From Clostridia bacterium (GTDB lineage: Bacteria > Bacillota > Clostridia > Christensenellales > CAG-1252): 41,316 nt of DNA. Both the position numbers and the translations under genes were made by a program. The notes beneath the pieces were generated by a model, which made no database searches, was not told the origin of the DNA, and was given only the letters and a program-made list of their open reading frames with translations. Location of the stretch: positions 1 to 41,316 of the forward strand of contig JAFTOZ010000064.1 in NCBI GenBank assembly GCA_017463565.1, given 5' to 3'. Positions 1-41,316 of this stretch are shown one piece after another (position 1 is the first letter of the stretch; the number at the start of each line of letters is the position of its first letter).

Positions 1-1
1 T

Positions 2-3000
2 GGTCAGAACTACCGTGCCGACACCTGGTCTCCTGCTGTGTTGGTGATCAGCCAGTTGCACTATATCGATGCCGAAATCGGTGATCTGCGTCTGTACGTG
101 GATAGCGAGCCTTCCATTCTGTACGATACCGCCACCCACTATCTGGGTGTGTTTAAGCGCGCAGAAGGCACCGGCTCGGAGAGCAACTTCAAGGATGCGT
201 TTGTTGCAGGAGTACCCGTAGATATCGGTGCTCTGCATATTACCATTCCCGTTCGCTATACCTACGACTACCGTCCGCACGGCGCAGTTGGTACACCCAT
301 CACCGGCGGTGTGTTCACCGCTGATCACGGCGCGTTGAATGCAGGTGTGTATACCATCACCGCAAGCATTGATGCAGATCCCAACGGTAACTACAGCGCT
401 TGGAGTGCGACCGCTACCTTGACGATCAACCGTCTGACTTGGGGCGAGGGTGGCCTTGGCTCTATCTACCTGGTAGGTAACGAGGGCAACGAGCAATTCT
501 ACGACGGCGTGGCACACTACGTGGGCGTGAACTCTACGAATGCTTATCGCAACGAGTACGTGCCTAATCTGTACTACTACATCGCAAACGGTGTGGTGAC
601 GCCTTCGGATGAGGATAACTACAACTTCAAGGTAGACGTGGAATACACCTACTACTTGGGTGAAGTTGGAACGGGTACGTATAACGAGACCTTTGTGTAT
701 GCACAGGATGCAGGTATCTATAATATCCAAGCAACCATTGCAGAAAACGTGAACTACGTGGGTAAGACTCTCCATACGACCTATACCATTCTGCGTCTGG
801 ATTGGGTGGCAGGTCAGTTGGGCGAGATCTATCTGCCCGAGGAAGCATCTCTCACCTTTGACGCAAGCTACCACTATCTGGGCATATCGCGTACCGAGGG
901 TGTGCACGTCGACCTGGCAGACGGCCCGATGCACAACATCACCGTGACGGTGGGTACCTTGGAATTGATCATTCCTGTGATCTATACCTACAGTATGGAC
1001 GAGTCGGGTCCCTACGTGACCTTTGAAGAAAATACCGCCTATAACGCAGGTACCTACTACGTGCGCGCTACCATCGCCGACACCACCAACTACGTTGGTA
1101 AGCAGATGGCAGGTAAGTTGGTGATCAACCGCATCCGTTGGACGGACGCTGACCACGACTTTGACTACCTCTACTTGGTGGGCGGTTCTCGCGCATATAA
1201 CGGTCAAGAGCAGTACGTGGGCGTTTCCGTTGCTGTCAACCAGGCAAATCCCGTATTGCTGACCAACTTGAGCTATCAAGTGACGGCAGAGGACGCTCTG
1301 TACCAAGGCAGCGAGGGCGGCAATATCAACGTGCCCGTGACCTATTTGTTCAACACGCAGGGCGAGGGCTACGAGTACGAGCGCTTTACCTCTGCTTTGA
1401 ACGCAGGCCCCTACTATATCAAGGCTGTCATTGAGGAAAATATCAACTACGAAGGTCTGGAACTGACTACCACCTATACCATCAATCCGTTGGTATTTGC
1501 CAACGATCCCGAGGGCAACGTGGACTATAACGCAGGTTATCTGGGCGAGTTGTACCTGACCGGTGACGTTCGTCCTTATGACGGTGCGGCACACTATATG
1601 AGCGTGCAGGATACTCCCGGCTATCTGGACAAGGCACCGCAAACCTTGGTGTACGTGTTGGACGGTGGCTACGAGTTGCGCCTGAACGTTACCTATAAGT
1701 TCAGCTACGATCGCAACAGCAACGACTATACCATGGACTTTACGTCGGCAACCGACGCAGGCGTTTACCACGTATGCGCAAGTCTGCCCGATGACGTCAA
1801 CGGTAACTACATTGGTTTCACCAAGGACGCCGTGTTGGAGATCACCAAGTTGGATTGGACGGGCACCGACGGCAACCTGCCTGAGATCTTTATGATGGGT
1901 GGCTCTACGCCTTACGATATGTTGACCCACTATGCATCCGTGAGCACTTCGGCAGGCCGTTGGAATGATACCGCTCCTTCTGCCTTGCACTTTGCATTCA
2001 AGGAAGGCGGTGTGCAACAGGTTGGCGCAGGCGAGGGCGCACTGTCGATTGACGTCATCTATACCTACGCAACCGAGCGTGAGGGCGAGTACAGTCAGGC
2101 CTTTACCGGTCTGCAATCGGTCGGCACCGTATGGGTTAAGGCTTATATCGGCAGTTCGCTCAACTATCACGAAAAGGTATTTGAGCCGGTTGAGTTGTCC
2201 GTGACGGCGCTGGTATTTGCCAACGATCCCGAGGGTCATATCAACGTCTCCGAGGGCTACCTGGGCGCGCTGACCTTTGAGGGTGCTACCTTGGTGTATG
2301 ACGGTGAACCTCATAGCATTGCCGTCGTTCACGACAACCTGAACGCACAAAACGAGTTGGTATTCACCTTGGCCGGCGGTACCCTCACCATTCCTTTGGT
2401 ATATACCGCATCTAAAAATGGCGGAGAATATCTGCCCTTCGACGAGGAAACCAACGCAGGCGAGTATCGAGTGCGCTTCTCCATCGCTGCCGGCGCAAAC
2501 GGCAGTTATGCCGCTACCACCGGTGAGGCTGTGCTGTGGATCAAGCCCTTCGAGACCACCATTATCTGGAACAAGGCATTTGATACAACCACCGTCTATA
2601 ACGGCTACGAGCAAGTGGTAACCGCTACCATCGAGATGGTGGACGGTGTCCACGATATGGGTCTGTTGTTCCTCAGCCGTGCTGAGTTGTTGGAGCTGGT
2701 TGGCTACGACTACGAGGCTATCCAAGCCGCAAGCACTGTGCTGACCAATAGCACGAGTATCATCTACGTGAACGGTGAGGGCACGCATACCGTGGATATC
2801 AGCGCAGTCAACAAGGACGGCGTGCTGTTCCACGCCGGCGAGTACGTCATGGTGGCTTTGTTTGACAACAGCAACTACCTTGTGACGAACTACAGTTCGT
2901 TGGTGCAAGAGTTGACGATTGAGAAAGCAATCATCGACGTGCGCGTCAACGGTAAGACCTTGACTTACGACGGTCTGCCTCACTATATCGATACCCATAT

Positions 3001-6000
3001 CGGATCTACCGAATATCTTGACGTCAAGCCCGCTAACCACATCATCGAGTTGGAGGGTAACGACGAGGCTACTATCTCCTATATGTACGGAACGGACGGC
3101 GAGTCCTACGGTTCTGAGTTTGAGCCTACCGCTAAGGCAGGTCACTATTACGTCAAGGTAGAGGTGCACCTCGACCTGTCCATCTCGGGCGACTACGAGC
3201 GTTGGGATGACTATGAGCATTGGGTGCGCTATGCAGAGTTGGTCATCGAGAAGAAGCAACTCTCCTTTGTGTCTACCTCTGACGAGGGCGATTGGACCAA
3301 GACCTACGATACCACCGCCGACTACTCTATGTACGAATTCAGCGGCGTAGTGGCTGCAGACGAGGGCAAGATCACTTGCAGTATCTCCTACGATAACAAG
3401 AACGCGGGCGAAGCAAAGAGCATGCAGATCAATCTGCAAAGCACGGAAGAGGGCTTGTTGGAGAACTACACCTACAACCAGATCACCTCAGGTGTGATCA
3501 AGCCCAAGGAGTTGCGCTTGGTAGACCTGAACTGGATCAAGACCTACGACGGTCGCGCAGAAGCAGCGCCCACCCTGGACGGTGTGCCCGTGGATCTCAA
3601 CGACGCTGCCGCATACGAGGAAGGCTACTACAAGTACGAATCGGATGAGGTGCAGGTTGTGGCTACCTTCAACAGCAAGAACGTGACCGAGGCAAGCGTG
3701 CTGAACTTCAGCCTGCAAGGTGCTGACGCTATGAACTATGTGGTTGGCAATACGCCTCCTGCGTTGGGCGCCGGCGAACACTATATCCTGCCCAAGGAGA
3801 TTGATATCACTTGGAGCGGTATCGATCTGACCTACAACAGCTACGTGCGTACTGCCGAGGCGTTGGCCGCCAACCGTGCTAATGGCGTGGAGGCCTATAC
3901 CTATACCTCCGCTCACTTTGACTTGGTGGGTGACGATATCGCAAACAACGTACTGTCCGCAGGTAACGGCGTATTCCTCTTTGCGCTGACCTACTACGAT
4001 AAAGACGACAACGTGATGCCTGCTTCCGCCTATAAGAATGCAGGTGACTATTCCGTGCGTGCCGATTTGGACGAGCGTGTGATGACGATTGACGTGGATG
4101 CCAGCTACGGCATTGACGCCGGTACCTACTATACCTTGAGCACCGAGGGCGAGGCTCTCAACTATGTGTTCAAGCCGTCCGATATGGCAAGAGATACCAA
4201 GATTGAAAAGCTGTTGCGCGTGGTGAATTGGGAATTCCCCGCAGGTGAGCTTGTGTACGACGGTACCTCTAAGGTCATCAGCGCAAGTATCGAACTGGTG
4301 GGTGCTGACCGCACCAACGTGGCGTACGGCGCAGACCTGAACGGCGTACTGCACCTCGGTGTTTTGGCACCTGACGTACCCCTCACGGACAACGGCGGTC
4401 TGGCCTGCGTGTCAGGCGTTGTGATGTTGCGTAACGGCGCGCGTACCAACGTGTTCCGCAATGCAGGTAGCTACGATATCTACGTGCAGTTGGTGCACGA
4501 GTTGAGTTTGAACTACGAACTCAACGACGGCGAGCGCAACGGTACCGTGATCAAGAAGGCGCCCATCGGCGATTACTTCCGCTTTGAGGGCTCGGTAGAA
4601 TATACCTACGAGCACGGTACTCGCTACTACTTCTTCGTGGCGCCCGGCGACGGTGACGCATTTGGTATGCTAGCATACGATCCTATCGTTGGTGGCGAAT
4701 TCTCGTACGATGACTACGAGCGCAGCTACGCATACGACGATATCCCCGTGCTTGTGCAGTACAACGGCGGTGATTTGAGCTTCTACGCCGAGCCTACTGC
4801 GTATGCATTGGGTAGCAACGGCGTGGTGAATGCCGGCTCCTACGTGATTGAAGCAAGCGTATTGGAGACGGAGAACTACGAGGGCTGGGTTGGCCGTGTT
4901 GAGATTGTCATCCATAAGGGTATCATCAATATCTTTGATATCGCTGACCGTTTGGATTCGTCCGGTGCTCCTTTGGTATACAACGGTAGCGCCTACGGTT
5001 TGTTTGCTGCCTACAAGGGCGCAGGCGACGAGGCAGGTTTGAAGTTCAATACGAACTATACCGAGTTGTATCTGCCCGACGGTACTGCAGCAGGTATCCA
5101 ATATTTGATGCACGAGCTGTCCTACACCGGCAAGTTGGCACAGGGCGAGAGCGGTATTTCTGCCGTGCCTTTGACGAGCAACGGTTGCTACGTAGACGCA
5201 TTGGGCAACGTGATTGCTGCCGATATCAAGAGCCGTTACGACGGTTCGCAACCCACCGTACTGCCCGAAACCAAGCAGGCCGGCTACTATTTGGTGAGTG
5301 CCGCCGTGATTGACCACACCAACTACCAAGATTGGACCGGTGAGGGTCTGTTGCGTATCATTCAGTACAACACGACGGTACTGTGGATGGCACGTCCCAG
5401 CGCAACCCAAGAGTTCGTGGGTATCAACGAGGTGGAATTCACCTACAACGGATACGATCAGATCGGCAACGTGATGGCGTACTTCCCGACCTATGCAGGG
5501 GACGGCGACGAGAACAACCGTGCATATCTGCAAATTCTGACGATGCCCGAATCGGGTCTGGCTCTGTATGAAGCTAACGGCGGTCAGCCCAACGAATTCC
5601 GTTTGGCAAGTACCTATTTGTTGGATTGCCAGTTGCCCGAGGCAGTGGGCGAGGATGCAGAGAAGATAGAATATCTTGCTCGCAACTACAATATCACCTA
5701 CTCCGAGACCAAACTCACGATGAAGAAGTTCACCGTAACCTTCACGTGGGACGTTGATTCGATCGGAACTGCTTATGATCCTGCGAACCCGCCCATTTAC
5801 GATGGTATCGCACACACGTTGTATGCACGCGGCGTGGGTGTTAGCTATTATGTGAAGATTGGCGGTTACGGCAACGAGAGAGTGACCAGACGTACCGAGG
5901 CTATCCCCTTGGTGACCGACGAGTTTGACGAGAATGGCAACCGCAGATGGGAGGCTATTGATGCAGGTGAAAACTACAAGGCTACCATCATCGGTATCGG

Positions 6001-9000
6001 TCAAACAGAAATCGACAACGCCGGCTCCTACTGTATGCAGAACGGTCAGGATTGCAATTACGCTGCCAGCACGTATCTCTACAACTACGAGCTGCCTTCG
6101 TCCGGTCTGGAACTGACCTGGAAGATCGCAAAGCGCCCGTTGACGGTTGTGATTGACGATCGCGACAGCATGCTGTTGCAGAAATATTACGACGGTATCG
6201 ATAAGTTCGAAATCGATCAGGCCGAGTCCACCTTTACCTTCGAGAAATCCATGGTAGATGACGGCGAGGGCGGATTGATCGAAGAGGCCATCACCCGTAA
6301 CGGTATGACCGTCTATCTGTACAATCAGACCGCAACCTATCGCGTCATTGGCGTTGACGGGGCGAACTCCTTCTCCTATACCATTCGCGGAATCTTGGAG
6401 AGAGATACCTACTCGCAACACAAGTGTCCTGAGTGTGACTACTTCTACTCGGAGAATGAATTCTCCAGCTATTCGTTGGAGAGCGAACTTGGCTATGAAA
6501 TCATGGCCGTGACCCCCGGTACTAAGTGGAACGATTTGGACGAAGGCTACGAGTGCCCGAGATGTAAAGAGATCAGCGGTGCCAATGCAAACCGTCTTGC
6601 AGAGGCGTTGTACAACATGTTGATCGTGGAGTACGACAACAAGAACATGATGGAATTCGTCATTTTGGCGCAACAGATTGATGCGTTCTATAATATGGCG
6701 GAAAAATTACTGGAAGGCACACCCGACTTCGGTGACGCCGAGATTGCATATTACTATCTGTTGTCTGCAAAACAGTTGCTTGATGAATCAACAACCATCG
6801 GTAGCAATCTCCCCTTGATCTTGGAACACGCTTATGCAGACATATATTTCTTGCAGGCAGCGGCGGTGTCTGCCATGATTGCGGGCTTGCCCGAAATACC
6901 TGCCGTTTACGGTGCATCTGCTCCGGGCTATTCCTTGTCGAGCTACGTTAACGTGATAATGCTCAAATCTTATTATGATAGTCTTGATACGGAAACCGAG
7001 GTGGGTGGAATGGATCCCAAGTCCTCTGTGGAGAACGTTGATAAACTGAGCGCTGCTATGGATGTAATCGATCTGCTTGTTGATACTGCCAGCGCAGACG
7101 ATTTCGATTCCGAAGTCGCAAGCAAACTGGGGTCTATCTCGAGTATGGAGCAGTACAAGGATTACGTATCTTTGCGTAGTGTATACGAATTACTGGGCGA
7201 AGAGAAGATGGAACAAGTGAGCGATGAAACCGTTAACACGTTGACGGTGGCGGGCAATGCAATCTGGGCTATACTGAAAGCCGAGATTGCAGAGATCCGT
7301 ATTTCCGACAGTCTGCACGACATTCGCTGGGCAGAGGGCGTTGTTCAAACCGTGATCCACAAGGGATATATCCAAATGGCAGATCTCATTCCCGGTAACT
7401 TCGTTGCTAACAACTTGAGCGGCGAGCGTGATGAGTTGGATGCGTACGACGCCGAAATCCGGAAATTATGCGTGGGAGATGATTATTACACCCAAGCTGC
7501 AGTTCGTGTAAATTTCGATACGGCCACTGCTGCGGAGATCATGCTCAATTCCGTTGCTGAAAGCAAGGGCTTAAACTCGGATGCCATGGCATATGTGCTC
7601 CGTTACTTGGCGTATGATCTGTATCAGGATATGGAGGTGATCACAAAGACGACCTACACGTCTGCTATAGAGAACGTTATGTCCATCAAGGAGATGGATT
7701 CAAGCACATATATTTACAACATAGGTTTATTTACCTATCTCTGGGAGAGATGGGAACGCATTAATTCTTACGAAGGAATTGGAGAAAGCGCTTGGGAGAA
7801 AGTAGATAGCGGCAACGCAAGATTTAATCAGCTTGAGGCATGCCTACAAGCAGCAAATTCTACAGTTCCCCATGTCAACTATGTGTACGCATGGCTAATG
7901 GGTATTGAAATTGGCGGTATAAACGAAGAAGATATTCTTACTTTGAATACGGCCCGACTGGTTTATGAACTGGCCCTAACAAACGGTGTTGAGGGTACGA
8001 CTGAAGATTTTGACGTGAGTAGCTTGGACATCAGTTCTCTTGAGCGCGAAGAGCGTGGCATGCAGAACGACTATATGAACGGCGTGATCTCTAATATCCC
8101 TCTGCCCACCACGCTGGAGAGTGGTATCGAAAACAACGGGAATACAAGTTTGGCTTACGCCGTTGGTTTGTATAATACCTTTGGCGCAACGCTACGTGCT
8201 GCGCTGGATACAAACGGACAACTCGAAGCGCGCCTGTCTTCTTACGAGTCTCTCTTTAACTTCGATGCAGTAGCAAGCATCATCAACGACCAGAGAACGA
8301 TGGAAGAGGTTCTCCTCACCTTCAACGGCCTGCCCCGTGACGTGGTTGGTCTGTATCTGGACGCAGATTTTGTCAACCGTATCGAAGGTATGGTGCTCAC
8401 GCAGTACATTGCCCTGCTTTCCGTGGACGGCAATCTATTGGACGTTGGCTTGCTGCACTATATCAAGGTGCGCACCGACGTAGAGAACGGTCGAATCAGT
8501 GAAGAAGCGTTGGCTTATATTACCAACTACGATCGCTTCTTGGAGCTTTACGATAAAGTGATGCTGCCCATCCCTAGTTTCAGCGACTTAGAGCCTGCTG
8601 TACAACGGTTGACTTCGTATCTTGATGGGAACGGCAAATTGGCGGGTAATCCCGACTTGAATATGATGATGGACCTGTATAACGCACGCTATATCTACAG
8701 TTATCTGAAGAATATGTCGTTTGACGTCGATAGTGTAGATTCAAGTGCGATGACAACGCTGGAAGGAGAAGTCGCAAGTTACGTGCTTTCTTTATTGAAT
8801 AACGTTAACGTTCAATCTAGCTACAGCGAGTATGAGCGCCGTCAGATTGCTCTCGCTCGTATCTACTACGATATGCTCCACGAGGACGTAATAAATATCT
8901 ATGGAATGATGGATTGGGCGAATCGCTTGATAGACCAGGAGAACAAGTTGCTCGCCGCAATTCGCGAGACCGCGATTACAAGGAAGAGCGAATTTGTAGC

Positions 9001-11788
9001 AATAAGCAATCCGATACAGCTTATTCCCTATCAGATCAATATCTACCACACGCACCTGGATGAGAATAGCGATAATATCTGCGACTTGTGCGAGGGCGAC
9101 GCTTCCTCTGACCGCTATCTCACGAATGCGGTAGATGCAACGGATGCAGACATACTGTGGAATACGTTTAAGAATGATAACTATGAGCGCACTGCTGACT
9201 CGGCTGGCGCTACCGGTTTGACTAACGTACCCGCTAACGTACTGCCCTTACCTCTGACGATAGAGTTCGGCGGTGATAAGTCTATGTACTACAACGGTAA
9301 CACCTTCTATCGAGAATATCATGGAATCGATTCATTTGCCTACATTGTACAGGACAACGTAGCACATATTGCTCCGTTTGGCGATTACGATGACGATGAG
9401 AACAGCGCAACCCTGTCGCAGGACGGCACAAGCATCAGCGTCGTGCTGTGGGATAAGTATATGACCAACGGTATCAACCTTACCTTCACCAAGGTAGTGG
9501 AGGATGAGCCCGAGGTGGATCCTTTGGCAGAAGACGAGGAGCCGGATGCCTTCGTCGGCACTTGGATCTGCGGCGATATGAAGTTGACCTTTGACGGAGG
9601 AGGAAACGGCGTCTTTGCAAAGGGTAATCAACTCACGAATGTTTCGCAATGGGGCGAGTTTATTTCTAAGGTCGTATTAACCCGGGACAAGACGGGTCAG
9701 GTCATTGATTCGGAATACGGCAGATTGATTGACGGTAACTACTTTGAATTTGCAATCTCCTTGGTGGGTTACAGCCACGAGGGTCGACTTGTTTGCAACG
9801 TATCCGACGCAAGCGATATCCCGCATAAGTTGATTCTGTTGCCAAACGAGGAGGGCGAGTTCGAAATCGTCACCAAGGATACCCTCGGTAGACAAAACTA
9901 CGTGATCACCGTTCAAATGGAAGAACTGATCGTCGAGGGCTACGAGGAGGTAGACAACGGTGTTAATACTGGCGAGATCCAGTACGACCCCTGCACCGTT
10001 ATGGTTCCGTTTGCAACGAAGCAAGAAGGTTTGACGGTACCTGCGGAGTTCCGTATCAAAAAGCGTCCGTTGGAGATTGTGTATAGCAACGTACTGCAAA
10101 GCTGGCAACAGGATGCGCCCATCACGATTACGGCAGGCAGTATCCAACGCGGAAAAACCAATTTGAATGCGTACGAGACGGATATCGATGACGAAGCATT
10201 CTTGGCACTGCTCAAAAAGGACGGTTTCCTGGATAGCGAGGGTAACCTCATCACCGGAGATCAGGCAGTCATCAAGTCGGACGCAACTTGGTGGGTTGAG
10301 GATAAGAATCATACGTACGAACGTTATCAAGGATTCATTATGTATCACGACCGTGAGTACGACCTCGATCCGAAGTTGAAGATTTATCTGACGGACGGCG
10401 GCGATTTGGCAGGTGCCCTACGCTCGAACAACGGTAGCAACTACGAGATCAATATGCCCGTGCTACAGGTGACGCACTCTCTCGTTGCAAGCGAGGAGGA
10501 TTACAGCTTCTACATTAGCACCGCTAAGGACGTGCAACTGATGGGTCTGGATATGACCGGTTTGTACGAGGCCCGTCATGATTTGTATAATCCGGTGGGC
10601 AAGATACCTACCTTCCTGCAAAAGAACGATATCGACATGATCGACGAGAAGGGCAATCTGGTGATCGTCAAGTCGGCAGGCATCTTCGAGGGTTACTACC
10701 GTGGCGACGGACACAAGATTCGTCACCTGGTGGTGATGAACGACGGTATCTACGGTGGCTTGTTTGCACAACTTGAGGGCGGTGTGATTCAGGACTTGCA
10801 CATAGAGGACGCACACGTCTATATGATCGGCGGTGCTACCGTGGGCGGTCTGGTTGGTAAGGCAAGCAACGCGCAAATCGTGAATAGCTCCTTCGCAGGT
10901 AAGGTCGAAGGTCACGTATACGTAGAAGCAGATGCAACGATTGCAGGTGGCTTGGTTGGTGAGGCATACAATACCTCCCTGCATAACGTAGCGGTAGCAG
11001 GATACGTGCAGATTGAAAACGCACATTCCGACTGGCATGACAAGGAGCAAAACATCTACGCAGGCGGTCTGATTGGCCACGCAAGCCATAATGAGCACTT
11101 TGGCTACACGCATATGGTTAGCGCAAGCTCCATAGCGGTTGCGGTATCTGCCGACGTGTGGACTGCAGAGTCCAATATGGGCTCTGTCATCGGCTACTGG
11201 CAGGACGTTGACGCAACTGCATACGAAGCGTTGTTCGAGTATGCAACCACTGCATATCTCACCAATAGCGCGACGATGCACAGCCTCTACGGCGGTGGAG
11301 ATGACGTGAGCGTTTGCAACTATGCGGTAGGTAACTACCATGCAGGCGCAGAAAGCCTGTTTGGCTCTTCCTACGATACCTTGCTTCTCAACGCCAATGA
11401 GGCCGCCCAACTGCTGGCTTCCAACGTGATGAAGGATCACTATCTGTCGACCGGTCTGTATAGTTACAGCGGTCAGAAGAAGGACGAGAAGGGTCGCAGT
11501 GCAGAGAATCCCTATCTCGTGAGCAACTACAAGCAAGTCTGGCTGATGGATATCTATCCTTGGTTGTCCTATCGCCAGGTTGGCAACATTACCTTCCCGC
11601 TGGCGACTGAAATACCCGTCTTCCGCCACGTGGTAGCCTACTTCGATCAGGCTACCTACCAGCTGACAAGACAGTCGCCAGTCAACGGAAGTGCCACAAA
11701 ACTCTGCTATTGCACGAATAACGGCTTGGCAGTCATCAACGTCATCGGGAAGAAGAACACCTCGTACACAGAAGGAGAAAACGCATGA
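2..11788 (+). CDS. Giant MBG/YDG-repeat surface protein with nested rubredoxin-like and helical regions (5' partial)
   Basis: The frame is open to the left edge, so the true start and any signal peptide are outside the window; more than 3,900 residues are visible. Residue numbers count from the GTG at 38. Residues 1 to about 2110 are roughly 18 divergent units of 75-130 residues with the pattern 'YDG..H' ... 'NAGTYYV.A.I....NY.G' ... 'L.I..L.W', typical of MBG/YDG beta-sandwich repeats in secreted adhesins. A rubredoxin-like four-Cys module follows (Cys 2130, 2133, 2173, 2176), then about 820 residues of predicted alpha-helix with no repeat pattern. A His/Asp/Cys motif at 3004-3020 precedes further beta-rich sequence, and GLUG-type repeats (GGLVGKA, GGLVGEA, GGLIGHA) lie near 3570-3690. 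I see no LPXTG or C-terminal membrane segment. The stop overlaps the next start (ATGA), so the two are translationally coupled. An adhesive or structural role is inference. Confidence 0.9.
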   Translation, partial: GQNYRADTWSPAVLVISQLHYIDAEIGDLRLYVDSEPSILYDTATHYLGVFKRAEGTGSESNFKDAFVAGVPVDIGALHITIPVRYTYDYRPHGAVGTPITGGVFTADHGALNAGVYTITASIDADPNGNYSAWSATATLTINRLTWGEGGLGSIYLVGNEGNEQFYDGVAHYVGVNSTNAYRNEYVPNLYYYIANGVVTPSDEDNYNFKVDVEYTYYLGEVGTGTYNETFVYAQDAGIYNIQATIAENVNYVGKTLHTTYTILRLDWVAGQLGEIYLPEEASLTFDASYHYLGISRTEGVHVDLADGPMHNITVTVGTLELIIPVIYTYSMDESGPYVTFEENTAYNAGTYYVRATIADTTNYVGKQMAGKLVINRIRWTDADHDFDYLYLVGGSRAYNGQEQYVGVSVAVNQANPVLLTNLSYQVTAEDALYQGSEGGNINVPVTYLFNTQGEGYEYERFTSALNAGPYYIKAVIEENINYEGLELTTTYTINPLVFANDPEGNVDYNAGYLGELYLTGDVRPYDGAAHYMSVQDTPGYLDKAPQTLVYVLDGGYELRLNVTYKFSYDRNSNDYTMDFTSATDAGVYHVCASLPDDVNGNYIGFTKDAVLEITKLDWTGTDGNLPEIFMMGGSTPYDMLTHYASVSTSAGRWNDTAPSALHFAFKEGGVQQVGAGEGALSIDVIYTYATEREGEYSQAFTGLQSVGTVWVKAYIGSSLNYHEKVFEPVELSVTALVFANDPEGHINVSEGYLGALTFEGATLVYDGEPHSIAVVHDNLNAQNELVFTLAGGTLTIPLVYTASKNGGEYLPFDEETNAGEYRVRFSIAAGANGSYAATTGEAVLWIKPFETTIIWNKAFDTTTVYNGYEQVVTATIEMVDGVHDMGLLFLSRAELLELVGYDYEAIQAASTVLTNSTSIIYVNGEGTHTVDISAVNKDGVLFHAGEYVMVALFDNSNYLVTNYSSLVQELTIEKAIIDVRVNGKTLTYDGLPHYIDTHIGSTEYLDVKPANHIIELEGNDEATISYMYGTDGESYGSEFEPTAKAGHYYVKVEVHLDLSISGDYERWDDYEHWVRYAELVIEKKQLSFVSTSDEGDWTKTYDTTADYSMYEFSGVVAADEGKITCSISYDNKNAGEAKSMQINLQSTEEGLLENYTYNQITSGVIKPKELRLVDLNWIKTYDGRAEAAPTLDGVPVDLNDAAAYEEGYYKYESDEVQVVATFNSKNVTEASVLNFSLQGADAMNYVVGNTPPALGAGEHYILPKEIDITWSGIDLTYNSYVRTAEALAANRANGVEAYTYTSAHFDLVGDDIANNVLSAGNGVFLFALTYYDKDDNVMPASAYKNAGDYSVRADLDERVMTIDVDASYGIDAGTYYTLSTEGEALNYVFKPSDMARDTKIEKLLRVVNWEFPAGELVYDGTSKVISASIELVGADRTNVAYGADLNGVLHLGVLAPDVPLTDNGGLACVSGVVMLRNGARTNVFRNAGSYDIYVQLVHELSLNYELNDGERNGTVIKKAPIGDYFRFEGSVEYTYEHGTRYYFFVAPGDGDAFGMLAYDPIVGGEFSYDDYERSYAYDDIPVLVQYNGGDLSFYAEPTAYALGSNGVVNAGSYVIEASVLETENYEGWVGRVEIVIHKGIINIFDIADRLDSSGAPLVYNGSAYGLFAAYKGAGDEAGLKFNTNYTELYLPDGTAAGIQYLMHELSYTGKLAQGESGISAVPLTSNGCYVDALGNVIAADIKSRYDGSQPTVLPETKQAGYYLVSAAVIDHTNYQDWTGEGLLRIIQYNTTVLWMARPSATQEFVGINEVEFTYNGYDQIGNVMAYFPTYAGDGDENNRAYLQILTMPESGLALYEANGGQPNEFRLASTYLLDCQLPEAVGEDAEKIEYLARNYNITYSETKLTMKKFTVTFTWDVDSIGTAYDPANPPIYDGIAHTLYARGVGVSYYVKIGGYGNERVTRRTEAIPLVTDEFDENGNRRWEAIDAGENYKATIIGIGQTEIDNAGSYCMQNGQDCNYAASTYLYNYELPSSGLELTWKIAKRPLTVVIDDRDSMLLQKYYDGIDKFEIDQAESTFTFEKSMVDDGEGGLIEEAITRNGMTVYLYNQTATYRVIGVDGANSFSYTIRGILERDTYSQHKCPECDYFYSENEFSSYSLESELGYEIMAVTPGTKWNDLDEGYECPRCKEISGANANRLAEALYNMLIVEYDNKNMMEFVILAQQIDAFYNMAEKLLEGTPDFGDAEIAYYYLLSAKQLLDESTTIGSNLPLILEHAYADIYFLQAAAVSAMIAGLPEIPAVYGASAPGYSLSSYVNVIMLKSYYDSLDTETEVGGMDPKSSVENVDKLSAAMDVIDLLVDTASADDFDSEVASKLGSISSMEQYKDYVSLRSVYELLGEEKMEQVSDETVNTLTVAGNAIWAILKAEIAEIRISDSLHDIRWAEGVVQTVIHKGYIQMADLIPGNFVANNLSGERDELDAYDAEIRKLCVGDDYYTQAAVRVNFDTATAAEIMLNSVAESKGLNSDAMAYVLRYLAYDLYQDMEVITKTTYTSAIENVMSIKEMDSSTYIYNIGLFTYLWERWERINSYEGIGESAWEKVDSGNARFNQLEACLQAANSTVPHVNYVYAWLMGIEIGGINEEDILTLNTARLVYELALTNGVEGTTEDFDVSSLDISSLEREERGMQNDYMNGVISNIPLPTTLESGIENNGNTSLAYAVGLYNTFGATLRAALDTNGQLEARLSSYESLFNFDAVASIINDQRTMEEVLLTFNGLPRDVVGLYLDADFVNRIEGMVLTQYIALLSVDGNLLDVGLLHYIKVRTDVENGRISEEALAYITNYDRFLELYDKVMLPIPSFSDLEPAVQRLTSYLDGNGKLAGNPDLNMMMDLYNARYIYSYLKNMSFDVDSVDSSAMTTLEGEVASYVLSLLNNVNVQSSYSEYERRQIALARIYYDMLHEDVINIYGMMDWANRLIDQENKLLAAIRETAITRKSEFVAISNPIQLIPYQINIYHTHLDENSDNICDLCEGDASSDRYLTNAVDATDADILWNTFKNDNYERTADSAGATGLTNVPANVLPLPLTIEFGGDKSMYYNGNTFYREYHGIDSFAYIVQDNVAHIAPFGDYDDDENSATLSQDGTSISVVLWDKYMTNGINLTFTKVVEDEPEVDPLAEDEEPDAFVGTWICGDMKLTFDGGGNGVFAKGNQLTNVSQWGEFISKVVLTRDKTGQVIDSEYGRLIDGNYFEFAISLVGYSHEGRLVCNVSDASDIPHKLILLPNEEGEFEIVTKDTLGRQNYVITVQMEELIVEGYEEVDNGVNTGEIQYDPCTVMVPFATKQEGLTVPAEFRIKKRPLEIVYSNVLQSWQQDAPITITAGSIQRGKTNLNAYETDIDDEAFLALLKKDGFLDSEGNLITGDQAVIKSDATWWVEDKNHTYERYQGFIMYHDREYDLDPKLKIYLTDGGDLAGALRSNNGSNYEINMPVLQVTHSLVASEEDYSFYISTAKDVQLMGLDMTGLYEARHDLYNPVGKIPTFLQKNDIDMIDEKGNLVIVKSAGIFEGYYRGDGHKIRHLVVMNDGIYGGLFAQLEGGVIQDLHIEDAHVYMIGGATVGGLVGKASNAQIVNSSFAGKVEGHVYVEADATIAGGLVGEAYNTSLHNVAVAGYVQIENAHSDWHDKEQNIYAGGLIGHASHNEHFGYTHMVSASSIAVAVSADVWTAESNMGSVIGYWQDVDATAYEALFEYATTAYLTNSATMHSLYGGGDDVSVCNYAVGNYHAGAESLFGSSYDTLLLNANEAAQLLASNVMKDHYLSTGLYSYSGQKKDEKGRSAENPYLVSNYKQVWLMDIYPWLSYRQVGNITFPLATEIPVFRHVVAYFDQATYQLTRQSPVNGSATKLCYCTNNGLAVINVIGKKNTSYTEGENA
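1491..2235 (+). repeat. 25-bp identical direct repeat, copies exactly 720 bp apart
   Basis: Two identical 25-base copies lie at 1491-1515 and 2211-2235, inside the giant repeat gene. They encode the same segment (LVFANDPEG) at the start of two repeat units. The 720-bp offset equals 240 codons, or two units of 120. Other units have diverged at DNA level, so this identity suggests a relatively recent duplication or gene conversion of a two-unit block. Confidence 0.85.
6425..6568 (+). other. Rubredoxin-like four-cysteine module inside the giant protein
   Basis: The encoded segment has C-P-E-C-D-Y-F-Y, then about 39 residues including P-G-T-K-W-N-D-L, then Y-E-C-P-R-C-K. Rubredoxins have CxxCGY-Y ... 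PGT-x-(F/W)-x-DL ... W-x-CPxCG, with 29-30 residues between the Cys pairs, so this copy carries an insertion of about ten residues. All four metal-ligand cysteines are present. Whether it binds iron or zinc cannot be told from sequence. Confidence 0.75.
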
Positions 11789-13827
11789 AAACAAAGATAA
11801 TCGCATTTAGTGTCATGGCAACGGTCATTTTGGTGGCCATCATCTCTCTTTCTGTGGCGTGGTATGCTTCCTCTGCCGGCGAAGAAGAGGTGACGGCAAA
11901 TTCACTTGGTTTGACGACGTCGACCAGCGCCTCTTTGCAACTGCGTTTCCCGGACGGACCTACCACGGCAGAACGCTATAAGGGACAAACGGGCACACAG
12001 TATGAGGGCGAAGACCATCCCTATTATTTGGTTTACGATGGCGTAGAACTCTCTACGTCCGGACAAAAAGATGAAAATAAAAAATTAACGATCAGTATTA
12101 GCCAAGTCAAAATCATTCTTGCCAGTACGGACGATGAGGGAAATAACTTGGTGGAAACCTATACCGCAGACACCGAAGTGGCGGAGGGAGAGAAGAATCC
12201 CTACGACTACTTTACCGTTCGCGCTTATCTCAAGCAGGTAGTGAATGTTGAGACGGACGAGATTTTAGAGGATTATACCGCCAATCCTATCCCGTATTTG
12301 CTCGAGAACAACTATTTGGTTTCGGTCAGCGACGCCACTTTCTTTGATAACGGACAAAACGAATCGGGCGACACCGTTTGGGTTGACCGAGAAGGCAATC
12401 TTGCCACGCTGTCTGCCGATGGTAACTTGCTCTATAAGGGATATGGCGGATCTTGGAGCATGCTGGATAACGTCTATTCTATAGAGTATGACGGAGTAAG
12501 ACACACTTTCGTCATGTCAGACGGTGCGCTGTACGAGGACGGCTATCCTGTACGCGAACCATTTACTATGCAAAACAACAAGCGTTACGTCCTGCAGTTC
12601 GACATCATATTCCAAAACGAAGAGTATTATGCCGAGCTGATGGAAACGAAGGCAGACCTGTCTGAGGATTGCGCAACCCCTATCAGCCATCCCAAGTATA
12701 TGTACTGTACGTTGGGCTTTGGTGTGGACAGTTATAGCGCAGATCTTGTGAAGATCACATTACTCCCGAATTCGCCGGGTGCAGGCACGGTACAGGGGGA
12801 CTATTCTGCGATCGAGACCACGGGCTGTGCCGTCGTCGATCTTCGTCATAAGAACCTCTCCTTCTCGGCATCGGACGATTGGGAATACGTGTTCGACGGT
12901 TGGTATACCACGAAAGAGGGCGTACGCACGCGCTTTGAGGAGGACGATCTGGTTGCTAATCCGGTGCGCAACGACTTTTCTTTGTCGGCAGGCTGGATCA
13001 AGAAGGCTCGCATTCATGCACATCTTCCACAAGGAGACACTCCATGGGTTTTGTGGCATACAGAGCATATTTTGCCAGGGAACAAAGCGACTGCCCCCCA
13101 TGATCCCGGTCTTATTAACGGTAGGGTGTTCGTGGCGTGGATTCGTCTTGGAGATGGGTTCAGTGTAGATGCAAACGGAAGAATCCTGGATGCAAACGGT
13201 ACGGAGATCTCTGTGGCAAATAAAAACTACGAGCCGTACGTCTACGACTTCGACCACGTACTCAGCGAGGGAGAGGACGTACAACTGTATGGACTGTGGG
13301 AGAAATACTACGAGGTTCGTATCGATATGTATATCGGCGCTGCGCGCCATATCGGCGTACAACGGTTTGATTACGATGAAGCATCGGGAACCTTTGTGGC
13401 AACGTCTGACTTCTACGCTAGCGAATCGACGGAAGAATTCTCCGTAATGCTCCCGGCATCGGCAAAATTTAGCAGTTATTTCCATGAGGATCTGCCCACA
13501 GAGGGCGACCTTGAGGACGACCAGACCTTCTATTTTGTAATCGTGACCGAAGATACGAACCTAAACTGTAACCGAGTTGATGGCGAAGGTAACCTTACGG
13601 AGATAACGATTAAAGGCGACACCTGCGAGGGCCGCTTCCAGTGCATCACATTGAAAAACGTCACGGGGATGACCACCTCTGCGCCTTCGTATACCGTTGG
13701 AATTGATGGAACCGAAGATCCAACCATTGAAGAACTATTTTACCGCAATATAGAAGAAGATGATAATAACAACAAAGGATATGAGGATGGGTATGTGAAG
13801 CTCTTTGCGTACCTGAAACTACTGTGA
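11785..13827 (+). CDS. Exported surface protein with SipW-like 'AWY' N-terminus and one InlB-type repeat
   Basis: A 680-residue exported protein of unknown function. Residues 1-28 are a short basic start, a hydrophobic core and then S-V-A-W-Y-A-S-S, the arrangement of SipW-type signal peptides in TasA/camelysin-like matrix proteins. The following stretch (EVTANSLGLTTSTSASLQLRF) is the usual first strand in such proteins. Around residues 365-405 a segment ending FDGWYTTKEG ... LSAGW matches Listeria-Bacteroides (InlB-like) repeats. The rest is acidic and beta-rich, with no C-terminal anchor. It starts within the stop of the giant gene (ATGA) behind a good GAAGGAG site, so the two are co-translated. 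Partnership with the giant protein is inference. Family assignment rests on the N-terminus and one repeat. Confidence 0.88.
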   Translation: MKTKIIAFSVMATVILVAIISLSVAWYASSAGEEEVTANSLGLTTSTSASLQLRFPDGPTTAERYKGQTGTQYEGEDHPYYLVYDGVELSTSGQKDENKKLTISISQVKIILASTDDEGNNLVETYTADTEVAEGEKNPYDYFTVRAYLKQVVNVETDEILEDYTANPIPYLLENNYLVSVSDATFFDNGQNESGDTVWVDREGNLATLSADGNLLYKGYGGSWSMLDNVYSIEYDGVRHTFVMSDGALYEDGYPVREPFTMQNNKRYVLQFDIIFQNEEYYAELMETKADLSEDCATPISHPKYMYCTLGFGVDSYSADLVKITLLPNSPGAGTVQGDYSAIETTGCAVVDLRHKNLSFSASDDWEYVFDGWYTTKEGVRTRFEEDDLVANPVRNDFSLSAGWIKKARIHAHLPQGDTPWVLWHTEHILPGNKATAPHDPGLINGRVFVAWIRLGDGFSVDANGRILDANGTEISVANKNYEPYVYDFDHVLSEGEDVQLYGLWEKYYEVRIDMYIGAARHIGVQRFDYDEASGTFVATSDFYASESTEEFSVMLPASAKFSSYFHEDLPTEGDLEDDQTFYFVIVTEDTNLNCNRVDGEGNLTEITIKGDTCEGRFQCITLKNVTGMTTSAPSYTVGIDGTEDPTIEELFYRNIEEDDNNNKGYEDGYVKLFAYLKLL

Positions 13828-13860
13828 TGAGTTTCTTAACTTTAATTAGTGATATTAAGA

Positions 13861-13889
13861 TTGAAACTTAATCAGTAGCAGTGTATAAT
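13861..13889 (+). promoter_or_regulatory. Sigma-A promoter inside the surface operon
   Basis: TTGAAA-N17-TATAAT, with the -10 ending eight bases before the ATG at 13898. It lies in the only sizeable gap of the surface block (70 bp) and would let the last three genes be expressed separately from the giant gene. The expected transcription start falls at or next to the start codon. Confidence 0.8.
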
Positions 13890-13897
13890 AGAAAGGG

Positions 13898-14731
13898 ATG
13901 AAGAAGAAAGTTACGATTCTAATCATATGTATAGCGTTGGTGGCGTGCCTGTTCCTGTGCGCGCCCTCTTCGCTTGCATGGTATACGGAAGAACCTTCCT
14001 CTGTGTTTAGTCTGACGGTGGACGCTTCTGGTTTCTTGGCCATCTATATTGAGGCGCCTATTGATCCGGCAGGGGAGGAAGACCGCGCCCTGACGCCTGC
14101 GGTGGCTATGGACGGGGCTGTGATGAACGGCTTGCCCATGGACGTGACGCGCGTCTATAACGCAGAGGACGATAATCCTTCCTACGTCAAGAGTGTGGCT
14201 ATCCAAAAGACGTACACCGGTGAGTTTACCTACTTTCAGGATGCCAACGCAGCGTCCTATATTTCCTACAGTCTGACCCCCTGCGATCGCAACAGCGAAC
14301 AGGCAGGCGACAAACTCTATTTTGCCAACTCGGAATTTGTCTACGCACAGGTGGATTTCGTAGCGAAGACCAGCTTGGAGGACGACACTGTCATCACGCA
14401 CTATCCTTTGTACGATACGCCGGAGGCGAAGTACGACCCCGAGGTGGGCGGTATGAGCCCCCGTCAATCGGCAGACAAAACCAGTGGCGAACTGTACGTA
14501 GAAGGGTCTACGACCGTGCAAATCACCGTTACCCTCTACTTTGCCAACGTGAGCGAGTTGATTGATCCGCATTTCTACGATAGCGACTCTATCTGGTTTG
14601 AGATTGGTTTGCGGGTTACCGGTATCATCGAACCTGAAATCCCCGAATGCACCGAGCACGTAGATGAAGATCTGGACGGCTTGTGCGATACCTGTGGCGA
14701 GTCGGTAACTGAACCCGAGCAAGGAGAATAA
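13898..14731 (+). CDS. Small exported protein with 'AWY' SipW-like N-terminus and C-terminal Cys motif
   Basis: A 277-residue exported protein. A hydrophobic N-terminus ends in SSLAWYTEEPSSVFSL, the same AWY-type junction as the gene upstream, followed by a beta-rich body (TVDASGFLAIYIEAP ...) resembling TasA/camelysin-like subunits. The C-terminus carries CTEHVDEDLDGLCDTCGES, an acidic His/Asp/Cys motif common in Clostridia surface proteins; a relative occurs in the giant protein at residues 3004-3020. It has its own promoter with the -10 only eight bases before the ATG. The next gene starts two bases after its stop, with the Shine-Dalgarno site inside this gene's last codons. The subunit role is inferred; no assembly partner is proven. 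Confidence 0.85.
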   Translation: MKKKVTILIICIALVACLFLCAPSSLAWYTEEPSSVFSLTVDASGFLAIYIEAPIDPAGEEDRALTPAVAMDGAVMNGLPMDVTRVYNAEDDNPSYVKSVAIQKTYTGEFTYFQDANAASYISYSLTPCDRNSEQAGDKLYFANSEFVYAQVDFVAKTSLEDDTVITHYPLYDTPEAKYDPEVGGMSPRQSADKTSGELYVEGSTTVQITVTLYFANVSELIDPHFYDSDSIWFEIGLRVTGIIEPEIPECTEHVDEDLDGLCDTCGESVTEPEQGE

Positions 14732-14733
14732 TC

Positions 14734-15381
14734 ATGAAAAAGAGTCAGATGATTGCAATGATTGTACTGTTGGTCGTTCTCCTTTTGGCCGTTGCGGCAG
14801 GTGTGACTGCGTACGCTGTTTGGCAACAAGAAGAATCCAATAAACTGGAATTTGAGATGCAGTTCAATGATCCCAACCCTTCGTTGAACTACCAAATCTT
14901 CGTCCCCGTGAATGCCGAGGGTGAGCGTGTTAGCGGCAGCTACGATACCACCGGGCAGCACGGCTATCACGCGAGCAACTACGTGCTTGCAGGTGGCGCT
15001 GATGCTGGATCTATCGTTGGTTTGGCGCTTGTGGGCTGGGAAGGCGGCATTTCCTGTACGGAACTGAATATTCCCGACGAAGCCACCCTCAAAATCAACG
15101 GTGTAGAGCAGACCTTGCCCGTCGTTGCGGTACGTATGGACGTGCAATTTGATCAAAACTATTTTTATGGCAACGAGGCCATCGTAAACATTGTCATCGG
15201 GCGTAACGTGACGTTTATTGCTGACGGTGTGTTTGCGCTGATGCCTAAGTTGACCAGCGTGACCGTGCGTGGTACGGCAGAAGATGCTGCTATCGAGATT
15301 ATGCCGGACGCATTCTCTCCCTTCACGCTAGGAGAAGTTATTTCGGAGGGACGTACTGTCAACGATGGACAGTCGTCGTAG
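14734..15381 (+). CDS. Small membrane-anchored protein with BspA-type leucine-rich repeat
   Basis: 215 residues. Residues 5-27 form one hydrophobic segment (IAMIVLLVVLLLAVAAGVTA), then YAVWQQEESNKLEFEMQF, a variant of the AWY junction of the two preceding genes. The C-terminal half has a BspA/LRR_5-like unit: NIVIGRNVTFIADGVFALMP followed by LTSVTVRG. An ideal AAGGAG site lies nine bases before the ATG, inside the upstream gene. The next gene follows after five bases. It is probably a cell-surface component made with its neighbours. I do not recognise a specific function. Confidence 0.82.
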   Translation: MKKSQMIAMIVLLVVLLLAVAAGVTAYAVWQQEESNKLEFEMQFNDPNPSLNYQIFVPVNAEGERVSGSYDTTGQHGYHASNYVLAGGADAGSIVGLALVGWEGGISCTELNIPDEATLKINGVEQTLPVVAVRMDVQFDQNYFYGNEAIVNIVIGRNVTFIADGVFALMPKLTSVTVRGTAEDAAIEIMPDAFSPFTLGEVISEGRTVNDGQSS

Positions 15382-15386
15382 TCAAT

Positions 15387-18017
15387 ATGAAGAAGATCCT
15401 TGTATTTTTGCTTGCCGTTTGCGTTGCCGCTTGTGCGCTGACACTCGTTGCCTGCGATCCGGCCAACTATACGCTTACCTACGTCATTGACGGGGAAGTG
15501 TATAGCATATCTACCGTCAATCCCGAAGAAATTCCCGATTTTCCCATCATCCCTGATGAAAAAGATGGGTATTCTTTTGACGGTTGGTATATTGATGCGG
15601 AGCGAACGGCTTTGGTCGACTGGGAGAATTTCTTTGGTGAGGAAAAGGAACTCACTCTCTACGGTACCTATCGCTACCGTGGCGAGGCGCATACCATCAC
15701 GTTCGTGACGGATATGGAATTGGAAGTTGCGCCGATGACTGTCTACGAAAACGAGCCAATGGGGGCTCTGCCTCTGCCTATGATGGACGGCTACGTTTTT
15801 CACGGTTGGCACTATACCGCCGAGCGCAACCATCCCTACGATGCCTCTCGGGGCATTGCTACGGATATCACCCTCTACGCACAGTGGTTGCCCTTGGATC
15901 CTCAGTTACTCACCGAGGTGGAGATTTCTATCAACTATTTGACAAGCGAAGTAGCAGACGCTACCCTCACGCTAACGCAAGGCGAAAAAATAGTTTTGCA
16001 CAATCCCGTGCGTCCTGGCCACAGAATTCTTAGCTACTATATAGACGAAAATTTCCTCGTTCCCTACGATTTTACGCAGATCGTTACCCATTCCTTTACA
16101 CTATATGCCCTGTGGGAGCGTGACGACACCCAGTTTGCCGTTCGTTTTGAGGCAAACGGCGGTACGCCCGTGCCCACCGAATACGTGACGGTCAATTCCC
16201 ATCTGAGCGCGCCTACCACTACGCGCCCCGGGTTTGTTTTTGCCGGTTGGTACGTAGACTCGTCTTTGCAAGAGCCCTTTGATTTTGTGGCCTCTATCAT
16301 TACCTCTTCTATCGTGCTGTATGCAAAATGGATCCCGGAAGAAAAGCCCGACGGCTTCAACGTGACTTTTGTCAAAAACAACGGAGAAGCGGACGAGGTA
16401 TATTTCTTCCAAAAGGACAGTCATTTCTTCTATCCCAACCTGACAAACGGAGATGCTGTTTTTATGGGTTGGTACGTAGACGAGGCGTTTACAACCCCCT
16501 ACGAGTTTGACGCTAACTCCAAAGAGGATATCACCGTCTACGCGCGTTGGGAATTTGCGGAAGAAGAGGAAGGATTTACCTTCCGCAGAAATCAAGCAGG
16601 TACGGGCTATATCCTAGAGGGGTATACGGGCAGCGCAACCGTCGTCATTCCTGCCGAGTATAATTCTCTGCCTGTGGTGGAGATTGCCCCCAATACCTTT
16701 GCAGGGCAGGCCATCACCGCCGTGACTGTTCCGGAATCGGTGCTTGAAATTGACGACTCGGCATTTGAGGGATGCTCGGCATTGGAAACGATTACGGTTA
16801 AGGGCGCTACTTTGGAGAAAATTGGGGCAAGAGCATTCTATCATACTGCAATTAAGGATCTTTATCTGCGAGAGGGGATTCGATTGATCGGAAAAGAAGC
16901 TTTTGCCTATACCCCCTTGACAAAAGTCATTTTGGCAGGTCCTGTGGAGATTGGGGAGAGTGCCTTTGCCTATTGCAAATCGATGGTTTCTTTCCGAGCA
17001 GATGCGGCCATTTCTTTGGGGAAGAAGGCGCTCTACGAGTGTGAGGATTTGAGTACCGTTACCCTAAAGGCCTGCGTATCAATTGACGACTACGCAATTG
17101 CTGTGATTGGGGGATACAATACAACTTTGACCACGCTTGAATTGCCTGCGTGCACTACCATCGGAGATTACGCCTTATACGGCTTGACGGCGCTGAGTAC
17201 CGTCTCTGTGCCAAAGGTGCAGGATGTCTTCTGTTATGCTTTCTTTAATACGCGAATAAAGAAGATCAATCTTCCTGAGATTCAGCGTATTTATAGTTAT
17301 GCCTTTGACAGTTGCCACTCTCTGTCTTCGGTAGAATTGGGCGAATCTCTCGTTTCTATCTCCTACGGTGCGTTTAACGGATGCCCCAACGTTAGTTTTG
17401 CGATGGACGGACATGCTACCTTTACCGTAGTAGACGGATCTATTTTGACCGATAACGGTAAAACCCTTTACGTGGCAGGATATTCATCGACGACCTATAC
17501 CATTCCGGCAGGTGTTGAAAAGGTGGGCGAAAAGGCATTCCAAGCAGGCAACCAAGTGCAGACTCTCGTCATTCCTTATACCGTGACCTATATGGAGCCG
17601 ATGGCGGTTTCCACCTTGGCGGCGCTTGCAGAGGTGAGCATTTCCGCCACAAACGAGACCTACTCGATCGGCGAGGACGGACACCTCTATAGTGGCACCA
17701 CCCTCATTCGATACCTGGACGGCAAGGGTGCCGCCGAGTATACCCTTTCTGCCGATATCACCGTTTCGGTGGGTGCGTTTGGCGGTTGTAAGAATTTGAA
17801 GACGGTGACCGTCGATTCTAGTTTGACAAAGATTGCATTCGGTACCTTCTACGGCTGTGCCTCCCTCGTCGAGGTAATCGGCACCCAAAACGTGCTTGTG
17901 TACGAGGACTTCTGTTTTGCAGGTTGTACCTCGCTCACCACCATTGTGATTCATCCCGATGCAACGGTGGCGGAGGATTCCTTCACCGGTACGCAGGTTA
18001 CAGGCATTGCACGCTAA
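15387..18017 (+). CDS. Surface lipoprotein: five InlB-like repeats followed by BspA leucine-rich repeats
   Basis: 876 residues. The signal peptide ends in a lipobox (LVAC, Cys at about 23), so the mature protein should be lipid-anchored outside the membrane. Residues 28-390 hold five Listeria-Bacteroides (Flg_new) units, recognisable by GY.F.GWY..... and closing LYA.W strands. From about residue 400 to the end there are many LRR_5/BspA units (F..C.SL..V.I......I...AF), a right-handed solenoid found in adhesins. The start is five bases after the previous stop without a clear ribosome site, suggesting translational coupling. The 3' end overlaps gerC on the other strand by 20 bp. The role as an anchored adhesin of the surface cluster is inferred from domains. 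Confidence 0.9.
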   Translation: MKKILVFLLAVCVAACALTLVACDPANYTLTYVIDGEVYSISTVNPEEIPDFPIIPDEKDGYSFDGWYIDAERTALVDWENFFGEEKELTLYGTYRYRGEAHTITFVTDMELEVAPMTVYENEPMGALPLPMMDGYVFHGWHYTAERNHPYDASRGIATDITLYAQWLPLDPQLLTEVEISINYLTSEVADATLTLTQGEKIVLHNPVRPGHRILSYYIDENFLVPYDFTQIVTHSFTLYALWERDDTQFAVRFEANGGTPVPTEYVTVNSHLSAPTTTRPGFVFAGWYVDSSLQEPFDFVASIITSSIVLYAKWIPEEKPDGFNVTFVKNNGEADEVYFFQKDSHFFYPNLTNGDAVFMGWYVDEAFTTPYEFDANSKEDITVYARWEFAEEEEGFTFRRNQAGTGYILEGYTGSATVVIPAEYNSLPVVEIAPNTFAGQAITAVTVPESVLEIDDSAFEGCSALETITVKGATLEKIGARAFYHTAIKDLYLREGIRLIGKEAFAYTPLTKVILAGPVEIGESAFAYCKSMVSFRADAAISLGKKALYECEDLSTVTLKACVSIDDYAIAVIGGYNTTLTTLELPACTTIGDYALYGLTALSTVSVPKVQDVFCYAFFNTRIKKINLPEIQRIYSYAFDSCHSLSSVELGESLVSISYGAFNGCPNVSFAMDGHATFTVVDGSILTDNGKTLYVAGYSSTTYTIPAGVEKVGEKAFQAGNQVQTLVIPYTVTYMEPMAVSTLAALAEVSISATNETYSIGEDGHLYSGTTLIRYLDGKGAAEYTLSADITVSVGAFGGCKNLKTVTVDSSLTKIAFGTFYGCASLVEVIGTQNVLVYEDFCFAGCTSLTTIVIHPDATVAEDSFTGTQVTGIAR

Positions 18018-19101
18018 TATTGCGTTCCCAGGTGATTTCTTCAAGCGGCCATACCTGACCGTACCGTTTATAGAGTCTGCCTTGCAGACTGAAAATATCT
18101 ACGTTATCCTTGCGGCATTCCTCCTCGGTTTGCCGCATTTGTTTATCGATTGCATCGGCAACCAGACGTTGCACGTATTCTGCGTCCGGGTTGGCATCGG
18201 ATAGCGTTTGTTCGATCACACGGACCGAATAGTAATAATTGCCTACCACGTGCGCAGGCGCATACGCGCGAACCCGTCTGACCTTGCTGATCGCTACCGT
18301 GACGTAGCCACCCTTGTCGTCGTATGCCGTCACCTGTCCACCCTTTGCCTCGAGCAAACCAACCGCACGGGTTACCTCTTTTCCGTAGACGTGGGGATTG
18401 CCGTCTTGGTCAAAAGCCACCGTGTTATCCAAATCGTACAAGAAAACGTTGTCCGTTTGCCCTTGCGTTTGTCCGGTAGGGGGCTCTGCACGTACTGCAA
18501 TGGCATAGGGAAGATATTTCGTGCCGCTTTTGCCGTCCAGTTTGGCGCAGTAGTCCTTGATCGTGACTAACTTTCTGCCGCCTATCTGCGAAACGAGCAC
18601 GTTATCCTCTGCCATATAGGCGCTGGACGTGGTGAGAATAGGCACCTTGGACGTAATGGTCTTTTTCGCCTCGCCCTGCGTGGCAACGACTTGTACGTCC
18701 CCCGAAAGGAGATTGCCTGTCAGTAGACTTTTCATCACCCCGTCCAATCCGTTTTTCGTCAGCTCCTCTCCTACAAAAAGCACTTTGCAATGGGCGTACG
18801 CAGGGTATAAGCTGGATTGAGCCTTGATGTGGTCAAAAGCCCCCATCAGCGTTTTTCCTTTGCCGACGATCACTTGGTATGCAGGCCCCGATTGGGGCGT
18901 GTTGACCGAACTGGCCTCTACTAACTGGGCGCATACTACGTAGTCCTGTTCATCCCGATCTACGCTCACACCCAACACGATCCCAAGCTTGGTCAGTTGT
19001 AACCGCTCAATCAGACTGTTTCCCTCCAGAAGTGCTGCCACCAAGGCACACGCCAGAACAACCGCGATCAATATTTTGCGCCAATGCTTTTTACCCTTCA
19101 T
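17998..19101 (-). CDS. gerAC: Ger(x)C family spore germination protein (C subunit)
   Basis: 367 residues from the ATG at 19101, chosen because an AAGGAG site stands eight bases upstream; an ATG 39 bases earlier lacks one. It matches the Ger(x)C family: N-terminal membrane segment, LGIVLGVSVDRDEQDYVVCAQ strand, FDHIKAQSSLYPAYAHCKVLFVGEE, and a C-terminal domain with DADAEYVQRL-like helices. C subunits are normally lipoproteins that work with the A and B membrane subunits to sense germinants. Here the only candidate lipid-attachment cysteine is in VVLACA, a poor lipobox, so it may be held by an uncleaved helix. It overlaps gerAB by 11 bp, and its 3' end overlaps the surface lipoprotein gene tail to tail. 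Which paralogue set (GerA, GerB, GerK) it belongs to is unresolved. Confidence 0.9.
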   Translation of the reverse strand: MKGKKHWRKILIAVVLACALVAALLEGNSLIERLQLTKLGIVLGVSVDRDEQDYVVCAQLVEASSVNTPQSGPAYQVIVGKGKTLMGAFDHIKAQSSLYPAYAHCKVLFVGEELTKNGLDGVMKSLLTGNLLSGDVQVVATQGEAKKTITSKVPILTTSSAYMAEDNVLVSQIGGRKLVTIKDYCAKLDGKSGTKYLPYAIAVRAEPPTGQTQGQTDNVFLYDLDNTVAFDQDGNPHVYGKEVTRAVGLLEAKGGQVTAYDDKGGYVTVAISKVRRVRAYAPAHVVGNYYYSVRVIEQTLSDANPDAEYVQRLVADAIDKQMRQTEEECRKDNVDIFSLQGRLYKRYGQVWPLEEITWERNISVQCL

Positions 19102-20212
19102 TATTATTCTCCTTTTGGGTCGTAGACGGTGCTTTTCCACGACGTTTTGCCGCTGCCACCGCCGTCAGGATACACACGACTAGCAGTACGCACCAAATGA
19201 TGGTACTGACCGCCGTACTTTCCACAAGGCGCAGCACACCGTCCTTGTTGTAGAAAAGGGCTGCGTACAACCCCACCGCCAGGGCAGCGCAACCAATGAC
19301 TGCGCCCTCTCCCTTGTGTTTGTGTTGACCGCAAACCTGCCTTGCCCCCTCGCAGGCGGCGTAGAAAAACAAGCCCAACACAGGCGGTACCATCAATAGC
19401 CATACCAACATCAAAGGCCAATCCACCGCGCCAATCACCTCGGGAGCACCGTTGACCAGCATTCGCGCAAAGGCATATTGGATATATTGTCCTGCCGAGC
19501 CGTAGGTGTAGAGAAAATCGATATAGAACAGTACGATGGAAAGGACTGCCGCCACCGTGCCGATAACGGGCCACAGCCACCGCCTTTTTGCTCGCATATT
19601 TTCCCTGGTGTCAGCAAATACGAACAGTACGCCGTCACCCATCCAAAGCGCACTCCTGAGGAAGCCTTTGCCAAAAGAAAAGGGATGGAAAAGCGCAAAC
19701 AAATTGTAGGTTTCGCCTGCAGGCTCCAAAAAGACAAGGCTAACGGCCACCAACGCAAGGGACAAAAAACCAAAGATCAAGGCTGTCCTGCCGATACCGG
19801 CAAAGCCTTTTACGGCAAGTAGCGAAGCCATCACGATCCCCACTGCTACCAACACCCATACGGTGGCTTGGTTGAATAGGTTGTCCATACAATAGCCAAC
19901 GATATCCTGGGTATAGAAAACCCCTTTAAATAGGCAAAATAGCCCCAACAGGCCCCCTAGAATGCGCTTTGCAATCGGGTGCAGGGGAAGAGCGCCAAGA
20001 CCCCCCATTCGTGCCGTCCATAGGCTGGCAGCAAGTACCGCAAGGTCTACGGCAATGCCCACCAGCACAACCCACAGACCGCCTGCACCTGCTGCCTCTG
20101 CCAGTACGGAGGGGAGTCGGTTGATACGGAAAGTAGTCAGCAGCATAAAGGCACAAATGGCAACCTCCGCACGGGTCATTCGATTTTGGTGATCGAGGAA
20201 GCGACTGCTCAT
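19091..20212 (-). CDS. gerAB: Spore germination permease (GerAB family, B subunit)
   Basis: 373 residues starting at MSSRFLDHQNRM. This ATG lies one base after the gerAA stop and has a GGGAGG site six to seven bases upstream. The protein is highly hydrophobic with about ten predicted membrane segments, matching the GerAB/APC-superfamily germination permeases that form the germinant-binding part of the receptor in the spore inner membrane. The last ten residues (TTQKENNNEG) lie over the start of gerAC. In-frame ATGs further upstream fall inside gerAA and have no ribosome site. Confidence 0.9.
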   Translation of the reverse strand: MSSRFLDHQNRMTRAEVAICAFMLLTTFRINRLPSVLAEAAGAGGLWVVLVGIAVDLAVLAASLWTARMGGLGALPLHPIAKRILGGLLGLFCLFKGVFYTQDIVGYCMDNLFNQATVWVLVAVGIVMASLLAVKGFAGIGRTALIFGFLSLALVAVSLVFLEPAGETYNLFALFHPFSFGKGFLRSALWMGDGVLFVFADTRENMRAKRRWLWPVIGTVAAVLSIVLFYIDFLYTYGSAGQYIQYAFARMLVNGAPEVIGAVDWPLMLVWLLMVPPVLGLFFYAACEGARQVCGQHKHKGEGAVIGCAALAVGLYAALFYNKDGVLRLVESTAVSTIIWCVLLVVCILTAVAAAKRRGKAPSTTQKENNNEG

Positions 20213-20213
20213 A

Positions 20214-21647
20214 CTATTTCCCTCCCTTTTTGAAACGGCGGCGATTTTTATTGGGTAGGCTGTACGGCCTCTCTTCCATATCCTCAATCGGCGCTTTGAT
20301 CAAACTATCCTTCAAATCTCCCGCTACCAAAGGGGCAATAGGCGCCACGTAGTCGGTGCCGTAGTTGGTCATAGTTACGGTGTAGCAGACAAACACGCTT
20401 ACTGCCGTAATCACACCCACGAGTCCCAAAAGGCTGGCAAACAGTAGAAAAACAAGCCGCATAATACTGAAAGGACCTGCATTATTGGGAGTCGTATACA
20501 TACCGATGGCAGATAGCGCCATCACCAACACCGCCGGCGAAGAAAGCAATCCTGCGTTGACTGCCGTTTCTCCCAGTACGATGGCGCCCACGATAGACAG
20601 GGCCATACCCACGTATTTGGGCATACGCACGCTTGCTTCGTTCAACACCTCAAATAGCAATAGAACCACGAACATTTCGGTGGTGGGATTGAAAGGCACG
20701 CCGTTAGTGGCCTTAATGACGGTAATTAAAAACTTGAGCGGCAACAGTTGGTAGTGATATTCCTGCATGGCCACGTACAGAGCAGGAAGCAGCACCGACA
20801 TCGCCACGCAAATCAGGCGCACCATACGCAATAGGGTGGTACGCTTGCTCTTGCGATAGTAGTCCTCACTATCTTGGAATCCCTCGATAAACAGGCAGGG
20901 GAAGGTGAGCACCATGGGGGAGCCGTCTACGATGACTGCCACACGCCCCTCCAGTAGCTTTGCCGCCACGATATCGGGTTTTTCTTGCGAGCCGTATTGG
21001 GTGAACAGGCTATGGGGATTGTCCTCTATGAGTTGGCCGACGTAGGAGCTGTCCAATACCGCATCAATGTCGATAGCCTCTATGCGCCGTGTGATTTCGT
21101 CCACCACGCGCTCGTCTGCAACCGTAGATAGCCAACAGATCGCCACCCTCGTGTGGGAGAGCCTGCCTACCTTTCGCTCGCGGATAATCAAGGAGCGGTC
21201 ACGCAGTCTACGGCGCAACAGAGTGGTGTTTTGTGCCAAATCCTCTACGAATCCCTCTCGCGGACCTTTGAGTACGGTGGCGGTCGGCGGTTCCATAATG
21301 GCACGCTTGGGATATTTGGCCAAATTGACCTCGAAGAAAAGGTCGGGCTCTACGAACAGAAGGATATTGCCCTCGGCAATTGAGGTCTGTGCTTCATCGA
21401 AATTCTCTACCCGATTGAACTGTGCCGAGGAATAGGTGATACGGTTGAGCGTTCTTTCGTCTACCACAGGATCTTCCCGCCCGACGAGAGGTTGCATAAT
21501 GCCCTGCTCCAACAGCACGCGGTCACTCATACCGTCTACAAAAGCATACAGCGCACACCGACCGCAAACGGTAGACTCCACGATTGCCAGGTCAAGACTA
21601 TCTCCAAACCCCTCGGAAAGGGCCTTTTTTGCTTGGTCTACATTCAT
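20214..21647 (-). CDS. gerAA: GerA family spore germination protein (A subunit)
   Basis: 477 residues. The soluble N-terminal half includes FGDSLDLAIVE, CALYAFVDGMSDR and PREGFVEDLAQNTTLLRRRLRD, the last being a hallmark of GerA A subunits. The C-terminal half has several membrane helices starting near LLPALYVAMQEYHYQLLP. With B and C it forms the germinant receptor that triggers ion and dipicolinate release. It is first in the operon, with B one base downstream. No Shine-Dalgarno precedes the ATG, and a near-consensus sigma-G -10 ends only five bases upstream, so the message is probably leaderless. Expression in the forespore is inferred from that promoter. Confidence 0.93.
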   Translation of the reverse strand: MNVDQAKKALSEGFGDSLDLAIVESTVCGRCALYAFVDGMSDRVLLEQGIMQPLVGREDPVVDERTLNRITYSSAQFNRVENFDEAQTSIAEGNILLFVEPDLFFEVNLAKYPKRAIMEPPTATVLKGPREGFVEDLAQNTTLLRRRLRDRSLIIRERKVGRLSHTRVAICWLSTVADERVVDEITRRIEAIDIDAVLDSSYVGQLIEDNPHSLFTQYGSQEKPDIVAAKLLEGRVAVIVDGSPMVLTFPCLFIEGFQDSEDYYRKSKRTTLLRMVRLICVAMSVLLPALYVAMQEYHYQLLPLKFLITVIKATNGVPFNPTTEMFVVLLLFEVLNEASVRMPKYVGMALSIVGAIVLGETAVNAGLLSSPAVLVMALSAIGMYTTPNNAGPFSIMRLVFLLFASLLGLVGVITAVSVFVCYTVTMTNYGTDYVAPIAPLVAGDLKDSLIKAPIEDMEERPYSLPNKNRRRFKKGGK

Positions 21648-21652
21648 GTCGG

Positions 21653-21682
21653 TAGTATGCCAAAAGGGGTGCCGATTATGCC
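21653..21682 (-). promoter_or_regulatory. Sigma-G/F-type promoter of the germination operon
   Basis: On the minus strand GGCATA (21682-21677), a 17-base spacer and CATACTA (21659-21653). CATACTA is the published B. subtilis sigma-G -10 consensus, and GCATA fits the sigma-F/G -35 (GYATA). Germination receptor operons are classical sigma-G targets. Transcription should start at about 21650-21646, on the start codon of gerAA. Confidence 0.75.
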
Positions 21683-21698
21683 TTTTCCTATTTGGTCG

Positions 21699-21727
21699 TT
21701 GACGAAACCGCGGCGGTCTGCTATACT
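21699..21727 (+). promoter_or_regulatory. Sigma-A promoter of the cyclophilin lipoprotein gene
   Basis: TTGACG-N17-TATACT, with the -10 ending six bases before the ATG at 21734. No ribosome site is present in those six bases, and the expected start of transcription coincides with the ATG, so the mRNA would be leaderless. Confidence 0.75.
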
Positions 21728-21733
21728 GGACCT

Positions 21734-22369
21734 ATGAAAAAGATCCTCGTTTTATTGTCTGTATTTGTATTATTGCTTTGTGGCACCCTGGTTGCTTGCT
21801 CCGAGCCAAACGGTTCGGGCGGCGGTACGGAAGATGGCAATCCCGTGGTTGTCTTTACTCTGAGTACCGGTGATACCATCAGAATGGAGCTATATCCTGA
21901 CGTTGCGCCCAAGAGTGTGGAGAATTTTTTGGTCTACGTGAGAGAGGGCTACTACGTTGGCGTTGTGTTCCACCGCATTATCAACGGCTTTATGGTGCAA
22001 ACGGGCGGATATACCTACCGGGACGGTTTCCTGCAAGAAAAGGCAGGCTTGCACGATCCTATCGTGGGTGAATTTGCTTCCAACGGCTATACCAACGATT
22101 TGTTGCATACGGCAGGTGTCGTATCGATGGCACGTAGCACCCTGCCTAACTCTGCTACTGCTCAGTTCTTCATCGTAGCGGAAACGAGTCCTCACCTCGA
22201 CGGTGACTACGCAGCCTTTGGTCGGGTGGACGAGGCCTCTCTTGCCGTGGTGCAACGCTTGCAACAAGTTGCTACGGGTCGAGGCTACCTTGCGTTGGGT
22301 GGCTATTTGTATCCTATGAGCGACGTACCCATCGAGCCTATCACAATCCTTTCTTGCGAATTGCAATAG
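21734..22369 (+). CDS. Cyclophilin-type peptidyl-prolyl isomerase lipoprotein
   Basis: 211 residues from MKKILVLL; the frame extends 14 codons upstream, but that part overlaps the promoter. A lipoprotein signal ends in LVAC (Cys 22), followed by a Gly/Ser linker. The cyclophilin domain has FHRIINGFMVQTGG and NSATAQFFIV, matching the catalytic-Arg and Q-F-F motifs, and ends with IEPITILS. It would catalyse proline cis-trans isomerisation during folding of exported proteins at the membrane surface. It is monocistronic, divergent from the germination operon and closed by a strong terminator. Confidence 0.92.
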   Translation: MKKILVLLSVFVLLLCGTLVACSEPNGSGGGTEDGNPVVVFTLSTGDTIRMELYPDVAPKSVENFLVYVREGYYVGVVFHRIINGFMVQTGGYTYRDGFLQEKAGLHDPIVGEFASNGYTNDLLHTAGVVSMARSTLPNSATAQFFIVAETSPHLDGDYAAFGRVDEASLAVVQRLQQVATGRGYLALGGYLYPMSDVPIEPITILSCELQ

Positions 22370-22431
22370 CGGACGTGTAGGCAAAGAGGGGAGCAACCCC
22401 GAAATTATTACCGCAAGTTTTTATGACAAAG

Positions 22432-22464
22432 AAAAAAGCGCACCCACGTGGAGTGCGCTTTTTC
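22432..22464. terminator. Bidirectional terminator between the cyclophilin and metQ genes
   Basis: AAAGCGCAC and GTGCGCTTT form a 9-bp stem around a nine-base loop. There are runs of T on the plus side and of A before the stem, so it can serve both convergent genes. Confidence 0.85.
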
Positions 22465-22476
22465 TTCTAGTTGGAT

Positions 22477-23289
22477 TTATTTATCGAGGGAAAATACAGG
22501 CAGAACGGCACCGCTATAGGTTTCTACAATATAATCGTAGACGGCCTTGCTTTGCAGGACGGATACGAGAGCCTGGATCTTGGGATCGTTCTCGTGGCCT
22601 TTTTTGACTGCAATCAGGTTGGCGTAGGTTTGTGCACTATCACTGTCTGCGCTTTCGCGTGCGATAGATTCATCGAGGTTCAAGCCTGCCTCCAGGGCGT
22701 AGTTGCCGTTGATGACCGCCAACACACCGCCTTGCTTGTAGGTGGCTGCCAACATATCTGCTGCCATCAAGGTGATTTCGTTGCCGTTATCTTCGGCGAT
22801 ATCGTACTCGGTCAGACTATCGTTTGCGGTGGGGTTGCCTTTCAGCGTGATATAGCCTTCCGATGCCAACAACAGCAGCGCACGAGTCAGGTTGCTATCG
22901 TCCGAAGGAACGATGATGGTGTGGCCCGATTTGCCCTCTGCGGTGCCAAACAAGCTCATAGGCTCGTAGTGGATCTTAGCAACCGACACAAGCTGCGTGC
23001 CGTTCTTGCTGTTGAAGGAATTCAGATAGGGCTCGTGTTGGAAGTAGTTTGCGCTCAAACTGCCGTCCTCAAGGCTCACGTTGGGCAACACGTAGTCGTC
23101 GTATACGCGGATTTCCAAGGTATATCCCAACTTTGCCAACTCACCCTTGACTTGCTCCAAAATCTCTGCGTGGGGCACCGCGGTGGCGCCGATCACGATC
23201 GTGTACTCATCAATTTCTTGGCAACCGACTGCGCCGACAACCAGCGTCAACAGCACCAAAACAACCAACAAAGCAATCCATTTTTTCAT
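22477..23289 (-). CDS. metQ: Methionine ABC transporter substrate-binding lipoprotein
   Basis: 270 residues of the NlpA/MetQ family. The lipoprotein signal ends VGAVGC (Cys 23). The binding fold begins YTIVIGATAVPHAEILEQV, followed by NYFQHEPYLNSFN (MetQ consensus is close to ANYFQH.PYL), YEPMSLF and IIVPSDDSNLTRALLLL, the usual order of family blocks. It delivers methionine to MetNI at the membrane. The start overlaps the metI stop by four bases (ATGA). Substrate preference (L-Met, D-Met or a derivative) cannot be read from sequence, but the gene set metN-metI-metQ is complete. Confidence 0.93.
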   Translation of the reverse strand: MKKWIALLVVLVLLTLVVGAVGCQEIDEYTIVIGATAVPHAEILEQVKGELAKLGYTLEIRVYDDYVLPNVSLEDGSLSANYFQHEPYLNSFNSKNGTQLVSVAKIHYEPMSLFGTAEGKSGHTIIVPSDDSNLTRALLLLASEGYITLKGNPTANDSLTEYDIAEDNGNEITLMAADMLAATYKQGGVLAVINGNYALEAGLNLDESIARESADSDSAQTYANLIAVKKGHENDPKIQALVSVLQSKAVYDYIVETYSGAVLPVFSLDK

Positions 23290-24020
23290 AGTGTATTCTC
23301 CTTTTTGTTCTTTTTCTTTTTACCGATATGATGAATGCGTTTATCCGTGCGTTTTGCAATCAGCATTCCCAATTCTTGAATAACCTGCACGATCACCATA
23401 GAGAGCGCAAGCGCTACCCACATAACGTCTTTGTTTTGACGTTGGTGGCCGTTGATGATGGCAATTTTGCCCAAGCCACCGCCGCCGATGGTAGACGCCA
23501 TTGCCGAATAACCCAACACCGTCACCGCCGAAATCACCAGACCCACCAACAAGGCAGGCTTAGCCTCGGGCAACAGTACCTTGAAGATGATTTGGCTATT
23601 GCTTGCGCCAAGCGCACGTGCCGCCTCAATCACCCCTTTATTGACTTCCTTCAAAGAGGACTCGACCATACGTGCCACGTAGGGTGCCGCTGCAATGGTG
23701 AGCATAACGATCATCGGACCGTTGCCTACCGACTTGCCAAGAAGGAAGTTTGCCACGGGCAGTAGCGTTACCATAAGGATCACAAAGGGAATGGATCTCA
23801 GGATATTGACTACGATACCCAGCGTTTTGTTTACAACCAAGTTTTTGCAAAGACCGTTTTTGTCCGTCACCGTGAGAATCACACCCAAGGGGAGACCAAT
23901 CACGTATGCAAGCGCCAGAGAGAGCACCGTCATATAGACGGTTTCCCATATGGCCATCCACAGATCGCCGGAGGAGGACAGGTTTTGCAATTCTTTCGAT
24001 ACCAACAGTAAGTTTTCCAT
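23286..24020 (-). CDS. metI: Methionine ABC transporter permease
   Basis: 244 residues with about five membrane helices. It starts in the metN stop (TAATG, one-base overlap) and ends in the metQ start. The cytoplasmic coupling loop EAARALGASNSQIIFKVLLPEAKPALLVG carries the EAA motif that docks onto MetN. The N-terminal SSSGDLWMAIWETVYMTVLS and RSIPFVILMVTLLP blocks are typical of MetI. The C-terminus is strongly basic (KKKKNKKENTL). Confidence 0.94.
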   Translation of the reverse strand: MENLLLVSKELQNLSSSGDLWMAIWETVYMTVLSLALAYVIGLPLGVILTVTDKNGLCKNLVVNKTLGIVVNILRSIPFVILMVTLLPVANFLLGKSVGNGPMIVMLTIAAAPYVARMVESSLKEVNKGVIEAARALGASNSQIIFKVLLPEAKPALLVGLVISAVTVLGYSAMASTIGGGGLGKIAIINGHQRQNKDVMWVALALSMVIVQVIQELGMLIAKRTDKRIHHIGKKKKNKKENTL

Positions 24021-25012
24021 TATGCCCCCTTACGCACGTACGCAACGTGCTCCTCGTCCAAGTGGGCGCACACCTCTCGAATGGCGTCCTCGTTATCCTC
24101 TACCTCAATGACCATATGTCCGTACATTTTGCCGTCGATATCCTTCATGTCGGCGAATACGATACTGACGGGTGTTTTGATCTTCAAGATCAACTGGGAC
24201 ACAACGGGCATGAACGTCTTTTCGCCGTTGAACAACAGGCGCAAGCGCACGCGTCCTTCTACGGGATTTTCTCTTGCTTTTTCGGGCAGGATCAAGCTCT
24301 TTGCAATGCCCGAGGTGGGGTTGCAGAAGATCTCTGCCATTTCGCCTGCCTCTGCGATACGTGCGTGATCCAATACCGCCACCTTGTTGCAGATACTCTC
24401 TACCACCTTCATTTCGTGGGTGATAATCACGACGGTAACGCCCATGGTCTGGTTGATTTCCTTCAACAATTCCAGGATAGAAACGGTGGTACTTGGGTCG
24501 AGTGCACTGGTGGCCTCGTCACACAACAAATAACTGGGATTTGTGGCCAAAGCGCGTGCAATCGCGACTCTTTGTTGTTGTCCTCCCGACAGTTCGCTGG
24601 GGTAGGCGTTCTCTTTGTCTGCCAGTCCGACCGTCTTCAAAAGGGCGCGCGCACGTTCCACCCGCTCCTTTTTGCCTACCTTTGCCAACTCCAAGGGGAA
24701 GCAAACGTTGCCCAAAGCGGTGCGTTGCTCCAACAGGTTAAAGTGTTGGAAAATCATGCCGATACGGCTACGCATAGCGCGCACCTCTTTCATACTGATT
24801 TGGGTCAGGTCCTTTCCGTCCACGATCACGCTACCGTGAGTGGGGCGCTCCAACATATTGATACAGCGAATCAGGGTGCTTTTGCCTGCGCCCGACAAAC
24901 CGATGATGCCGTAGATATCGCCGTCCTCAATAGTCAAGCTCACCGAATCGAGTACGGTGATGGGTCCTTCCTTTGTGGGGAACTGTTTGGTTAGGTTTTG
25001 AATTTCAATCAT
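24020..25012 (-). CDS. metN: Methionine ABC transporter ATP-binding protein with C-terminal NIL domain
   Basis: 330 residues. Walker A GLSGAGKST at 38-46, Q-loop near 89, signature LSGGQQQR at 141-148, Walker B LLCDEATSALD at 162-172 and the switch His at 199. Residues from about 255 form the NIL domain, which in MetN binds methionine and inhibits transport when the cell is replete. First gene of metN-metI-metQ. A GAGG element lies four bases before the ATG. The 195-base leader upstream contains a peptide ORF and two terminators, so transcription into this gene is probably conditional. Confidence 0.95.
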   Translation of the reverse strand: MIEIQNLTKQFPTKEGPITVLDSVSLTIEDGDIYGIIGLSGAGKSTLIRCINMLERPTHGSVIVDGKDLTQISMKEVRAMRSRIGMIFQHFNLLEQRTALGNVCFPLELAKVGKKERVERARALLKTVGLADKENAYPSELSGGQQQRVAIARALATNPSYLLCDEATSALDPSTTVSILELLKEINQTMGVTVVIITHEMKVVESICNKVAVLDHARIAEAGEMAEIFCNPTSGIAKSLILPEKARENPVEGRVRLRLLFNGEKTFMPVVSQLILKIKTPVSIVFADMKDIDGKMYGHMVIEVEDNEDAIREVCAHLDEEHVAYVRKGA

Positions 25013-25024
25013 ACGTCCTCATAG

Positions 25025-25054
25025 AAAACCCGAAGTCAACGTTGGCTTCGGGTC
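25025..25054 (-). terminator. metNIQ leader terminator 2
   Basis: Stem CCCGAAG/CTTCGGG with a partly self-complementary loop (CAACGTTG), followed by TTTTC. It lies directly before the metN ribosome site and shares bases with the proposed antiterminator. Confidence 0.7.
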
Positions 25055-25066
25055 ATAGTTCATAAT

Positions 25067-25096
25067 AAAACCCGAAAGGCGATTGCTTTTCGGGTC
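25067..25096 (-). terminator. metNIQ leader terminator 1
   Basis: Stem CCCGAAA/TTTCGGG extended by G-C pairs, followed by TTTT. It stands 13 bases upstream of the second terminator and has nearly the same 5' arm (GACCCGAA). Confidence 0.7.
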
Positions 25097-25138
25097 ATAT
25101 TTGCTGCTCTGGATTTTCTCACACCAAAACGCACGCAA

Positions 25139-25186
25139 CTATGACCTTGCGTGGTGCATTCGCATGATGAGAGTACTCCATTTCAT
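25139..25186 (-). CDS. Putative Met-rich leader peptide (15 aa) of the metNIQ operon
   Basis: The reading frame is MKWSTLIMRMHHARS-stop. A GAGGT ribosome site (25196-25192) stands five bases before the ATG, and the predicted transcription start is about 20 bases upstream. Met codons are at positions 1, 8 and 10 (AUG-CGA-AUG). The stop codon lies in the loop of the downstream hairpin. A ribosome slowed at codons 8-10 would block the 5' arm of that hairpin yet leave GGTCATAGTT free; one at the stop codon would cover it. Too short to prove by coding statistics; the case rests on the ribosome site and layout. Confidence 0.5.
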   Translation of the reverse strand: MKWSTLIMRMHHARS

Positions 25187-25213
25187 AGCAAACCTCGTAT
25201 CTTTGATAATCCC

Positions 25214-25243
25214 ATTATGCCATAGCGCAAAATGCCGTGTCAA
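25214..25243 (-). promoter_or_regulatory. Promoter of the metNIQ operon
   Basis: Minus strand TTGACA-N18-CATAAT, with transcription expected from about 25207. An inverted repeat TTATCGA-N6-TCGATAA (25267-25248) lies immediately upstream of the -35 and could bind a regulator. Confidence 0.7.
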
Positions 25244-25277
25244 ACGATTATCGAGTTTTTTCGATAAGTTTAGCAAA

Positions 25278-26171
25278 TTAAGCGAAAAGCCAGGCGCACA
25301 AATCCTCTAGCGCAGTCTGCGCCTCGGGCAATTGGTCGAAATAGATGGGGTAGTCGTGGAAGAGCCCCTCTCCAATGACCAAGGTCACGTCCTTGTGGAG
25401 TTCCTCCATCTTTTGGGCAAGTCGCGTACTGTCGGACAACAGTATCTCGTGCGAAGCCACCGACACGTAGGTAGGAGGAAGGATAGAGAGATCTCCCCAA
25501 AGGGGCGAGATTTCGCCCGAGCTGGGATCTCCCTCGCCTGCCACGGCAAACACGTTGGTAGCACGTGCGGCATCGGGAATGTCCAATCCGTTGAGGGGGT
25601 GTCTTCCCAAAACCACGTCCAGGTAGAAATTATCGTAGTAGGATTCGCCCGATGCGGTCAAATCCGTCCAAGGGCTCACGAGAGCCAATTTGTGGGGCAT
25701 AGGGTGGCCTTCTTTTGCCAACGTCTGCGCCAATTGCAGGGACAGGTGTCCACCGGACGAGTCTCCCACTAGGCGGACGGGACCCTCTTGCGCCAAGCGC
25801 AAATACAAACCCTTCACCTCGTTCAAAGCGGTGGGATATACCGAAGGCAACAGGGCATAGTCGGGCAGAGCCACCGTTGCGTGGCACAGCTTTGCTACCT
25901 GCTCCGCCACCCGACGGTAACGGTCGTTGACACCCGTATGGTAGCCGCCTCCGTGCAAAAACAACACCGTGCCGCGACTTTCCTCCACCAGTGGCGAAAA
26001 GAACTCCACCGGCAGACCGTCCAGGCAAACCGTGCGATAGCGCACCCCCTTGGGGGTGTAGGCCTGAGCCCGATCACTCGAGGCAGCCAGTCTGTCCAAC
26101 CAGCCCTGCCACGAGTCGGCACGCTTTCTTGCGGCCAGTCTTTTGATAGTACGCTTGGCCGCGCCCGTCAT
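25278..26171 (-). CDS. Alpha/beta hydrolase, hormone-sensitive-lipase-type esterase
   Basis: 297 residues. HGGG at 73-76 forms the oxyanion hole and GDSSGG at 136-141 holds the nucleophile Ser138 (family consensus GDSAGG). An Asp in LLSDSTRL and a His in GLFHDYP complete the triad. YALLPSVYPTALNEV and SPWTDLTASGESY are further HSL-family blocks. No signal peptide, so a cytoplasmic esterase or deacetylase of small acyl or acetyl esters is expected. The start overlaps the stop of the CBM20 gene (TAATG), so the two are coupled, which hints at carbohydrate-ester substrates; that is inference. Confidence 0.9.
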   Translation of the reverse strand: MTGAAKRTIKRLAARKRADSWQGWLDRLAASSDRAQAYTPKGVRYRTVCLDGLPVEFFSPLVEESRGTVLFLHGGGYHTGVNDRYRRVAEQVAKLCHATVALPDYALLPSVYPTALNEVKGLYLRLAQEGPVRLVGDSSGGHLSLQLAQTLAKEGHPMPHKLALVSPWTDLTASGESYYDNFYLDVVLGRHPLNGLDIPDAARATNVFAVAGEGDPSSGEISPLWGDLSILPPTYVSVASHEILLSDSTRLAQKMEELHKDVTLVIGEGLFHDYPIYFDQLPEAQTALEDLCAWLFA

Positions 26172-26491
26172 TAGTCCATGCGCCAGTTGGGCACTTCGTC
26201 CACAACCACCAGACCCTTTTGAGCGACGATGGTGCGGTTAGCAACTTCCTCGCCCCAAATGCCCTTTTCCACAGCGCTCCAATCGGCGTCACGCAGGAAC
26301 TTATACTCGAAGCTTGCGCCTACGGGCAACATTTTCACGGCACACCAGCCCTTGTCGGTCAGGCGCATTTTGGTAGCGGACTTAGCAATCCACAGACCTG
26401 CATTACGCAGCTCGCCGCACAAGTACATTTGCTCAGCAGGGTGCTTGGTGGTGACGTAAAAAGTAACTCTACAACGTTTGATTTTTTCCAT
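26171..26491 (-). CDS. Free-standing CBM20-like starch-binding domain protein
   Basis: 106 residues, essentially a single domain. The pattern follows CBM20: V-T-F-Y-V-T-T, MYLCGELRNAGLW, A-T-K-M, K-G-W-C-A-V, LPVGASFEYKFLRD and, near the end, WGEEVANRTI (family: WE.G.NR). There is no signal peptide or catalytic domain. CBM20 normally targets amylases and glucanotransferases to alpha-glucans, so a cytoplasmic glycogen- or starch-binding role is likely. It is expressed with an esterase and diverges from the malQ operon. A strong GGAGGT site precedes the ATG. Confidence 0.8.
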   Translation of the reverse strand: MEKIKRCRVTFYVTTKHPAEQMYLCGELRNAGLWIAKSATKMRLTDKGWCAVKMLPVGASFEYKFLRDADWSAVEKGIWGEEVANRTIVAQKGLVVVDEVPNWRMD

Positions 26492-26532
26492 AATTAACCT
26501 CCAAAATGGTAGTGAAATTTTCTACTTCCCTT

Positions 26533-26562
26533 ATTCTATCACGAGGTTTGCCCTCTCGTCAA
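26533..26562 (-). promoter_or_regulatory. Promoter of the CBM20-esterase operon
   Basis: Minus strand TTGACG-N18-TAGAAT. The spacer contains an imperfect inverted repeat (CGAGAGGGCAAACCTCG). The -35 is only eight bases from the -35 of the divergent DUF1294/malQ promoter, so one bound protein could affect both. Confidence 0.65.
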
Positions 26563-26570
26563 ATCATATC

Positions 26571-26599
26571 TTGACATTACCTACGTATTATGGTAAAAT
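26571..26599 (+). promoter_or_regulatory. Promoter of the DUF1294-HAD-malQ operon
   Basis: TTGACA-N17-TAAAAT, followed by a leader of about 45 bases with AAAGGAG before the ATG at 26651. Confidence 0.8.
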
Positions 26600-26650
26600 A
26601 TTCGTGCGATAGCGAACATATATTTATATATGTTTGGGCAAAGGAGATTT

Positions 26651-27100
26651 ATGAGCTTCGTTTTAGCAGTTTCAACAGGTGTAGCCGGCGGCTTTGGCGC
26701 TTTCGTTTTGGTGATGTCGCTCATCGGTTTTTTGCTTATTCGCGCGGATAAAATGCGTTGGTTGAAGCACAAGGAACGCACCGACGTTTTGATGCGGATC
26801 CCACCCAAAGAAGGGGAGAAGATTTCCAAGAAGAGAAAGAAGACGCGTATAGCCGTTACCGACGGTGACTATGCGTACGAAGGGCGTATCAACGATAAGA
26901 TACTGCTGTTGATTGCCTTTCTGTTTGGTGGCATAGGAGAGTTGTTGGCCATGGCGATTTATCGCCACAAATGGTACAAATGGTCTTTCCGCACCGGTAT
27001 GCCGCTGATTGCCGTGCTGAATTTGGTATTGGCAGGGCTGATTATTGCTTTGATCGCCGCACCGGGCGGGCGTATCGATTTGATTGGAGTACCGAGGTAG
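26651..27100 (+). CDS. DUF1294 family membrane protein
   Basis: 149 residues from MSFVLAVS, chosen because AAAGGAG stands seven bases upstream; an ATG seven codons earlier has no ribosome site. Three to four hydrophobic segments. The DUF1294 pattern is clear: ADKMRW near the first helix, then LLLIAFLFGGIGELLAMAIYRHKWYKWSFRTGMP. A basic hydrophilic insertion of about 45 residues separates helix 1 from the rest, making it longer than typical members of about 90 residues. Function of the family is unknown. First gene of the operon with a HAD hydrolase and malQ. Confidence 0.82.
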   Translation: MSFVLAVSTGVAGGFGAFVLVMSLIGFLLIRADKMRWLKHKERTDVLMRIPPKEGEKISKKRKKTRIAVTDGDYAYEGRINDKILLLIAFLFGGIGELLAMAIYRHKWYKWSFRTGMPLIAVLNLVLAGLIIALIAAPGGRIDLIGVPR

Positions 27101-27106
27101 TTATTT

Positions 27107-27949
27107 ATGGAAAAACCGATCGTAGCCATTTTGTATGATTTTGATAAGACTCTCTGCACGCGTGATATGCAGGAGTACACGTTCATTCCCTCCGTGGGTA
27201 TGGAGCCGCACGAGTTTTGGGCGGAGTCGGACAAACTCGCCAAGACGGAGCAGATGGACACCATTTTGTCCTATATGTACTGTATGCTACACTTTTCCAA
27301 TTTGTGTGGCAAGCCCATTCATCGCGAAAGTTTGTATGCCTGTGGCGAACACGTGGAGTATCATCCCGGCGTAGAGGGCTGGTTTGAGCGTATCAACGCG
27401 TACGGCGACAAGGTGGGCGTGCAGGTGGAGCACTATGTGCTGTCTTCCGGCTTGAAGGAGATTATCGAGGGCACCTCGATTGCTCGCTATTTCACCAAGA
27501 TTTTTGCCTGTGAGTTTATGTACGTAGACGGCGTGGCCGCTTGGCCCAAAATGGCGGTGAACTATACGGGCAAAACGCAATTCGTATACCGTATTAACAA
27601 GGGTGTTTTGGATATCAGCAACAACGCAGACGTCAACAATTCCAAGCCCGAAGAGGAGCGCCGTGTGTTCTTCCCCAATATGATCTATATCGGTGACGGA
27701 CTGACGGACGTGCCTTGTATGAAGCTCGTTAAGCAATCGGGAGGCCATTCGATTGCCCTCTATCAACACAGCTCGTTGGAGGTTGCTAGACCTCTGTTGA
27801 AGCACTCCCGTGTGGATTGGATGTTTGAGGCAGACTATACCGAGGGCAGTGAATTGGATGTTGCTATGCACCTCATTCTCGACAAACTCGCAAACGACAA
27901 CCGCTTGCGCTCTCTCAACCGTACGCAGAAAGAGAGCCTGGGCGAATAA
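27107..27949 (+). CDS. HAD-superfamily hydrolase (phosphatase-like)
   Basis: 280 residues. HAD motif I is YDFDKTL (nucleophile Asp11, acid Asp13), motif II is the Ser in YVLSSGL, motif III a Lys in the middle region, and motif IV is IYIGDGLTDVPCM. The layout with an alpha-helical cap after motif I resembles the phosphoserine-phosphatase-like group. Likely a cytoplasmic phosphatase of unknown substrate. The ribosome site (GAGGT) overlaps the end of the DUF1294 gene, so expression is coupled, and malQ follows 21 bases later. Confidence 0.88.
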   Translation: MEKPIVAILYDFDKTLCTRDMQEYTFIPSVGMEPHEFWAESDKLAKTEQMDTILSYMYCMLHFSNLCGKPIHRESLYACGEHVEYHPGVEGWFERINAYGDKVGVQVEHYVLSSGLKEIIEGTSIARYFTKIFACEFMYVDGVAAWPKMAVNYTGKTQFVYRINKGVLDISNNADVNNSKPEEERRVFFPNMIYIGDGLTDVPCMKLVKQSGGHSIALYQHSSLEVARPLLKHSRVDWMFEADYTEGSELDVAMHLILDKLANDNRLRSLNRTQKESLGE

Positions 27950-27970
27950 TAGAATAGAAAAGGAGAAACC

Positions 27971-29458
27971 ATGGATCAAACACGCAACTTTGGCTTTGAA
28001 CACAAAAGTGGCATTCTCATGCCAGTCAGCGCTCTTGCAGGCCCCTACGGTATTGGTACCTTTGGCCGTCCCTGCCGTCGATTCATCGACTTTCTGGCTA
28101 AGGCGAAGCAAACCTGTTGGCAGGTGTTGCCCCTCAACCCGACCGCATACGGCGATAGCCCCTATCAGTCTCCTGCCTCTTTTGCAGGAAACCTGTATTT
28201 TATCGACGTAGAAGCGTTGGCAGAGCAGGGTCTTCTGACGAAAGAGGAGTTGGCATCCTGCCGTCATCCCTTGGGCCGTATCGACTACGGCTGGCTGTTT
28301 AATACGCGCGCCGATGTGCTGCGCCGTGCCTATGCACGTTTCCGTCCAAACGCGTCCTACTACTACTTCCTGCGCACCAACGCCGATTGGTTGGAGGATT
28401 ACGCGCTGTTTATGGCACTCAAGGTCAAGCACGGCTACCGTCCCTGGAGCGAGTGGCCCCACGAGGAGCGCACCTATTCTTCCGCGGTGCTTGCCAAAGC
28501 AGACCACCGTCAAGAGATGGGTTTCTGGCGCTTTGTGCAATATCTGTTCCATATCCAATGGAGAGACGTGCGCCGCTATGCTCGCAAGAAGAAGATCAAA
28601 ATCATCGGTGATATGCCCATCTACGTTGCATACGATAGCGTAGAGGTATGGAGCCATCCTGAGCTGTTCCTGTTGGACGGAGATCTGAAGCCCACCGTGG
28701 TAGCAGGTTGTCCTCCCGATGGATTCTCTCCCGACGGACAGTTGTGGGGCAACCCCATCTATCATTGGGAGCGTATGAAGCAAAACGGCTTTGATTGGTG
28801 GGTGGCACGTATCCGCCGTTCTTTGGCGCTGTATGACATTTTGCGTATCGACCACTTCCGCGGTTTTGCAGGTTACTACGTGATCCCCTTTGGCGACAGT
28901 ACCGCTCGCGGCGGTCATTGGGTATCGGGTGTGGGCAAAGAGTTGTTTGCCCGTATCAAAGAGGCCCTGCCGAATGCCAAGATTATCGCTGAGGATTTGG
29001 GATTTATCACCCCCGACGTGCGTGAACTGTTGGACTTCACCGGCTTCCCCGGTATGAAGATTTTGCAGTTTGCTTTCTACGATGAGAACGCAGAGTATCT
29101 GCCCCGTTGCTATCCGCACGGCAACTGCGTGGTCTATACCGGCTCGCACGATGCAGATTGTACCGCCACTTGGTGTGAGCAACTGTCGGGTGATACCAAG
29201 GCTCGCTTTGAGCGTGAATGTCCCCGTCAAAAGGGCATGAGCGCCGTTTGGAGTTTGATTGATTTGGCAATGGGTTCCAAGGCAAACTTGGCTGTGATTC
29301 CTTTGCAGGACTATCTGGAGCTTCCCAACGAGCGTGCACGTATGAACACTCCCTCTACCGCAGAGGGCAACTGGACGTGGCGTGCTTGCTATCGCTCCAC
29401 CACCAAGGCTTTGGCAGAGCGCATTGCAGCACTCACCAAAAAGAACGGCCGTCACTAA
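27971..29458 (+). CDS. malQ: 4-alpha-glucanotransferase (amylomaltase, GH77)
   Basis: 495 residues, full length for the family. N-terminal GILMPVSALAGPYGIGTFG and QVLPLNPTAYGDSPYQSPASFAGN are GH77 signatures. The nucleophile Asp is in ILRIDHFRGF, the acid/base Glu in IIAEDLGFITPDV, and the third acidic residue in GSHDADC (usually GTHDND). It transfers alpha-1,4-glucan segments between maltodextrins in the cytoplasm. AAAAGGAG lies six bases before the ATG. Last gene of its operon, closed by a UUCG-loop terminator. The neighbouring CBM20 gene fits a small alpha-glucan metabolism locus. Confidence 0.95.
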   Translation: MDQTRNFGFEHKSGILMPVSALAGPYGIGTFGRPCRRFIDFLAKAKQTCWQVLPLNPTAYGDSPYQSPASFAGNLYFIDVEALAEQGLLTKEELASCRHPLGRIDYGWLFNTRADVLRRAYARFRPNASYYYFLRTNADWLEDYALFMALKVKHGYRPWSEWPHEERTYSSAVLAKADHRQEMGFWRFVQYLFHIQWRDVRRYARKKKIKIIGDMPIYVAYDSVEVWSHPELFLLDGDLKPTVVAGCPPDGFSPDGQLWGNPIYHWERMKQNGFDWWVARIRRSLALYDILRIDHFRGFAGYYVIPFGDSTARGGHWVSGVGKELFARIKEALPNAKIIAEDLGFITPDVRELLDFTGFPGMKILQFAFYDENAEYLPRCYPHGNCVVYTGSHDADCTATWCEQLSGDTKARFERECPRQKGMSAVWSLIDLAMGSKANLAVIPLQDYLELPNERARMNTPSTAEGNWTWRACYRSTTKALAERIAALTKKNGRH

Positions 29459-29481
29459 GAAAAAGCACCCCATAGGGGTGC
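29456..29481 (-). terminator. Terminator of the collagen-like gene (minus strand)
   Basis: Stem GCACCCC/GGGGTGC with a three-base loop, followed on the minus strand by TTTTTC. It lies beyond the malQ terminator, so the two convergent genes use separate nested terminators. Confidence 0.75.
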
Positions 29482-29503
29482 CGAGGATAAACGGTTATGT
29501 ATC

Positions 29504-29527
29504 AGGGCAACTTCGGTTGCCCTTTTT
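29504..29527 (+). terminator. Terminator of the malQ operon
   Basis: GGGCAAC-TTCG-GTTGCCC, a perfect 7-bp stem closed by a stable C(UUCG)G tetraloop and followed by TTTTT. Confidence 0.9.
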
Positions 29528-30160
29528 CTATGCCAGGCGGACTGCCGTAATATAGGCGTTGTCAAATTCCATTGCCTCTGCGCTGTCGTTGGCAAGCGTC
29601 AAGTAGGTGCCGGTCGAGTTGTAGACGATGGTCTTGGCAACGTTGCCGTAGGCGGTGGCAGAAACGGTATCGCGCACGGTTTCCCCCGTTAGGGTAGCAC
29701 CGCCTGCTTGCAGACTAACCGCCAAAGGTACTTCGGCAGTAGTCGTAGCCTCTGCGGTAAGAGCAGTTGCGCCGTAGCCCACCAAATAGGTGCCGGCAGG
29801 CAGATAGACACCGTTGTTCATGCCCGTGATGGTTGTGGTAGGGGTGGTCGTGGCTATGGCCAACGGAATCACCGTAGAGCCTGCCACCGTGATGGCACCG
29901 CTCGTAGCATACGCCGCTATTCCCATACCCATCGGCCCCTGGGGGCCGGCAGGACCTGCAGGTCCTTGTGGACCGGGCACTTGTACGACCACACGTGGAG
30001 TAGGGGTGTAGCAGGTGTGTTGCTCGCAACAGTTACCACCGTATCTCGGTTGGGTGTTGTACGTGCCACACCAACCGCCGCCGTACCTGGGTTGGGTATT
30101 ACAACCGCCGTAGGGTTGTGCGTCGCACCAGCCGTGATGATGATTCAAAAAGATACACAT
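29528..30160 (-). CDS. Collagen-like exosporium-type protein (BclA-like)
   Basis: 210 residues from MCIFLNHHHG; GAGGAGG stands five bases before this ATG, and an ATG six codons earlier overlaps that site. Residues 1-60 are rich in Cys, Gly, Tyr and His with the repeated unit NTQPRYGG. A short Gly-X-Y tract follows (PGPQGPAGPAGPQGPMGMG), then a beta-rich domain of about 125 residues resembling the C-terminal trimerising domain of BclA. In Bacillus and Clostridium such proteins form the hair-like nap of the exosporium. The Cys/Tyr-rich head suggests cross-linking into the spore coat. Assignment is by architecture; the BclA N-terminal targeting motif is not visible. Confidence 0.82.
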   Translation of the reverse strand: MCIFLNHHHGWCDAQPYGGCNTQPRYGGGWCGTYNTQPRYGGNCCEQHTCYTPTPRVVVQVPGPQGPAGPAGPQGPMGMGIAAYATSGAITVAGSTVIPLAIATTTPTTTITGMNNGVYLPAGTYLVGYGATALTAEATTTAEVPLAVSLQAGGATLTGETVRDTVSATAYGNVAKTIVYNSTGTYLTLANDSAEAMEFDNAYITAVRLA

Positions 30161-30250
30161 AATTCCTCCTCTGTTCAAACAGGACGTTTCTCGTGCAATC
30201 TGGCACTTTATCTGGGGTAGCTATGGAAAAGAGAGCGCCCTGTTCTGCTA

Positions 30251-30280
30251 TAGCGTATGCAAAGGACGCCAAATGGGTGT
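30251..30280 (-). promoter_or_regulatory. Possible sigma-K/E promoter of the collagen-like gene
   Basis: The minus strand has CATACGCTA (30259-30251), matching the mother-cell -10 pattern CATANNNTA. An AC-containing -35 (ACACC) lies about 16 bases upstream. It is 91 bases before the start codon. Sigma-K consensus is short, so this is tentative. Confidence 0.35.
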
Positions 30281-30337
30281 ACGAGGAACACGCCGTTTCT
30301 ATAAAAATCCCCTCCAACAATTACCGAAAATTTGCAA

Positions 30338-30372
30338 AACCCCTCGACAGAGGGGTTCTGGTTGTGTATAAT
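30338..30372 (+). promoter_or_regulatory. Promoter of the lipase gene with inverted repeat over the -35
   Basis: TCGACA-N17-TATAAT (-35 at 30344-30349, -10 at 30367-30372). A perfect 8-bp inverted repeat, AACCCCTC-GACA-GAGGGGTT (30338-30357), covers the -35 and could be an operator. Confidence 0.65.
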
Positions 30373-30407
30373 TAAATAAGCGGTGATTCACACCCAAGGA
30401 GCGAAGC

Positions 30408-31898
30408 ATGAAAAAGTTGGTTTGGATTTTGGTGATCGTATTGGCAATCAGTATGTTGCTTCCGACGCTGGCAGCCTGCACGCCCGAGGAGGAAATCCCT
30501 TCCAAGAAGGCAATCGTATGGGTGACTGCGCTCTTGGCAGGTGGCTTGGTGGACAGTCAGGACGGCTCTGCCGCTTGGGACCCCATCAATTCGGAGAATC
30601 TCTCTATGGCCAACTTTATGGGTAAGGAGATTGAAGACTTGATCCCCGAGCTGTTGGGTGGAGATTTGCTGGCGGAGTTGGATATTTCTGCGTTGCTTGG
30701 CCCCGTGTTGGATGGTGTGGAGGACGATAGCAATTTCCTGTGGCGTTTGACGTTGGACGAAAACCGCGTTGCCAACGATCCGGACGTGGTGGTAGCTACC
30801 GACCCGAGCATTGGCCTGTACTACGGTGTGTTGCGTGCGTACGAATCGCAGATCAAGGGTCTGCAAGCCGTCTATGGTGATGAGTACGAAGTCAAAGTCT
30901 ACGCCTACGATTGGCGTTATGATAACCACCTTGCTGCAGAGGGGTTGGAGAAATTTATGCAGGAAAACAACTACCGTGATTCGGTGATTTTGGCGCACAG
31001 TATGGGCGGTGCCGTGGTTGCGGAGTATCTTGCTCGCAGCCAAGACAACCGTGACCGTGTGGCGGCATACGTGTCAATGGGCGGCACGCTGGCAGGTTCC
31101 TTCGATACCTGGCATATGATGGAGAATCCTGCAACCTACGTGACCGATCTATTGGAAAACAACGGTATGAGCAGTATCTTGGGTCTGTTGGATCTGTTGA
31201 ATCTGCGCGACAAGGTGCAGGGTGTGTTGCGCCAAGTGCAAGACTTCGTTGTGAGCACCGATACCTTTATCCAACTGTTGCCTACCTGGGAACTGTTGCA
31301 GAGCGCGCACTATTCTGCCGACAATCCTGCTGTCACCGTGGACGGTGTGGCGATCACTTCGGAGGAGCAGTTGCTTGATCTGTACGCTTCCCGTCCGTGG
31401 GCTTGGCAAAAGGACGCAGACGGCAACTACGTCTATAACGAGGACGGCTCGCACAAGCTGCGCTACGCAATGGAGGGCCTGCGTGAGTATCAAGATAGCC
31501 TCTACGTGACCCTGCCCTCGGGTGAGCGTGTCATTTCCACTTCTTTGGTGAACACCTACTACGTGACCGGTGCGGAAGTGGCAACCCACTGCGGCGTGGA
31601 TATTACGCACGACGAGGAGGGCAACGAGAGCATTACTTTCCGCTATTCCTACGAGGGAGATATGCAGGTGCTGTTGCACAGTTTGATTGAGAATCAAGAC
31701 CCCGATGCGCTTCTGGAGAACGGCCATTTGGTGGTGATGCACGGTGCTAACCACTATTCCGTCGGTTGCGATTGGAACTTGATCAAGGAAGAACTGATTC
31801 GCCTGATCGATACCGTGGCAGAAACGGACGGCGCTGCACGTGCCGCCGAGTTGGAGGCGGAGCAACAAGTACCAGGCGAGGAAGAGCCTATAGAATAG
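30408..31898 (+). CDS. Lipoprotein of the LCAT-like lipase/acyltransferase family
   Basis: 496 residues. The signal peptide ends in LAAC (Cys 24), so it is anchored outside the cytoplasmic membrane. The hydrolase core has VYAYDWRYDNH (the D-W-R motif of lecithin:cholesterol acyltransferase relatives), the nucleophile elbow AHSMGG with Ser198, and a C-terminal HGANHYSVG with the likely catalytic His. Residues after 480 are an acidic tail. It probably hydrolyses or transfers acyl chains on lipids or esters at the cell surface. AAGGAG lies seven bases before the ATG. Monocistronic. Confidence 0.88.
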   Translation: MKKLVWILVIVLAISMLLPTLAACTPEEEIPSKKAIVWVTALLAGGLVDSQDGSAAWDPINSENLSMANFMGKEIEDLIPELLGGDLLAELDISALLGPVLDGVEDDSNFLWRLTLDENRVANDPDVVVATDPSIGLYYGVLRAYESQIKGLQAVYGDEYEVKVYAYDWRYDNHLAAEGLEKFMQENNYRDSVILAHSMGGAVVAEYLARSQDNRDRVAAYVSMGGTLAGSFDTWHMMENPATYVTDLLENNGMSSILGLLDLLNLRDKVQGVLRQVQDFVVSTDTFIQLLPTWELLQSAHYSADNPAVTVDGVAITSEEQLLDLYASRPWAWQKDADGNYVYNEDGSHKLRYAMEGLREYQDSLYVTLPSGERVISTSLVNTYYVTGAEVATHCGVDITHDEEGNESITFRYSYEGDMQVLLHSLIENQDPDALLENGHLVVMHGANHYSVGCDWNLIKEELIRLIDTVAETDGAARAAELEAEQQVPGEEEPIE

Positions 31899-31905
31899 GC
31901 TAACA

Positions 31906-31956
31906 AGCGCAAGGAAGCAAAAACGATTGCAATGCGTTGGATTCTTGCGCTATAAT
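31906..31956 (+). promoter_or_regulatory. Promoter of aspS flanked by inverted repeat
   Basis: TTGCAA-N18-TATAAT (31927-31956). AGCGCAAG (31906-31913) and CTTGCGCT (31944-31951) are perfect inverted repeats. The right arm abuts the -10 and the pair brackets the -35, as expected for a repressor looping or dimer site. Its function is not established. Confidence 0.6.
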
Positions 31957-32000
31957 ACCATTCAGACAACAATTTGTGGCAAAGCCACGAGGGAGACATT

Positions 32001-33290
32001 ATGAACATTAGCAAAATTAACGCCCTAAAAGTAGGCGAGATCAACAAAGTGCAAGGTTTTGTTGAGAACATTCGCGACAAGAAATCCATGGCCTTTTTGG
32101 TCGTGAAAGACATCACCGGCAAACTGCAACTGACCATTGAAAAGGAAAAGTTTCCGCAGCTTGGCGAAAAGGTCAAGGAATTGACCATTCACTCGGTCAT
32201 CACCGTAGAAGGACCCGTAGTAGAGAATAGCTACGTGCGCTTGGGTGGCATCGAAATGTTGCCCGAGAGTTTGGTCATCGAGTCGGTGGCTGCCCCCCTG
32301 CCCATCGAGGAAAAGAGCAGTATCGACCTGCGTTTGGATCACCGTTGGATTGATTTGCGCAGCGAGCGCAACACGTTGATCTTCAAGGTGCAAACCCTGA
32401 TTGCCGCCAAATTCCGTGAGTTTTTGGTGGAACGCCGTTTCGTAGAGATTCACACCCCCAAGTTGATTGGTGCGGCATCCGAGTCGGGCGCAGACGTGTT
32501 TGAGCTGACCTATTTTGACCGCAAGGCGTACTTGGCGCAATCTCCTCAGTTCTACAAGCAGATGGCAATGGCAGCAGGCTTTGAGCGTATTTTCGAGTGC
32601 GGTCCCGTGTTCCGTGCAGAAAAGAGCAACACCAACAAGCACGCCACCGAGTTCACCGGCTTTGACCTTGAATTCTCCGGTATCGAGAGTTTTGAGGACG
32701 TCATGAAGATGGAGGAGGAGATGATTGCTTACGTCATGCCCTTTGTCAAGGAGCAATACGGCGAGCAAATCAAGGCCCTGTTTGGAGAGGAAGTCGTAGT
32801 GCCCACTCTGCCTTTCCCCCGTGTGAAATTGGCAGACTTGTATCAAGACTTGCAGACCATGTACGGTTTGGATCCTGCTTTGTGCGAAAAGGGCGACCTT
32901 TGCACCGAGGGTGAGCGTTTGTGCCGCCGCTATGCAATGGACAAGTTCGGCCACGAGTTCCTGTTCGTCACCGACTTCAGCGCCGAGAAGCGTGCTTTCT
33001 ACCATATGCGCAACGAAGAGGGCGTGCCCCAGGGCTACGACCTGATCTGGAAAGGTTGCGAAATCACCACGGGCGCACAGCGTGAGCACCGCTTGGACGT
33101 GTTGCGCGCACAAGCCGAGGAAAAGGGCTTGGACCAAGACGTCAAGTTCTACTTGGAGTTCTTCCGCTACGGTTGTCCTCCCCACGGTGGCTTTGGCATT
33201 GGTTTGGACCGTCTGACGATGATCCTGCTCAATATCCCCATCAAAGAGGTTATGTTCCTCTTCCGCGGACCCGACCGTTTGACCCCGTAA
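32001..33290 (+). CDS. aspS: Aspartyl-tRNA synthetase, archaeal/AspS2 type
   Basis: 429 residues from MNISKINALKV, with GGGAG six bases upstream; a GTG nine codons earlier is less likely. An OB-fold anticodon-binding domain (residues 15-100) is followed by a class II catalytic core with AYLAQSPQFYKQM, motif 2 FRAEKSNTNKHATEF and motif 3 GFGIGLDRLTMILL. The compact length and lack of the bacterial GAD insertion (bacterial AspRS is about 590 residues) identify the archaeal-type enzyme, found sporadically in Firmicutes and Deinococcus. Such enzymes may also charge tRNA-Asn for the GatCAB route. Which specificity applies here cannot be settled from the window. Confidence 0.9.
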   Translation: MNISKINALKVGEINKVQGFVENIRDKKSMAFLVVKDITGKLQLTIEKEKFPQLGEKVKELTIHSVITVEGPVVENSYVRLGGIEMLPESLVIESVAAPLPIEEKSSIDLRLDHRWIDLRSERNTLIFKVQTLIAAKFREFLVERRFVEIHTPKLIGAASESGADVFELTYFDRKAYLAQSPQFYKQMAMAAGFERIFECGPVFRAEKSNTNKHATEFTGFDLEFSGIESFEDVMKMEEEMIAYVMPFVKEQYGEQIKALFGEEVVVPTLPFPRVKLADLYQDLQTMYGLDPALCEKGDLCTEGERLCRRYAMDKFGHEFLFVTDFSAEKRAFYHMRNEEGVPQGYDLIWKGCEITTGAQREHRLDVLRAQAEEKGLDQDVKFYLEFFRYGCPPHGGFGIGLDRLTMILLNIPIKEVMFLFRGPDRLTP

Positions 33291-33355
33291 GCAACAAAAG
33301 GCAAACAAAGAAATCAATAGGAAAAGGGCAATATGCCCAATAAATGGAGAATATT

Positions 33356-33562
33356 ATGGTTACTATCACCCCCGACATGATGATTTTGGACGTCGTCGTT
33401 CAAGGCAACGCCGAAGCAGTTGAGCAAGTGCTCACCGACATTGGCATGCATTGCTTGCACTGTGCTTTTGCACATGGCGAAACGGTCGAAGAAGCTGCCC
33501 TCGTGCACGGTATCGACGTCAACGAGCTGGTGAAGCGTCTCAACGAGGCCGCCAACAGCTAA
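33356..33562 (+). CDS. DUF1858 domain protein (hybrid-cluster-associated redox disulfide type)
   Basis: 68 residues. The ATG at 33356 is preferred over one four codons earlier because GGAG stands eight bases before it. The sequence has the DUF1858 pattern: an N-terminal I-T-P-D-M-M-I-L-D-V block, then DIGMHCLHCAFAHGETVEEAALVHGIDVNELVKRLN, with a CxxC pair (Cys-Leu-His-Cys). Related proteins are called hybrid-cluster-associated disulfide proteins and are thought to do thiol-redox or metal chemistry. It lies downstream of aspS and one base before the beta-propeller gene, so it is probably co-transcribed with the latter. Confidence 0.85.
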   Translation: MVTITPDMMILDVVVQGNAEAVEQVLTDIGMHCLHCAFAHGETVEEAALVHGIDVNELVKRLNEAANS

Positions 33563-33563
33563 T

Positions 33564-36104
33564 ATGAAAAAAGGTCGGTCAATTGCAACCCTTTTGAGCG
33601 TGCTGATTCTTGTGATCAGCACTCTTTGCTTGCCCTTTGACTTGGCCTATGCAGAAACAGAGTCTATCCCTGTACCGGAAGACCCTGCTACGGAAACGGT
33701 TGTCACCAACGACTACGTAGAGTGGGGCACCCTCTATGCACTTGCTACCGACCAAGAGTTGGGCGTAGTGGTAGAGGGATCCGCAGGGTGGCAGTTGCAC
33801 ACCTTTGGTGCCTACCAATCGGTATTGACCTTGCCCGACTATATCACCAACCCTGCCGAGTTGAGCCTGGCTCTTCGCCGTGGCGAGCGTGACGTACTGT
33901 TGCTTTGGCACGCCGAGGGTTTATGGGCGGTGGACTTGCTGTCGCAGGAGTGGCTTTCGGTACGGTTGCCACAGGCGCTGGACCTTGGCTTGTCCGTCCA
34001 TGCGCTGACCTGCCTGGGGTTGCACCCCACCCAAGACGTTTTGTACGCAGGCTACGGCAACGGCTACCTTGTTTGGGCACCTCTTGCCGATACCGTTGGT
34101 GAGGGCGAGCCTCTGGCTGTGGAATATTTCCGCGATAGGGCCGCTACCATCATTGCGGATGGCAACTTTGGTTTCGACAGGTTTGTGGTGGGAGAGGAGT
34201 GTGTGTATTTCCACAACGATACCCTCGACAAATCCTTTACCTATGATATTGAGACCGCCTACGTTTCTCCCTCTTTTGACGAACAGGCAGAGATGTTTTT
34301 GCCATTTGCAGAAGGTGTGTTGTTGCGAGAAGGCGCCGTTTGGTCTACGGAAAACGCAGACGAGGCGGTGATTTCCGTTGGCGCAGAGCAGGACGCAGAA
34401 TTGGCTGCTTGCGGCGCTCTTGCTATGCATACCGGCGGCATCCCCTTGCTCTTTGCGGTGGACAACGGACAAGCGGCCATCAAGGTGTACGATACCGACT
34501 ATCAGTTGGTGCAAATGTTTGGTAGCCGTGGCAACTCGCTCGGTAGGTTGTCTTCTCCCACCGCCCTTTCGGTGGGGCAGGTCGTTGCCGTCAACGACAA
34601 AGGCAATCAGCGAGTCAGTATCTACGACCCTGCCGCTAAGAAATATTACCTTCTCGACTACGTGGCGGACGAGTTGGCCGTTTCGGGCAATCACGTCTAC
34701 GTAGCGGTGGGTGGCCTGGTGCACCAATACCGTATCGCCCAAGGGCAAGTACAGTTGATTTGCACCTTTGATTTGGCGGTGGTAGAACACGTAGACGCGT
34801 TGGTTGCCGTGTGCGACGAGGCGTATGCGCTGGCAGAGGGCAAATTGTACTGTTTGCACCGCCAGAGCGGTATCGACCGTCCGCAAGTCAGCGAACAGGT
34901 TTGGGAGAGCGAGGACGGCAATCCCTTTTTGAATGCGGTAGACCTGGTGGCAGGCCGTCACGCAGACGTGCTCTATTTGGTCACCAAAGACGGGCAAGAG
35001 ACCTACGTTACCCCCTACAAGGAGGGTATTTCGGTGGGAGTCAGCGAGCAGATTTCCTCTGCTTACTCGCATATCGAGGCCGACTATTGCGGCAATTTGT
35101 ACGTGCTGTCTGCCCAAGACGGCAAACTTTATACCCACGTGCGCAACCTCAACGGTTACCAAGTGGTAGAGGAAGAGGTGGATTTGATTGGACTGTCTTT
35201 CAATACTGCCGACGGTGCGGTGTACGGTTTGCGCGCGCACGCCCTGCTCAAACTTCCCCTTACGGTAGCCACCGAGCAAAATAGCCAGTACGACCATCCC
35301 GCTATGGACGAGTGGCGTAAACCCTATCAAAGTATTCTCACCACGCAAGCCGTGTGGGGATATGCTGCCTGTGACAACTACGAGTCTTTGGTTCGTGTGG
35401 AGGAGGGCAAGCTGGGATTGTTGCTCGCCGAGCATACCTATATGGGCAACGACTACTATTACGTGGAGATTGAAATCCACCCGGGCGAAAGAGCGGTGCG
35501 TATCTATCTGCCCAAGGATCAAACGCAACTGATGCCCTCTTCTACGCCCACAGCGGAGCAATGGGTGCGCTACAACGGCGCAGACGCCGTCACGGGAATC
35601 TATCCCTATCCCTCGTACGAGGCAACCGCTACGCACAATATCACCACCGACCGTGCCTTGTTCAAGATTATCCGTATCGTGGGTGTCTACGAGGGGCAGA
35701 TGGTCTGGCCGTGGTACGAGATTGAGTACGAAGGGGAGCGCGGATTTGTTTGTGCGGATCACTACGTTACCGCCGAGATTCAGCATCCTACCGTAGAGCG
35801 TTTCTATGCTCGTGTCGTTGCCAACCGCTTGGGTGAGACGATCCCTGTGTACGTCGCTCCCTCGACCGAGGCAGAGGTGTTCACTACCTTGGTGGACGGT
35901 ACGGAGATTGAGTTGGTTTCTCCCTACGACGAGGATAGCGAGTGGACGGTGATTCGCTTGGATGACGTGGAGTATTACGTACTGACCGCCAACGTGACCC
36001 AAAGCGCACTCACCAACGGACAAACATTTGCCATTATCTTGGCAGGTGTGGTATTGCTTGCGGCTATCGTTACTTTCTTGATGTATAAACTGGTCAAACG
36101 CTAA
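33564..36104 (+). CDS. Membrane-anchored extracellular beta-propeller and SH3-like protein
   Basis: 846 residues. Signal peptide of about 30 residues (ending LAYA-E) and a C-terminal membrane helix at about 822-843 (FAIILAGVVLLAAIVTFLMY) followed by basic KLVKR, giving an extracellular protein held by its tail. Residues 40-590 contain repeated beta-strand units such as FGSRGNSLGRLSSPTALSVG, typical of NHL/propeller blades. Two SH3-like segments follow near 670-740 and 750-815 (RLGETIPVYVAPSTEAEVFTTLVDGTEIELV is typical of SH3_3). SH3 domains of this kind bind cell-wall peptidoglycan. No catalytic motif was found; a wall-scaffold or sensor role is inference. Confidence 0.85.
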   Translation: MKKGRSIATLLSVLILVISTLCLPFDLAYAETESIPVPEDPATETVVTNDYVEWGTLYALATDQELGVVVEGSAGWQLHTFGAYQSVLTLPDYITNPAELSLALRRGERDVLLLWHAEGLWAVDLLSQEWLSVRLPQALDLGLSVHALTCLGLHPTQDVLYAGYGNGYLVWAPLADTVGEGEPLAVEYFRDRAATIIADGNFGFDRFVVGEECVYFHNDTLDKSFTYDIETAYVSPSFDEQAEMFLPFAEGVLLREGAVWSTENADEAVISVGAEQDAELAACGALAMHTGGIPLLFAVDNGQAAIKVYDTDYQLVQMFGSRGNSLGRLSSPTALSVGQVVAVNDKGNQRVSIYDPAAKKYYLLDYVADELAVSGNHVYVAVGGLVHQYRIAQGQVQLICTFDLAVVEHVDALVAVCDEAYALAEGKLYCLHRQSGIDRPQVSEQVWESEDGNPFLNAVDLVAGRHADVLYLVTKDGQETYVTPYKEGISVGVSEQISSAYSHIEADYCGNLYVLSAQDGKLYTHVRNLNGYQVVEEEVDLIGLSFNTADGAVYGLRAHALLKLPLTVATEQNSQYDHPAMDEWRKPYQSILTTQAVWGYAACDNYESLVRVEEGKLGLLLAEHTYMGNDYYYVEIEIHPGERAVRIYLPKDQTQLMPSSTPTAEQWVRYNGADAVTGIYPYPSYEATATHNITTDRALFKIIRIVGVYEGQMVWPWYEIEYEGERGFVCADHYVTAEIQHPTVERFYARVVANRLGETIPVYVAPSTEAEVFTTLVDGTEIELVSPYDEDSEWTVIRLDDVEYYVLTANVTQSALTNGQTFAIILAGVVLLAAIVTFLMYKLVKR

Positions 36105-36118
36105 ACCGTTTGCCATAT

Positions 36119-36158
36119 AAAAAGGAGATTCCGCCGAATGGTTAGGAATCTCCTTTTT
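36119..36158. terminator. Bidirectional terminator
   Basis: AAAGGAGATTCC and GGAATCTCCTTT form a 12-bp stem around a 12-base loop. T-runs on both strands serve the propeller gene and the convergent beta-helix gene. Confidence 0.9.
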
Positions 36159-36167
36159 GTTTGCCTT

Positions 36168-36770
36168 TTACCGTCTTTCTGCGTAGGGCAAAAGGATACT
36201 GCCCGGCGCAAGTACCATACCCGGATTGAGCACGCGGTTGCACCCCACCTCGGCACGGTCAGCAACCAGCGCGCCCAACTTGGTAAGTCCTGTTTGTAGG
36301 ACGGTGCCGTCGGGCAAGCATAGGCGAACCGTACGGTGGTCCAGGCGCACGTTGGAACAAATCACACCTGCACCAATATGCGCACGATAGCCCAAAATGC
36401 TATCTCCCACGTAGTTGAAATGAGGCGCCTTTGCCTCGTCGAACAATAGCGCGTTTTTCAACTCGGTAGCGTGGCCGACAATCGCGTTCTTTCCTATTAA
36501 TACGCCACCGCGCACGTACGCGTGCGGGCGCAACGTAGCACCGTGATCTATCAGACAGGGCCCGTCTATGTGTACGCTATCTGCAATGCGCACCCCTTGT
36601 CCCACCCATACGTCGGGGGCAACGGCTCGGTATTCCTCGGGCAAACGCCAAAACAGCGCCCGTAGCAAATCTGCCAAATTTTCGGGAATTTGCCACAGAG
36701 CAAGGTGTGCAGGGTAAGGGAGCAGGGTATGGCTCCAATCAAACCAACTATTGAGTTCCGCTACGTCCAT
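36168..36770 (-). CDS. Left-handed beta-helix acyltransferase-like protein
   Basis: 200 residues. Residues 50-195 consist of hexapeptide-type turns (VWVGQGVRIADSVHIDGP, ATLRPHAYVRGGVLIGKNAIVGHATELKN, GDSILGYRAHIGAGVICSNVRLDH). This is the left-handed beta-helix of GlmU-C and other acyl- or nucleotidyl-sugar enzymes; the N-x-x-Y-V-G-D-S and G-A-G-V-I-C-S-N blocks are close to GlmU and its homologues. It follows the nucleotidyltransferase gene by nine bases, so together they resemble a GlmU split into two proteins. The actual acyl acceptor is unknown. Confidence 0.85.
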   Translation of the reverse strand: MDVAELNSWFDWSHTLLPYPAHLALWQIPENLADLLRALFWRLPEEYRAVAPDVWVGQGVRIADSVHIDGPCLIDHGATLRPHAYVRGGVLIGKNAIVGHATELKNALLFDEAKAPHFNYVGDSILGYRAHIGAGVICSNVRLDHRTVRLCLPDGTVLQTGLTKLGALVADRAEVGCNRVLNPGMVLAPGSILLPYAERR

Positions 36771-36779
36771 ACGTTCTCC

Positions 36780-37637
36780 TTAGGCTTCGTGCAGGTGCAC
36801 AGGATACTGCCCACTCAGCACCAACGCCGCCAACCGTCTGCGCACGCCGACCAAATCTTCTGCGTGGGTGAGACCGCACCATTGCTCCTTTGCTATCTCA
36901 AGGCGCACGCCGTGGGGCTCTTGCGCCACCCATTGATTGATTGCGTGGGTGAGTGGATATTCCTCTGCCGTGTCTGCCTTTTGCAAAAACTGCGCAAAGC
37001 CTCTGCCAAGAATAGGGCGCACCGCAGGGGTGAGACTCATCAAATTCATCGATGCAGGCAAACTTTCTTGAATGCGGCGGCGGCAGGATTGATCGGCAGC
37101 CCATAGAGCCCCTTCTTCTCGCCACACGGCACACTCCACCAGCGCAGAGATTCTGGTCCCTTTGTGGGCAATCAGGGCGCGGTTGACCTGTCCTTCGGGT
37201 ACGGTGCTTCCCACGGCAAATCCCACCACGCAACCAACCCCTTGGGTTGCTGCACTTACCGCCCGTTCAATCGACTCTCTACCGTAGAAATCATCTGCGT
37301 TGCACAAAATGGCAGGCTGATCGAGGTATGCGCTCGCACACAGTAGGGCGTGGCCCGTGCCCAGGGGGAGAGTGCGGTGCTCGTAGCCGTACGCTTCGGG
37401 GGCAATCTGTGGGCAATAGCTGACTTTCATGCACCTGGCAAGCCGCGCACCCACCCCTTGTTTCCAAGAGGGGATTTCCTCTTGGCGTACGATCAGCACC
37501 GCTTCCTCCACGCCTGCCTTGCGGGCGTCATACACGGTATATTCCAGTAGGCACTGTCCACGTGTATCTACCGCCGCTTGCTGCTTGTTTCCGCCAAACC
37601 GACGGGCTTTTCCTGCCGCCAACACCACTATGCGCAT
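36780..37637 (-). CDS. Nucleotidyltransferase family protein (sugar-phosphate type)
   Basis: 285 residues from MRIVVLAAGKARRFGG; the frame runs 24 codons further upstream, but the first of the NTP-binding residues follows directly on this start and a GGTGG element precedes it. The N-terminus is the NTP_transferase signature (LAAGKARRFGG with downstream Lys). LPLGTGHALLCA and CNADDFYG supply the nucleotide- and metal-binding Asp residues. It would transfer a nucleotidyl group to a sugar or alditol phosphate in the cytoplasm. The product is not identifiable. Pairs with the beta-helix gene downstream. Confidence 0.85.
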   Translation of the reverse strand: MRIVVLAAGKARRFGGNKQQAAVDTRGQCLLEYTVYDARKAGVEEAVLIVRQEEIPSWKQGVGARLARCMKVSYCPQIAPEAYGYEHRTLPLGTGHALLCASAYLDQPAILCNADDFYGRESIERAVSAATQGVGCVVGFAVGSTVPEGQVNRALIAHKGTRISALVECAVWREEGALWAADQSCRRRIQESLPASMNLMSLTPAVRPILGRGFAQFLQKADTAEEYPLTHAINQWVAQEPHGVRLEIAKEQWCGLTHAEDLVGVRRRLAALVLSGQYPVHLHEA

Positions 37638-37711
37638 AACCACCCCCAACAAACCACTATATGCGGTCTGCTTGTAGGAGTGTGTATTGGGATAGAGGAC
37701 AAACGGCAAAG

Positions 37712-37734
37712 AAAAAACGCCCCGATGGGCGTTT
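37712..37734 (-). terminator. Terminator of the nrdG-type gene
   Basis: AAACGCCC-ATCG-GGGCGTTT on the minus strand, an 8-bp perfect stem followed by a run of T. Confidence 0.9.
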
Positions 37735-37748
37735 CCAATGGAAGAAAA

Positions 37749-38432
37749 TTATAGCGAGCGGATTTTCGTGGGCACGTACGCTTGGGCCTGCCGTTGCATT
37801 TCTCCAAGCATTTCCTCGCTCACACCGCTAAGACCTGGGGTCAGGTTTGTGCCGTGGTCGGCAAAGGGTTGCAAGAAGTAACGCTTAGCACCGGCAATCC
37901 AGGCGGCAATCTGCCCAATTTCCTGGGGGGTATGATATCCGGCCACAACGGTGGTGCGAAATTCGTAGTCCACTTTGCCCTCTTTGAGCAGAGCAATAGA
38001 GCGCTCGATGGCTGCTATATCCACCTCTACGCCTGCCGTTTTTGGGTAGGCAGAGGGCGCATTTTTGACGTCCATTGCCACGTAGTCTACCAATCCTGCC
38101 TCCACGAGCGCCGCCAATACGTCGGGTTTGGTGCCGTTAGTATCCAACTTGATGCGATAGCCAAGCGCACGTATGCGCACCAACAACTCGGGCAAATCCC
38201 GGTGGAGAGTGGGCTCGCCACCCGTCACACAGACCGCATCCACCAACCCTTTGCGCATACGCAGATAGGCAAAGATTTCCTCCTCGTCCAGGGCTTTTGC
38301 CCCAACTCCCGTCACAAGAGATGCATTGTGGCAAAAAGGACAGCGCAAATTGCAGCCCCCTGTGAATAGGGTGCAAGCCACGTAGCCGTCGTAGTCCACC
38401 AAAGAGTATTTTTCAATGCCGTATATTTTCAT
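37749..38432 (-). CDS. nrdG: Anaerobic ribonucleotide reductase-activating protein, radical SAM (NrdG2 type)
   Basis: 227 residues from MKIYGIEKYS, with a GAGAGG site upstream; longer in-frame starts lack one and run through the promoter. The radical-SAM cluster motif is CNLRCPFC (Cys 27, 31, 34), followed by TGGEPTLHRDLPEL and KLDTNGTKPDVLAAL. The opening KIYGIEKYSLVDYDGYVACTLFTGGC is characteristic of the NrdG2 group, thought to form the glycyl radical on class III ribonucleotide reductase. nrdD is not in the window. Function in anaerobic dNTP synthesis is therefore inferred from family. Confidence 0.88.
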   Translation of the reverse strand: MKIYGIEKYSLVDYDGYVACTLFTGGCNLRCPFCHNASLVTGVGAKALDEEEIFAYLRMRKGLVDAVCVTGGEPTLHRDLPELLVRIRALGYRIKLDTNGTKPDVLAALVEAGLVDYVAMDVKNAPSAYPKTAGVEVDIAAIERSIALLKEGKVDYEFRTTVVAGYHTPQEIGQIAAWIAGAKRYFLQPFADHGTNLTPGLSGVSEEMLGEMQRQAQAYVPTKIRSL

Positions 38433-38451
38433 GGCGCCTCTCTTTCCCCTC

Positions 38452-38480
38452 TTGTCAATGGGGAGCATATGCGGTATAAT
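38452..38480 (+). promoter_or_regulatory. Promoter of the Crp/Fnr regulator gene
   Basis: TTGTCA-N17-TATAAT. The -10 overlaps the nrdG -10 on the other strand by two bases, and both sit inside a dyad ATATGC-N12-GCATAT (38467-38490). Confidence 0.75.
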
Positions 38481-38507
38481 GATAGCATATTTCATACCGT
38501 TTGGCAA
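38479..38507 (-). promoter_or_regulatory. Promoter of the nrdG-type gene
   Basis: Minus strand TTGCCA-N17-TATCAT (-35 at 38507-38502, -10 at 38484-38479). RNA polymerase cannot occupy this and the crp promoter at the same time. Confidence 0.6.
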
Positions 38508-38536
38508 GGGGCAAACCCTGCCTGTGGAGAGGAAAA

Positions 38537-39160
38537 ATGTTTGCAAACAGCACGGAAACAGAATGGAAAGATGCCCAATCGGCATGGGGCATAGAATGTG
38601 TGCGCCTTGAGAAAGACGCCTATTTGATCCACGAGGGAGACGTGGCGGACTGTATCTTTTGGGTGCGCTCGGGTAGCCTCCTTGTGGTGGTGGACGACTA
38701 TTGGGGACGGCGCTCGGTGCTCAACACCGTAGGAAGCGACGGTCTGTTTGGGGCGGCGTATGCGTTTAGCGATAGCAAAACCTATCCTTTGTCGGTGGTT
38801 GCCGCAGAGGATAGCGTGGTGTGCCGTATTTCGGTGGAGAGGTTGCTAGCCTCCAAGGAGACGAATCCCACCCTCTACGTCAATATGATGTACGGTCTGT
38901 TGCGCGCAATCAGTAACCGTAGCGTAGCGCTGATTCATACCATTGAGCAGATTAAGCAACCCACCCTGCGCGACAAGATCATTGCCTATCTGACCTATCA
39001 ATCTCGCCAAGCCAAAAGCAACGAGTTTCGCATTCCTCTCACCAGGCAACAACTGGCCGACTATTTGGCGGTAGACAGAGCCGCCCTCTCAAGAGAAATA
39101 TCCCGTATGCAAGCAGAGGGTCTGCTTTGGACGAAAGGCCGCGAATTCCGCCTTTTGTGA
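38537..39160 (+). CDS. Crp/Fnr family transcriptional regulator
   Basis: 207 residues from MFANSTETEW, with GAGAGG four bases upstream. Residues 20-120 form a cyclic-nucleotide-binding-like beta-barrel (AYLIHEGDVADCIFWVRSGSLLVVV), followed by a long dimer helix and a winged helix-turn-helix near 165-200 (TRQQLADYLAVDRAALSREISRMQAEGLL). No Cys cluster typical of Fnr is present, so it is more likely a ligand-binding or haem-type regulator than an Fe-S oxygen sensor. It diverges from the nrdG-type gene with overlapping promoters and may control both. Confidence 0.88.
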   Translation: MFANSTETEWKDAQSAWGIECVRLEKDAYLIHEGDVADCIFWVRSGSLLVVVDDYWGRRSVLNTVGSDGLFGAAYAFSDSKTYPLSVVAAEDSVVCRISVERLLASKETNPTLYVNMMYGLLRAISNRSVALIHTIEQIKQPTLRDKIIAYLTYQSRQAKSNEFRIPLTRQQLADYLAVDRAALSREISRMQAEGLLWTKGREFRLL

Positions 39161-39251
39161 GCATAGCATACGGCAGGATATTATAGATCGCTTTCCACAT
39201 AATATTAATATATAGACAAAGTAATCCATAGGCGGATAAAGGGGTAAAATA

Positions 39252-39270
39252 GAAAATAAGAATTATTTTC
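39252..39270. promoter_or_regulatory. PerR/Fur-like operator palindrome upstream of perR
   Basis: GAAAATAAGAATTATTTTC is a perfect palindrome of two 8-base arms around a 3-base centre. It matches 14 of 19 positions of the classical Fur box and keeps the ATAA..ATTAT core of PerR boxes. It lies 29 bases upstream of the perR -35, in an A+T-rich stretch that also contains ATATTAATAT (39202-39211). Autoregulation of perR-rubrerythrin is inferred. Confidence 0.65.
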
Positions 39271-39299
39271 AAATTTTTCAAAAAAGTTTCAAAAAAGTG

Positions 39300-39328
39300 T
39301 TGACAGATGGAAAAAGGTATGGTAAATT
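39300..39328 (+). promoter_or_regulatory. Promoter of the perR-rubrerythrin pair
   Basis: TTGACA-N17-TAAATT, 17 bases before the ATG at 39346. The untranslated leader would be only about ten bases and has no clear ribosome site. Confidence 0.75.
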
Positions 39329-39345
39329 AGGAATGGTTACTGATT

Positions 39346-39708
39346 ATGAACTATTCCAAACAACGAGAAGCCATTGTGATGGCCCTGCATACGCTCTACC
39401 ATCCAACCGCTGAAGAGATTCACGCAGAGGTGGCTAAAACCTTGCCTAAGGTGAGTTTGGGTACGGTGTACCGCAACTTGACCCAGTTGGTTGACCGAGG
39501 TATCGTGCGGCAACTGGTCGAGGGAGAAAAGGGGAAGGCGCACTTTGATGGAAACGCATATCCGCACGCCCACTTCGTGTGTTCTGCCTGTGGCCGTATC
39601 GTGGACGTACCGCTTGCCGAGCAAGCACCGCAAGGGTTGCAGGGATTCGTCGTAGAGCAAACGGTATGCACCTACAAGGGGCTTTGTCCCGAGTGTGCAG
39701 GAAAGTAG
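39346..39708 (+). CDS. perR: Fur family regulator, PerR-like peroxide sensor
   Basis: 120 residues, short for the family (about 140). A winged helix (TAEEIHAEVAKTLPKVSLGTVYRNLTQLVDRGIVRQL) is followed by the metal domain: AHFDGNAYPHAHFVCSACGRIVDV and a C-terminal CPEC. The two CxxC pairs form the structural zinc site. The regulatory ligands (His, Asp in FDGN, H-x-H) are present, and the residue after IV in GRIVDV is Asp, as in PerR; Fur usually has Glu there. PerR represses peroxide-defence genes until its iron-bound His is oxidised. Reverse rubrerythrin lies directly downstream. Confidence 0.8.
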   Translation: MNYSKQREAIVMALHTLYHPTAEEIHAEVAKTLPKVSLGTVYRNLTQLVDRGIVRQLVEGEKGKAHFDGNAYPHAHFVCSACGRIVDVPLAEQAPQGLQGFVVEQTVCTYKGLCPECAGK

Positions 39709-39773
39709 AGTAACCAACCGTTGAAAATCCACCGACAAGGTGAAAATATTAAAAATAGATAAGGAGATATGAT

Positions 39774-40316
39774 ATGAAGAAGTTTGTTTGTCCTATTTGC
39801 GGTTATGTTCACGTAGGTGAGAGTGCCCCCGAGAAGTGCCCCCAATGCGGTGTTCCCGGTAGCAAGTTCCGTGTAGAAGAAGGTGAAAGAACCTGGGCTG
39901 CAGAGCACGTTGTCGGTTGCGCACAAGGTTGCAGCGAAGAAATCCTCGAGGGTTTGCGTGCTAATTTCCAAGGCGAGTGCACCGAGGTTGGTATGTATCT
40001 GGCAATGGCTCGCGTAGCACATCGCGAGGGTTATCCCGAGATTGGTCTCTACTGGGAAAAGGCAGCTTGGGAAGAGGCAGAGCACGCTGCTAAGTTTGCC
40101 GAGTTGTTGGGTGAGGTTGTGACCGCCAGCACCAAGAAGAATCTGGAGATGCGTGTTGATGCCGAGAATGGCGCTACCGCAGGTAAGTTTGAGTTGGCTA
40201 AGCTTGCTAAGATGCAAAACTTGGATGCTATCCACGACACCGTACACGAAATGGCTCGTGACGAGGCTCGCCACGGCAAAGCTTTCGAGGGTCTTTTGAA
40301 GCGTTACTTCAGCTAA
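39774..40316 (+). CDS. Reverse rubrerythrin (peroxide reductase)
   Basis: 180 residues. The N-terminal rubredoxin-like site is C6-x2-C9-x12-C22-x2-C25. The four-helix ferritin-like di-iron domain follows, with ligands in [20 protein letters not shown], the R-V-D-A-E-N region and [11 protein letters not shown]. The order rubredoxin-then-ferritin is the reverse of classical rubrerythrin. These enzymes reduce hydrogen peroxide (and oxygen) using electrons from NAD(P)H via rubredoxin reductase in anaerobes. AAGGAG lies six bases before the ATG; a terminator follows. Co-expression with PerR is supported by position. Confidence 0.93.
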
Positions 40317-40345
40317 GAATCGCAAATACTCCCATAAATATATAC

Positions 40346-40374
40346 GAGGCTCAATCTTGGTTGGGCCTCTTTTT
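40346..40374 (+). terminator. Terminator after reverse rubrerythrin
   Basis: GAGGCTCAA pairs with TTGGGCCTC (nine pairs, one G-U) around a six-base loop, followed by TTTTT. Confidence 0.85.
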
Positions 40375-40377
40375 CCT

Positions 40378-40405
40378 TTGAAAGTCTGTGGCCTTGTGCT
40401 ATAAT
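40378..40405 (+). promoter_or_regulatory. Promoter of the P-loop kinase-like gene
   Basis: TTGAAA-N16-TATAAT starting just after the preceding terminator; the ATG is 45 bases downstream of the -10. Confidence 0.7.
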
Positions 40406-40450
40406 GAAAACAGCACACGGCGTGCGGAAGAAAGGACGAGGGAAGAAAGA

Positions 40451-40966
40451 ATGGTTATACTGATTACGGGAGCCTCACACACAGGCAAAACGGCGCTTGC
40501 GCAAAAGTTGTTGGAAAAATATAAATATCCGTATCTGTCGATTGACCATCTGAAAATGGGATTGATCCGCAGTGGCAACACAACCCTCACTCCCACGAGT
40601 GAGGATGAAAAGTTGACCGCATATTTGTGGCCTATTGTGAGAGAAGTCGTCTGCACCGCCATCGAAAATGGGCAAAACCTCATCGTTGAGGGGTGCTATA
40701 TTCCCTTTGATTGGAAAAAGGATTTCCCTGAGGAATATCTCTCTCAAATCAAATACTGCTGCCTTGTTATGAGTGAGCGCTACGTAAGGGAGCACTTTGA
40801 GGATATCAAGCGCTACGCAAACGTCATTGAGGTGCGACAGGACGACACTCCTTGCACCTTAGAGTCGGTACTTGCGGACAACGCAGCAGTATTGCGGTGC
40901 GCCAAGGAGCAAGGACTACCGTATTTGTTGATTGAGGAAAACTACGAAATAGAGGTTGACCTATAA
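40451..40966 (+). CDS. P-loop NTPase, kinase-like
   Basis: 171 residues from MVILITGASHTGKT; earlier in-frame ATGs lie within the promoter. Walker A is GASHTGKT at 7-14, followed by SIDHLKMGLIRSG, where the Asp may bind substrate or metal. Later blocks are IVEGCYIPFDWKKDF and CCLVMSERYVREHFEDI, a pattern of small-molecule kinases of the adenylate-kinase/2-phosphoglycerate-kinase-like group. Substrate unknown. The methyltransferase gene starts 15 bases after its stop, so they are probably co-transcribed. Confidence 0.8.
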   Translation: MVILITGASHTGKTALAQKLLEKYKYPYLSIDHLKMGLIRSGNTTLTPTSEDEKLTAYLWPIVREVVCTAIENGQNLIVEGCYIPFDWKKDFPEEYLSQIKYCCLVMSERYVREHFEDIKRYANVIEVRQDDTPCTLESVLADNAAVLRCAKEQGLPYLLIEENYEIEVDL

Positions 40967-40981
40967 CCAAAGGATTTTGGA

Positions 40982-41316
40982 ATGAAGAATTACGTTGTAG
41001 AAAGCTACGAGGGCTATCAAGAAGAGAATCGCTTGGCAAGTGGCGCACGCAGAATTGAGTTTTTGACGACTGTGCGTGTACTGGACGGCTTGATCGAGGG
41101 AAAGAAAAAGATTTTGGACTGTGCTGCCGGCACGGGAATTTATGCTTTTTATTTTGCAGACAAAGGCCATGAGGTAACTGCAACCGACCTCACACCGCGC
41201 CATATTGGGATTATAGAACGTATCGCAAACACCAAACCCTACAAATTGGATACGCAGGTTTTGGACGCAAGGGATATGGGAGTTTTTGCCGACGAGAGTT
41301 TTGACGTTGTACTGAA
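40982..41316 (+). CDS. SAM-dependent methyltransferase, class I (3' partial)
   Basis: The frame starts at ATG 40982 and stays open to the right edge, giving 111 residues. Motif I is ILDCAAGTGIYAFYFADKG, followed by HEVTATDLT with the acidic residue that holds the SAM ribose, then LDARDMG and SFDVVL (motif IV). This is the ordinary UbiE/Methyltransf_11-type Rossmann fold. The substrate-binding C-terminus is missing, so the target cannot be guessed. An AAAGGA site lies six to seven bases before the ATG. Confidence 0.85.
   Translation, partial: MKNYVVESYEGYQEENRLASGARRIEFLTTVRVLDGLIEGKKKILDCAAGTGIYAFYFADKGHEVTATDLTPRHIGIIERIANTKPYKLDTQVLDARDMGVFADESFDVVL

Follow-up and report, generated by a model that had tools for sequence, protein, structure and literature searches.

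A putative ribosome-mediated attenuator with a methionine leader peptide upstream of metNIQ in a clostridial genome

Leader-peptide attenuation is usually associated with Proteobacteria. In the trp, his and leu attenuators of enterobacteria an open reading frame (ORF) rich in cognate codons and preceded by a Shine-Dalgarno (SD) sequence is followed by protector, antiterminator and terminator helices, and the position of the stop codon lets a ribosome that terminates there hide the antiterminator strand. The clostridial leaders presented here differ in that they would sense Met, on which the initiator tRNA also depends, and control an importer. For Firmicutes, leader peptides have been predicted for His upstream of hisZ and hisS (PMC2965389) and for Leu, with S. 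aureus ilvD as an example (PMC5794164), and a survey of Actinobacteria reported no Met leader peptides (PMC1262725). In Streptomyces lividans the leader peptide metL (MSTTSDRTPATEATTTPGARCMCRRMCAF) was proposed to precede metNIQ (PMC8079986). It resembles the clostridial leader as a Met(Cys)-containing peptide before the same operon but is leaderless, has no recognisable Rho-independent terminator and was predicted in a single genome (PMC8079986), whereas the clostridial ORF is SD-preceded and is accompanied by intrinsic terminators, antiterminators and comparative support. In Campylobacter jejuni MetL precedes metBA (PMC3847290), with a translation start seen by TIS profiling (PMC3847290, PMC11955535), and CJsORF19 (MMYQMR) precedes the metQ-like gene Cj0772c (PMC11955535). 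These are likewise Met-codon peptides before Met genes for which attenuation was proposed, albeit in another phylum, without sequence relation to the leader described here and with a narrow range (C. jejuni, C. coli and C. doylei); no analysis of alternative structures was seen in the text consulted (PMC3847290, PMC11955535). Finally, the Met T-box and SAM-I (S-box) leaders of Firmicutes regulate the same genes and also act by premature termination, the T-box sensing Met-tRNA and the S-box SAM; the clostridial leader differs from them in having no aptamer, sensing being assigned to the translating ribosome.

A first-pass annotation of the locus was not aware that such a leader had been described for metNIQ. 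In view of the proposals for S. lividans (PMC8079986) and C. jejuni (PMC3847290, PMC11955535) this was only partly right. No paper on a clostridial Met attenuator was found in an open-access library, and the leader type is therefore new within an already known kind. What is new is a widespread and well-supported clostridial Met attenuator; Met leader peptides as such had been predicted before.

The locus lies in a window of 41,316 nucleotides (the whole stretch of DNA that was analysed), the first quarter of which is taken up by an open reading frame of 3916 codons (38-11788, plus strand). The genes metN, metI and metQ, identified by their best-scoring NCBIfam models, follow each other in this order on the minus strand (22477-25012; Table 1). 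Three promoter-like sites were found in the region as compared to 0.6 expected. The anatomy given by the first-pass annotation was recovered in full, namely the SD-preceded short ORF with AUG-CGA-AUG at codons 8-10, the protector hairpin CACGCAA/TTGCGTG with the stop codon in its loop, and the tandem intrinsic terminators, both of which lie between the leader ORF and metN. The two Met codons of this ORF are few for the family. The leader folds with z = -4.3, better than 200 of 200 dinucleotide shuffles.

Table 1. Features of the metNIQ leader and operon in the window
Feature	Position	Strand	Basis or detail
Promoter, sigma-70-type, TTGACA-18-CATAAT, TG before -10	25214..25243	-	11/12 consensus positions
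Shine-Dalgarno GAGG of leader ORF	25193..25196	-	Sequence; 6 nt upstream of ORF
Leader peptide ORF	25139..25186	-	ATGAAATGGAGTACTCTCATCATGCGAATGCACCACGCAAGGTCATAG = MKWSTLIMRMHHARS, then stop
AUG-CGA-AUG, putative sensing Met codons 8 and 10	25157..25165	-	Sequence
Protector hairpin CACGCAA-[GGTCATAG]-TTGCGTG, UAG stop in loop	25132..25153	-	Folding
Antiterminator strand A, GGTCATAGTTGC	25135..25146	-	Pairs with 5' arms of both terminators
GCAAATATGACC, partner of A at terminator 1	25093..25104	-	Duplex and folding
Terminator 1, GACCCGAAAAGCAATCGCCTTTCGGGTT, then T-run	25069..25096	-	-14.3 kcal/mol
AACTATGACC, partner of A at terminator 2	25051..25060	-	Duplex and folding
Terminator 2, GACCCGAAGCCAACGTTGACTTCGGGTT, then T-run	25027..25054	-	-13.9 kcal/mol
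metN, methionine ABC transporter ATPase	24020..25012	-	Best NCBIfam model TIGR02314, E 1.7e-107, below its equivalog cut-off
metI, permease	23286..24020	-	Best NCBIfam model NF008049, E 1.3e-55
metQ, substrate-binding lipoprotein	22477..23289	-	Best NCBIfam model NF008285, E 1.5e-28

How could such a short ORF control the operon? We consider it highly likely that metNIQ is controlled by transcription attenuation of the trp type, with the ribosome that translates the leader as the sensor of charged Met-tRNA. This assessment is based on the anatomy, on conservation in kind across 12 families, on covariation in a sub-family that includes a congener and on fold switching, all computed here; from these we infer that the leader peptide is translated, that the ribosome stalls and that metNIQ responds to Met. 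When Met is ample, the ribosome would pass AUG-CGA-AUG, reach UAG and cover strand A (GGTCATAGTTGC); with A covered the terminators would form and transcription would end before metN. When Met-tRNA is short, the ribosome would wait at Met codon 10 and cover CACGCAA, leaving A exposed; as the terminators are transcribed, A would pair with the 5' arm of the first and subsequently with that of the second, and more polymerases would reach metN. Without translation the protector hairpin would keep A in its loop, termination being the default.

The first-pass annotation had noted a 10-nt complementarity at the base of terminator 2. Indeed, GGTCATAGTT (25146-25137) is the perfect complement of AACTATGACC (25060-25051), but terminator 2 is not the sole partner, as GGTCATAGTTGC and GCAAATATGACC at terminator 1, a match that had been overlooked, pair at 11 of 12 positions. 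The latter is statistically the stronger match (z = -3.4, equalled in 1 of 200 shuffles, versus z = -1.6 and 15 of 200 for terminator 2). The two terminators are near-identical, with the common sequence ATGACCCGAA...TTCGGGTTTT, and because either 5' arm can pair with A, a single antiterminator strand would serve the two of them; it could be imagined that A overcomes them by moving from the first to the second. In folds of growing transcripts A was fully paired with terminator 1 before the 3' arm of the latter (10.5 of 11 bp formed in a transcript ending before that arm) and then with terminator 2, and this only while the ribosome was upstream of the stop codon. Since this pairing is complete by the time the 3' arm emerges, a kinetic effect of A on the terminators is likely according to these folds. 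The calculations predict that the antiterminator excludes the terminator by perfect or near-perfect pairing, but in the window copy the overlap amounts to only about 4 bp of each terminator stem.

To model the effect of translation, a simulated ribosome with its front edge 12 nt past the first base of the A-site codon was positioned at the individual Met codons and at the stop codon in turn. At Met10 it covers the 5' arm of the protector and ends where A begins, and at UAG it covers A; a ribosome stalled at Met8 does not prevent the protector from forming. The computed terminator probability in the window was 0.77 at Met10, lower than in 40 of 40 shuffles, versus 0.96 at the stop codon. For the proposed logic, in which stalling frees strand A and a ribosome at the stop codon hides it, equilibrium folding of the window leader thus predicts a partial effect, with A serving both terminators; the smaller switch is due to A overlapping only about 4 bp of each terminator. 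Across leaders, terminators were near 0.9-1.0 at equilibrium with the ribosome at the stop codon. Of 48 leaders, 18 had at least one Met codon at which the probability dropped under 0.5, as compared to 3.1 expected from shuffled spacers, and it came near zero in L005, L011, L012, L019, L020, L026, L033, L037, L066, L100 and others; the remaining 30 of the 48 gave no strong switch in the equilibrium calculation.

T-box and S-box elements are frequent at clostridial met genes, and at seven metN loci of the order a T-box is found instead (L040, L042, L078, L081 and L088 by Rfam, L031 and L034 by motif only). It could therefore be argued that an unrecognised riboswitch or T-box-like aptamer for SAM, Met or uncharged tRNA controls the terminators and that the short ORF is incidental. 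The first-pass annotation had seen neither element in the leader, and the searches agree: no Rfam family matches within the window or at 14 tested Met-leader loci, the T-box model (RF00230) does not match in the window, and the SAM-I model (RF00162) matches neither in the window nor in six genomes of the genus, so that no riboswitch covariance model of Rfam scores on this leader. In the window genome (G000) the sole T-box candidate was sub-threshold and on another contig, and no phage record matched the leader. Moreover, conservation extends to a Met-coding frame and its SD site but to no aptamer-like core, and the clustering of Met is kept while the RNA sequence differs widely between families. 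An aptamer is improbable on these grounds.

The strongest support for attenuation through Met codons, as the first-pass annotation had proposed, comes from comparison across the order, in which neither the ORF nor its pairings proved peculiar to the window. Among 396 genomes, 98 have a close metN homologue, and the 99 upstream regions were read. An SD-preceded short ORF with a Met cluster precedes 53 of the 99 homologues, in 12 families, with peptides such as NRMMRM, MVMCMC, MMMGM, MMMPMSCMSMMC and CAMRMNMMC. In a blind test, short ORFs were picked without regard to Met and compared with shuffles; Met was 8.3-fold enriched and Cys 2.2-fold, every other residue at most 1.1-fold. At least three Met in eight codons were found in 42 of 98 leaders versus 0.08 expected, and chance ORFs as an explanation of the Met clusters are ruled out by these shuffles. 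The only congener with metN, G003, encodes the leader peptide MKRFAYTHSMRMQSSRATSAGLLPC followed by a stop, with the same AUG-CGA-AUG, and its antiterminator is a perfect 10-bp pairing of GTCCCGAGCG with CGCTCGGGAC to its terminator (z = -6.0); here, as in the RA-type leaders described below, the overlap of antiterminator and terminator is full. One RNA sequence common to all metN leaders was rejected, as the families differ widely and only the 18 RA-type leaders align. An element common to all Met genes was rejected as well, since metK leaders of the same order lack it (Met-rich ORFs in 0 of 30) and the RNA model described below is confident for metN and metY alone. Met clusters are present in a few class-level relatives, and named metN loci outside the order are mostly without them, Gemmiger and Chryseobacterium being exceptions. 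The designation clostridial follows the MetN relatives that are nearest among the named ones. In the large family f4 (peptides CAMRMNMMCAC...CLCCVA) antiterminators were mostly not found by duplex or fold calculations. The metN leaders of f4 (e.g., L060, L064, L066 and L071) carry a Cys-rich peptide end, CLCC(V/A)A, after the Met cluster and, at the stop codon, a conserved segment resembling GCGCCGCTTGA.

Compensatory base changes were sought in an alignment of the RA-type sub-family, 18 leaders comprising 16 upstream of metN (including the congener) and two upstream of metY. Their strands A (CCCGAGC), B (GCGCGGG), C (GCTCGGG) and D (CCCGAGC followed by a T-run) form the mutually exclusive helices A:B (protector), A:C (antiterminator) and C:D (terminator), with standard pairs in 93%, 94% and 96% of the alignment cells, respectively. 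Pairing of the antiterminator and terminator exceeded 500 of 500 shuffles and that of the protector all but 3 of 500; all three helices beat every slid register, and double changes occur in each. In L024 one C-G pair is replaced by U-A in all three helices simultaneously, the substitution being present in each of the four strands. The last Met codon is located 10 nt before the core of A in 17 of 18 RA-type metN leaders, a set that includes L006 and L058 and leaves out the two metY leaders. An RNA model built on the 18 aligned leaders, with the window left out, was run on 247 genomes and gave confident matches before metN (10) and metY (2) alone; the weak matches L282-L284 resemble plain terminators or unrelated genes. 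Within 1.5 kb around the finding the best match spanned the entire window leader (11.9 bits, E 8e-4), and the window copy is therefore probably a diverged relative. In its own leader the protector arm is upstream of A, the arrangement known from trp, whereas the RA-type protector strand B lies downstream of A. With a ribosome at the last Met of an RA-type cluster, part of A is already masked in the folding calculations and the terminator can form, and the sensing codons of this type would therefore be the earlier Met codons; the RA-type protector would come into play once a ribosome has completed the ORF, and behind it. The two metY genes, L227 (=L280) and L230 (=L281), carry the RA-type Met attenuator of metN; L227 encodes RMCRM..SRAEGRG with CTCCCGGGCAG / CTGCCCGGGAG.

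The RA-type metN peptides have an SRAE-RG motif in common, and some metY leaders of the order encode a conserved FRFGRMC motif. This would be in line with nascent-peptide arrest of the tnaC/erm type, in which the ribosome is stalled by the peptide itself, Met or SAM serving as the ligand, and not by Met codons that lack charged tRNA. The SRA..RG motif is, however, accounted for by the conserved CCCGAGC and GCGCGGG RNA strands, and between families the metN leader peptides are unconserved except for Met and partly Cys, rendering peptide arrest about as improbable as an aptamer. Least probable of all are constitutive tandem terminators that shield metNIQ against transcription entering from upstream, with ORF and pairings arising by chance, since the two near-identical terminators, although favoured by equilibrium folding in most states, stand between a good promoter and metN, the match of A to terminator 1 is rare in shuffles, and chance is excluded for the family by the Met enrichment and covariation across the order.

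Attenuation at Met codons remains the preferred reading, and the clostridial leader peptide very probably decides between an early stop and continued transcription of metNIQ. Methionine import in one large clostridial order would then commonly be controlled by leader-peptide attenuation, replacing S-box and T-box RNAs, through a well-defined RNA family that is absent from Rfam and that annotation of uncultured bacteria will miss. As initiation also requires Met-tRNA, a ribosome-free leader would represent a starvation state too. At equilibrium the ribosome-free RNA of L005, L011, L012, L014, L016, L019 and L037 prefers the antiterminator, unlike in trp; that of the window prefers termination. 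It is conceivable, albeit rather doubtful, that the clostridial leaders form a large, hitherto unrecognised Met attenuator class in which a shortage of initiator Met-tRNA acts as a signal in its own right and Cys codons may add a second input. With the ribosome-free leader of several relatives already folding into the antiterminator, the opposite of trp, failed initiation and stalling at Met codons would then both switch the importer on. As no protein can be started without Met, the switching logic lends itself to direct testing.

As to methionine physiology, the window genome and G003 have metN and no metY, the congeners G001 and G005 have metY and no close metN, and metY is absent from 25 of the 39 metN-bearing genomes in the comparison; the window genome probably obtains its Met chiefly through the importer. 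In four members of the genus (G000, G001, G003 and G005) metN and metY are mutually exclusive, that is, importer or own Met synthesis. Outside the order, Chryseobacterium taiwanense (Bacteroidota; L156) encodes a leader peptide ...TMMMYCCMPELRNCCG about 180 nt before metN, followed by a terminator, which is possibly an independent Met/Cys attenuator. Several families, including that of the window, have a conserved SD-preceded short peptide, FRFGRMC(x)RC, about 110-160 nt before metY (L216, L218, L219, L221, L222, L223, L226 and L235). Its amino-acid sequence is conserved beyond the Met and Cys codons, pointing to an arrest peptide or to a sensor of Cys/Met.
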